Assembly (NCBI GenBank): GCA_035533595.1
Contig: DATLTN010000058.1
Location: forward strand, 1 to 43,838
DNA length: 43,838 nt
Direction of reading: 5' to 3'
Source: Acidimicrobiales bacterium
GTDB lineage: Bacteria > Actinomycetota > Acidimicrobiia > Acidimicrobiales > Bog-793
Below the pieces are notes generated by a model that was not told where the DNA came from, searched no databases, and saw only the letters and a list, made by a program, of their open reading frames with translations. This document shows positions 1-43,838 of the stretch, piece by piece. The translations under genes and the position numbers were made by a program. Positions within the stretch are counted from its first letter, which is position 1. Each line of letters starts with the position of its first letter.

Positions 1-24
1 CCCCCCCCACGAGGCGCGCCCCGA

Positions 25-1263
25 CTAGGCCTTGATACCTGCCGCCTTGCAGACGTCCTTGGTGACCGCAGAGCACAGTGCCGAGGCCGAGATGAACTTG
101 TCCTTGACGACCGTCGAGGCCATGTTCGAGCGGTCGACCCAGACCGGCGTCAGCAACGACGCGGGCTGCTTCTGGCCCGAGACCCCGGCGGGGGGCGTCG
201 TCGTGGAGTTCACGAGCGCCTTCGGCGGGGCCTTGTGCGCCCGGATGATGGTCGCCAAGGCGACCGCGTCCTGGGCCTCCTGGTACACGGCCTTGTAGAC
301 CGATCCGCACTGGTAGCCCTGGAGCACGTTCTCCATGCCCTGCAGCGTCGCGTCCTGACCCGTCGTCGGGATCTTGCGGGGGCCGACGCCGGCGTTCTTC
401 AGGTCCGTCACCACCGCGTTCGCGAGGCCGTCATTGGCCTCGACGGTCGCGTTGATGCTCGGGTGAGCGGTGAACTGCTGCTGGAAGATCGTGCCGCCGG
501 TGGCGTTCACCCACCCGGGCGTGATCTGCTCGCCGATGAGCGTGTAGCCCTTCTGGTTCGTCAGCCCGGCGCTAAGCGGCGTGCTCGCCTTGCCCCAGAT
601 CACCGAGTTGTAGCCCTGGGCGAAGGAGACGGCGTTGGGGTCGGTGTCCTGGCCGCCGTCGAGCACGAAGACCTTCGGCTTGGTCACGTGCCAGGCCGTG
701 ACGCAGGACACGAAGCCCTTGCCGATCAGCTGGCCGACGGTGAAGTTGTTGAAGCTCACGTAGTAGGTCTTAGAGCCCACGAACGTCGCCCGGTCGTAGC
801 TAATGACCGCCACGCCGTGCGATGCGGCGTAGGACTGGATCTGGGCACCCACCGTGCTGTCGATCGGGTCGAAGACGAGCACCTTGGCGCCCACCGCGAT
901 GTCGGCCTGGGCGTCTGCCAGCTCCGTCGCGTCGACGCCCTGGGCGTTGTCGATCTTGAACTGCGCCTTCGAGTACCCAGCGAGTCGGAAGGCCCTGGCC
1001 AGGTAGGGGGCGTCGAAGTCGACGTAGCGCGTCGACGAGGTCGTGTCCGGCAGGATCACCCCGACGAGACCCTTGCCGGCCGCCGTCAGCGCCTTGAACT
1101 TCGCCATTTCCGAGAAGCTGCTGTTGAACGACTTCACACTCAGCCCGGCCGGGACCGTGGCCTTGGCCACCGCCCCCACTGAGCCGCTCATCGCGACGAG
1201 GCCGACGAGGGAGGCGACGCCGAAGCCCGCTCCCAAACGTCGCCCGATCCGGATTCCATCCAT
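25..1263 (-). CDS. Sugar ABC transporter substrate-binding protein (XylF/RbsB-like)
   Basis: A 412-residue periplasmic-binding-protein type 1 lipoprotein-like or secreted protein that would bind a sugar outside the membrane and deliver it to an ABC permease. The N-terminus has Arg residues followed by a hydrophobic stretch (about residues 10-32) ending in Ala-rich sequence, typical of a signal peptide. The body has the family pattern: GVILPDT near residue 70, repeated 'VLVFDPIDS' and 'VISYDRA' strands, and a C-terminal 'EANDGLANAVV...GQDA' section typical of xylose/ribose binders. The ATG at 1263 is preferred over an in-frame TTG at 1269, because GGAGG lies 9 nt upstream of the ATG but only 3 nt from the TTG. 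No ABC permease or ATPase for it lies in the window; they may lie beyond the left edge, where transcription runs. A 23-bp motif shared with two other units lies about 70 bp upstream. The sugar specificity is not determinable. Confidence 0.88.
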   Translation of the reverse strand: MDGIRIGRRLGAGFGVASLVGLVAMSGSVGAVAKATVPAGLSVKSFNSSFSEMAKFKALTAAGKGLVGVILPDTTSSTRYVDFDAPYLARAFRLAGYSKAQFKIDNAQGVDATELADAQADIAVGAKVLVFDPIDSTVGAQIQSYAASHGVAVISYDRATFVGSKTYYVSFNNFTVGQLIGKGFVSCVTAWHVTKPKVFVLDGGQDTDPNAVSFAQGYNSVIWGKASTPLSAGLTNQKGYTLIGEQITPGWVNATGGTIFQQQFTAHPSINATVEANDGLANAVVTDLKNAGVGPRKIPTTGQDATLQGMENVLQGYQCGSVYKAVYQEAQDAVALATIIRAHKAPPKALVNSTTTPPAGVSGQKQPASLLTPVWVDRSNMASTVVKDKFISASALCSAVTKDVCKAAGIKA

Positions 1264-1331
1264 TTGCAACTACCTCCGTGTTCAATTCCCGCGAGCTGCG
1301 GCTCTAGAGAAGCGTGGAGGACCAGCGCTTT

Positions 1332-1354
1332 CGCCAATAGGGCCGAAGGGCTCT
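1332..1354 (-). promoter_or_regulatory. Shared 23-bp element, copy A (DosR-box-like)
   Basis: Read on the minus strand the site is AGAGCC-CTTC-GGCCCT followed by ATTGGCG. It matches copy B (1493-1515) over TCGGCCCTAYTGGCG with one difference, and copy C (3132-3154) over CCCTATTGGC. It lies about 70 bp upstream of the sugar-binding protein start. The GRGCC-N4-GGCCC layout recalls DosR/DevR dormancy boxes; that identity is inference. Confidence 0.5.
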
Positions 1355-1492
1355 CTTCTGTCACGAACGGCACGGAGCCCTTCAGGGACTAACGGTGCGG
1401 AAACGGCTGGCGCGGCGGCGTGGGCGGCCTGAACCGACCGTGGCCACGCGCGCCAGGAGGGCAGGGCCGCCGCCTCGGCCGGCGCAGCGGGA

Positions 1493-1515
1493 AGGGCCAA
1501 TCGGCCCTACTGGCG
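1493..1515 (+). promoter_or_regulatory. Shared 23-bp element, copy B (perfect palindrome core)
   Basis: AGGGCC-AATC-GGCCCT is a perfect 6-bp inverted repeat with a 4-bp spacer, followed by ACTGGCG. It lies 53 bp upstream of the DUF1918 ATG and thus ahead of the DUF1918-universal stress protein unit. Universal stress proteins are classic targets of DosR-type hypoxia regulators, which supports but does not prove an operator role. Confidence 0.55.
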
Positions 1516-1567
1516 CCTGCCGAAAGGGGGGAGGCTGGCATCGGAGCACTGGCAGAGGAGGAGCAAG

Positions 1568-1771
1568 ATGAAAGCAGTCGTTGGAGACCGCCTCGTCGTG
1601 AAGGGCCACCACCTCGGGGAGCCCGACCGCGACGGTGAGATCCTCGAGGTCCACGGCGGTCGGGGCACGCCGCCCTACCTGGTGCGGTGGTCCGAAGACG
1701 GGCATGTCGGCTTGGTGTTCCCCGGGCCGGACGCGCAGGTCGAGCACCTAAGGGCCGCACGCCGGGGATGA
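1568..1771 (+). CDS. DUF1918 domain-containing protein
   Basis: A 67-residue protein with the DUF1918 fold signature: 'GDRLVVKGHHLGEPDRDG' at residues 6-23, 'HGGRGTPPYLVRW' at about 29-41 and 'EDGHVGLVFPGPDA' after it. Family members are 55-70 residues long, so it is complete. They are common in actinobacteria and often encoded next to universal stress proteins. The biochemical role is unknown; an SH3-like small barrel is the usual structural expectation. AGAGGAGGAG directly upstream gives a strong ribosome-binding site. The stress protein follows 60 bp downstream on the same strand, so the two probably share a transcript. Confidence 0.9.
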   Translation: MKAVVGDRLVVKGHHLGEPDRDGEILEVHGGRGTPPYLVRWSEDGHVGLVFPGPDAQVEHLRAARRG

Positions 1772-1831
1772 GCCAAGGGCCGCGCACGTCGGCCGCCCGA
1801 TGCCAAGTCAACGATCCAGAGGAGGAACCTC

Positions 1832-2296
1832 ATGAGCAGCGACACAATGAGCAGCCTGCGCCCGGTGGTCGTAGGGGTCGACGGTTCCGAACCCTCGCGC
1901 GCGGCGCTCCGGTGGGGCGCCGAGGAGGCGCGACTGCGCGGCCTGCCGCTGGAGGCGGTCATCACCTGGGAGTTCCCGAACACCGACGGATGGGACTACC
2001 CCGACCTCGACCTCGATCTCGGCGAGGACGCGAAGAAGATGATCGACGAGACCATCACCTCGGTCCTCGGCGAGACACCCGACGCGCCCGTCACGGCGAC
2101 GGTGATCCACGGCCACGCGGCGCTCGTGTTGGTCGAGCGCTCCGAGGAGGCAGCACTCGTCGTGGTGGGGAGCCGCGGCCACGGTGGCTTCGCGGGCCTG
2201 CTCCTCGGATCGGTGAGCGAGCATCTCGCGGCGCACGCACGTTGCCCGGTCGCGATCATCCACGTCCCGAAGGACCGTCATCAGGAAAAGCGGTAA
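1832..2296 (+). CDS. Universal stress protein (UspA family)
   Basis: A 154-residue single-domain UspA protein, cytoplasmic, presumably ATP-binding and expressed under stress, hypoxia or dormancy. The N-terminal strand 'VVVGVDGSEPS' (about residues 11-21) and the C-terminal nucleotide-binding motif 'VVVGSRGHGGFAGLLLGSVS' (G-2x-G-9x-G-S/T pattern, about 110-130) followed by 'HARCPVAIIH' are all present, so it belongs to the ATP-binding subgroup. AGGAGGA lies 6 nt ahead of the ATG. A second in-frame ATG six codons on is less well placed. It sits downstream of DUF1918 and motif copy B. What it protects against is not visible in the sequence. Confidence 0.93.
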   Translation: MSSDTMSSLRPVVVGVDGSEPSRAALRWGAEEARLRGLPLEAVITWEFPNTDGWDYPDLDLDLGEDAKKMIDETITSVLGETPDAPVTATVIHGHAALVLVERSEEAALVVVGSRGHGGFAGLLLGSVSEHLAAHARCPVAIIHVPKDRHQEKR

Positions 2297-3131
2297 ATCG
2301 CGCCGCCGGCCCGCGCGCCGCCTCCGAACAGGGCGATCGTCGCGCCGCCCCACGGCGCGAGCGGTCGATCGCCGACCACAGGCGACCGGTGACGACACCG
2401 CGAAGGCCGGTGACCAGCCGAGCCGATCCGGGACCGACTGAGGACACAAGTCGGCGAGCTCATCGCCGAGGACGACGCGGTTCGCCGCAGCAGCACCGAG
2501 CCGCACACGAAATACGGCCGTCGCCTCGATCATGCCCTCGCCACGTCGGGAGCCGCGCGAGCTGCTGCTGCACCGAGAGCCGGGCGTCAAGCGGGCGCGA
2601 CACGCGCTGAGACCGTTGCGCGCTCCCGGGCACCGCGCCCGCGTCGAGCGTCGGCGCGCACGGTGCCGAGCTCCTCGGGGAATGCCACGAAGCGTCGCCG
2701 CCCGAGCGTTTCTCCGCGACCTGCGCGAGGCGAAACCACGAGCGCCGCCGATGCAACGACGCCGCATCTCGCATTTGCGCTCGGCACCCTCTCGGGGGGA
2801 GAGGCAGCCCGGATCGAGACGACCGACAACCCCTGCAGCGAACCGCTCGGTGTCTGCGGGGCCGCTTTGCCCAGGCGTGACCTCGGCGCCGCCCGCCGCT
2901 GGCGTCGCTTCGACGCGGTCGTCGGCGGGTTGACCCAGGAGAACGCCCTGTCGAGGCGAGGTGATGCCGCTCTTCCATGCCGGCTGCTACGCCGCGATGT
3001 CGAGGATCGGCGCCTCGATCCCCCAAGGCTGTCGGCTAGGACGTCCGTCAGGGCAGCGGGATCTGCGGCCAGGAATGCCCCTGCGCCACAACGCTCCCCG
3101 GGAGACCTGAGACCGAGATCTCCGCAGCCGA
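2297..3131. other. 835-bp stretch with no convincing gene
   Basis: Long open frames exist in several phases on both strands, but their translations are Arg/Ala/Pro-rich, lack recognisable motifs and have no ribosome-binding site ahead of their starts. They look like the chance openness of GC-rich DNA. The best candidate, a 157-codon frame at 2663-3136, has no family resemblance I can name and would run into the conserved element at 3132. It could be degraded coding DNA or a long leader. I see no RNA gene or repeat in it. Confidence 0.45.
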
Positions 3132-3154
3132 GGTGACCAAAGCCCCTATTGGCC
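3132..3154 (+). promoter_or_regulatory. Shared 23-bp element, copy C
   Basis: The sequence is GGTGACCAAAGCCCCT followed by ATTGGCC. Its 14-bp core GTGACCAAAGCCCC differs at two positions from the DosR-type sequence GGGACCAAAGTCCC. Its last part matches copies A and B over CCCTAYTGGC. It lies 71 bp upstream of the ATG of the STAS-ABC exporter unit. Confidence 0.5.
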
Positions 3155-3225
3155 GGGTCTCCCGCCGTCTTACCTTCACGAGAGCGTCGCAACTCCCCCA
3201 CGCGACCCGAGCCGGAAGGACCCCA

Positions 3226-3615
3226 ATGATCGCAAGCCTGGAACTTCCTATCGCCCCCCAATTCGAGCGGTCGGTCGGCCAGCTCGTGCGGCGCGTCGAG
3301 GCGCTCCACCGCCTCGCGGCCCTGCGCGCCCGTCCGCGGTCCGTCGCACCCGTCGAGGGCGTGATCGGCCACGACCACGCCACCTTGGTTCTGCACGGGC
3401 ATGTCGACCTGCAGCGGATGCCGGAACTCGGCGTGGTCATCGCGGGCATCCTGGCGCTCGCCCCACCCGCCCTTGTAGTCGACCTCACCGAGGCCAACTC
3501 GATCGGGCTCGACGCGCTCGCGGAGATCACCAAGATCACGCAGGCGCTACCACAGGTCGAGCTTCGCCTGCCCGTACCCACTAGCGCGACCTGCCGACAG
3601 CTCCTCTCGGCGTGA
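3226..3615 (+). CDS. STAS-domain-like protein (anti-sigma factor antagonist type)
   Basis: A 129-residue protein. Residues from about 45 form a STAS-like module: 'ATLVLHGHVDLQRMPEL' (beta-strand, turn and helix as in SpoIIAA-type antagonists), then 'ALVVDLTEANSIGLDALAEI', equivalent to the D-L-...-S-x-G-L segment carrying the phosphorylatable serine. The loop before that serine is short compared with SpoIIAA, so regulation by phosphorylation is uncertain. The first 45 residues are not assigned. The start at 3226 has GGAAGGA 5 nt upstream; an upstream in-frame ATG at 3133 lacks a ribosome-binding site and sits inside the regulatory element. The stop overlaps the next gene's GTG in GTGA, implying translational coupling to the ABC ATPase, an unusual partner. 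Confidence 0.6.
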   Translation: MIASLELPIAPQFERSVGQLVRRVEALHRLAALRARPRSVAPVEGVIGHDHATLVLHGHVDLQRMPELGVVIAGILALAPPALVVDLTEANSIGLDALAEITKITQALPQVELRLPVPTSATCRQLLSA

Positions 3616-4466
3616 GTGATCACGCAGGGCCGGGTTCCTCCGAGCTCGCCGTCATCGTCCGGGGCCTGGAGAAGGCCTATGGGGGGACGGCCGCGGTCGC
3701 CGGCATCGACCTTGAGGTCGCTCGCGGGGAGATCTTCGCCCTCCTCGGTCCGAACGGCGCGGGCAAGACGACCACGATGGAGATTCTGGAGGGCTACCGC
3801 GCTCGCGACCGGGGTGAGGTCTCCGTGCCCGGCCACGACCCGGGCCGCGAACGGGCCGCGCTGAAGTCACGCATCGGCATCGTGCTGCAGGCGACGGGCA
3901 TCGAGGCCTATCTCACTGTCGTCGAGACGGTGTCCATGTACGCGGAGCTCTATCCACGGCCCCTCGGCGTCGACGAGGTGATCGAGATCGTCGGACTCAC
4001 CTCCAAGCGCGACGAGCGGGTCATCCACCTCTCCGGTGGGCAGCAGCGCCGCCTCGAAATGGCGATCGCCTTCGTCGGTGACCCGGACCTCGTGTTCCTC
4101 GACGAGCCGACGACCGGCTTCGATCCCTCGGCCCGCCATGAGGCGTGGGACCTCGTGAAGCGCTTCGCCGCCCTCGGTAAGACCGTGCTGCTCACCACCC
4201 ACTACATGGACGAGGCGCGCTTTCTCGCGGACCGCGTCGCAGTGATCTCGGCGGGGCGGATCGTCGCCGAGGGCGCTCCCGCCGCACTCGAGTCGGGCAG
4301 CCGCGCCCGGACACGACTGCACTGCCGGCTCGTCCCACCGATGCTCCCGCCGAACGACCTCGGTCGGCCCGCCGAGGACGGCACGCTCGAGGTGGAACTC
4401 GACGACGTGCTGCCGACTCTGCACCGCCTGCTCCACTGGGCCGAGGAGCACGGCGTGGAGCTGTAG
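3612..4466 (+). CDS. ABC exporter ATP-binding protein, cut short by an amber codon
   Basis: ABC-2/DrrA-type ATPase of 284 residues: Walker A GPNGAGKTT at 46-54, signature LSGGQQ at 140-145, Walker B 'DLVFLDEP' at about 159-166, and the switch His in 'TTHYMDEA'. It would power export through the membrane protein encoded next. After '...HGVEL' the frame meets TAG (4464-4466), yet the same frame continues with 'EFEVTRPSLEDVYLELTNG', exactly the family's conserved C-terminal tail, to a TGA at 4566-4568 that overlaps the permease start. The full-length product would be about 318 residues. All nucleotide-binding residues precede the break, so a shortened ATPase could still fold. Possible explanations are real nonsense mutation, readthrough or a consensus error. 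Confidence 0.85.
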   Translation: MSDHAGPGSSELAVIVRGLEKAYGGTAAVAGIDLEVARGEIFALLGPNGAGKTTTMEILEGYRARDRGEVSVPGHDPGRERAALKSRIGIVLQATGIEAYLTVVETVSMYAELYPRPLGVDEVIEIVGLTSKRDERVIHLSGGQQRRLEMAIAFVGDPDLVFLDEPTTGFDPSARHEAWDLVKRFAALGKTVLLTTHYMDEARFLADRVAVISAGRIVAEGAPAALESGSRARTRLHCRLVPPMLPPNDLGRPAEDGTLEVELDDVLPTLHRLLHWAEEHGVEL

Positions 4467-4564
4467 GAGTTCGAGGTCACCCGGCCGTCGCTCGAGGACG
4501 TCTACCTCGAACTCACGAACGGGGTGGGCGCCGCCTTTCCCCGACCGTCCGGGGAGGCGCGCTC

Positions 4565-5335
4565 GTGAGCACCGTGGGTATCACGCTGTCCCAGGTGCAC
4601 TACGTCAACCGCGCCTTTTGGCGGAATCCGGCACGCGCTTTCTTCACGTTCGCCTTTCCACTGATGTTCCTCGTCATCTTCACCTCGCTGCTCGGGAACT
4701 ACACCCTCCGCCTCGGCCAGGTCACGATCCGGTCGTCGACGTACTACGTCGCCGCGATGGCCGCGTTCTCGGTGATCACCGCTTGCTACAACAACATCGC
4801 GATCGCGATGAGCTAAGGCCGCGACGCAGGGATCCTGAAGCGCATCGACGGCTCTCCGATGCCGCGGGCCGCCTTCCTTGCCTCACGCATCCTTCACGCG
4901 CTGTTGATCGCCGTCGTGCTCGTCGCCCTCACCGTCGCCTTCGGGCGCGCCCTGTACCACGCAGAGATCCCCACCGGGGCTGCCCTCGCCCGTTTCGTGC
5001 TGATGCTCGTTGTCGGATCAGGAACTTTCTGCGCGCTCGAGCTCGCGCTGACCGCGATCATCCCGAACGCCGACGCCTCGGCACCGATCGTGAACGCCAG
5101 CATCCTCCCGCTGCTCTTCCTCTCGGGCATCCTTATCCCGTTCGGGAATAACACGGCTTCGTGGATCCTCTGGGTGTCGCGCATCTTTCCCGTGCGGCAC
5201 TTCGCCGCCGGGATGCAGTCGGGCCTGGTCGGAACACCATTTGACTGGGTCGATCTCGTCATCGTGGCCGCCTGGGGGGCCGCCGGGATCCTCGCCGCGG
5301 CCCGCTATTTCCGCTGGGAGCCGAGTTCCAACTAG
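4565..5335 (+). pseudogene. ABC-2 type permease interrupted by an ochre codon
   Basis: About 256 codons in one frame from GTG at 4565 to TAG at 5333-5335, with a single internal TAA at 4814-4816. The first part (83 residues) has 'NPARAFFTFAFPLMFLVIF', the usual first membrane segment. The break falls in 'IAMS-*-GRDAGILKRI', and GRDAGILKR is the conserved cytoplasmic loop of DrrB-like permeases. The rest has further membrane segments around 'LLIAVVLVALTVAF', 'FVLMLVVGSGTFCALEL' and 'ILPLLFLSGILIPF', with the 'SGILIPF...FPVRHFA' family ending. Aside from the stop there is no frame change. A restart at the ATG 4859 would give only the C-terminal two thirds. As written it cannot make an intact transporter; with the ATPase it forms an exporter pair hit twice. 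Confidence 0.8.
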
Positions 5336-5701
5336 CGCCACGACGGCCATACGACGCAGCGCGGCCCACCAGGGCATTGCGCAAGTCCCGCTCGTCGATT
5401 CTTTTCGAATCTCCGTGCCCCGGGGGAACATTGGCGCCCTCCCCGGCGTTCTTCTATTTGGCATCATCGAAATGCTGGAAGGGAGGCAGGACCACCGGGT
5501 GATATGGGCGATATTCCCAACGCGTGCTCCGGGCTTCTGGACGGTGACGGGGCGTCGGCAGTTCTGACGTGACGCCGGTGCATCGGGAGACGGGTGCCGA
5601 TGAAGGACGCGGCCCCGCAAAGCCGGAGCGCTCGAAGCTCGACCGAGCGTCGTGACCTCGGCGCCGAAACCGGGCCAGGGGCACGCGTGACAACCGAATA
5701 A
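5336..5701. other. Intergenic region between convergent units
   Basis: No credible gene between the exporter stop and the UbiB-like gene. Open frames here have no family resemblance or ribosome-binding site. A stem of CCGGGG (5420-5425) and CCCCGG (5441-5446) is followed by the T-rich CGTTCTTCTATTTG and may end the exporter transcript. A second, stronger hairpin follows at 5702-5739. Local G+C is lower than in the flanking genes. Confidence 0.4.
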
Positions 5702-5739
5702 CAAATGCTCGGCGCGCGGCTGCGCTCGCCGGGCATTTG
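5702..5739 (-). terminator. 13-bp stem-loop, probable terminator of the ubiB-like gene
   Basis: CAAATGCTCGGCG pairs with CGCCGGGCATTTG (one G-U pair), with three more pairs possible inside the 12-nt loop. On the minus strand it lies about 70 bp past the UbiB-like stop and is followed by TTATTCGGTTG, moderately T-rich. It could act on both converging transcripts. Confidence 0.55.
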
Positions 5740-5808
5740 CGCGACCGGGGGCTGGCTCGCCCGGCCCCGGTCACGGTCGTGCCCCCGGTCATGGTCGTCC
5801 AGGGCAGC

Positions 5809-7479
5809 CTATCGACGGCCACGCCCGCCGGTCGCCGGCTGGCTCCGCCTGACGTCCGCACGGAAGACGTTGACCGCCAGCCAGAGGGCGCTCGTCGCGG
5901 CGAAGCCGAGGAAGACGACGGTGAGCACGGGGTAGCCGAGCACCTGGGTGCCGTGGCTGCCCGAGAACAGCGCGGCGGCGACGACGAGCGCGGCGGTCAC
6001 GATGCCGACGGTCACCCGGTTCGCCAGCTTCTGGAAACCTCGCATCAGCTCCGGGTCGTCGAAGCCCTGGATGTTGAGGCTGAAGCGCCCGTCGGCGACC
6101 GAGTCCATCACCTTGTTCAACCGCGCGGGGAGGTTCTCGACGAACTCCTTGGTGTCGAGGGCGGTCCCGAGGAGCCGGCGCGGCGAGAGCTCGCCGAGCA
6201 TGTGCCGCTGCATGAGGTCCGTCGCGTGCTCGCGGATCGCCGCGTTCGGCTCGAAGGTCGGATCGAGTGCCCGCGCCACCTCGTCGAGGTTGAGGAGCGC
6301 CTTCATCAGCATCGTGAGCTCCGGCGCGGGCCGCAGCCCACACTGGCCCGCGACGCGCGCCAGTTCACCGAGCAGCGTGCCGGCGCGCAACGACGAGAGG
6401 TCGGCACCCTGGCTCCGCATCACGAGGTCGGAGGCCTCGCGACGCAGCAACCGCGGCTGGTAGTCCTCGAGCGGCTCGCCCAGCTCCTCGAGCGCGCCCG
6501 CGACCTCCTCGCCGCGCCCGTCGCCCATCGCGAGGAGCAACCGCAGCAGCGTCGTCCGGGTGCCCGGGGCGACGTGGGCGACCATCCCGAGGTCGATCAC
6601 GCCGAGGCGGCCGTCGGAGGTAAGGAGGATGTTGCCGGGGTGCGGATCGGCGTGGAAGAAGCCGTGGATGAGGACCTGGTCGAGGTAGGCGGAGAAGAGC
6701 TCCTCGAGCATCGGTGCGCCGTCGATATCGATCTGGCCGATCGGCGGGATCGAGCCCACGTTACGGCCGTCGAGGAGCTCCATCGTGAGCACGCGCTCGC
6801 TGGTGTAGTCGTGCACCGGCTGAGGGATGACGAGCAGGTCGTAGTCGGCGAGGTCTTCGCCCAGGCGCACGAGGTTCGCCGCCTCGACGCGGTAGTCGAG
6901 CTCGTCGAGGGTCGACCGCCGGAACTGCTCGACCATCGCCCGGAAGTCGAGCCGGCCGGCCGCGTCCCCGTGGCGCTCCACGAACTCGGCGAGCTCGTCG
7001 ATCACGGCCATGTCCTCGACGATCTGCTCGCGGACCCCTGGGCGCTGCACCTTCACGGCCACCGCGCGGCCGTCGCGCAGGCAGGCCCGGTGGACCTGCC
7101 CGAGCGAGGCGGAGGCAAGCGGCTCCTCCTCGAAGGAGGAGAAGGCGGTCGAGACGCGCACACCGAGCTCGCTCTCGACGATCTCTCGCGCGACGTCGTA
7201 GGGCAGCGGGGCGACGTCGTCCTGGAGATGCACGAGGGCCGCGAGGTACTCCGCCGGCAGGAGGTCCGAGCGGGTCGAGAGCAGTTGACCGAGCTTGATG
7301 AAGGTTGGCCCGAGCTCCTCGAGCTGCTGCGCGAAGGCTTTGGCGTCCTCCGCCGTCGTGTCGGTACCGGGCTCCGGCCGACCGTCGGCGGCGAGGCGGA
7401 TTGCGCCGCGGTGCTTCACCAGGAGCCGACCGAGCTCGCCGTAGCGGGGGAGGTGGCGCGCCTTCAGCGAGGGACTCAT
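5809..7479 (-). CDS. UbiB/AarF (ABC1/ADCK) family protein kinase-like ATPase
   Basis: A 556-residue UbiB-family protein, membrane-anchored at its C-terminus. The KxGQ motif specific to the family is in 'FIKLGQLLSTRSDLLP' (about 60-75), the Ala-rich loop appears as 'LASASLGQVH' (about 125-134), the ATP-binding Lys in 'VAVKVQRPG', and the catalytic 'HADPHPGNIL' and 'VIDLGMV' motifs near 275-300. Two hydrophobic segments ('VGIVTAALVVAAALF' and 'VLTVVFLGFAATSALWLAV') close the protein, as in COQ8/UbiB. In other bacteria these proteins support quinone biosynthesis or lipid homeostasis. No quinone genes adjoin it, although UbiX/UbiD homologues lie 20 kb away and probably belong to catabolism. GGGAGG precedes the ATG by 3-4 nt. 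Confidence 0.92.
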   Translation of the reverse strand: MSPSLKARHLPRYGELGRLLVKHRGAIRLAADGRPEPGTDTTAEDAKAFAQQLEELGPTFIKLGQLLSTRSDLLPAEYLAALVHLQDDVAPLPYDVAREIVESELGVRVSTAFSSFEEEPLASASLGQVHRACLRDGRAVAVKVQRPGVREQIVEDMAVIDELAEFVERHGDAAGRLDFRAMVEQFRRSTLDELDYRVEAANLVRLGEDLADYDLLVIPQPVHDYTSERVLTMELLDGRNVGSIPPIGQIDIDGAPMLEELFSAYLDQVLIHGFFHADPHPGNILLTSDGRLGVIDLGMVAHVAPGTRTTLLRLLLAMGDGRGEEVAGALEELGEPLEDYQPRLLRREASDLVMRSQGADLSSLRAGTLLGELARVAGQCGLRPAPELTMLMKALLNLDEVARALDPTFEPNAAIREHATDLMQRHMLGELSPRRLLGTALDTKEFVENLPARLNKVMDSVADGRFSLNIQGFDDPELMRGFQKLANRVTVGIVTAALVVAAALFSGSHGTQVLGYPVLTVVFLGFAATSALWLAVNVFRADVRRSQPATGGRGRR

Positions 7480-7560
7480 GGCCCTCCCTTACCCCGAGCG
7501 GGCACAAACGACCAGCGACCCGCGCGCGGCCGAGCTCCCGAACGCGCTTTTGGGAGGCTG

Positions 7561-7857
7561 TCAGCCCCCCGCCATCGCGCCGATCACGTGGAGAGGCTCT
7601 CGCCCGGCCGCGACGGCGTCGGGGAGTGGGGCCTCGGGGGCCTCGTGGGAGACGTCCTCCTCACAGGCGTAGAAGCGGATGAAGGGGCGACGGCTGAGGG
7701 TGACCGGGTCGCGGATGGTGCCCTTCAGCACCGGGTGCTCCGCCTCGAGCGCGTCGAGGACGCTGCGCTGGGTGACGGCGCCCGCGACCTCGAGGCCCAC
7801 CTCGCGACCGGTGCCGGCGAGCTGCTGCAGGTGGGCGGGCAGGGTGACGCGGATCAC
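7561..7857 (-). CDS. MoaD/ThiS family small ubiquitin-like sulfur carrier
   Basis: A 98-residue beta-grasp protein ending in Ala-Gly-Gly, the C-terminal di-glycine that is adenylated and thiocarboxylated in MoaD/ThiS carriers. It starts '[14 protein letters not shown]' and has the '[12 protein letters not shown]' section. Members run 80-100 residues, so it is complete. The GTG start overlaps the TGA of the upstream BNR-repeat gene in GTGA, so the two are translationally coupled. No MoaE, MoeB or ThiG is nearby, so the sulfur acceptor is unknown. The two molybdenum hydroxylases in this window need molybdopterin, but a link to this distant gene is speculative. Confidence 0.82.
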
Positions 7858-8969
7858 TGCAGCGTCTGCACCTCTACCGAGAGGACGCGCGGCAGGTCGC
7901 GCACGATCGGGGCCCAGGAGTCCCCCTCGTCCGCGGAGGCGTAGACCTGGCCCCCCGTCGTGCCGAAGTAGAGGCCACACGGCTCGAGACTGTCGACCGC
8001 CATCGCGTCCCGGAGGACGTTCAGGTAGCAGTCCTTCTGGGGTAGCCCGTCGGTGAGCGGCTCCCACTCGTCTCCCCCGCTCCGGCTGCGGTAGACGCGC
8101 AGCTTGCCTTCCGGTGGGAAGTGCTCCGAGTCGCTCTTGATCGGGACGACGTACACCGTGTCCGGCTCGTGCGCGTGGATCGCGATCGGGAAGCCGAAGT
8201 CGCTCGGCAGGTTCCCGCTCACCTCCCGCCACGACTCGCCCGCGTCGTCGGTCCGCATCACGTCCCAGTGCTTCTGCATGAAGAGCACGTCGGGGCGGGC
8301 GGGGTGCATCGCGATGCGGTGCACGCAGTGGCCGACCTCGGCGTCGTCGTCGGGGATGCCCTCGGAGCGCAGGCCGCGGTTGATGGGGCGCCACGAGGCA
8401 CCGCCGTCGTCGGTGCGGAACGCGCCGGCGGCGGAGATCGCCACGAAGATCCGCTCAGGGTTGACGGGGTCGAGCACCACCGTGTGCACGCACATCCCGC
8501 CCGCGCCGGGCTGCCAGGAGGGCCCCGAGTTGTGGGTGCGCAGCCCCGGGAGCTCGGACCAGCTCTTCGCTCCGTCGTCCGACCGGAACAGCGCGGCGTC
8601 CTCGACGCCCGCGTAGACGACGTCGGGGTCCGCCGGCGAGGGCTCGAGGTGCCAGACGCGCGCGAACTCCCAGGGGTGTGGGGTGCCGTCGTACCACTGG
8701 TGCGTGCCGGCCTCGCTCGCGTAGGCGAAGTCCTTGCCGACTGGCTCCCAGGTCGCTCCCCCGTCGTCGGAGCGCTGGATGATCTGACCGAACCAGCCCG
8801 AGGACTGCGACGCGTACAGCCGGGAGGGGTCCGCCGGTGAGCCGGCGACGTGGTAGATCTCCCAGCCGCCGAAGTGCGGTCCGCTCACCTCCCACGAGCG
8901 GCGGGCCCCGTCCGAGGTGAGGATGAAGGCACCCTTCTGGGTGCCCACGAGCACACGTACGCCGGCCAT
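7854..8969 (-). CDS. BNR/sortilin-type beta-propeller protein (sialidase-like repeat)
   Basis: A 371-residue protein built of BNR/Asp-box repeats: '[10 protein letters not shown]', '[10 protein letters not shown]', '[10 protein letters not shown]', '[10 protein letters not shown]', '[10 protein letters not shown]' and '[10 protein letters not shown]' at intervals of about 45-60 residues, consistent with a six- or seven-bladed propeller like those in VPS10/sialidase families. No signal peptide is evident, so it is probably cytoplasmic; the catalytic Arg triad of sialidases cannot be recognised, so enzymatic activity should not be assumed. GGGAGG lies 8 nt before the ATG and a TAGATT -10 element at 8995-9000 (minus) could start its own transcript. 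The coupling with a MoaD-like carrier suggests a shared function that I cannot name. Confidence 0.85.
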
Positions 8970-8994
8970 CTCGCTACCTCCCGTGGACGAGCCA

Positions 8995-9000
8995 AATCTA
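8995..9000 (-). promoter_or_regulatory. Putative -10 element TAGATT
   Basis: TAGATT on the minus strand lies directly after the stem-loop that follows the aldo/keto reductase and about 26 bp before the BNR-protein start, with GGGAGG between. It fits the TANNNT pattern seen ahead of other genes here; no -35 was recognised. Confidence 0.35.
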
Positions 9001-9028
9001 CGCGAGCGCGCTCACGGACGCGCTCGCG
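9001..9028 (-). terminator. Perfect 10-bp stem-loop after the aldo/keto reductase
   Basis: CGCGAGCGCG (9001-9010) and CGCGCTCGCG (9019-9028) are exact reverse complements with an 8-nt loop. On the minus strand the hairpin is 26 bp past the reductase stop and is followed by TAGATTTGG, so it probably separates that gene from the BNR-MoaD pair. Confidence 0.55.
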
Positions 9029-9053
9029 GCGGCCGGCCCGTCTCGCGCCCAAT

Positions 9054-10016
9054 TCAGGCGGGGATCACCGCCGCCAGACGGCGGCGCAGCTCTCCGTAGG
9101 TGGACGCGTCGAGAGGGCCCCTCCGCAGCGCGTCGAGGTTGTCCTGCAAGTGTTCGATCCGGGAGGTGCCGACGATCGTCGTGTGCACGTCGGGATGAGA
9201 GAGCGTGGCGCGCAGGAGGAAGGTGGTCCGCTCCTCGCCCTCGAGCAGGTCGTCGAGGCCTGCGGCGCTCCACGCCAAGAGGTTGGAGGCCGCGCTCTCG
9301 CGGCGCTCTGAGCGGGCGATGCGCAGCCGTTCGGTCTCCCCCGAGAGGCTCCCCTGCGCCACCCCGCCACGGACGATCACCCCGAGGCCCTCCGCCGCGG
9401 CCTTCCTCATCCCCGCTTCGAGGAGCGGGTCGAGCACCGAGTAGGAGAGCTGGACGGTGGCGTAGCGGCCGCCGCCCACCTGCGCCTCGATGTCGGTCGC
9501 GGTGACGCCGGTCACGCCGAGGTGGGTGAACTTGCCCGCTCGCTGCAGCTCGAGCAGCACGTCCATCGCCCCGGAAGCGACGAGCGACGAGAGCGGCGGG
9601 CTGCTCGCGACCTGGAGCACGTCGATGTGATCCGTGCGCAGCGTCCGCAGGCTCCAGTCGAGCTCCTCGCGCAGCCCTTCGGGGGACCAGTCGTGCAGGT
9701 AGCCGGAGCGGGTGCGTGGCTCGAGGACGGGGAGCTGGCCGACGGCGAAGCCGATCTTCGTCGCGAGCAGGTACTCCTCGCGGCGGTGGCTGAGGTGCTC
9801 GCCGATCAGCTCCTCGGTGACCCCGTAGACGGGCGCCGAGTCGATGAAGTTGATGCCGGCGTCGAGGACCGCGTTGAGGAGCCGTCCGGCGGCGGCGCGA
9901 TCGAGATGCGCCGGGTAGCCCGACCCCGCGCCGCGCAGCGACATCGCCCCGTAGCCGAGGCGGGTGACCGCGAGCCCGCTACTTCCGAGTGTCGCCGTTG
10001 GCAGGCCCTCGCCCAT
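9054..10016 (-). CDS. Aldo/keto reductase family protein lacking the usual catalytic His
   Basis: A 320-residue TIM-barrel oxidoreductase of the AKR superfamily, cytoplasmic, expected to use NADPH. 'NFIDSAPVYG' at 56-65 supplies Asp59 and Tyr64, and 'LATKIG' gives Lys87. At the fourth tetrad position, normally a His after the 'DxxxxH' strand, the sequence reads 'DVLQVASSPP' (132-141), so the His is replaced. Similar non-canonical members include fucose and galactose dehydrogenase-like AKRs, which also vary there. The C-terminal 'VIVRGGVAQGSL' and 'TTIVGTSRIEHLQDNL' sections match the family. The ATG at 10016 has GGGAGGG 3 nt upstream; a TACGAT -10 lies about 36 bp upstream. Substrate unknown. 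Confidence 0.88.
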   Translation of the reverse strand: MGEGLPTATLGSSGLAVTRLGYGAMSLRGAGSGYPAHLDRAAAGRLLNAVLDAGINFIDSAPVYGVTEELIGEHLSHRREEYLLATKIGFAVGQLPVLEPRTRSGYLHDWSPEGLREELDWSLRTLRTDHIDVLQVASSPPLSSLVASGAMDVLLELQRAGKFTHLGVTGVTATDIEAQVGGGRYATVQLSYSVLDPLLEAGMRKAAAEGLGVIVRGGVAQGSLSGETERLRIARSERRESAASNLLAWSAAGLDDLLEGEERTTFLLRATLSHPDVHTTIVGTSRIEHLQDNLDALRRGPLDASTYGELRRRLAAVIPA

Positions 10017-10051
10017 GACCCTCCCGTTCTGCAGCCGTCGGTGGCCCGCGG

Positions 10052-10057
10052 ATCGTA
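10052..10057 (-). promoter_or_regulatory. Putative -10 element TACGAT
   Basis: TACGAT on the minus strand 36 bp ahead of the aldo/keto reductase ATG, in the divergent region shared with the 63-residue protein gene. No clear -35. Confidence 0.3.
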
Positions 10058-10197
10058 CGGGAGCAGGCCGCGGCCAGCGCGCCCGGCACGACCCGCGGCG
10101 CGAGGGAGCCCCGGGGAGCGATCTCCGCGCAACCCCCCGGTGCGGTTGAATGGCCCGGCGGTCGGCCGCGCCCCGCCGCCTACCGAAGGAGATCGCC

Positions 10198-10389
10198 ATG
10201 CCCGTCGACTCATCAGCGCTCACCTCCGCCGTCGCACAGGCGGACGCCGCGGCGAACATCGCCTCGGGGGCCGCCGGCGTCGGGGCAGAGGACCCCCGCG
10301 CCGCGTCGGCGATCCAGATGCTCGGCGAAGCCGTGAGGGCCATGGGCGAGGCGGTGAAGACGCTCGCCGCAGCGGTCTCGGCCGTCTGA
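10198..10389 (+). CDS. Small Ala-rich hypothetical protein (63 aa)
   Basis: A 63-residue protein with one strong ribosome-binding site (GAAGGAGA, 6 nt before the ATG). About a third of the residues are Ala, with Val, Met and Gly in a pattern that could form amphipathic helices: 'LTSAVAQADAAANIASGAAG', then after 'EDPRAASAIQM' a second helix 'MGEAVKTLAAAVSAV'. There is no signal peptide or Cys. I do not recognise a family. It sits alone between a divergent reductase and a convergent gene, and a GAAGGC-GCG-GCCTTC hairpin just past the stop may end its message. A real gene is supported by the ribosome-binding site and G/C-biased third positions. Confidence 0.6.
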   Translation: MPVDSSALTSAVAQADAAANIASGAAGVGAEDPRAASAIQMLGEAVRAMGEAVKTLAAAVSAV

Positions 10390-10395
10390 GTGCAC

Positions 10396-10410
10396 GAAGG
10401 CGCGGCCTTC
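10396..10410 (+). terminator. Short perfect hairpin after the 63-residue protein gene
   Basis: GAAGGC, loop GCG, GCCTTC, seven bases past the stop codon and between two convergent genes. There is no T tract, so termination efficiency is doubtful. Confidence 0.35.
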
Positions 10411-10437
10411 TGAGGAGGGTGTTCGCCGCCGGCGCGC

Positions 10438-10884
10438 TCAGCCAGTGACGGCTCCGCCGTGCTCGTCGAAGTACCGCCGCCACGACTCGGGGACCGAACC
10501 GGAGTCCTCGAGGAACTCCTCGCGCATCTCCTCGGCGAACCAGGAGTTGAGGCCGAGGTCCTCGGGCGCCTCCGCCGCCGCCTCGCCGCTTGCCACCGGA
10601 GCTGCCCCACCGGCGGGCAGCGGCGCGCGCAGGGGGATCACCGCTGCGTCGCCGTCCGCGCCGCCGCCCGCGCCCTCGGCGGTCTCGCGCGTCGGCGGGA
10701 AGTGGAACACGACGGCGTCGGTTCCGTCGGCCTCAGGGTGCCCGTCGACTTCGGCCGGCACCACCGCCGGCTCGGGGACGGGGGGCGCCGCCGCCTCGTC
10801 GTCGAGCACCCCTTCGAGCGAGTCGATGGTCGAGCCGTCGGCGCTCAACCCGTACTGCATCGAGGTGACCACAGCGCCGCTCAC
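10438..10884 (-). CDS. Protein ending in a 2-oxoglutarate dehydrogenase E1 N-terminal-like segment
   Basis: An open frame of 148 codons from GTG 10884. Its first 35 residues ('VVTSMQYGLSADGSTIDSL') continue, in the same frame, a sequence read upstream of the GTG (to about 10978), so the true start is further upstream. A Pro/Ala/Glu-rich middle follows. The last 35 residues, 'LNSWFAEEMREEFLEDSG' and 'VPESWRRYFDEHGG', closely resemble the short N-terminal domain of actinobacterial 2-oxoglutarate dehydrogenase E1/Kgd, which normally heads a protein of about 1200 residues. Here it is the C-terminus and the catalytic domains are absent. It may be a stand-alone adaptor-like protein or a remnant fused to another gene. 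Confidence 0.55.
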   Translation of the reverse strand: MSGAVVTSMQYGLSADGSTIDSLEGVLDDEAAAPPVPEPAVVPAEVDGHPEADGTDAVVFHFPPTRETAEGAGGGADGDAAVIPLRAPLPAGGAAPVASGEAAAEAPEDLGLNSWFAEEMREEFLEDSGSVPESWRRYFDEHGGAVTG

Positions 10885-11033
10885 CGTCTCGGAGCCGTAG
10901 CCGACCGTCGTGTTCGTGTTGGAGAACGTGGTGCTGTTGGTGGAGACGCTGGCGCCGGCCGCGGAGAGACCGATCGCCCTGCCACCACCGCGCCGATGGC
11001 CGACTTGTGCCTGACAAGCCTCGTGATGCGGAT
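10885..11033 (-). pseudogene. Shifted N-terminal part of the same gene (signal-peptide-like)
   Basis: From about 11033 one minus-strand frame reads 'IRITRLVRHKSAIGAVVAG', a typical basic-hydrophobic export signal. At about 10976-10981, next to a G run, the coding signal jumps frame and continues 'AIGLSAAGASVSTNSTTF' then 'TVGYGSETVSGAVV' into the 148-codon frame. One extra G would join them. The codon where ATG is expected is ATC (11033-11031), preceded by GGGAGG 4 nt away; no ATG, GTG or TTG lies at the right place. The Thr/Asn/Ser-rich part resembles exported or surface proteins with SipW-like signals, which is difficult to reconcile with a cytoplasmic E1-like tail. As written the gene is broken. 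Confidence 0.4.
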
Positions 11034-11228
11034 GGAACCTCCCTCCCTCGCCGTGCTCCGACGAGACGGCCCGTCCGCCGGTGCTTTGCCGATGTTCGGG
11101 GGATGAACTGGTTGTCCCCTCACAGATCGGTGCATTGAAGGCGCAACTAAAGAGTCGGACAGGAAGGCTGCGTCTCCCGCCGGGTTCCGCGCGCGGGGAA
11201 GGGGGGTTACCGGTCGGCCGGCGGGGCG

Positions 11229-12419
11229 TCAGTGGATGACGGTGACGAGGGTCCCGTAGGCGAGGTAGGGCCAGGCGCGCGCCGCGTCGCTCAACGGCAG
11301 CTCCACGCAGCCGAGGCTCTGAGGGATGCCGTAGTCGGCGCGGTCCATGTAGTGGACGGCGTCGCTGCCGTGGAAGTAGGCGATGTACTGGACGAGGTCG
11401 GCGTAGTGCGAGCCGTCCGGGTTGGTGCCGCGCATCACCTGGCTGCGGAGGCGGGTGTTCACGGGGAAGTTCCCGTCGGGGGTCGGGGCGCCGGCGATCC
11501 CGGTGTTCGCCGGGCTGTGCAGCACCGCCTTCCCGTCGTGCCAGACGGTGAGGCTCTCCGGTGCCTGCTTGTCGGCGAGCGCGTAGTTGTAGCCACCGGT
11601 GTTCAGCGTGTTCGCGGCGATCGCACCGAGCAGCGCGCTCCAGACCCCGGGGCCGATCACGCCGCTCGTCGTGAGGCTGTGGTCGGCCTCGAAGGACATC
11701 ACGAGGCCCCTCGTGAAGACGTTGTCACGACCGGGCTTCCAGAGGCTGACGAGCTCACTCGGCCAGCCGCTGTTCGTCCAGCTGAAGCTCCCCGCCGGCG
11801 GGTTGAAGAGCGCGGCCGCCTGCGCGGTGCTGTCACCGGGGGCGATCGCGGCACCGGACGGGGTCCAGGTGAGGGGCGCGTAGTCGAGGAGGGCGAGCAG
11901 CTGCTGCAACCGCAGGAGCGAGCCGTCGCGGACGCGGTAGTGCGTCACGGTGCCCGAGGCGAGCTCCCCACCCGCGGCCCCGTGCGGGCCCGCGGCCCCG
12001 GCCGGCACGGTGAGCGTCACCACCGAGAGCGGGAGGGCGTCGCTCGCGGGGGTGAAGGTGGCGACGTCGCCCGCCACCGCCCAGCTCCCCTGCAGCGGCG
12101 GGCTGAAGACCGGCATCGGTGAGCCGGCGGCGAGCGCGGCCGAGAAGGTCACCGTCACCGGCGCCGCCGGGTCGACCCCCTTCGTCCCGTCGGCGGGGCT
12201 GGTGCCCGCGACGACGAGCGGCGCGGCCGGGGTCGTGGTCGTGACGGCGCCCGAGCGGCCGGAGGGTGCCGCCGCCGGGAGGGTGCCCGTCGGGGTCCCG
12301 GCGGGCCGTCCGGGACGGCCGACCTCGAAGCCGATCACCGCCGCGGCGGCGATCGCGACGAGGACCACCGGCACGAGAAGGAGCCCGAGCCGCCGCCGCG
12401 GCGTTCCGTAGACCGTCAT
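11229..12419 (-). CDS. L,D-transpeptidase (YkuD domain) with Big_5-like domain
   Basis: A 396-residue cell-wall enzyme anchored by one N-terminal membrane segment ('LLLVPVVLVAIAAAAVIGF', about 13-31). A Thr/Pro/Ala-rich linker leads to an Ig-like domain about 70-160 ('SPADGTKGVDPAAPVTVTFS' is the classic Big_5 start), a helical peptidoglycan-binding-like middle ('GDSTAQAAALFNP'), and a C-terminal YkuD domain. Catalytic Cys371 sits in 'SLGCVEL' with His in 'VHYMDRADYGIPQS'; the usual Arg after GCV is Glu here. It would form 3-3 cross-links in peptidoglycan outside the membrane. The ATG at 12419 has only a weak GGGTCGGG ahead. It is divergent from the NADH dehydrogenase gene, with 77 bp between. 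Confidence 0.88.
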   Translation of the reverse strand: MTVYGTPRRRLGLLLVPVVLVAIAAAAVIGFEVGRPGRPAGTPTGTLPAAAPSGRSGAVTTTTPAAPLVVAGTSPADGTKGVDPAAPVTVTFSAALAAGSPMPVFSPPLQGSWAVAGDVATFTPASDALPLSVVTLTVPAGAAGPHGAAGGELASGTVTHYRVRDGSLLRLQQLLALLDYAPLTWTPSGAAIAPGDSTAQAAALFNPPAGSFSWTNSGWPSELVSLWKPGRDNVFTRGLVMSFEADHSLTTSGVIGPGVWSALLGAIAANTLNTGGYNYALADKQAPESLTVWHDGKAVLHSPANTGIAGAPTPDGNFPVNTRLRSQVMRGTNPDGSHYADLVQYIAYFHGSDAVHYMDRADYGIPQSLGCVELPLSDAARAWPYLAYGTLVTVIH

Positions 12420-12496
12420 CCCGACCCATTGCTACCCGCTCCCGGCCGCGGATCCCCCGCGGGCGCGCCCCAGGGGCGGGGCGGTAGACCGGTGCC

Positions 12497-13761
<1,265 letters not shown>

Positions 13762-13770
13762 TCGGCCCGC

Positions 13771-14163
13771 TCAGGCGTCGAGGTCGGCGGTGTCGGGCGG
13801 GACGTCGACGGCGTGCTCCTGCAGTGCCTCGAGGGGCACGATCTCGAGCGCACGTTCGTGGGTGGAGGCGAGCACGACGTAGGCGGCGGCGCCGTCGCGA
13901 TGGGCCCGCAGCCAGTTCACCGCTGTCACGCACCAGCGGTCGCCGGGGACGAGCCCGGGGAAGCGGTACTGGGGATGGGCGGTGACGAGGTCGTTGCCGA
14001 TCCGCCGCTGGTGCTCGAGGAACTCCGCGGTCACGACCGCGCAGATGGTATGGCTCCCGAGATCCTCCGGGCCGCTGTTGCAGCAGCCGTCGCGGTAGAA
14101 GCCGGTGAGGGGGTCCATGCCACAGGGCTCGAGCTCCCCGCCGAGGACGTTGCGCTCCGCCAT
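13771..14163 (-). CDS. DUF2237 family protein
   Basis: A 130-residue protein with the DUF2237 hallmark run: 'NVLGGELEPCGMDPLTGFYR', then 'GCCNSGPEDLGSHTICAVVT' and 'GLVPGDRWCVTAVNW' with several conserved Cys. Family members are 110-135 residues, found in bacteria including cyanobacteria and actinobacteria, and have no established function. The conserved Cys pattern could suggest metal binding; that is inference. It ends nine bases from the NADH dehydrogenase stop (convergent), and starts back to back with the TauE-type permease gene about 90 bp away. Confidence 0.88.
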   Translation of the reverse strand: MAERNVLGGELEPCGMDPLTGFYRDGCCNSGPEDLGSHTICAVVTAEFLEHQRRIGNDLVTAHPQYRFPGLVPGDRWCVTAVNWLRAHRDGAAAYVVLASTHERALEIVPLEALQEHAVDVPPDTADLDA

Positions 14164-14253
14164 CTGCCGAGTATTCCAAATGCGCGCCCGCCGACGCGGT
14201 GGCGGGCGCACCCGCTGTGTTACCAATGCGGCTCGGATCCGAAGCTGGAGAGC

Positions 14254-15157
14254 ATGCACGTCGACCCCTACATCGTCCTCGGCAGCGCGGTCATCGGCTT
14301 CCTCGTCGGGATGACAGGAGCCGGCGGCGGGGCGCTCATGACCCCGATGCTCATCCTCCTCTTCGGCGTCACGCCCTCGACGGCGATCTCGAGCGACCTC
14401 GTCGCCGCGGTGGTGATGCGCCCGATCGGCTCGCTCGTGCACCTCCGCAAGGGGGGCGTCAACCTCCGCCTCGTCGGCTACATGGTCGTCGGCTCGGCGC
14501 CGATGGCCTTCCTCGGCGCCTACCTGCTGCACCTCCTCGGCTCGAAGTCCGCCGCGCAGGCGAACATCGAGCACGCCCTCGGCGCGGCGCTCCTCCTCGG
14601 GGCTGGCGCGATGGTGCTGCGCTACGTCCTCGACCGCCGCGCCGGCAACGTCCGCGAGGGCATCGTCAGGGACCTCCCGGTGCGGATCCTGCCGACGATC
14701 GCGATCGGTATGGCGCCTCATCGTCGGCATGACCTCGGTCGGCTCGGGCTCGCTCATGATCGTGCTGCTGCTCTTCGTCTACCCGATGCTCGGCGCGAGC
14801 CAGCTGGTCGGGACGGACCTCACCCAGGCGGTGCCGCTCGCCCTCGCCGCCGCGCTCGGCGCGCTCGCCTTCGGCCACATCGAGCTCGCGGTGACGACGT
14901 CGCTGATCATCGGCAGCGAGCCGGCGGTGCTCGTCGGCTCGCTGCTTTCCTCGAGCGCCCCGGACCGCGTCGTGCGCCCGGCGATCACCTTCGTGATCTT
15001 CGCCTCGGGGCTCAAGTACGCCGGCCTCGGGACGACCGCGCTCGGCTGGGTGCTCTGCGGCGTGCTGCTCGGCGTCGGCCTCCTCTGGGCGACGTACGCG
15101 CGGCCGTGGAACCGCCCGACGCCCCAGCCCGCCGGGGAGGAGCCGACCGAGGGTTGA
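14254..15157 (+). pseudogene. TauE/SafE sulfite exporter-like permease, frameshifted
   Basis: An integral membrane permease of the TauE/SafE (DUF81) family, about 301 residues if repaired, expected to move sulfonate, sulfite or other small anions. The two internal half-repeats are clear: 'GFLVGMTGAGGGALMTPML' near the start and 'IVGMTSVGSGSLMIVLL' in the second half. Between them, at 14712-14717, the reading frame changes: the first half ends '...PTIAIGM' and the second resumes 'LIVGM' in another frame, consistent with two bases missing from a GGCGGC-like stretch. Each half alone would have only part of the membrane segments. The ATG 14254 has GGAG 3 nt upstream, a tight spacing. Confidence 0.82.
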
Positions 15158-15189
15158 GCGCCGGGCTCGCCGCTCGCGGGGCGCCTCGG

Positions 15190-15195
15190 TAGGGT
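15190..15195 (+). promoter_or_regulatory. -10 element TAGGGT, leaderless start likely
   Basis: TAGGGT ends 8 bases before the GTG at 15204 and no ribosome-binding sequence lies between, so transcription would begin at or next to the start codon. Confidence 0.4.
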
Positions 15196-15203
15196 CCCTC
15201 GCC

Positions 15204-16682
15204 GTGGAGGAGGCCCCGCAGGTCGGCAGGGCCCCGACGGCGGCGCCGTCGCACCGCGGGCTGATCCTCGCCGTCCTCTGCTCCGCCCAGGTCATCCTCG
15301 CGGTCGACGTGACGGTGGTGAACGTCGCGAGCTCGAGCATCGAGCGTGCCCTCGGCTTCACCGCCGCCAACCTCGAGTGGACGATCACCGCCTACTCGCT
15401 CACCTTCGGCGGCTTCCTGCTGCTCGGCGGGCGGATGTCCGACCTCTACGGCCGGCGGCGCCTCTTCCTCCTCGGCATCGGCGCCTTCGCCCTCGCATCG
15501 CTCGGCGCCGGTCTCGCCGAGAACTCGGCCGAGCTGATCGGGGCGCGCGCCGCGCAGGGGCTGTGCGCGGCGGTCGTCTCCCCCGCCGTCCTGTCGCTGC
15601 TCGCGGCGACCTTCCCCGAGGGGCACCTGCGCCAGCGCGCCTACGGGATGTGGGCGACCGCCGGCTCGATCGGCGGCCTCACCGGCTTCTTCTTCGGCGG
15701 GGTGATCGTCTCGGCGCTCGGCTGGCGGTGGATCTTCTTCATCAACATTCCGATCGCCGCGCTCGCCCTCACCGGCGCCTCCCTCCTCCTCCACCCCGTG
15801 GAGGAGCCGCTGCGGCGGCGGCGCCTCGACGTGCCGGGGGCGGTGACGGTGACGAGCGCCCTCGCGCTCGTGATCTTCGGCCTCGGCGAGGCGCAGTCGA
15901 ACGGCTGGACGGGGGGCGACACCCTCGGAGCGCTCCTCGCCGCCCCGCTGCTGCTCGCCGCCTTCGCGCTCGTCGAGCGACGCGCCGCCGAGCCCCTCCT
16001 CCCCTTCGCCCTGCTCCGCCGCCGCGCCGCGGTCGGCAACGTCCTCTCGGTCCTGCAGCAGTCGATCGGTGCGGCGACGGCCTTCCTCGCGCCCCTCTAC
16101 ATGCAGCAGGTCTGGCACTACTCCGCCTGGCACGCGGGGGCCGCCACCCTCCCCCTCCCGGTCGGCTTCGGCCTCGCCTCGCGGGTGAGCAGCCGCCTCG
16201 GCCCCCGCCTCGGCGTGCGGGGGACCGTCGTCCTCGGCTTCAGCCTCGCCACCGCGGGGCTCGCCTGGCTGACGCTCACCCCGCTCCATCCCGACTACGC
16301 GGCGAGCTTTCTCCCCGCGCTCTTCGTGCGCGGCTTCGGCCAGGGGCTCGTCGTCGTGCAGGCGGTCGGCGTCGCCACCTCGGGGGTGCGGCGCGAGGAC
16401 CAGGGCATCGCGGCGGGCCTCTACAACATGTCCCAGCAGCTCGGTGGGGCGCTCGGCCTGGCGGCGATCGTGACGATCGCCTCCGCGGCAGCGGTGGGGG
16501 GAGGCCTCAGCGGCGAGGCGCACGGGATCCGCTTCGCGCTCGGCGTGAGCGCCGGCGTCGGGCTCGCCGCGGTGCTGATCTCCCTCACCGCCCTGCAGGC
16601 GCCGGCGAACGCGCCGGCGAGCGCGCCGCCGCCTCCCGTCGCCGGTCGCCGTCGACCGACGACGGCACGGCCGAGCACGTAG
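15204..16682 (+). CDS. MFS transporter, DHA2 (EmrB/QacA-like) drug exporter
   Basis: A 492-residue inner-membrane proton antiporter with about 14 predicted hydrophobic segments. The first loop has 'GGRMSDLYGRRR' (motif A, about 75-86), the N-terminal 'AVDVTVVNVASSSIERAL' motif D1 with membrane-embedded Asp typical of the 14-segment DHA2 subfamily, and 'LGWRWIFFINIPI' in segment 6. A Pro/Ala-rich tail follows the last segment. The substrate is not readable. The GTG start lacks a ribosome-binding site but has TAGGGT 8 nt upstream, suggesting a leaderless message. It shares its strand with the downstream PEP-mutase-family gene, which seems to have its own promoter over this gene's stop codon. 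Confidence 0.92.
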   Translation: MEEAPQVGRAPTAAPSHRGLILAVLCSAQVILAVDVTVVNVASSSIERALGFTAANLEWTITAYSLTFGGFLLLGGRMSDLYGRRRLFLLGIGAFALASLGAGLAENSAELIGARAAQGLCAAVVSPAVLSLLAATFPEGHLRQRAYGMWATAGSIGGLTGFFFGGVIVSALGWRWIFFINIPIAALALTGASLLLHPVEEPLRRRRLDVPGAVTVTSALALVIFGLGEAQSNGWTGGDTLGALLAAPLLLAAFALVERRAAEPLLPFALLRRRAAVGNVLSVLQQSIGAATAFLAPLYMQQVWHYSAWHAGAATLPLPVGFGLASRVSSRLGPRLGVRGTVVLGFSLATAGLAWLTLTPLHPDYAASFLPALFVRGFGQGLVVVQAVGVATSGVRREDQGIAAGLYNMSQQLGGALGLAAIVTIASAAAVGGGLSGEAHGIRFALGVSAGVGLAAVLISLTALQAPANAPASAPPPPVAGRRRPTTARPST

Positions 16683-16685
16683 CGT
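16680..16685 (+). promoter_or_regulatory. Putative -10 element TAGCGT
   Basis: TAGCGT overlaps the MFS stop codon and lies 18 bp before the next ATG, with GAGGAGGAG between, so the isocitrate lyase/PEP mutase family gene may be transcribed independently. Confidence 0.3.
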
Positions 16686-16703
16686 CCGAACAGAGGAGGA
16701 GCG

Positions 16704-17567
16704 ATGGGTCACGAGGCACGCCTCGCGCTGAAGCGGGGGATCGAGTCCGGGGAGGGCCTCTTCGCGCCGCTCTGCCTGGACGCCTTGACGGCGCGCCTGT
16801 GCGAGGAGATCGGCTTCGGCTGCGGCTACCTCTCCGGCGGGGCGCTCGGCTTCTCGAGCGGCGTCTCCGAGGCGCTCCTCACCCTCACCGAGCTCGCCGA
16901 GCGCACGGCCGCGATCACCCGCCGCTCGGCGCTGCCGCTCATCGCCGACGGCGGCGTCGGCTTCGGCGACCCCGTGCACACGATGCGCGCCGTGTGGGAC
17001 TTCGAGGCGGCCGGCGCGGCCGCGATCGAGATCGAGGACCAGGTCGCCCCGAAGAGGGTCAGCCACCACCGCGGCATCGAGCACCTCGTCCCGGCCGAGG
17101 AGATGGCCGAGAAGGTGCGGGCCGCCGTGCAGGCCCGCAAGGACCCCGACTTCCTGATCATCGCCCGCACGAGCGCGCTCCGCCTCGAGAGCTTCGACGC
17201 GGCGATCGCCCGCCTCACCGCCTACGCCGAGGCCGGTGCCGACCTCCTGCTCTCGGGGCTGTTGGAGGGCGACGAGCTCGTGCGCGCGCCGCAGCTCCTC
17301 CCCCGCCCGTTGATCGCGATGGCCCCCCTCGACCTGCGCCCCCGCGAGGAGTGGAGCCGCCTCGGCTACCCGCTCGTCGTCGACCCCTACACCGGCCAGT
17401 CGGTCGCCTTCGACGCGATGCGCAGCGCCTTTCGCGCGCAGCACGCGGGGGGCTCGGGCCCCGACGAGGCGACGCGGGTGAAGGCCCTCTACGCCGAGCT
17501 CGCCCCCGCCGCGGGGCTCGAGGAGCTCTACGAGGTGGAGCGCCGCACCACCGAGCCCGGCAGCTGA
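16704..17567 (+). CDS. Isocitrate lyase/PEP mutase superfamily protein with altered active site
   Basis: A 287-residue alpha/beta-barrel protein of the PrpB/oxaloacetate decarboxylase/PEP mutase group. The opening 'LDALTARLCEEIGFGCGYLS' and the central 'AAAIEIEDQVAPKR' match the family well. Two catalytic sites deviate: the usual ADxDxG metal loop is 'ADGGVGFG' (81-88), losing the second Asp, and the KKCGH lyase loop is 'KRVSH' (117-121), losing the Cys needed by isocitrate and methylisocitrate lyases. Lyase activity is therefore unlikely; oxaloacetate or other 2-oxo acid decarboxylation, or a non-catalytic role, is possible. GAGGAGGAG precedes the ATG. It ends one base from the stop of the convergent MFS gene. 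Confidence 0.85.
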   Translation: MGHEARLALKRGIESGEGLFAPLCLDALTARLCEEIGFGCGYLSGGALGFSSGVSEALLTLTELAERTAAITRRSALPLIADGGVGFGDPVHTMRAVWDFEAAGAAAIEIEDQVAPKRVSHHRGIEHLVPAEEMAEKVRAAVQARKDPDFLIIARTSALRLESFDAAIARLTAYAEAGADLLLSGLLEGDELVRAPQLLPRPLIAMAPLDLRPREEWSRLGYPLVVDPYTGQSVAFDAMRSAFRAQHAGGSGPDEATRVKALYAELAPAAGLEELYEVERRTTEPGS

Positions 17568-17568
17568 G

Positions 17569-19053
17569 CTACTCCGCGACGAGCGCCCGAGCGCGCCCAG
17601 CGGCGGGATCGGGCACCGCAGCGGGCGGCCCGAAGCCGCGCAGCGCCACGAGGCAGAGCCCCGCCGCGAGGAGCGGCGCGGCGGTGGTGACGACGAAGGC
17701 GAGGTGGTAACCGGCGGTGAGCGCCAGACGGAGCGGCGCCCCCGCAGCGAGGCGGCGGTTGGTCTCGATGCTCGAGATGCTCGCCGCCACCGCGGTGCCG
17801 AAGGCGATCCCGATCTGCAGCGTGACGTTGGTCAGCCCCGAGGCGAGGCCCGACTCGTTCGACCCGGCACCGGCCATCGCGATCGTCACCGTCGGCAGGA
17901 AGACGAGGCTCGCGCCGAGGCCGACGAGGAGGAAGGCCGGCATCACGTCGGTGAAGTAGTTGCCGCCGAGCGGCGCCCTCGCGAGCAGCAAGAGCCCCGC
18001 CGCGACGAGGCAGAAGCCGGGGGCGATCGGCCGCGACGGGCCGAAGCGGCGGAGGATCCGCGAGACGAGCAGCAGCGAGCAGAGGCCGATCATCAAGTTG
18101 AGGGGGAAGTAGCCGAGGCCGGTGCGGATCGCGCTGTAGCCGAGGACGTGCTGCAGGTAGAGGGCGCCGCAGAAGAAGACCGGGCTCATCGCGAAGCCGT
18201 GGAAGAAGCGCGCGAGGTTCGCGACGCCCAGCCGACGGGTCGCGAGCAGGCGCAGCGGGATGAGCGGGCGCCGCACCTTCGCCTCGTTCAACAAGAAGAG
18301 CGCGCCGAGCGCCGCCGCGCCGAGGAAGGAACCGACGGTGCGCGTCGAGCCCCAGCCGATCGCCGAGGCGTTGACGATCGCCCACGTCGCGAGGGTGGGC
18401 GCGGCGACGACGAGCAGGCCGCCGACCCAGTCGACCCCCCCGTGGATCCCGATCCCCGGATGCTCGTCGAGGAGGGCGAGCGCGAGCGCCCCGCCGACGA
18501 CGCCGATCGGGACGTTGATGAAGAAGATCCAGTGCCAGGAGAGGTACTGGGTGAGGGCGCCGCCGACGAGCAGGCCGATCGAGCCGCCGATGTTCGCGAC
18601 GAGGGCGTAGACGATCATCGCCCGTCCGCGCTCACGGGGGGCGGGGAAGAGGGTGACGAGGATCCCGAGCACCATCGAGGAGCAGCAGGCGGCGCCGACC
18701 CCCTGCACGAAGCGGGCGCCGATCAGCAGCTCGCGGCTCTCGGCGAAGCCGCAGGCCGCCGAGGACGCGCTGAACAGCCCGAGCCCGAACAAGAAGATGC
18801 GCCGCCGGCCGAAGAGGTCGCCGAGGCGGCCGGCGAGGAGGAGGAGGCCGCCGAAGGTCACGAGGTAGGCGTTCACCACCCAGGCGAGCGAGGCCTGGGT
18901 GAAGTGCAGCTCCCGCTCGATGATCGGCAGCGCGACGTTCACGACGGTGCCGTCGACGACGATCACGAGCTGGCCGAGGCAGAGCACCACGAGGGCGAGC
19001 CAGCGGCCGCGGCGGCTCGACTTCAGGGCCGCGAGGCGGGCGTTGTTCGTCAT
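17569..19053 (-). CDS. MFS transporter, DHA2 (EmrB/QacA-like) drug exporter
   Basis: A 494-residue membrane exporter, distinct from but related to the one at 15204. It carries 'VIVVDGTVVNVALPIIEREL' (motif D1), 'AGRLGDLFGRRR' (motif A, about 76-87), 'LSWHWIFFINVPIG' and a long central membrane region, giving about 14 segments. Substrate unknown. The ATG at 19053 is chosen because the membrane region begins 20 residues later; longer in-frame readings would add an Arg/Ala-rich extension with no homology. A TAGGCT -10 element lies about 46 bp upstream, after a hairpin that follows the acetyltransferase gene. Confidence 0.9.
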   Translation of the reverse strand: MTNNARLAALKSSRRGRWLALVVLCLGQLVIVVDGTVVNVALPIIERELHFTQASLAWVVNAYLVTFGGLLLLAGRLGDLFGRRRIFLFGLGLFSASSAACGFAESRELLIGARFVQGVGAACCSSMVLGILVTLFPAPRERGRAMIVYALVANIGGSIGLLVGGALTQYLSWHWIFFINVPIGVVGGALALALLDEHPGIGIHGGVDWVGGLLVVAAPTLATWAIVNASAIGWGSTRTVGSFLGAAALGALFLLNEAKVRRPLIPLRLLATRRLGVANLARFFHGFAMSPVFFCGALYLQHVLGYSAIRTGLGYFPLNLMIGLCSLLLVSRILRRFGPSRPIAPGFCLVAAGLLLLARAPLGGNYFTDVMPAFLLVGLGASLVFLPTVTIAMAGAGSNESGLASGLTNVTLQIGIAFGTAVAASISSIETNRRLAAGAPLRLALTAGYHLAFVVTTAAPLLAAGLCLVALRGFGPPAAVPDPAAGRARALVAE

Positions 19054-19099
19054 CACCGACTTCCGGAGGGGGGAGCGGCCCAGCCGGGCCAGCCCGGCG

Positions 19100-19105
19100 A
19101 GCCTA
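19100..19105 (-). promoter_or_regulatory. Putative -10 element TAGGCT (MFS gene)
   Basis: TAGGCT followed by CGCCGG on the minus strand. The same TAGGCT is found ahead of the second aldo/keto reductase and of coxG, the latter also with CGGCGG after it. No -35 recognised. Confidence 0.35.
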
Positions 19106-19108
19106 TCG

Positions 19109-19123
19109 GCCCCCTCGGGGGGC
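19109..19123 (-). terminator. GCCCCC/GGGGGC hairpin after the acetyltransferase gene
   Basis: GCCCCC (19109-19114), loop TCG, GGGGGC (19118-19123), 14 bp past the acetyltransferase stop on the minus strand and just before the MFS promoter candidate. No T tract. Confidence 0.35.
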
Positions 19124-19136
19124 GCCGTTGCCCCGC

Positions 19137-19901
19137 TCAGCCCCCGGCGGGACGGAACAGGTAGCGGCAGCGGTGGTCGACGCCAAAGCCGATCGCCTCG
19201 TAGAGCGGTCGCGCCGCGGCGTTCTGCTCCTGGACGGCGAGGCACATCCGTGGCACGCCGCGCCGGCGGGCGAGCTCGCCGAGCGCCGCGAGCACGGTGC
19301 GCGCTCCCCCCTCGCGCCGTCGCTCGGCGCGGGTCGCGATCGCCTGCACGACGAGCAGGCCGCGCGAGAGCACCGCCTGCCCGACGGCGACGACCTCGCC
19401 TGCGCGGCGCGCCGAGAGGTAGTGGCACTCGGGGCCGGCGCGGAGTAGCGCGTGCGCCTGCTCGACGGCGCGCTGGTCGCTACCGAGGCGGCCCTGCTCC
19501 TCCTCCCAGTAGACGGCGAACCAGTCCGGCGAGATCGTCTCCTCGTCGACGATCTCGAAGCCGGCGGCGGCCTCCGCCCGGAGCGCGCCCGTCTCGGCGA
19601 CGCAGACGAGGGGGTGACGGGGGCGCTCGTCGTAGCCGCGCGCCGCGAGCAGCTCGAACAGCGCCGGCGGCGTCGAGCCGCCGGTGCGGATCTCGACGTC
19701 CATCTCGCGCCGGCCGTAGAAGTCCTCGGTGATCTCGACCGCCGCCTCGAGGCCGCAGTCGGGCTCGCCGATCGCCCAGGCGGTGTTCGTGCGGCGGTCG
19801 AGGCCCTGGCCGAAGCGCAGCTGCCAGCGGTCGACCACCTCGGTGAGCGGCGCCGGCCACGCGTTCGCCAGCACCTCGTCGAGCAGGATCGCTTGGTCCA
19901 C
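19137..19901 (-). CDS. GNAT family N-acetyltransferase
   Basis: A 254-residue protein whose C-terminal half is a GNAT fold: 'GEVVAVGQAVLSRGLLVVQA' (strands 4 region), a Q/RxxGxG/A-like 'ERRREGGARTVLAALGELA' acetyl-CoA segment near 205-223 and the closing 'NAAARPLYEAIGFGVDHRCR' (about 230-250). The N-terminal half is a degenerate or accessory domain as in two-domain GNATs. The acceptor is unknown (small molecule or protein amine). GTG 19901 is preferred because AGGGGGG lies just upstream and the residues before it are low-complexity. It is 55 bp downstream of the aldehyde dehydrogenase on the same strand. Confidence 0.8.
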   Translation of the reverse strand: MDQAILLDEVLANAWPAPLTEVVDRWQLRFGQGLDRRTNTAWAIGEPDCGLEAAVEITEDFYGRREMDVEIRTGGSTPPALFELLAARGYDERPRHPLVCVAETGALRAEAAAGFEIVDEETISPDWFAVYWEEEQGRLGSDQRAVEQAHALLRAGPECHYLSARRAGEVVAVGQAVLSRGLLVVQAIATRAERRREGGARTVLAALGELARRRGVPRMCLAVQEQNAAARPLYEAIGFGVDHRCRYLFRPAGG

Positions 19902-19919
19902 CGTCCCCCCTTCGCGCGA

Positions 19920-19939
19920 CGGCCCCGTCGGCGGGGCCG
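19920..19939 (-). terminator. 7-bp GC stem-loop between aldehyde dehydrogenase and GNAT genes
   Basis: CGGCCCC (19920-19926), loop GTCGGC, GGGGCCG (19933-19939). It is followed by no T tract and lies after a TACCGT element, so it may be a leader hairpin of the acetyltransferase message rather than a terminator. Confidence 0.35.
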
Positions 19940-19944
19940 ACAGA

Positions 19945-19950
19945 ACGGTA
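19945..19950 (-). promoter_or_regulatory. Putative -10 element TACCGT (GNAT gene)
   Basis: TACCGT on the minus strand, seven bases past the aldehyde dehydrogenase stop and 44 bp ahead of the acetyltransferase GTG. Confidence 0.3.
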
Positions 19951-19956
19951 TTGGGG

Positions 19957-21336
19957 CTAGAGCAGGCGGCGCAGCAGCGCGACCGTGCGCCTGCGGTAGG
20001 GAGGATAGGCGAGGCCAACTTTGGGGTGGTTGGCCTTGCGCAGCACGGGGCGCAGGTGGCTGAAGGTCTCGAAGCCGTAGCGGCCGTGGTAGCGGCCGCT
20101 CCCGCTCTCCCCGAGGCCCCCGAAGGGCAGCTTCCCAGTCGCGAAGTGCTCGAGCGTGGTGTTCACGCACACCGACCCCGAGCGGGTCGCGGCGATGAAG
20201 CGGTCGGCGACGCGGCGTTCCTTGGTGAAGACGTAGGCGCACAGCGGCACGGGCGCGGCGGCGATCCGCGCCGCGGCCGCGGCGGCGTCCTCGACGGCGA
20301 TCACCGGGAGCAGCGGCCCGAAGATCTCCTCGTGCTGGAGGGGCGCGTCGGCGGCGGGCTCGACGAGCACGGTCGGTGCCAGGTAGCGGGTGGCGTGGTC
20401 CACCTCGCCGCCGCAGGCGATCGTCGCCCGCGAGGTCGCGAGCAGCGCCTCGAGGCGCGCGAGGTGGCCGTCGTTCACGATCCGCCCGTAGTCGGGGCTC
20501 TCCCTCGGCTCCTCGCCGTACAGGGCGCGCACGCTCGCGACGAGCCGCTCGACGAAGGCCCCTGCGACCTCGCGGTGCACGAGCACGTGGTCAGGGGCGA
20601 TGCAGGTCTGCCCGGCGTTCAGGAACTTGCCCCAGGCGATGCGGGTCGCGGCGACGCCGAGGTCGGCCGAGGCGTCGACGTAGGCGGGGCTCTTGCCGCC
20701 GAGCTCGAGGGTGACCGGCGTGAGGGTCGCGGCGGCGCGCGCCATCACCTTGCGCCCGACGGCGGTGCTCCCGGTGAACAGCACGTGGTCGACGCCGCCG
20801 TCGATGAGCGCCTCGGTGACCTCCGGGCCGCCGTTCACCACCGCGACGATCGCCGGGTCGAGGTAGCGGCCGATCAGCTCGGCGAGGAGCCGCGCCGTCG
20901 CGGGGGCGAGCTCGGAGGGCTTCACGACGACGGTGTTCCCCGCCGCGAGCGCGGCCGCGAGCGGCACGAGGACGAGGTTCACCGGGTAGTTCCAGGGGGC
21001 GACGACGAGCACCACGCCGAGCGGCTCGTGGCGGAGCTCGGCGCGCCCGGGCCGGAGCGCGACGGGCAGGCGCACGCGCCGCGTCCGGCTCCAGCGGGCG
21101 AGGTTCCGGCGCTGCAGGACGATCTCCCGGCGGACGCTGAGGACGTCGGTGATCAGCCCCTCGACGGCGGGCTTGCCGAGGTCGCGGGCGAGCGCCCCGC
21201 TGATCCGCGCCTCCTCCTCGGTGACGAGGCGTTCGAGCGCCGCGAGCTGCGCGGCGCGCGTCGCGAGCGGGAGCGTCCGTCCCGCCTGGAAGGCGGCCCG
21301 CAGGCGGCGCAGCGCCGCCACCGCTTGCTCGTCCAT
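19957..21336 (-). CDS. Aldehyde dehydrogenase, class 3-like
   Basis: A 459-residue NAD(P)-dependent aldehyde dehydrogenase, the short length and sequence pointing to the class 3/fatty aldehyde group. 'VVAPWNYPVNL' (112-122), 'VVKPSELAP' (137-145), the 'FTGSTAVGRKV' cofactor loop (187-197), general base Glu211 in 'LELGGKSP' and nucleophile Cys245 in 'NAGQTCIAPD' are all present, and the C-terminal 'EIFGPLLPV' and 'PFGGLGESGSGRYHG' are intact. It would oxidise a long-chain or aromatic aldehyde to the acid in the cytoplasm. GGGAGGG precedes the ATG at 21336. A reverse TATCGT -10 lies in the narrow divergent region shared with the dehydrogenase at 21394. Confidence 0.93.
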   Translation of the reverse strand: MDEQAVAALRRLRAAFQAGRTLPLATRAAQLAALERLVTEEEARISGALARDLGKPAVEGLITDVLSVRREIVLQRRNLARWSRTRRVRLPVALRPGRAELRHEPLGVVLVVAPWNYPVNLVLVPLAAALAAGNTVVVKPSELAPATARLLAELIGRYLDPAIVAVVNGGPEVTEALIDGGVDHVLFTGSTAVGRKVMARAAATLTPVTLELGGKSPAYVDASADLGVAATRIAWGKFLNAGQTCIAPDHVLVHREVAGAFVERLVASVRALYGEEPRESPDYGRIVNDGHLARLEALLATSRATIACGGEVDHATRYLAPTVLVEPAADAPLQHEEIFGPLLPVIAVEDAAAAAARIAAAPVPLCAYVFTKERRVADRFIAATRSGSVCVNTTLEHFATGKLPFGGLGESGSGRYHGRYGFETFSHLRPVLRKANHPKVGLAYPPYRRRTVALLRRLL

Positions 21337-21362
21337 CGGTCCCTCCCCGCCGCGCCCGCGGC

Positions 21363-21383
21363 TACCGTCCCCTGGCGACGATA
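21363..21383. promoter_or_regulatory. Face-to-face divergent -10 elements
   Basis: TACCGT at 21363-21368 on the plus strand (toward the isopropylmalate-dehydrogenase relative) and TATCGT at 21383-21378 on the minus strand (toward aldehyde dehydrogenase) overlap in opposite directions within 21 bp of a 57-bp divergent gap. Polymerase could probably not occupy both at once. Confidence 0.35.
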
Positions 21384-21393
21384 GGGGGAGCGC

Positions 21394-22467
21394 GTGGGCG
21401 AGGAGCGCCGGTACGAGGTCGCGGTGATCGAGGGCGACGGCATCGGCCCCGAGCTCGTCACCGCCACCCTCGAGGTCCTCGACGCCCTCGCCGCCGACGA
21501 GGACTTCACCCTCTCCTACCGCCACCTCCCCGGCGGGGCCGCCGAGTACCTCCGCAACGGCAGCCCGCTCAGCGAGGAGTCGATGGCCGCGGTGCGCGCC
21601 GCGGACGCGGTGCTGAAAGGCCCCGTCGGCCTCCCCGAGGTGCGCTTCCCCGACGGCACCGAGGCGGGCCTGCTCGGCGGGGTGCTACGCGGCGGCCTCG
21701 ACACCTACGCGAACGTCCGTCCGGTGCTCCTCCTGCCCGGGGTCGAGTCGCCGTTGAAGGTCGGGGCGGGGGCGATCGACTACACGATCGTGCGCGAGAA
21801 CACCGAGGGCCTCTACGCCTCGCGCGGCCTCGGCGTCGGCAACGACTGGGCGATGACCGACACGCTGTTGGCGACCCGCCCGGGCTGCGAGCGGGTCAGC
21901 CGCTACGCCTGCGAGCTCGCCCGCCGCCGCTCCGGCGCGCCGGAGGACGGGGTGCGACGGGTGACCTGCGTCGACAAGGCGAACGTGCTGCGCAGCCTCT
22001 ACTTCTTCCGGCAGATCTTCCTGGAGGTCGCCGCCGACTACCCCGACCTCGACGTCGAATGCCTCTACGTCGACGCCGCCGCGCAGGCGCTCGTGCTGCA
22101 GCCCGGGCACTTCTCGGTGATCGTCACCGAGAACCTGCTCGGCGACATCCTCTCGGACCTCGGCGGGGCGACGATCGGCGGCATCTCGCTGTGCGGCTCG
22201 GGGAACATCGGCGACGGTGCCGCCTACTTCGAGCCGATCCACGGCTCGGCGCCCTCGATCGCCGGCAAGGGCCTCGCCAACCCGGTCGGCCAGCTGCTCT
22301 CCGCTGCGCTGATGTTCGAGCACCTCGGCGAGGCCCCGGCGAGCGGGCGGCTGCGGGGGGCGGTGGCCCGCGCCCTCGCCGACGAGGCGGTCGTCGTCGC
22401 CCGCGACGGCTCGGTCGCCGGCGGCGCCTCTGCCGTCGCCGCCGCGGTGTGCGCCCGCGTCGGCTGA
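21394..22467 (+). CDS. Isocitrate/isopropylmalate/tartrate dehydrogenase family protein
   Basis: A 357-residue beta-decarboxylating dehydrogenase: NAD(P)- and Mg-dependent oxidation of a 2-hydroxy acid followed by loss of CO2. 'IEGDGIGPELV' (10-20), 'VRENTEGLYASRG' (about 130-142), 'CVDKANVLR' (about 190-198) with the catalytic Lys, Asp ligands in 'ENLLGDILSDLGG' and 'FEPIHGSAPSIAGKGLANPV' (usual HGSAPDI has Ser for Asp) are visible. Length and the TEGLY motif fit isopropylmalate, homoisocitrate or tartrate dehydrogenase relatives; no leuC, leuD or leuB neighbours support leucine synthesis, so the substrate is open. GGGGGAG lies 3-6 nt before the GTG. It ends one base from the convergent aldo/keto reductase stop. 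Confidence 0.88.
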   Translation: MGEERRYEVAVIEGDGIGPELVTATLEVLDALAADEDFTLSYRHLPGGAAEYLRNGSPLSEESMAAVRAADAVLKGPVGLPEVRFPDGTEAGLLGGVLRGGLDTYANVRPVLLLPGVESPLKVGAGAIDYTIVRENTEGLYASRGLGVGNDWAMTDTLLATRPGCERVSRYACELARRRSGAPEDGVRRVTCVDKANVLRSLYFFRQIFLEVAADYPDLDVECLYVDAAAQALVLQPGHFSVIVTENLLGDILSDLGGATIGGISLCGSGNIGDGAAYFEPIHGSAPSIAGKGLANPVGQLLSAALMFEHLGEAPASGRLRGAVARALADEAVVVARDGSVAGGASAVAAAVCARVG

Positions 22468-22468
22468 C

Positions 22469-23350
22469 TCAGATCCGCTCCAGCGCCTCGCCGTCGAACA
22501 GCGGCGCCATCTCGTAGGCGTCGACGTCGCCCTCCATCTCCTCGTCAGCGGGCACGCCGCCACCGGCCGCGGCCGCCTCAAGGACGAGGGGGAGCAGGGT
22601 GAAGTCGCTCGAGGAGTTGAGGAACAGCTGCGGCCGGCCGAGGACGAAGCGCACGGCGCGCCCGATCGCCGCCGCGTCGCCGAGCGGCTGGTACCAGCTG
22701 CGGCGCTCCTCGGGGCGGGGCTCGGGCCAGCGGCGGCGGGCGATCGACTTGATCGTCTGCACCGCGACCCCACCCTCCGCGCAGCGGTCGAGGAGCGCCT
22801 CCACCTCCTCGCGGTAGGCGGGCTCGCGCAGCAGCGGGAAGTTGAAGGGGAGGAGCACCGAGTCGAAGGCGAAGCGCTCGAGACTGCGGAGGTGCATGCC
22901 GGCGATGCGCAGACCGTGGCCGGTGACGCCGATGAAGCGCACCAGCCCCTCGTCGCGGGCACGGGCGAGGGCCTCGACCGCGCCGCCCGGGCCGTGCGCG
23001 ACGGCCCACTCCTCCTCCTCGACCAGGTTGTGCAGCTGGATGAGGTCGAGCTGGTCGATCCCGAGGCGCTCGAGCGAGCGCTCGAGGGAGCGGCGGGCCT
23101 CCTCGCCGGTGCGCTCGCCGGTCTTGGAGGCGACGAAGAACTCGTCGCGGTGCTCCTTCAAAAAGGGCGCGAGGCGCAGCTCGGACTCCCCGTAGGAGGC
23201 GGCCGTGTCGATGTGGTTGACGCCGGCGGGGAGGAGGAGCGAGAGCACCTCGTCGGCGCGCTGCTGGTCGACCTTGGAGAGCGCGGCGGCGCCGAAGAGC
23301 ACCCGAGAGCTCTCGTGGCCGGTCCGTCCGAACGGTGCCCGTGCGATCAT
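22469..23350 (-). CDS. Aldo/keto reductase
   Basis: A 293-residue NAD(P)H-dependent reductase with the full catalytic tetrad: Asp48 and Tyr53 in 'NHIDTAASYGESE', Lys76 in 'VASKTGE', His107 in 'DLIQLHNLV'. 'GVTGHGLRIAG' and 'PFNFPLL' follow the pattern of the subgroup of reductases that includes oxidoreductases with C-terminal variable ends; its final 40 residues are Glu/Asp/Ala-rich. The ATG at 23350 is preferred over longer readings, with GAGGAGG 5 nt upstream and a TAGGCT -10 about 26 bp before it. Substrate unknown. Compare with the first reductase of the window, which lacks the His. Confidence 0.9.
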   Translation of the reverse strand: MIARAPFGRTGHESSRVLFGAAALSKVDQQRADEVLSLLLPAGVNHIDTAASYGESELRLAPFLKEHRDEFFVASKTGERTGEEARRSLERSLERLGIDQLDLIQLHNLVEEEEWAVAHGPGGAVEALARARDEGLVRFIGVTGHGLRIAGMHLRSLERFAFDSVLLPFNFPLLREPAYREEVEALLDRCAEGGVAVQTIKSIARRRWPEPRPEERRSWYQPLGDAAAIGRAVRFVLGRPQLFLNSSSDFTLLPLVLEAAAAGGGVPADEEMEGDVDAYEMAPLFDGEALERI

Positions 23351-23375
23351 CTCGACCTCCTCGGTTTCGCGGCGA

Positions 23376-23381
23376 AGCCTA
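23376..23381 (-). promoter_or_regulatory. Putative -10 element TAGGCT (aldo/keto reductase)
   Basis: TAGGCT on the minus strand 26 bp before the reductase ATG, in the short gap behind the protease gene stop. Third example of exactly this hexamer in the window. Confidence 0.35.
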
Positions 23382-23400
23382 CGGCGGCAGCGCCCGGCCG

Positions 23401-26400
23401 TCAGCCCCCGCGCCGCCCCGCCTGCGGGAGCGGCGCGTAGGAGAAGGTGTCGACGGAGGTCCTCGGCGTGGCGCAGCCCGTCGGCGAGCACGGCTCGACG
23501 TGCACCGCACCGGAGAGGCCCGCGGGGACGGCGACGACGAGCTCACCCGGGGCGCGGTGGCCGAGCGCGGCGCCGGTGACGCTGCGGAAGACGCGCACGT
23601 TGGCCACCGAGACGAAGAGCACCGAGGTCGCCATCGAGAGGTCGTCGCCGACGAGGGTGATGCGGCTCCCGCCCGCGCCCGTGCGCGTCGAGAGGCCCGA
23701 GACGGCGGGGACCTTCGCGTACGAGAAGGCCTTCACGTTGCTGCGCCCGACGATGCTCTGCACGCTCACCCCGCCGACGAGCGCCCCCGCCGGCGAGGTG
23801 GGTGGGACGACGACGATCTCGGTCGCGCTCAGGTAGCTGATCCCGACCACCTCGCTCGCCGGGTTCCCGGGCGGGCCGAAGTTCACCCACTGGAAGGTGT
23901 CGAAGCTGAAGCCGCGGCCAATGATCGTCACCGGGTGGACGCCGCGGGCGTCACCGGGGTTGGGGGTGATGCGCAGGATCCGCGGCTTGGAGGAGAAGTC
24001 GTACTCCGTCGCCGCCGGCGCGACCTCGCGCCCCGGCGTCGGCGGGACGACCCCCTCGGGGTTGAAGACGATCCGCCCGCGCACCGGGGGGAGGATCGCG
24101 GCGGTGGCCGAGCTCCCGAGCGCGTCGGCGACGACCACCTCGGCCTGGCAGTTCACCGTCGGCTCGAAGCCGTTGCCGGTCGCGCAGGCGACCCCCGCGT
24201 CACGCGCCGGGGTGACGGCGACGAGCTCGTCGTTGCTCACGACCGACACCGAGCGCGCCGGCAGCCCGCCGAAGCTGACGCGCAGTTGCGCGGCGGCGAA
24301 GCCACTGCCGTAGACGGTGACGGTGGCGCCCCCCGCGATCGGCCCCGCGGAGGGGCCGATCCCCGACACGTCGGGGGGGCCGCCGCCGGCGCCCACCGTC
24401 ACGTACTGGAAGACGCTCGCCGGGCCGGTGAGGCTCGACGCGCTGCCGGTCGGCCCCGACACGGTGACGACGAGCTGCACCGCGCCGCTGCCGTCGGTCG
24501 CCGGCGAGCCCGGAGGGAGGGGGCTCGCCGGGGTGACGACGGTGAGTCCCCGCCCAGCGATCGTCGTGACGGCGGCGGGCGCCCCACCGAGCGAGGCGGT
24601 GACCGTCGCCCCCGCCGGCGGTGCGGCGGCGAGGGTGACAGCGAGCGAGGTCCCACCAGTCGTCGGCCCCGACGGCGGGCTGAGCGCGGTCACCACCGGC
24701 GCGGCCGGCCCGGCGAGCGGGCTGCCGCTCTCCTCGGCGCAGAGGGCCGCGGCGAGGCCACCGGCACCCGCGGGCTCGGTGACGATCGGCGCGCCGAGGC
24801 CCGTCGCCCGGTCAAAGCCCGCCCCCGCCTGGTACGAGCCCCCCGAGACGCTGAAGATGTCGTTGTTCCCCGACGTGATGTCGATGAACGAGCCGCTGTA
24901 GCCGCTGGGGGTGGAGGCGATCGCGTAGAGGGCGGGGGCGAGGAAGCCGAGGTCGGCGCCGCCCGCCCGCACCGGGAGCGCGCCGCAGGAGGTGCCCGCC
25001 GGTGCCGAGGCGGCGACCTCGGCGGCGATCGCCGCCCAGATCGGCGTCGCCGAGGAGGTCCCGCCGATCGAGGACCAGCCCGCGTCCGGCCGCCTCTGGA
25101 CGTTGCCCGCGCCCCCGGCGAAGCCGGCGCTGTAGACGGTGATCCCGAGCTGCTCGTCCGCGCTCGCCGAGACGTCGGGGAGCTCGCGCCTCGCGCCGGG
25201 CAGCAGCCCGGCGACCCCGCTCTGCCAGGAGGGGGCGCTCCACACGAGCGAGAGCCCCCCACCGCTCCCCCCGCCGTTCGCCCCGTCGTTCCACGTCGTC
25301 TCGGCGTCGGCAGCCGGGCGGGGGAGGTCGGTGCTCGACAGCGAGGTCCCGCCGACGCTCACCACGAAGGGCTGGCTGGCGGGGTCGTCGACCGAGAGCA
25401 AGGGGGCGACGGCGGTGGTGGTGGAGAAGGGGGTGCTCGCGCAGTCGTCCGAGCCGGTGTCCCCTGTCGCGGCGAAGACCGTCTGGCCCTCGGTCGCCGC
25501 CTCCTCGAAGAGAATGTTCTCGAGCTGCTCCGCGCCCGGCGCGCTCGTCTCGAGCGCCGACTCGCACTCCCCCCAGCTGGTGGTGACGATGTTCGCCCGG
25601 TCCTGGCTGATGATCTCGTTGTAGGCGTCGAGCGCGCCGAAGGTCGTGTTCGGGGCGTCGTAGACGATGATCTTCGCCGCCGGGGCGAGGGCGGCGAGGT
25701 CCTCGACGTCGAGGATCGCTTCCCCGGTCCCGCTCCCCGACAGCGAGTAGTTGTCGACCGCGTCGATCGTCACCCGGCCGGGGTCGCTCGTGTGCAGGTA
25801 GCAGCGCTCGAAGGTGGCGAGATCCGAGGCGAGGAAGGGCTCCAGCTCGAACAGGGCGATCGTCTGGCCCGCCGCGAGGTCGCCCGCCGAATAGAGGCGA
25901 TCCAGGCCGTAGGCGTGCGCGACCTGGCTGTCGGTCCAGGCCCCCGCCGCCAAGGCGTCACGCCGCGCCGCCGCGCAGGCGGTCGGGCCGCCGGTGACCG
26001 GCGCCTCCCGTGGGGCGCTGCCCGCCCGGCCCGTGGCCGCGCCGCGCCTCGCGGCCACGGCGGAGCCGTGCGGCACCACCAGGTCGTCGAGGCCGAGGAC
26101 CGAGCTCACCGTGCCGGCGAGCGCGCGCGGCAGCTCGGGGGCGCTCGCGGCCGCCCAGCCGGCACGCCCGTCGGCCAATCGGTAGCCCTCGACGCGCGTG
26201 CGGAAGGCGGCCTCGACGGCGCGCACGCTGCCGCTCACCGGGATCATGAGGTGGTTCGCGCTCGCCGGCGCGACCCGCAGCCCGGCTCGGCGCAGCGCCG
26301 CGCTGACCTTGGCGATCGCCCCCTCGGTGGCGCCGAAGCGACGGGCGAAGGCGGCGGTGCCGAGGAAGCGGCCGTGCTCGGGACTCTGCGGGCTCGCGAT

Positions 26401-26709
26401 CGCGGTGGCGAGCGCCTTCAGCCCGGCGGGATCGCGGCCGGCGAGGACGACGCCGAGATCGAGGCGCCGGTTCGACGCGAGCGCGCCGGTCGCGTGGGCG
26501 CCGCCCGGCACCCGTGCCACCTGCCCGACGGCGAAAAAGGCCGGGGCCTCGCTCGCCGCGGCGGCGCCGGCGACCGGCGTCGCGCCGAGCGCCACGGTGC
26601 AGCCGACGGCAGCGCTGACGAGGAGCCTTCGCAGCGGCGTGGGGCCCCGCCGACGGGGCTCAGCCACCGCCGCCGGCCGTCCGGGCGGGTCGCCCCACCG
26701 ACCGGTCAC
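23401..26709 (-). CDS. Secreted sedolisin (S53) serine-carboxyl protease with IPT/TIG repeats
   Basis: A 1102-residue exported protease. The N-terminus has a long Arg/Pro-rich lead and a signal region (about 26-53). Residues about 55-205 form the pro-kumamolisin activation domain ('LATAIASPQSPEHGRFL', 'LMIPVSGSVRAVEAAFRT'). The catalytic domain has Glu330 and Asp334 in 'GEAILDVED', oxyanion Asp417 in 'AATGDTGSDD', and Ser552 in 'IGGTSSATPIW', the sedolisin E-D-S set; 'DITSGNN' belongs to the calcium site. From about 660 to the end several IPT/TIG-like Ig domains follow ('GPTTGGTSLAV', 'GPIAGGATVTVYGSGF', 'VHPVTIIGRGF'), likely for substrate or wall binding. Sedolisins work at acid pH. The GTG start overlaps the ubiX-like stop in GTGA, an unexpected coupling. 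Confidence 0.92.
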   Translation of the reverse strand: MTGRWGDPPGRPAAVAEPRRRGPTPLRRLLVSAAVGCTVALGATPVAGAAAASEAPAFFAVGQVARVPGGAHATGALASNRRLDLGVVLAGRDPAGLKALATAIASPQSPEHGRFLGTAAFARRFGATEGAIAKVSAALRRAGLRVAPASANHLMIPVSGSVRAVEAAFRTRVEGYRLADGRAGWAAASAPELPRALAGTVSSVLGLDDLVVPHGSAVAARRGAATGRAGSAPREAPVTGGPTACAAARRDALAAGAWTDSQVAHAYGLDRLYSAGDLAAGQTIALFELEPFLASDLATFERCYLHTSDPGRVTIDAVDNYSLSGSGTGEAILDVEDLAALAPAAKIIVYDAPNTTFGALDAYNEIISQDRANIVTTSWGECESALETSAPGAEQLENILFEEAATEGQTVFAATGDTGSDDCASTPFSTTTAVAPLLSVDDPASQPFVVSVGGTSLSSTDLPRPAADAETTWNDGANGGGSGGGLSLVWSAPSWQSGVAGLLPGARRELPDVSASADEQLGITVYSAGFAGGAGNVQRRPDAGWSSIGGTSSATPIWAAIAAEVAASAPAGTSCGALPVRAGGADLGFLAPALYAIASTPSGYSGSFIDITSGNNDIFSVSGGSYQAGAGFDRATGLGAPIVTEPAGAGGLAAALCAEESGSPLAGPAAPVVTALSPPSGPTTGGTSLAVTLAAAPPAGATVTASLGGAPAAVTTIAGRGLTVVTPASPLPPGSPATDGSGAVQLVVTVSGPTGSASSLTGPASVFQYVTVGAGGGPPDVSGIGPSAGPIAGGATVTVYGSGFAAAQLRVSFGGLPARSVSVVSNDELVAVTPARDAGVACATGNGFEPTVNCQAEVVVADALGSSATAAILPPVRGRIVFNPEGVVPPTPGREVAPAATEYDFSSKPRILRITPNPGDARGVHPVTIIGRGFSFDTFQWVNFGPPGNPASEVVGISYLSATEIVVVPPTSPAGALVGGVSVQSIVGRSNVKAFSYAKVPAVSGLSTRTGAGGSRITLVGDDLSMATSVLFVSVANVRVFRSVTGAALGHRAPGELVVAVPAGLSGAVHVEPCSPTGCATPRTSVDTFSYAPLPQAGRRGG

Positions 26710-27350
26710 TTCCAGCGATCGAAGAGGTCGTGGGCGATCCCGAACTGGTCGAGCACCTTCCCGCAGAGGTGGTCGAGGAGGTCCTCGATCGTCTCGGGGT
26801 GGTGGTAGAAGGCGGGCGCCGGCGGGAGGATCGTCGCCCCCGCAAGCGTGAGCGTCTCCATGTTGCGGAGGTGGATGAGGTTGAGGGGGGTCTCGCGGGG
26901 CACGAGGACGAGGCGGCGGCGCTCTTTCAGGCAGACGTCGGCGGCGCGGGTGACGAGGTCGCCGGTGACCCCCGAGGCGAGGGCGCCGAGAGTGCGCATC
27001 GAGCAGGGCATCACGACCATGCCCGCGGTGAGGAAGGAGCCCGAGGAGATCGCCGCCGCGAGGTCACCGACCTCGTAGCAGACGTCCGCGAGGCCGCGCA
27101 CCGCCTCGGGGGCGAGGTTCATCTCGAGCTCCATCGTGCGCGTGCTGCCCGCGGAGAGCACGAGGTGCACCTCGTGGCTGGCGAGGCGCGCGAGGACGCG
27201 CAGCAGGTGGACGCCGAGCTGCGGCGCGCTCGAGCCGGAGATCCCGACGATGAGCCGCGGGCGGGTGGCGCTCAGGGTCGGCCCCGCTTCGCATCGTCGG
27301 TCGCGCCCACTCGTTCCCTTCCCGCCGGCGCCGCGGACCAGCGCTGACAC
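26706..27350 (-). CDS. ubiX: UbiX-type flavin prenyltransferase
   Basis: A 214-residue UbiX/Pad1-family protein that makes prenylated FMN, the cofactor of UbiD decarboxylases, from FMN and dimethylallyl phosphate. It shows 'IVGISGSSAPQLGVHLL' (about 34-50), 'SAGSTRTMELE', 'VMPCSMRTLGALASG' and the diagnostic 'LVLVPRETPLNLIHLRNM' and 'ILPPAPAFYHHPETIEDLL' runs. The UbiD partner lies 98 bp away on the other strand, which supports the role. About 25 extra residues precede the fold; GTG at 27350 has no obvious ribosome-binding site and no better in-frame ATG/GTG/TTG exists before the fold, so the start is uncertain. The stop overlaps the protease start. Confidence 0.92.
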   Translation of the reverse strand: MSALVRGAGGKGTSGRDRRCEAGPTLSATRPRLIVGISGSSAPQLGVHLLRVLARLASHEVHLVLSAGSTRTMELEMNLAPEAVRGLADVCYEVGDLAAAISSGSFLTAGMVVMPCSMRTLGALASGVTGDLVTRAADVCLKERRRLVLVPRETPLNLIHLRNMETLTLAGATILPPAPAFYHHPETIEDLLDHLCGKVLDQFGIAHDLFDRWK

Positions 27351-27375
27351 ACCGGAGGCTTCCGGGCCGGTTGGC

Positions 27376-27381
27376 TATTGT
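27376..27381 (+). promoter_or_regulatory. Putative -10 element TATTGT (ubiD operon)
   Basis: GGCTATTGTCGCC in the divergent ubiX-ubiD gap, 67 bp before the ubiD ATG. It resembles the CCTATTGGC part of the shared elements but lacks the palindrome. No -35 recognised. Confidence 0.3.
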
Positions 27382-27448
27382 CGCCCCAGCTGGGCGTGGT
27401 CACAAGGCGCCGCCCGCGCGCGGGGGGCAGCGGCCCTCGGGAGGTGTG

Positions 27449-28885
27449 ATGTCGAGGTTCGATCTGCGGCAGTGGCTCGTCGAGGCGGAGCAGCTCGGAG
27501 AGCTGCGCAGGATCAAGGGGGCGGACCCTCACCTCGAGCTCGGCGCCGCCTGCCACCTCAACTACCGGCGGGCGAACCCCGAGGCCCTGCTCTTCGAGGA
27601 CCTCGTCGGCTACCCCGAGGGGGGCCGCGTCCTCGCCGGCAGCGTGATCAACCCCCGCCTGTTCGGCCTGACGATCGGCCTCGGCGGCGAGCTCGACGAC
27701 ATCGGCCTTGTCGAGGCGCTGCGCTCCAAGCCCGGCCAGTGGGTGAACGACGCCACGAAGTTCAAGGCCGAGCAGGTCGACAGCGGCCCGCTGCTCGAGA
27801 ACGTGCTCGAGGGCGACGAGATCGACTTCACGAAGTTCCCCGCCCCCTGGTGGCACGAGGGCGACGGCGGCCAGTACATCGGAACCGGCTGCGGGATCAT
27901 CACCGTCGACCCCGAGACCGACGTGATCAACATGGGCGCCTACCGCGTCGAGCTGCAGGACGACGGGCGGGCGATCTCGATCAACATCGAGGCCGGCAAG
28001 CACGGCATGCAGCACGTCCGCCGCTGGTTCGAGCGCGAGGGACGGGCGCCGATCGCCGGCAGCTTCGGCCAGCACCCGATCTTCCTCGTGGTAGCCGGCA
28101 CCGAAGTCCCCTTCGGCGTCTCCGAGCTCGACTACGCGGGCGCGATCCTCGGCGAGCCGGTCGAGGTGATCAAAGGCCAGGACACCGGCCTGCCGATCCC
28201 CGCCTACAGCGAGCTCGCCTTCGAGGGCTGGATGTACCCCGACCGCCGGCGCCCCGAGGGGCCGTTCGGCGAGTGGACCGGCTACTACTCGGGCGGAGTC
28301 ACCGAGGTGCTCACCGTCGACGTCACCCGCATCTACCACCGCAACGACCCGATCAACCTCGGTGCCCCCCCCGGCAAGCCTCCGAACGACTACTCCTACA
28401 TGCGCTGCGTGATGAAGTCCGCGATGGTCACCGACGGCTTGATCGCGACCGGCCTCCCGGGCGTCTCCGGGGTCTGGCTGCACGAGGTCGCCGGCGGCCG
28501 CCTGCTCCTCGTCGTCTCGATCGACCAGCGCTACCCCGGTCACAGCCGGCAGGCCGGCTACCTCGCCGCCCAGCACCCGAGCGCGGCCTACATGAACCGC
28601 TTCGTCGTGGTCGTCGACGAGGACGTGAACCCCCGCGACCTCGGCGAGGTGATCTGGGCGATGTCGACGCGCTGTGACCCGGCCAAGGACATCGAGGTGA
28701 TGAAGAACACCTGGGGCAGCCGCGTCGACCCGCTCGCCGTCGGCGGCCCGCCGTACTACAACAGCCGGGCCGTGATCGACGCCTGTCGCCCCTTCGAGCG
28801 CCTCGCCGACTTCCCGAAGGTCGTCACCGCGAGCCACGAGCTGCTCACCAAGGTCGGAGACCGCTGGCCCGAGCTGCGTTCGTGA
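27449..28885 (+). CDS. ubiD: UbiD family prenyl-FMN decarboxylase
   Basis: A 478-residue (de)carboxylase of the UbiD/Fdc group acting on aromatic, heteroaromatic or unsaturated carboxylic acids through prenylated FMN. 'LRQWLVEAEQLGELRRI' opens the family fold; 'INMGAYRVELQDDGRAISIN' and 'GKHGMQHVRRW' cover the cofactor and metal region; 'PFGVSELDYAGAILGEPVEV' and 'LPIPAYSELAFEGWM' hold the acidic catalytic residues. The ATG 27449 is supported by GGGAGG 5-6 nt upstream. Its TGA overlaps the GTG of the hydrolase, and four further genes follow with overlaps, so it heads an operon with a molybdenum hydroxylase. This context points to catabolism rather than ubiquinone or menaquinone synthesis. The substrate is unknown. 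Confidence 0.93.
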   Translation: MSRFDLRQWLVEAEQLGELRRIKGADPHLELGAACHLNYRRANPEALLFEDLVGYPEGGRVLAGSVINPRLFGLTIGLGGELDDIGLVEALRSKPGQWVNDATKFKAEQVDSGPLLENVLEGDEIDFTKFPAPWWHEGDGGQYIGTGCGIITVDPETDVINMGAYRVELQDDGRAISINIEAGKHGMQHVRRWFEREGRAPIAGSFGQHPIFLVVAGTEVPFGVSELDYAGAILGEPVEVIKGQDTGLPIPAYSELAFEGWMYPDRRRPEGPFGEWTGYYSGGVTEVLTVDVTRIYHRNDPINLGAPPGKPPNDYSYMRCVMKSAMVTDGLIATGLPGVSGVWLHEVAGGRLLLVVSIDQRYPGHSRQAGYLAAQHPSAAYMNRFVVVVDEDVNPRDLGEVIWAMSTRCDPAKDIEVMKNTWGSRVDPLAVGGPPYYNSRAVIDACRPFERLADFPKVVTASHELLTKVGDRWPELRS

Positions 28886-29763
28886 GCCCCGCGCCCGCCG
28901 CGCGCTTCGGCGCCCCGGAGCGCTTCGCGGGGCCGGACGGCAGGCTCGCCTACCACCGGACCGGGAGCGGCAGCCCCCTCGTCCTCCTCCACTCGCTCGC
29001 GCTCGGCGCCGAGATGTGGGCGGGCCTCGCCCGAGAGCTCGCCTCCGAGCACGAGGTGCTGGCGCTCGACCTGCGCGGCCACGGAGCCTCGGAGTGGTCC
29101 GGCGCGCCCTTCGGCGTCGAGGAGCTCACCGACGACGTCCTCGCCCTCCTCGACCACCTCGGCCACGCCCGCGCCCACCTCCTCGGCCTCTCGATGGGCG
29201 GGAGCGTCGCCCTCACGCTCGCCGGACTTGCGCCCGAGCGCGTCGAGCGCCTCGTGCTCTGCGACACGACCGCCTGGTACGGGGAGGAGGCCCCCAAGGC
29301 CTGGGCGGAGCGCGCTGCGCAGGCGGCGGGCAAGCCCCGCTACCAGCAGATCGCCTTCCAGGTCGACCGCTGGTTCACCGCCGACTTCCGCCGCTTCCAC
29401 CCCGAGGTGGTGAGCGCGGTGACCGGCCTGTTCCTGCGCACCGCGCCGGCGACGCACGCCGAGGCCTGCCGGGCGCTCGGGGCGCTCGACTCCCGCCACC
29501 TGCTCGCCGCGATCACCGCGCCGACGCTCGTGATCACCGGGAGGGAGGACTACGCGACGCCGCCCGCGATGGGCGAGGCGATCGCGGCCGGGGTGCCCGA
29601 CGGCCGTTTCCTCGTCTCTCCGGCACGGCACTTCGCGATCCTCGAGTCGCCGCGCCTTCGCGAGGTGGTCCGCGAGCACCTCGCCGGACGGTCGCTCACG
29701 GTCACCGAGCGCGAGCTCGTCGAGGGCTGCTGCCCCGCGCACTCCGGGAGCGCCGCGGCGTGA
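28882..29763 (+). CDS. Alpha/beta hydrolase (3-oxoadipate enol-lactonase-like)
   Basis: A 293-residue hydrolase. The nucleophile elbow is 'GLSMGG' with Ser at about 105, the acid lies in 'ITGREDYATPP' and the His in 'SPARHFAILE'. The oxyanion region 'LLHSLALGAEMW' and the 'LDLRGHGASEW' strand match PcaD and related lactonases, which hydrolyse enol-lactones in the beta-ketoadipate pathway; meta-cleavage C-C hydrolases are the alternative. The GTG start sits in GTGA with the UbiD stop, and its own TGA overlaps the next GTG, so it belongs to the same translationally coupled operon. Confidence 0.87.
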   Translation: MSPAPAARFGAPERFAGPDGRLAYHRTGSGSPLVLLHSLALGAEMWAGLARELASEHEVLALDLRGHGASEWSGAPFGVEELTDDVLALLDHLGHARAHLLGLSMGGSVALTLAGLAPERVERLVLCDTTAWYGEEAPKAWAERAAQAAGKPRYQQIAFQVDRWFTADFRRFHPEVVSAVTGLFLRTAPATHAEACRALGALDSRHLLAAITAPTLVITGREDYATPPAMGEAIAAGVPDGRFLVSPARHFAILESPRLREVVREHLAGRSLTVTERELVEGCCPAHSGSAAA

Positions 29764-30638
29764 AGCCCCGCCAGTTCGAGTACCACCGCCCCCGCCGCCT
29801 CGACGAGGCGCTCGGGCTCCTGGCCGAGCAGGGCGAGGAGGCGAAGGTCATCGCCGGCGGGCAGAGCCTGATCCCGATGCTGAACTTCCGCCTCGCCGCA
29901 CCGGCGCACCTCGTCGACATCAACGCCGTCGAGGAGCTCGGGACGCTCACGTTCACCCCTGACGGCGTGCGCATCGGCGCCACCGTCCGCCAGCACGCCC
30001 TCGAGCAGGCACCCGACGCCGCGCTCTCCTACCCGCTGCTCACGAGCGCCCTCGGCCAGGTCGCGCACCTGCAGATCCGCAACCGCGGCACCGTCTGCGG
30101 CAGCCTGGCGCACGCCGATTCAGCCGCCGAGCTTCCGGCCACGATGGTCGCCCTCGACGCGACGATGGTCGCCCGCTCGGTGCGCGGCGAGCGGCGGATC
30201 CCCGCCCGGGAGTTCTTCGAGTTCCACCTCGGCACCGCCCTTGAGGCCGACGAGCTGCTCACCGCGGTCGAGGTCCCCGCGTCGCCGCCGCGCTCGGCGG
30301 GGACCTTCGTCGAGCTCGCCCGGCGCGCCGGGGACTTCGCGCTCGTCGGCGCCGCCGCACAGGCGAGCTTCTCCGAGGGCGGCCGCGTCCTCGCGGCCGC
30401 GCTCAGCTGCTCGGGGGTCGCCCCGACGCCGCTCCTCCTCGAGGAGGCGGCGGCGATCGCGACCGGGAGCGCGCTCGAGGACGAGGTGCTGATGGAGGTC
30501 GACCAGGCCGTGCGGCGGGCGGTCGACCCGCCCGCCGACGTGCACGCCTCGGCGAGCTACCGCCGCGTCGTCGCCGGCACGCTCGCCCGCCGGGCGCTCG
30601 GCGAGCTGCGCGCCACGAGGGAGGCCCACGATGGCTGA
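29760..30638 (+). CDS. Molybdenum hydroxylase FAD subunit (CoxM/XdhB-type), set 1
   Basis: A 292-residue FAD-binding subunit that passes electrons from the 2Fe-2S subunit to an acceptor. 'VIAGGQSLIPMLNFRLA' (about 32-48) is the first FAD-binding stretch and 'IRNRGTVCGSLAHADSAAEL' (about 105-124) the second (T-x-G-G-like with Cys before the Gly). The C-terminal CODH_FAD domain ends 'YRRVVAGTLARRALGEL'. GTG start overlaps the hydrolase stop; its own stop overlaps the next ATG by 8 bp. Gene order M-S-L is as in carbon monoxide dehydrogenase-like and nicotine or quinoline-type hydroxylases. Confidence 0.92.
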   Translation: MKPRQFEYHRPRRLDEALGLLAEQGEEAKVIAGGQSLIPMLNFRLAAPAHLVDINAVEELGTLTFTPDGVRIGATVRQHALEQAPDAALSYPLLTSALGQVAHLQIRNRGTVCGSLAHADSAAELPATMVALDATMVARSVRGERRIPAREFFEFHLGTALEADELLTAVEVPASPPRSAGTFVELARRAGDFALVGAAAQASFSEGGRVLAAALSCSGVAPTPLLLEEAAAIATGSALEDEVLMEVDQAVRRAVDPPADVHASASYRRVVAGTLARRALGELRATREAHDG

Positions 30639-31131
30639 GGAGCAGGAGCTGCACGCGCTGAACCTGGTGGTGAACGGCGAGTCGCAGAGCGCGCTCGTCG
30701 AGGCGCGCGTCAGCCTCGCCGACTTCCTCCGCCACCGCCTCGGCCTCACCGGGACGCACCTCGGCTGCGAACAGGGGAGCTGCGGCGCCTGCACCGTGAT
30801 CGTCGACGGCCAGGCCGTGCGCTCGTGCTTGATGCTCGCCGTGCAGGCCGAGGGGACCGACGTCGAGACCGTCGAGTCGCTCGCCGTCGACGGCCAGCTC
30901 TCTCCGCTGCAGCAGGCCTTCCACGAGCACCACTGCCTGCAGTGCGGCTTCTGCACCTCGGGCTTCCTGATGTCGCTCACGGCGCGCCTGCGCCACGGGC
31001 CGGTCCTCGACGAGCACGAGGCCCGCGAGGCGCTCTCGGGCAACCTCTGCCGCTGCACCGGCTACGCCGGGATGGTGCGCGCCCTGCTCGAGCTCTCCGG
31101 CGCCGCCGCGCCGGCCGCGGAGCACCGATGA
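30631..31131 (+). CDS. Molybdenum hydroxylase 2Fe-2S subunit (CoxS-type), set 1
   Basis: A 166-residue iron-sulfur subunit. The plant-type ferredoxin cluster is bound by the Cys of 'GCEQGSCGACTV' plus the later 'VRSC' (Cx4CxxCx11C), and the second cluster by 'CLQCGFCTSG' and 'LCRCTGY'. Typical subunits are 150-170 residues. The start overlaps the FAD subunit gene and the TGA overlaps the large-subunit ATG in ATGA. Confidence 0.95.
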   Translation: MAEEQELHALNLVVNGESQSALVEARVSLADFLRHRLGLTGTHLGCEQGSCGACTVIVDGQAVRSCLMLAVQAEGTDVETVESLAVDGQLSPLQQAFHEHHCLQCGFCTSGFLMSLTARLRHGPVLDEHEAREALSGNLCRCTGYAGMVRALLELSGAAAPAAEHR

Positions 31132-33470
31132 CCCTCCCCGCAACCTCGGTGCGCACCCCCCTCGTCGGCACGGGGGTGAAGCGCCGCGAGGACCGCCGCC
31201 TGCTCACCGGCAAGGGCGAGTTCCTCGACGACCTCGCCTTTGCCGACTTCCTCGAGGCGGCGATCGTGCGCAGCTCGGTGGCGCACGCCCGCGTCCGCTC
31301 GGTCGACGTGAGCGCCGCCGTCGCGCTCCCGGGGGTCGCGGGGGTCTTCACCGCCGCGGACCTCGAGGAGCTCCTCCAGGACCTGCCGCCGAAGGTCACC
31401 CATCCCGACCTCCGCCCGCGCGTCCGCTTCCCGATCGTCCTCGACGAGGCCTGCTACGTGGGCGAGCCGATCGCGGTGGTCGTCGCCGAGAGCCGGCGCG
31501 TCGCCGAGGACGCGGCCGACCTCGTGGTCGTCGACTACGAGCCGTTCGGCGCCGTCGCGTCGACCGCCGCGGCGCTCGCAGCGGGCGGGCCGGTCGCCCA
31601 CCTCGACGCCGAGGACAACGTCTGCGTGCGCATCACCCAGCGCGCCGGCGAGCCGGACGCCGCTCTCGCGAGCGCGCCGCACGTGCTCAGCGAGACCTTC
31701 CGGATCTCGCGCGGCGGCGGCCACTCGATGGAGGGGCGCGCCGTCGCCGCCCGCTACGAGGCGGCGACCGGCGAGCTCACGGTGTGGGACGCGACGCAGG
31801 CGCCGCACTACGCCCGCCAGCAGCTGGCCGTGCTCTACGGCCTCACCGAGGACCGGATCCGCGTCATCGCCCCGACCGACGTCGGCGGCGGCTTCGGCCC
31901 GAAGGCCCAGTTCTACGGCGAGGAGGTGCTCATCCCCTACCTCGCGATGCGCCTCGAGCGGCCGATCAAGTGGATCGAGGACCGCTGGGAGAACTTCGTC
32001 TCGGCGGCGATGGAGCGCACCCAGACCCACCGCGTCGAGGTCGGCTTCGACGAGGAGGGGCACCTCCTCGTGCTGAAGGACGTCTTCGAGCACGACCAGG
32101 GCGCCTACTGCCTCGGGTTGCAGGTGCCGACGATCACGATGTCGACGCTGCCCGGGCCGTACGTGATCCCGAACATCCACAGCGAGCTCGTCTCCTGCTA
32201 CACGAACATGGCGCCGACGAGCTCGCTACGGGGCGCGGGACGCCCGCAGGCCGTGACGGTGATGGAGCGGATGGTCGACCGCGTCGCCGAGCACCTCGGC
32301 CTCGCCCCCGAGGAGGTGCGGCGCCGCAACCTCATCCCCGCCGACGCCTTCCCCTACCGCGTCGGCCTCCTCTTCCGCGACGGCTCCCCCCTCACCTACG
32401 ACAGCGGCAACTACCCGGGGCTGCTCGACGGCGCGCTCGCGCGCATCGACCTCGCCGCCTTCCGCGCCGAGCAGACAGAGGCCCGCAAGGCCGGCCGCTT
32501 CCTCGGAGTCGGGATCGCGATGTGCGTCGAGGGCACCGGCCTCGGCCCCTACGAGGGGGCGCGCGTCCGCCTCACGAACTTCGGCCGCATCCTCGTCACC
32601 CTCGCGGCCGCCCCGCAGGGCCAGGGCTACCAGACCGTCTACGCGCAGCTCGCCGCGGATGCCCTCGGCGTCGACTTCGACCTCGTCGACGTGCGCCACG
32701 GCGACACCGCGAACATCCCCTTCGGCCAGGGCACCTTCGGGAGCCGAGTCACCGCGAACGCCGCCCCCGCGGTGCACGACGCCTGCCGCCAGCTCGCCGC
32801 CGACCTGCGCAAGGCCGCCGCGATGCTCCTCGGGGTGGACGCCGAGGAGATCGAGATCGCCGGCGACGCGGCGGTGCTGCGGAGCGACCCGGAGCAGCGG
32901 GCCACCCTCCTCGAGCTCACCCGCCACTACAACGTCGGTCGCCACGGCATGGCCGTGAAGCCCGGCTCCCCGGTGGGCCTCGAGCGCACCGCCTACTTCA
33001 CCCCCGAGCGCGCCGCCTACTCCTCGGCGATCAACGTCGCCGTGATCGAGGTCGACGCCGAGACCGGCCTCGTCACCTTGCTGCGGACGATCCTCGGCCA
33101 CGACTGCGGGACGGTCCTCAACCCGCTCCTCGTCGACGGCCAGGTCTACGGCGGCTTCGCGCACGGCGTCGGCAACGCCCTTTACGAGGAGATGCACTAC
33201 GACGAGGAGGGCACCCCGCTCACCGTCAGCTACCTCGACTACGCGCTCCCCGGCGCCCTCGAGCTCGTCACCCCCGAGCTCTTCCACCAGGAGACCCCGA
33301 GCCCCCTCAACCCGCTCGGGGTGAAGGGGACCGGCGAGTCGGGGACGATCCCGACGCCCGCCGCGATCGCGAACGCCGTCGAGGACGCGCTGCGCCCCTT
33401 CGGGGCGCGCATCACCACCCTCCCCCTCACCCCGCCCCGCGTGCTCGGCGCGCTCGGCGTCACCGGCTGA
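31128..33470 (+). CDS. Molybdenum hydroxylase large subunit (CoxL/XdhA-type), set 1
   Basis: A 780-residue molybdopterin-cytosine-dinucleotide subunit that hydroxylates a C-H bond of the substrate with water. It opens 'VGTGVKRREDRRLLTGKG' (about 13-30), has 'GGGFGPKAQFYGEE' at the cofactor and 'SLRGAGRPQAV' where CO dehydrogenases have an AYxCSFR loop, so it is not a form I CO dehydrogenase; catalytic Glu737 is in 'KGTGESG'. Likely substrates are aromatic or N-heterocyclic compounds or aldehydes. The stop is 39 bp from the facing small subunit of set 2, which is convergent. Operon with ubiD suggests hydroxylation and decarboxylation act on the same pathway. Confidence 0.92.
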   Translation: MTLPATSVRTPLVGTGVKRREDRRLLTGKGEFLDDLAFADFLEAAIVRSSVAHARVRSVDVSAAVALPGVAGVFTAADLEELLQDLPPKVTHPDLRPRVRFPIVLDEACYVGEPIAVVVAESRRVAEDAADLVVVDYEPFGAVASTAAALAAGGPVAHLDAEDNVCVRITQRAGEPDAALASAPHVLSETFRISRGGGHSMEGRAVAARYEAATGELTVWDATQAPHYARQQLAVLYGLTEDRIRVIAPTDVGGGFGPKAQFYGEEVLIPYLAMRLERPIKWIEDRWENFVSAAMERTQTHRVEVGFDEEGHLLVLKDVFEHDQGAYCLGLQVPTITMSTLPGPYVIPNIHSELVSCYTNMAPTSSLRGAGRPQAVTVMERMVDRVAEHLGLAPEEVRRRNLIPADAFPYRVGLLFRDGSPLTYDSGNYPGLLDGALARIDLAAFRAEQTEARKAGRFLGVGIAMCVEGTGLGPYEGARVRLTNFGRILVTLAAAPQGQGYQTVYAQLAADALGVDFDLVDVRHGDTANIPFGQGTFGSRVTANAAPAVHDACRQLAADLRKAAAMLLGVDAEEIEIAGDAAVLRSDPEQRATLLELTRHYNVGRHGMAVKPGSPVGLERTAYFTPERAAYSSAINVAVIEVDAETGLVTLLRTILGHDCGTVLNPLLVDGQVYGGFAHGVGNALYEEMHYDEEGTPLTVSYLDYALPGALELVTPELFHQETPSPLNPLGVKGTGESGTIPTPAAIANAVEDALRPFGARITTLPLTPPRVLGALGVTG

Positions 33471-33509
33471 CGCTCGTCGGCTGGCTCGGCCGCTCGGTCG
33501 CTCGGGTGA

Positions 33510-33971
33510 TCAGCCGCCGCCGCGCCGGCGGGCGGCGGCCGCCACGGCCTCGGTGATCTCGAAGTAGGTGCCGCAGCGGCAGAGGTTGCCGGCGAGGTGC
33601 TCGCGGATCTCGGCGGGCGAGGGCGAGGGGCGCTCGGAGAGCAGCTCGTGGGTCATCATCACGAAGCCCGGGATGCAGTAGCCGCACTGCAGCGCCCCCG
33701 CCGCGACGAAGGCGGCGACCACCGGGTCCTCCTCGCCGAGGCCCTCGACGGTGAGGATCTCCGCACCGTCGTAGTCGGCGGCGAGCGCCAGGCAGCTGCT
33801 CACGCTGGCGCCGGCGACGAGCACCGTGCAGGCGCCGCAGGCCCCCACCCCACAGCCCTCGCGCACGCTCGTCACGCCGACCTGCTCGCGCAGCACGTCG
33901 AGGAGGAGGTCCTCGTCGCGAGCCTCGACGGCGCGCGACCTGCCGTTCACGACGAGGGTGAGCCGCCGCAT
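33510..33971 (-). CDS. Molybdenum hydroxylase 2Fe-2S subunit (CoxS-type), set 2
   Basis: A 153-residue iron-sulfur subunit with 'GCGVGACGACTV' and 'VSSC' for the ferredoxin-type cluster and 'LQCGYCIPGF' with 'NLCRCGTY' for the second. The ATG overlaps the last base of the large-subunit stop (TGATG). Gene order M-L-S differs from set 1 (M-S-L), so the sets are not a recent tandem duplication. Confidence 0.95.
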   Translation of the reverse strand: MRRLTLVVNGRSRAVEARDEDLLLDVLREQVGVTSVREGCGVGACGACTVLVAGASVSSCLALAADYDGAEILTVEGLGEEDPVVAAFVAAGALQCGYCIPGFVMMTHELLSERPSPSPAEIREHLAGNLCRCGTYFEITEAVAAAARRRGGG

Positions 33972-36295
33972 CAGCCGAGGTCCCCGAGCGCGCTGCGCAC
34001 CCGTTCGGGGGTGAGGGGGAGGGTGGTGATGCGCACCCCGACCGCGTCGCGGAGCGCGTTCGCGATCGCCGGGGCGACCGGGAGGATGCCCGTCTCGCCG
34101 ACGCCCTTCGCGCCGAAGGGGCCGCTCCGGTGCGGGCTCTCGATGATCAGCGGGGTGAGGCGCTCGGGCATGTCCAACAGCGAGGGGAGCTGGTAGTCGA
34201 GCATCGAGCCGTTCACCAGCTGGCCGTTGTCGAAGACCATCTCCTCGAAGAGGCTGAGGCCGATGCCCATGATCGCCGCCCCCCGCAGCTGCTGCTCGAC
34301 GAGGGTCGGGTTGATCGCCCGCCCGACGTCGCCGGCGACGGCGAGGTGCTCGAGCGCGATCCTCCCCGTCTTGGTGTCGACGTGCAGCACCACCCCGACG
34401 GCGCCGGCGAACCAGTGCTCGGTGACGCGCTCGGACTGGCCGGTCTCGTGGTCGTAGGGGATCCACTCGGTGGCGAAGCCGGCCTCGGTGGAGAGGGTGG
34501 TGCCGCGGGCGCCGAAGTGCCCCTGCACGAGCTCGGCGAGGGTGAGGCGCTCCTGCGTGCTCGAGGCGAGGAACCCCTCGGGGCCGATCTTCACGTCGGT
34601 CTCCGCGACCCCGAAGCGCGCCGCGGCGATCTCGAGCAGGCGGTCGCGCATCTTCTCCGCGGCGAGACGCACCGCGTTACCGGTGTGGTAGGTCGAGCGG
34701 CTGCCGGCGGTGATCGTGTCGTAGGGGGTGACGTCGGTGTCGGTCGGCACCACCCGGATCGTGCCCGGCGCGAGACCGAGGACCTCGGCGACGAGCTGGG
34801 CCATGATCGTGTCCGAGCCCTGGCCCATGTCGACCGTGCTGATCGACAGCGAGGCCGAGCCGTCCTGGTTGAGCTGCAGCACGGCGTTGGAGATCGTCGG
34901 GGTGAGCACCGCCTTCACGCCGACCGCCACCCCCCGCCCCCGCCGGAAGCGCCCTTCCGGGCGGTCGAAGGGTTCCTCCCAGCCGATCTCGGCGGCGACC
35001 GCGTCGAGGCAGGCGAGGAAATCGGCGCTGTGCATGCGCGTCCCGACCGGGGCGACGTCGCCCTCGCGCAGCAGGTTGCGGCGGCGGAACGAGACGGGGT
35101 CCTCGCCGCGCGCGCGGGCGAGCTCGTCGACGAGCGACTCGTGGGCGAAGGTGAGCTGGGGAACGCCGAAGCCGCGGAAGGGGCCGGCCGAGGGCTTGTT
35201 CGTGTAGACGCAGCGCGAGCTGATCGCGACGTTCTCGACCCGGTAGGGGCCGGCGGCGATCATCCCCGACTTGGCGGTGATGCGCGGCCCGACGTCGGCG
35301 TAGGCGCCGGTGTCGTAGACGATGTCGGCGACCGAGGCGAGCAGGTTCCCCGCCTCGTCGGCCGCCATCTGCGAGCGCACGCGCGCGCCGTGGCGGGTGG
35401 TGAGGAGGAAGGCCTCCTCCCGGCTCGCCGCCAGCTGCACCGCGTGGCCGGTCACCCAGGCGAGCGCGGCGGCGACGGGCTCCAGGCGGTCGTACATCTT
35501 CGAGCCGAAGCCGCCGCCGAGCGGCGCGGCGCGCACCCGCACCGCGGCGAGGGGGATGCCGAGCAGGTCCGAGGCCATCTGCCGCACGTAGGAGGGCGTC
35601 TGGGTGGTGGTCACGAGCTCGAGGCGGTCGCCCTCGCGCCAGGCGACGGTGCGCGGCAGCTCGATCGGGACGTGGTGGATCGGCGGGGACCAGAACTCCC
35701 CCTCGACGCGGCTCGCGCCGCTCCCGATCGTGGCCTCGGCGTCGCCGCGGCGGAGGCGGAAGTGGTAGTTGACGTTCGTCTCGCGCACGCCGCGCAGGTG
35801 GGCGAGGTCCTGGAAGACCGTCGAGGGGCGGAGCTCCTCGTGGACGAAGGCGCGGTTCTCGAGGGCGGCGTCGACGTCGAGGACCGCCTCGAGCTCCTCG
35901 TAATCGACCCCGACGAGGTCGGCGGCGGCGCGCGCCGTGGCGAGGTCCTCGGCGATCACCGCGACCACCGGCTCGCCGACGAAGCGCACCCGCTCGTAGG
36001 CGAGCGGTGGCTGGTCGGCGAAGGCGGGCCCGGTGAAGATCGCGTCGCCGAGGGCGTCGTGGAGGTCGGAGCCGGTGACGACGGCGAGCACCCCGGGAAG
36101 GGCCCGCGCCTCTTCGAGGTGCAGGGCGGCGAGGCGCGCGTGCGGCCGCAGGCTGCGGTGGAAGGCGACGTGGACGACCTGGCGGGTCCGCTGGTCCGCC
36201 GTGTACTGCAGTTGGCCGCGCACCTTCGCGACGTCGTCGCTGCGCCGCCAGCGCTGGCCGACGGCGCCCGTTTGTGCGAGCTCCTCGATGCTCAC
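33971..36295 (-). CDS. Molybdenum hydroxylase large subunit (XdhA/CoxL-type), set 2
   Basis: A 774-residue molybdopterin subunit. After the start it reads 'AVGQRWRRSDDVAKVRGQLQ' (about 9-28); the cofactor loop is 'PLGGGFGSKMYDRLEP', the substrate loop 'SAGPFRGFGVPQL' and the catalytic Glu734 is in 'KGVGETG'. 'FRGFGVPQ' is the xanthine dehydrogenase/nicotinate hydroxylase pattern rather than the CO-type. The usual distinct substrate is a purine, aldehyde or N-heterocycle. GTG at 36295 overlaps the FAD-subunit stop, in GTGA. Operon: coxG, FAD subunit, this gene, 2Fe-2S subunit. Confidence 0.92.
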   Translation of the reverse strand: MSIEELAQTGAVGQRWRRSDDVAKVRGQLQYTADQRTRQVVHVAFHRSLRPHARLAALHLEEARALPGVLAVVTGSDLHDALGDAIFTGPAFADQPPLAYERVRFVGEPVVAVIAEDLATARAAADLVGVDYEELEAVLDVDAALENRAFVHEELRPSTVFQDLAHLRGVRETNVNYHFRLRRGDAEATIGSGASRVEGEFWSPPIHHVPIELPRTVAWREGDRLELVTTTQTPSYVRQMASDLLGIPLAAVRVRAAPLGGGFGSKMYDRLEPVAAALAWVTGHAVQLAASREEAFLLTTRHGARVRSQMAADEAGNLLASVADIVYDTGAYADVGPRITAKSGMIAAGPYRVENVAISSRCVYTNKPSAGPFRGFGVPQLTFAHESLVDELARARGEDPVSFRRRNLLREGDVAPVGTRMHSADFLACLDAVAAEIGWEEPFDRPEGRFRRGRGVAVGVKAVLTPTISNAVLQLNQDGSASLSISTVDMGQGSDTIMAQLVAEVLGLAPGTIRVVPTDTDVTPYDTITAGSRSTYHTGNAVRLAAEKMRDRLLEIAAARFGVAETDVKIGPEGFLASSTQERLTLAELVQGHFGARGTTLSTEAGFATEWIPYDHETGQSERVTEHWFAGAVGVVLHVDTKTGRIALEHLAVAGDVGRAINPTLVEQQLRGAAIMGIGLSLFEEMVFDNGQLVNGSMLDYQLPSLLDMPERLTPLIIESPHRSGPFGAKGVGETGILPVAPAIANALRDAVGVRITTLPLTPERVRSALGDLG

Positions 36296-37128
36296 GCGAG
36301 CTCCTCCCAGGCGCGCGCCAGCGCGTCGGTGATCGCCACCCGGCCGAGCTCGGCTTTGTAGGCGACGCTGCCGCGCACGTCGGGGAGCGGGTCGAGCAGC
36401 TCCTCGGCGGCCCCGAGGGCGCGCGCCGTCGCCGTCTCGAGGTCGGCGTCGCCGAGGTCGAGCGCGAAGTAGGTCGTGGTCGGGGCGAGCGCCCCGAGGC
36501 CGACGGTGAGGCGGCGCCCGCCAGCGCCCTCCTCGAGGGAGACGGCGACCGAGGCGCAGGGCCAGTCGTTGGCGGCGAGGGAGGAGAGCTTCTCGTAGGC
36601 GGCGACGACGCTTCCCCGCGGGCAGGGCACCTCGATCGCCGAGATCACCTCGTCGTGTGCGAGGACAGTCTGCTCGAAGCCGGCGAAGAACTCCCGCACC
36701 GGGACCCTCCGTCGGCCGCGCCCCGTCGAGGCCTCGACCGTCGCGTCGAGGGCGATGAGCGCCACCGGCGGGTCGAGGCGGTAGTCGCCGTGCGCGAGGT
36801 TGCCGCCGATCGTCGCGGTGTTGCGCACCCGTGGGTTCGCGACCTCGCGGCAGGCGAGCGCGAGGAGCGGCACCCGGCGGCACACCTCGGCGTCGCGCTC
36901 CAGCCGCCGCAGGCGCACCATCGGGCCGATGCGGAGGGCCTCGTCGCTCACTTCGAGGAAGTCGAGGCCGGGCACCGCGCCGAGCGAGACGAGGTCGCTC
37001 GCGAAGAGCACCCCCTGCTTGGAGAGGATCTGGATCGCCGTGCCACCCCCGTAGACGACGGCGTCCTCGCGCTCGGCGAGGAGCTCGAGCGCCGCGGCGA
37101 GCGAGGTCGGACGGTGGAGCTCGGGCAT
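36292..37128 (-). CDS. Molybdenum hydroxylase FAD subunit (CoxM-type), set 2
   Basis: A 278-residue FAD-binding subunit. 'VVYGGGTAIQILSKQG' (about 25-40) and 'VRNTATIGGNLAHGDYRLDP' (about 95-114) are the two FAD-binding stretches, and 'SVAYKAELGRVAITDALARA' ends it. The ATG follows the coxG stop directly (TGA then ATG on the minus strand) and the gene's own stop overlaps the large-subunit start, so translation is coupled throughout. Confidence 0.92.
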   Translation of the reverse strand: MPELHRPTSLAAALELLAEREDAVVYGGGTAIQILSKQGVLFASDLVSLGAVPGLDFLEVSDEALRIGPMVRLRRLERDAEVCRRVPLLALACREVANPRVRNTATIGGNLAHGDYRLDPPVALIALDATVEASTGRGRRRVPVREFFAGFEQTVLAHDEVISAIEVPCPRGSVVAAYEKLSSLAANDWPCASVAVSLEEGAGGRRLTVGLGALAPTTTYFALDLGDADLETATARALGAAEELLDPLPDVRGSVAYKAELGRVAITDALARAWEELA

Positions 37129-37749
37129 TCAGCGCCCCCCGAAGAGGCGCGCGAGGAGGGCCCGCCACCACGAGCGGCGCGCTGGCGCGGTGCCCACGGG
37201 CGCCGGGGCGTCCAGGATCGCCACGGGCCCCTCCTCGAGCTCGCGCGCCGCCGTCGCCTGCGGCGGCGTGAGCGCCGCCCCGAGCGTCTCGTCGCCCGCG
37301 GCGCCGTCGGGGTCGCAGGCGACGATGAAGGCAGCCTCGAACTGCTGCTGCACCTCGACGCTGCGACGGCGGACGATCGCCTCGCCGAGGCGGCCGACCC
37401 GGCCCCAGAGGGCGAGCTCGAGGTTGTAGGTGACCGCGGTCTCGCCGCCCTTGTCCTTGAGGTCGAGCTGCGCGTCGATCTTGATCGAACTCGCGATCCG
37501 CTTGTCCTCCCCCTGCAGGAGGGCGTGCAGATGGCGGGGCGCGTCGAGCTCGAGGACGTTCGCCGAGAAGGCGGCGTCGAAGCGGACGTGCGCGATCTCA
37601 CTGCGCAAGCGCCCCCGGAACTGCTCGTCGGAGAGGCGCTCGAGCTCCTCGCAGCCGGGGATGCAGCTCCGCATCACCGCCGGGTCGAGGAGCTTCTCGA
37701 AGACCGTTGCGAGCGGTGCGGGGACGACGAAACTCGAGCCGAAATCCAA
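37129..37749 (-). CDS. coxG: CoxG family SRPBCC protein
   Basis: A 206-residue CoxG-like protein with the START/SRPBCC fold: 'FVVPAPLATVFEKLLDPAVM' and 'CIPGCEELERL' at the front, then alternating strands to about 145. A variable linker leads to the basic, amphipathic end 'RRSWWRALLARLFGGR', matching the membrane-recruiting tail of CoxG, which anchors the Mo-hydroxylase to the membrane and carries electrons or quinone in CO oxidisers. A TTG start at 37749 is supported by GGAG 6 nt upstream and an in-frame stop just before it. A TAGGCT -10 is 31 bp upstream, so it probably heads the set 2 operon. Confidence 0.87.
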   Translation of the reverse strand: MDFGSSFVVPAPLATVFEKLLDPAVMRSCIPGCEELERLSDEQFRGRLRSEIAHVRFDAAFSANVLELDAPRHLHALLQGEDKRIASSIKIDAQLDLKDKGGETAVTYNLELALWGRVGRLGEAIVRRRSVEVQQQFEAAFIVACDPDGAAGDETLGAALTPPQATAARELEEGPVAILDAPAPVGTAPARRSWWRALLARLFGGR

Positions 37750-37779
37750 TCCTCACTCCATCGGGCGGTCGGGCCGCCG

Positions 37780-37785
37780 AGCCTA
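37780..37785 (-). promoter_or_regulatory. Putative -10 element TAGGCT (set 2 operon)
   Basis: TTAGGCTCGGCGG on the minus strand lies between the ABC ATPase stop and the coxG TTG. The 12-bp TAGGCTCGSCGG also occurs ahead of the MFS gene at 19100-19105. Confidence 0.35.
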
Positions 37786-37822
37786 ACGGAGCAGCCCCCG
37801 GGGAGAGGGGCCGAGCAGTCGC

Positions 37823-38872
37823 TCAGGCCGCCTGGTCGGGCCAGCCCACGACCGCTCCCTCGGCGCGCACGTGCACCGGGGTTCCGACCTGCAGCGAGGC
37901 CGTGTCTCGGATCGTGCGCGCGACGATGAGCTCGTTGCCCTCCCCCTCGGGGCGGATCCGCACCACCGCGTCGTGGCCGTAGAACTCGCACTCGACCACC
38001 CGGCCGGCGAGCGAGCCGCCGCCCTCCTCGAACGAGATCTGCTCGGGACGGACGAGGACGAGGAGCTTGCTCCCCTCCGACGCCGCCGCGTTCTCGAGGG
38101 GCAGCACGCCGAGCGGCGTCTCGACGCTCCCACCGCGGGCGACGCCGCGCACGAAGTTCGTCTCCCCGAGGGCGCGGGCGAGGGCCGGGCTGCCGGGGTG
38201 GTAGTAGAGGCCCTGCGGGCTGTCGACCTGCCCGATCCGCCCCGCGCTGATCACCGCCACCTCGTCGGCCAGCGAGAGCGCCTCGTCCTGGTCGTGGGTG
38301 ACGAGCACCGCGGTCGCCCCTGCCTCACGCAGCACGTTGCGCACGTCCGCGCGCACGCTCGCCCGCAGCCCGGCGTCGAGGGAGGAGAACGGCTCGTCGA
38401 GCAGGACGAGGGTCGGGCGGATGGCGAGCGCGCGGGCGAGGGCGACCCGCTGCTGCTGGCCGCCGGAGAGCTGATGGGGGTAGCGGCGACCGAGGCCGAC
38501 GAGGCCGACCATCTCGAGCAGCGAGTCCACCTTCGCGCCCTTGCGCTCGGCGCGCGGCAGGCCGAAGCCGACGTTCTGCTCGACCGAGAGGTGCGGGAAG
38601 AGGCTCCCCTCCTGGGGCACGTAGCCGATGCGACGGCGCTCGGAGGAGACGAAGTGGCCCTGGCCGTCGTCGACGACCTCGTCCGCGAGCCGGACCTCAC
38701 CGCCGTCGACCCGCTCGAAGCCGGCGATCACCCGCAGCAGGGTCGTCTTGCCGCTCCCCGAGGGGCCGAGGATCGCCACGAAGGCGCCGGGCGCGACCGA
38801 CAGCGAGAGGCTGCGCAGCACCGGCTGCTCGCCGTAGGACTTGTGGACGTCACGGACCTCGAGGGCGGTCAC
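37823..38872 (-). CDS. ABC importer ATPase (FbpC/PotA/ModC-like), no partner subunits
   Basis: A 349-residue ATPase of the importer class: Walker A GPSGSGKTT at 36-44, Q-loop 'YVPQEGSLFPHL', signature LSGGQQ at 135-140, Walker B 'LVLLDEP' at 155-161, and 'LVTHDQDEAL'. A C-terminal TOBE-like domain (about 245-349) with 'LVLVRPEQISF' and 'VVECEFYGHDAVVRIRPEG' resembles iron(III), polyamine or sulfate/molybdate ATPases. No permease or binding-protein gene adjoins, since the neighbour upstream is divergent, so it may serve a transporter encoded elsewhere. GTG 38872 is used; another GTG two codons upstream is possible. It is 73 bp from coxG, on the same strand. Confidence 0.85.
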   Translation of the reverse strand: MTALEVRDVHKSYGEQPVLRSLSLSVAPGAFVAILGPSGSGKTTLLRVIAGFERVDGGEVRLADEVVDDGQGHFVSSERRRIGYVPQEGSLFPHLSVEQNVGFGLPRAERKGAKVDSLLEMVGLVGLGRRYPHQLSGGQQQRVALARALAIRPTLVLLDEPFSSLDAGLRASVRADVRNVLREAGATAVLVTHDQDEALSLADEVAVISAGRIGQVDSPQGLYYHPGSPALARALGETNFVRGVARGGSVETPLGVLPLENAAASEGSKLLVLVRPEQISFEEGGGSLAGRVVECEFYGHDAVVRIRPEGEGNELIVARTIRDTASLQVGTPVHVRAEGAVVGWPDQAA

Positions 38873-38929
38873 GCGCACCCTGCCGTCGGTGCGGCCCACT
38901 TCGACGCGGCGGACACGGCGGCACCGCAC

Positions 38930-39268
38930 GGCGCATTTCCGCAGCTCATGCCCACGTTCCTCCCCCGTGCCCTGTCACCGCGGCCGCTTCACCGGAATAT
39001 CAAGCGTACCTGAAAATAATCGTAAGGTGACCTAGCGAGCAATATCGGGGCGAACGATACGCGTGCGGCGCGGGACGCACCGGCGCCCCCTGGCCCCTTT
39101 CGGGAGCTGCTTGGCGAGCGACCGGGCGACGACGGACGAAGGCCTCGCGCCGCGTGCCGAAGGTCTCGAGCTGGGCCGCCTCGGGCGGTCCGTCCTACAG
39201 TGGCCCACGGTTCGATCTGGACGCGATCCGCTTCTCGCGGACCGCCACCGAGCAGGCGGGGGCAGAGC
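38930..39268. promoter_or_regulatory. Divergent intergenic region with an AT-rich patch
   Basis: A gap of about 340 bp between the ATPase and thiolase genes. 38990-39052 is far richer in A+T than anything nearby and contains TGAAAATAAT, the small palindrome AGGTGACCT (39025-39033) and ACCT...AGGT in inverted order (39007-39028). This is where a promoter and operator are expected. The half-site layout could suit a metal-responsive repressor, but I cannot name one. TACAGT at 39196-39201 is a -10 candidate for the thiolase operon. Confidence 0.4.
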
Positions 39269-40426
39269 TTGGGCGTATCCGGCAAGGCACTCGTCGCCGG
39301 GGTCTACGAGCACCCCGGTCGCGAGCTCCCGGACAAATCGGTCGGCCAGATCCACGCGGAGGTCGCCCTCGGCGCCCTCGCCGACGCCGGCCTCACGATG
39401 GACGACGTCGACGGCTACTTCTGTGGCCGCGACGCCCCCGGCAGCGGGATCCTGTCGATGGCGGAGTACCTCGGGATCCGCCCCGCGATCATGGACTCGA
39501 CCGACAGCGGCGGAGCCTCGCCACTCGTTCACGTCGGCCACGCCGCGGCCGCGATCGCGGCGGGGAAGTGCAGCGTCGCCCTGATCACCCTCGGGGGGAA
39601 GCCGAGGACCGGTGGCGCCACGCCCCCCGACCTCTCGACCCCCGAAGCCGCCTTCGAGCAGGTCTACGGACCGGCCGTCACGGCGTCCGGTTACGCGCTC
39701 GCCGCCAGACGCCACATGCACGAGTACGCGACGACGAGCGCACAGCTCGCCGAGGTGAAGGTCGCCGCCTCGCTGCACGCGCAGCACAACCCGAACGCCT
39801 TCCTGCAACGGGTGCTCACGGTCGAGGAGGTTCTCGACTCGCCCCTCGTCTGTGACCCACTGCACCGCGACGACTGCTGCGTCGTGACCGACGGCGGCGG
39901 GGCGCTCGTCGTCGTCTCGCCCGAGGTCGCGCGTGACCTCGACCGCCACGCGGTGCCGCTGCTCGGTCACGGCGAGTCGCCCAAGCACGCGGACGGCGGG
40001 CACGTCGACCTCACCTACACCGGCGCCGTCTACTCCGCACCCCGCGCCTTCGAGGAGGCCGGCGTGACCCACGGCGACATCGACTACGCCTCGATCTACG
40101 ACAGCTTCACGATCACGGTCGTGATGCAGATCGAGGACCTCGGCTTCTGCGAGAAGGGCTCCGGCGGTCGCTTCGTCCTCGACGGCGCGCTCGTCGCGCC
40201 CGACGGCCGCCTCCCCTTCAACACCGACGGCGGCGGTCTGTGCAACAACCATCCGACCAACCGCGGTGGGATGACCAAGGTCATCGAAGCGGTCCGCCAG
40301 CTGCGCGGCGAGGCCCACCCCGCCGTCCAGGTGCGCGACTGCGAAGTCGCCCTCGTGCAGGGGACGGGGGGCAACATCGGGAGCCGGATGGGGGGCGCGA
40401 CGCTGATCCTCGGAAGGTCCTCCTGA
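39269..40426 (+). CDS. Thiolase-like protein (SCP-x/Ltp2 type) without the usual nucleophile Cys
   Basis: A 385-residue thiolase-superfamily protein. The position of the nucleophile, usually a Cys in an 'xCSSG/A' helix, reads 'DSTDSGGASPLVHVGHAA' (about 82-99), with Gly-Gly-Ala and no Cys. The C-terminal 'GGGLCNNHPTNRGGMTKVIE' keeps the GGxxxxxHP region and 'QGTGGNIGSRMGGATLIL' the ending. Such Cys-less members pair with DUF35 proteins and catalyse retro-aldol or thiolytic cleavage of acyl-CoAs (Ltp2-ChsH2 in steroid side chains, BbsAB in toluene degradation). TTG at 39269 is the proposed start, ahead of the conserved 'ALVAGVYEHPGRELPD'; GTG at 39200 is an alternative. The stop overlaps the DUF35 ATG (TGATG). 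Confidence 0.85.
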   Translation: MGVSGKALVAGVYEHPGRELPDKSVGQIHAEVALGALADAGLTMDDVDGYFCGRDAPGSGILSMAEYLGIRPAIMDSTDSGGASPLVHVGHAAAAIAAGKCSVALITLGGKPRTGGATPPDLSTPEAAFEQVYGPAVTASGYALAARRHMHEYATTSAQLAEVKVAASLHAQHNPNAFLQRVLTVEEVLDSPLVCDPLHRDDCCVVTDGGGALVVVSPEVARDLDRHAVPLLGHGESPKHADGGHVDLTYTGAVYSAPRAFEEAGVTHGDIDYASIYDSFTITVVMQIEDLGFCEKGSGGRFVLDGALVAPDGRLPFNTDGGGLCNNHPTNRGGMTKVIEAVRQLRGEAHPAVQVRDCEVALVQGTGGNIGSRMGGATLILGRSS

Positions 40427-40848
40427 TGGCCGAGGTCGTCACCACGCCTTCACTGCCGGCGCCGACACCGTCGATCACGAGCGACACCGCGCAGTTCTGG
40501 GCGGCGACGACCACGGGCCAGCTGCTGTTGCGTCGCTGCCGGGCCTGTGGCGAGGCGATCTGGTACCCGCGACCGATCTGTCCCTTCTGTCACTCCGACG
40601 ACACCGTGTGGGAGCAGGCGAGCGGACGCGGTCGCATCTACTCCTACACCGTGATCCGTCGGGCGGGCCCTCCCTTCGCTGCCGCCACCCCCTACGTCCT
40701 CGCCTATGTCGAACTCGTCGAAGGGCCGCGGATGATGACGAACATCGTGGACTGCGACCCCGAGGGCCTCGCCGTCGACCAGGAGGTGGAGCTCGTCTTC
40801 CACATGACCGAGGGTGCGGCGGCCCTCCCCCGCTTCCGCCCCCGATGA
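40426..40848 (+). CDS. DUF35 (Zn-ribbon plus OB-fold) protein, thiolase partner
   Basis: A 140-residue protein with an N-terminal rubredoxin-like zinc ribbon, 'RRCRACGEAIWYPRPICPFC' (two CxxC pairs, about 37-56), and an OB-fold domain ('GRGRIYSYTVIRR', 'YVLAYVELVEGPRMMTNIVD'). These proteins bind the acyl-CoA or help open it in complex with thiolases and aldolases. Its start codon shares a base with the thiolase-like gene's stop, so a 1:1 complex is likely. Confidence 0.93.
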   Translation: MAEVVTTPSLPAPTPSITSDTAQFWAATTTGQLLLRRCRACGEAIWYPRPICPFCHSDDTVWEQASGRGRIYSYTVIRRAGPPFAAATPYVLAYVELVEGPRMMTNIVDCDPEGLAVDQEVELVFHMTEGAAALPRFRPR

Positions 40849-40902
40849 CCGTCCCCGCTGCCGCCGACCCGACAGGGCGCGGCACCGGCCGGGGGAGGTG
40901 AG

Positions 40903-42282
40903 ATGACGATCGACAAGGTCGTCGCCTCCCCGAGGGAGGCGGTCGCCGACATCCGCGACGGCGCGACCATCGTCACCTCCGGCTTCGGAGTGAACCACGG
41001 CTTCGCGGCGAGCCTCATCGTCGCCCTGCGCGCCCAGGGCGCACGGCACCTGCGCATCATCGCCAACTCGCTCGGTACCGGCCCCTTCCGGGCGCAGTCC
41101 CTCATCGAGAACCACCAGGTGGACCGCCTGATCGTCTCCTTCACCGGTCGCGCCGGCGCCGGCCTCTCCGCCGCCGAGGAGCAGATCCGCGCCGGAGAGA
41201 TCACCGTCGAGCTCGTCGCGCAGGGAACCCTCGTCGAACGCCTCCGCGCCGGCGGCGCCGGGATCGGCGCGATCTACACGCGCACCGGGGTCGGCACCGA
41301 GATTGCCGCGGGAAAGGAGATCCGGCTGTTCGACGGCGTCCCGCACGTGCTCGAGACCGCGCTCCGAGCCGACTATGGGTTCATCCGCGCCTTCCGCGCC
41401 GACCGCTTCGGGAACCTGCAGTTCCGTGGCGCGGGGCGCAACTTCAATCCGAGCTTCGCGAAGAGCGCCGGGATCGTGATCGCCGAGGTGAACGAGATCG
41501 TCGAGGGCGAGCTCGACCCCGAGCTCGTCGGCCTCCCCGGCATCTTCGTCGACCGGGTGGTGCGCCAGACCGAGGTTCCCCCCGTCGTGCCGCCGGTGCC
41601 ACGGACCGCCGAGGGGGCCGAGGTGGCGCGCACCTACAACGGGAAGCTCGCGTGGAGCCGCGCCGAGGTCGCGGAGATCGCCGCCGGGCTCCTCCCCGAG
41701 CCGTCCTACGTCAACCTCGGCCTCGGGATGCCGACGCTGATGTCGGACTACATCAGCGGGCGCGACATCGTGCTCCACTCTGAGAACGGGCTCCTCGGCT
41801 ACTCCGACCTCGCCACCGCCGAGAACTTCGACCCCGAGCTGTACAACGCCGGCAGCCAGTTCGTGACGCTCGCCCCGGGCGCCTCGTTCTTCGACAGCTG
41901 CACCTCCTTCGAGATGGTGCGCGGCGGTCACCTCGACGTCGTCGTCCTCGGCGCCTTCCAGGTCGACTCGCAGGCCAACCTCGCGAACTGGACGACGCCC
42001 GAGATCGTCGGCGGGGCGATCGGCGGGGCGATGGACCTCGTGGCCAGTGGTGCGACCGTCATGGTGCTGATGGCGCACTGCGAGCGCAACGGCGAGGCGA
42101 AGCTCGTCCGTCGCTGCAGCCTGCCCCTCACGGGCATCGGCTGCGTCGACCTCGTCGTCACCGACCTCTGCGTCCTGCGCCGGCGCGACGGCCGCTTCGT
42201 CATCGAGCGGACCGCGCCGGGCTTCACGATGAGCGAAGTCGTCGCGCTGGCGGAGATGGAGTTGCTCCCCTCCGACGCCTGA
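40903..42282 (+). CDS. CoA-transferase family I, fused alpha and beta subunits
   Basis: A 459-residue fusion of the two subunits that most family I CoA-transferases make as separate proteins. The alpha half runs from 'ADIRDGATIVTSGFGVNHGF' to about residue 240; the beta half starts near 'VARTYNGKLAWSRAEVAEIA' and contains the catalytic Glu in 'HSENGLLGYS' (about residue 295) and the closing 'GIGCVDLVVTDLCVL'. It would move CoA from one acyl-CoA to a carboxylic acid such as a 3-oxo acid or glutaconate; IpdAB-type ring-opening hydrolases look similar and are the alternative. GGGGGAGG lies 3-6 nt before the ATG. It follows DUF35 after 54 bp, same strand. Confidence 0.9.
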   Translation: MTIDKVVASPREAVADIRDGATIVTSGFGVNHGFAASLIVALRAQGARHLRIIANSLGTGPFRAQSLIENHQVDRLIVSFTGRAGAGLSAAEEQIRAGEITVELVAQGTLVERLRAGGAGIGAIYTRTGVGTEIAAGKEIRLFDGVPHVLETALRADYGFIRAFRADRFGNLQFRGAGRNFNPSFAKSAGIVIAEVNEIVEGELDPELVGLPGIFVDRVVRQTEVPPVVPPVPRTAEGAEVARTYNGKLAWSRAEVAEIAAGLLPEPSYVNLGLGMPTLMSDYISGRDIVLHSENGLLGYSDLATAENFDPELYNAGSQFVTLAPGASFFDSCTSFEMVRGGHLDVVVLGAFQVDSQANLANWTTPEIVGGAIGGAMDLVASGATVMVLMAHCERNGEAKLVRRCSLPLTGIGCVDLVVTDLCVLRRRDGRFVIERTAPGFTMSEVVALAEMELLPSDA

Positions 42283-42309
42283 CGGCGGCGGGCGCGCTCG
42301 GCTGTCGCA

Positions 42310-42666
42310 TCAGCCCCAGGTGAAGAGCTTCCCGGCCCGCAACTTGTCGATGACCCGCTGCTTCGGCTCCTGCAGCGATGCGGGCCGATTGGCGGCCAGC
42401 CAGGCCTCGAGCTCACCCACGTCGCCCAGCACCACGACCTGATCCGTCCCTCCCGGCTGGACTTTGATCGAGCCGCGCTCCACCTGCACCGACAGCTCCG
42501 CGCTCGCGCCACGAGCGAAGCACCAAAATGTCGGCATGCCCGGGGTGGACATCGCCTCGACGACCCAACCGGGTCGGCGGCGAAGCAGCTTCGCGGTCTG
42601 CTTCCACACCTCGTCGCCGTGCGATCGCATGCTGATCCCTGACTCTCCGGATGTCGACTTTGGCAC
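42310..42666 (-). CDS. Hypothetical protein (118 aa)
   Basis: A 118-residue protein, or 106 if ATG 42630 is used. The GTG 42666 has GAGG 5 nt ahead and is slightly preferred; the ATG has a weaker AGGG. 'DEVWKQTAKLLRRRPGW' forms a basic helix, then 'VQVERGSIKVQPGGTDQVVV' and 'GELEAWLAANRP' and a final 'VIDKLRAGKLFTWG'. No signal peptide, no membrane segment and no motif I recognise. It is divergent from the M15 peptidase gene (144 bp) and convergent to the CoA-transferase (27 bp). Confidence 0.6.
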   Translation of the reverse strand: MPKSTSGESGISMRSHGDEVWKQTAKLLRRRPGWVVEAMSTPGMPTFWCFARGASAELSVQVERGSIKVQPGGTDQVVVLGDVGELEAWLAANRPASLQEPKQRVIDKLRAGKLFTWG

Positions 42667-42810
42667 ATCGACCTCGCTCGTCGGCGCGGTGGCGGAGGGG
42701 CGGGGCACCGTGTGCAGCGCCCTGCCGCTGGGTAAGGCGCTCACAGGGCCACGGTGCGGCGCGGCCCCGGTGGCCACGGCCGGCATCCGCGACTGAATAG
42801 AGGTCAACCC

Positions 42811-43446
42811 ATGTTCCGCAGCGTCGCGCTCCTGCTCGCTCTCGTTGCTCCGACCTTCCATTCCTCGAGCGCGCCGCTGCCGGCGCCGGCCCGCTCGGAG
42901 GTCGTGTCGAGCGGAAACTGGCAGCCGGGCTGCCCCGTGCCGCTCAGCCAGCTGCGCGTCCTCACCGTCTCGTACTGGGGATTCGACGCGAAGGCCCACA
43001 CCGGCCAGCTCGTGGTGAACGCCGACGCCGCGGCCAAGCTCGCCGTCGTGTTCTCCAAGCTCTACGCGATGCGCTTCCCGATCAGTCACATGGCGCTCGT
43101 CAACACCTACGGCCCGCCGCAGGACGTCCCGGCGGGCGACGACGTGTCGGCGTCGTTCGAGTGTCGTCAGGCGGCGGCATCGCCGTGCGTCGGCGGAAGG
43201 ACCGGGAGCTGGTCCGAGCACGCCTACGGAGAGGCGGTGGACCTGAACCCGATGCAGAACCCGTACGTCGGCTGTGGGCAGACCCGTGACAAGCTCGCCG
43301 TCTCCTACATGAACCGCTCCGAGGTCCGCCCCGGGATGGTCACCCCGGCGGTGGTCGCCGCCTTCGGCTCCGTCGGCTGGGGCTGGGGCGGCTCCTGGGC
43401 GGGGTCGACCAAGGACTACATGCACTTCTCGGCCACCGGACACTGA
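42811..43446 (+). CDS. Secreted M15-type peptidase (D,D-carboxypeptidase-like)
   Basis: A 211-residue exported zinc peptidase-like protein. It starts with a short signal, 'MFRSVALLLALVAPTFHSSS', with cleavage possible around residue 20-25. 'GSWSEHAYGEAVDLNP' supplies the SxHxxGxAxD zinc ligands His137 and Asp144, and 'STKDYMHFS' near the C-terminus the third ligand His205. Family members cut the terminal D-Ala-D-Ala or cross-bridges of peptidoglycan outside the membrane; phage endolysin-like relatives exist. The ATG is supported by GAGG 7 nt upstream, the alternative upstream start lacks the signal. It is followed 68 bp later by clpC on the same strand. Confidence 0.9.
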   Translation: MFRSVALLLALVAPTFHSSSAPLPAPARSEVVSSGNWQPGCPVPLSQLRVLTVSYWGFDAKAHTGQLVVNADAAAKLAVVFSKLYAMRFPISHMALVNTYGPPQDVPAGDDVSASFECRQAAASPCVGGRTGSWSEHAYGEAVDLNPMQNPYVGCGQTRDKLAVSYMNRSEVRPGMVTPAVVAAFGSVGWGWGGSWAGSTKDYMHFSATGH

Positions 43447-43484
43447 GGGCGCCCGCCGGGAACCTCAAGGGATCCGAGCGGTGC

Positions 43485-43494
43485 GAGCGCGCTC
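43485..43494 (+). promoter_or_regulatory. GAGCGCGCTC palindrome upstream of clpC
   Basis: A perfect 10-bp palindrome 7 bp ahead of the -10 element TAACCT, so it overlaps the -35 region. clp promoters are often controlled there (ClgR in actinobacteria, CtsR in firmicutes), but this site does not match either consensus that I recall. An operator role is a guess. Confidence 0.25.
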
Positions 43495-43501
43495 GGCGCT
43501 T

Positions 43502-43507
43502 TAACCT
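43502..43507 (+). promoter_or_regulatory. -10 element TAACCT, leaderless clpC start likely
   Basis: TAACCT lies 7 bases ahead of the GTG at 43515. The only purine-rich sequence, GGGAA, abuts the start codon and is too close to serve as a ribosome-binding site. Confidence 0.4.
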
Positions 43508-43514
43508 TCGGGAA

Positions 43515-43838
43515 GTGTTCGAGCGATTCACCGACCGTGCGCGACGAGTGCTGGTGCTCGCCCAGGAGGAGGCCCACCTCCTCAACCACAGCTTCATCGG
43601 GACCGAGCACATCCTGCTCGGCCTGATCCACGAGGGCGAAGGTCTCGCGGCCAAGGCGCTCGAGTCGCTCGGCATCTCGCTCGAAGCGGTGCGCGAAAAG
43701 GTCGAGGAGACGATCGGCCCCGCCGGCTCCGCGCCGACGGGCTCGCCGCCCTTCACGCCGCGCGCGAAGAAGGTCCTCGAGCTGTCGCTGCGCGAGGCGC
43801 TGCAGCTCGGCCACAACTACATCGGCACCGAGCACATG
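43515..43838 (+). CDS. clpC: ClpC ATPase N-terminal part (cut by window edge)
   Basis: 108 residues from GTG to the last base of the window, with no stop. Two Clp_N repeats are visible: 'FTDRARRVLVLAQEEAHLLN' with 'HSFIGTEHILLGLIHEGEG', then 'FTPRAKKVLELSLREALQLG' with 'HNYIGTEHM'. This is the substrate- and adaptor-binding domain of the HSP100 unfoldase that feeds ClpP. The GTG start agrees with the 'MFERFTD' N-terminus of ClpC proteins. Probably leaderless (see 43502-43507). Confidence 0.93.
   Translation, partial: MFERFTDRARRVLVLAQEEAHLLNHSFIGTEHILLGLIHEGEGLAAKALESLGISLEAVREKVEETIGPAGSAPTGSPPFTPRAKKVLELSLREALQLGHNYIGTEHM

Follow-up and report, generated by a model that had tools for sequence, protein, structure and literature searches.

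Published work assigns a docking role to the N-terminus of E1o. In the human protein, residues 18-40, which include YVEEM and LENPKSVHKSWDIF, have been proposed as a dual-subunit-binding domain that contacts both E2o and E3 (PMC8146983), and the E1o N-terminus tethers E1o to the E2o core (PMC9974300). E. coli E1o attaches to the E2 core through its N-terminal extension, and C. glutamicum OdhA has been inferred to do likewise (PMC7568260). A helical hairpin is visible in full-length MsKGD, where it makes intermolecular contacts, and it is mobile in OdhA (PMC10415282). MRPS36/KGD4, a small adaptor protein in the OGDH complex of eukaryotes, has been reported to be without a prokaryotic orthologue (PMC9974300). 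Here, we describe a docking hairpin of the E1N type (Pfam 2-oxogl_dehyd_N, PF16078) at the end of a small orphan protein encoded in the window, by which we mean the whole analyzed DNA stretch of 43,838 nucleotides. It is a real domain in an architecture that was seen in one sampled genome.

The minus-strand frame that ends at 10438 carries a genuine E1N domain at its C-terminus. In a search of the genome the PF16078 profile scored 39 bits (E 2.2e-9), and a full Pfam scan of the 177-residue frame gave 36.6 bits (E 3.2e-9). The gathering cut-off of the family is 27 bits, and by profile score the tail is therefore a member. The match takes up the last 40 residues of the frame, and the stop follows about 8 residues past the domain. 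The nearest solved relative by sequence is C. glutamicum OdhA, to which the tail aligns at residues 8-45 (phmmer, chain 8p5t of the solved structure, E 4e-4). An AF2 single-sequence model of the orphan predicts helices at residues 143-156 and 162-171 with a local pLDDT of about 72-79 and has low confidence outside the tail. Both blocks of the E1o N-terminus, FAEEM and LEDSGSVPESWRRYF, are present in the hairpin. Thus, the likeness to the E1 N-terminal domain and the C-terminal placement that had been noticed in a sequence-only reading of this DNA both hold. The Pfam scan of the frame returned no other match; there is no E2 acyltransferase and no E1 domain behind the hairpin, and the product is hence not a Kgd or OdhA. 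A chance resemblance, or a misassembly that joined the end of a kgd gene to another gene, would agree with a find in one genome only, but we regard it as very improbable. A score of 39 bits against a cut-off of 27 speaks against chance, the frame has its own stop between convergent genes, about 85 coding linker codons precede the hairpin, and a misjoined kgd would continue into its linker and E2 domain.

Features of the orphan locus (positions in the window)
Feature	Position	Strand	Basis or remark
Perfect palindrome GAAGGC-GCG-GCCTTC	10396..10410		between convergent stops 10389 and 10438
Uninterrupted coding frame: head from the jump onwards, then linker, E1N and the TGA stop at 10438	10438..10977	-	codon GC and HMM
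2-oxogl_dehyd_N (E1N) docking hairpin, PF16078	10462..10554	-	Pfam profile and AF2 helices
Ala/Pro/Glu/Gly-rich linker	10555..10814	-	no family match; coding periodicity on sense strand
First half (truncated) of small exported-protein family, homologues L099-L103	10815..10977	-	sequence match and family HMM
Frame jump in GGG run, between signal-like codons and rest of head	10977..10979	-	joined query matches its own genome twice, each time in another frame
Signal-peptide-like codons (IRITRLVRHKSAIGAVVA), first codon ATC, without a canonical start	10980..11033	-	sequence; match G000:C58:10935-11033
Shine-Dalgarno-like AGGGAGG	11038..11044	-	4 nt before ATC 11033

The frame of the tail is open over 428 codons on the minus strand. 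Over 177 of these codons (10971-10441) the GC content by codon position is 0.72/0.57/0.92, which resembles that of the long genes of the window, and a base-composition HMM assigns 10446-10967 to a single coding segment in the same frame. The codon periodicity (GC3 0.92) marks a single coding frame that extends from about 10971 and stays intact up to the stop at 10438. Its architecture is, in order, the head, a low-complexity linker of about 85 residues, the hairpin and the stop. First and third codon positions are high in the linker, as in a sense strand with many GNN codons and unlike an antisense frame. An origin of this linker from the Kgd linker by tandem duplication was considered and rejected; a hand alignment was suggestive, but its score lies below the shuffled mean (94% of shuffles reach it). 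Behind the stop, the predicted fold around the palindrome was no better than that of shuffled sequences. A 63-residue Ala-rich ORF (10198-10389, plus strand) with a good Shine-Dalgarno sequence runs convergent with the orphan frame; it has no Pfam match and hardly any relatives.

The head of the orphan protein resembles an unrelated, small exported family. It matches the protein of G001:C425 at 41% over 68 residues, and the HMM of the exported-protein family gives it 16.8 bits, with the similarity stopping near ..STIDSL. The alignment of the family profile with the orphan is confined to the signal and VGYGSETVSGAVVTSMQYGLSA and stops near IDSL. The orphan and the family (L099-L103, for example the 131-aa G001:C425 protein) have in common the signal, the motif VGxGxxxVSGxxVTxxxYxL and then IDSL. 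The family members continue past this point, whereas the orphan is devoid of the second half of the domain and hence falls short of a full domain of some 100 or more residues downstream of the signal. The family itself is present in several relatives, and L099, the member that was scanned, has no Pfam match above the cut-off.

The sequence-only reading had started the protein at 11033 and had placed an export signal and the tail in one protein. The codon at 11033 is ATC, and in the open frame of the tail no ATG, GTG or TTG precedes the GTG at 10884, before which no Shine-Dalgarno sequence was seen by eye. The codons from ATC 11033 share one frame as far as the GGG at 10979-10977, and the tail lies in another frame. 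As sequenced, signal and tail are not joined in one frame. A GTGA overlap between the TGA stop of the signal frame and GTG 10884 was considered as a coupling signal and set aside because the family match places this stretch in the other frame.

The frame jump at 10979-10977 could be an assembly error. A gene for an NDH-2 type NADH dehydrogenase (12498-13761, plus strand), the single copy in the genome, has a break at GGGG 12542-12545, within its FAD-binding glycine motif. A TauE/SafE permease gene (14242-15157, plus strand) is split near 14716 into two frames, which correspond to consecutive parts of PF01925. Together with the orphan these are three breaks within 4 kb, and the other frame changes examined in the window are ordinary gene boundaries. 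Poor local assembly accounts for the three breaks at least as well as decay does. Since the two neighbors carry comparable breaks, the frame jump does little to indicate a pseudogene; somewhat stronger evidence comes from the ATC start, which is a substitution. The neighboring breaks would also suit a genuine exported protein, in which the ATC and the jump are assembly errors (or the ATC a rare start) and the hairpin is a generic extracellular helical tail with no role in ODH. A strong Shine-Dalgarno sequence and signal-like codons are suitably placed for such a product, and the coding signal is present on the tail side of the jump. We nevertheless consider this reading rather unlikely: the exported domain is halved, the ATC is a substitution and not a homopolymer slip, and to our knowledge E1N has no extracellular use.

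An intact kgd gene elsewhere in the genome, a point that the sequence-only reading had raised, was found on another contig (G000:C47). It is a 1294-codon frame of the order E1N-E2-E1 with all five Pfam domains (PF16078, 2-oxoacid_dh, E1_dh, Transket_pyr and OxoGdeHyase_C). As in the relatives, it adjoins an SDR39-type gene, and for this reason we rejected the idea that the orphan is a displaced native kgd. The hairpin of the host Kgd (G000:C47:7809-7901, L053) is unusually divergent, with a mean identity of 48% to relatives that share 71% among themselves.

Compared with 42 hairpins of Kgd relatives, the orphan keeps five of the six fully invariant positions (N, W, V, W and F of N, W, P, V, W, F). 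The invariant P is changed to S, and among near-invariant positions V is changed to A and Y/F to R. The orphan hairpin is 41% identical to the host hairpin and 37-56% identical to the others. It shares two rare states with the host hairpin, F in NxWF and Y in WRxYF, which hint at a descent from the host lineage; these are two conservative changes, too few to serve as proof. The Pfam profile scores the orphan hairpin (39 bits) above the host Kgd hairpin (36.2 bits), and a profile of the relatives places it below (53 versus 57 bits). In a drift simulation the motif score of the orphan was reached in 17% of runs, a test of little power in which even the complete Kgd hairpin of the host stood only at 9%. 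High GC3 together with the lack of a stop in the hairpin is expected in 7-15% of runs. Taken together, the motif and GC3 results lean slightly towards constraint, over a stretch of 27 codons and with tests that were chosen after the fact; according to the simulation the hairpin could also be drifting.

Searches with PF16078 covered three overlapping sets: 60 relatives, a class sample of 395 genomes and a phylum sample of 396. Neither in the 60 relatives nor among the matches listed for the class and phylum samples, where weak single matches could be missed, did we find a further orphan E1N; the same holds for homologues with the architecture that the sequence-only reading had envisaged. The short-frame E1N matches that were opened are kgd genes cut by contig ends. 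Among the matches listed, few other genomes have two PF16078 matches: G018, where the second is cut by a contig end, G268, with one of its two at the start of a contig, and, in the phylum sample, three large congeneric genomes, among whose second copies one falls in a 943-codon frame. Two scans of genome contigs, one scan of viral contigs and one plasmid search yielded no relatives of the orphan sequence and no donor. Conservation as an independent gene was thus not seen in the relatives, among the matches listed for class and phylum or in the genome-contig scans with the orphan sequence. Around the L,D-transpeptidase gene next door, no shared neighbor was found in the relatives' loci looked at, one side of which was covered systematically. 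Elsewhere in the window, at about 30632-36300 on both strands, genes with a 2Fe-2S motif and putative large subunits similar to those of xanthine/CO dehydrogenases were picked out by eye.

The reading that we favor, with moderate confidence, is a lineage-specific chimera, in which an exported-protein head was fused in frame with a duplicated Kgd hairpin. Duplication and in-frame fusion are the likely origin. The 5' part of a small exported-protein gene would have been joined in frame to a low-complexity segment that ends in the duplicated Kgd/E1o N-terminal docking hairpin, with the stop just behind, and what is seen today would be a relic, or else a chimera of very recent origin that has no established role. 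The head would export the product, whereas the E2 core and E3, the partners known for an E1N hairpin, reside in the cytosol; a relic or a roleless young chimera therefore seems the better description. The points in favor are the real C-terminal domain, the half-domain head, the ATC, the frame jump, the complete Kgd elsewhere, the lack of a second case in the sampled genomes, the altered near-invariant positions and the 17% obtained under drift. Against a relic stand the periodicity up to the stop, the five of six invariant positions, a Pfam score above that of the host, the 7-15% under drift and the breaks in NDH-2 and TauE. The sequence-only reading had offered either a captured adaptor or two fused gene remnants. 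The fusion fits better because the head is half a family domain, the initiator is non-canonical, the frame jumps and the architecture was found in no other sampled genome. The adaptor is less favored, and it keeps some probability in view of a coding signal that persists along the whole frame and of assembly-like frameshifts in two neighboring conserved genes. A relic is more likely than a working adaptor. For the cargo shell that had been brought up as a possible partner, the locus offers no supporting evidence.

A cytosolic product of the orphan could dock on the complex, and an exported one could not. It might be that translation starts at GTG 10884 or nearby, that the signal was lost and that the hairpin docks on a hybrid PDH/ODH E2 core, where it would compete with Kgd or recruit another protein. 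The published work on the E1o, OdhA and MsKGD N-termini (PMC8146983, PMC9974300, PMC7568260, PMC10415282) is in line with such a role, as are the two blocks FAEEM and LEDSGSVPESWRRYF and the intact coding signal, and the genome encodes an E2-type protein with a subunit-binding domain (G000:C24) as a candidate partner. However, there is no Shine-Dalgarno sequence before this GTG, the head would become a meaningless half-domain, conservation was seen in no other sampled genome, and the near-invariant V and Y/F and the P of the hairpin are changed. We therefore judge a working cytosolic docking protein to be possible but unlikely. A more specific idea is doubtful: a free-standing E1N tail acting in trans, as a small cytosolic protein that would use a duplicated Kgd hairpin to bind the actinobacterial PDH/ODH E2 core, either as a competitor of Kgd or as a tether for something else. 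The idea of E2 binding is drawn from the published E1o N-terminus and not from data on the orphan locus. If the orphan is functional, a bacterial ODH docking module would be used outside the enzyme, and studies of how the hybrid PDH/ODH complex tethers E1o to E2 would gain a natural tool. If it is a relic, it would exemplify a duplicated domain, fused in frame, that profile searches would mistake for a further dehydrogenase gene.

As to the known systems, MRPS36/KGD4 is comparable by analogy only, in being small and docking on the core of an oxoacid dehydrogenase; no sequence relation is claimed. The closer comparison is with the PF16078 hairpin of Kgd, OdhA, SucA and E1o. The orphan shares with it the helical blocks N-x-W-F-x-E-E-M and S-V-x-E-S-W-R-x-Y-F at a score above the Pfam cut-off, and differs in that near-invariant positions are altered and the hairpin stands at the C-terminus of a small protein without an E2 or E1 domain.
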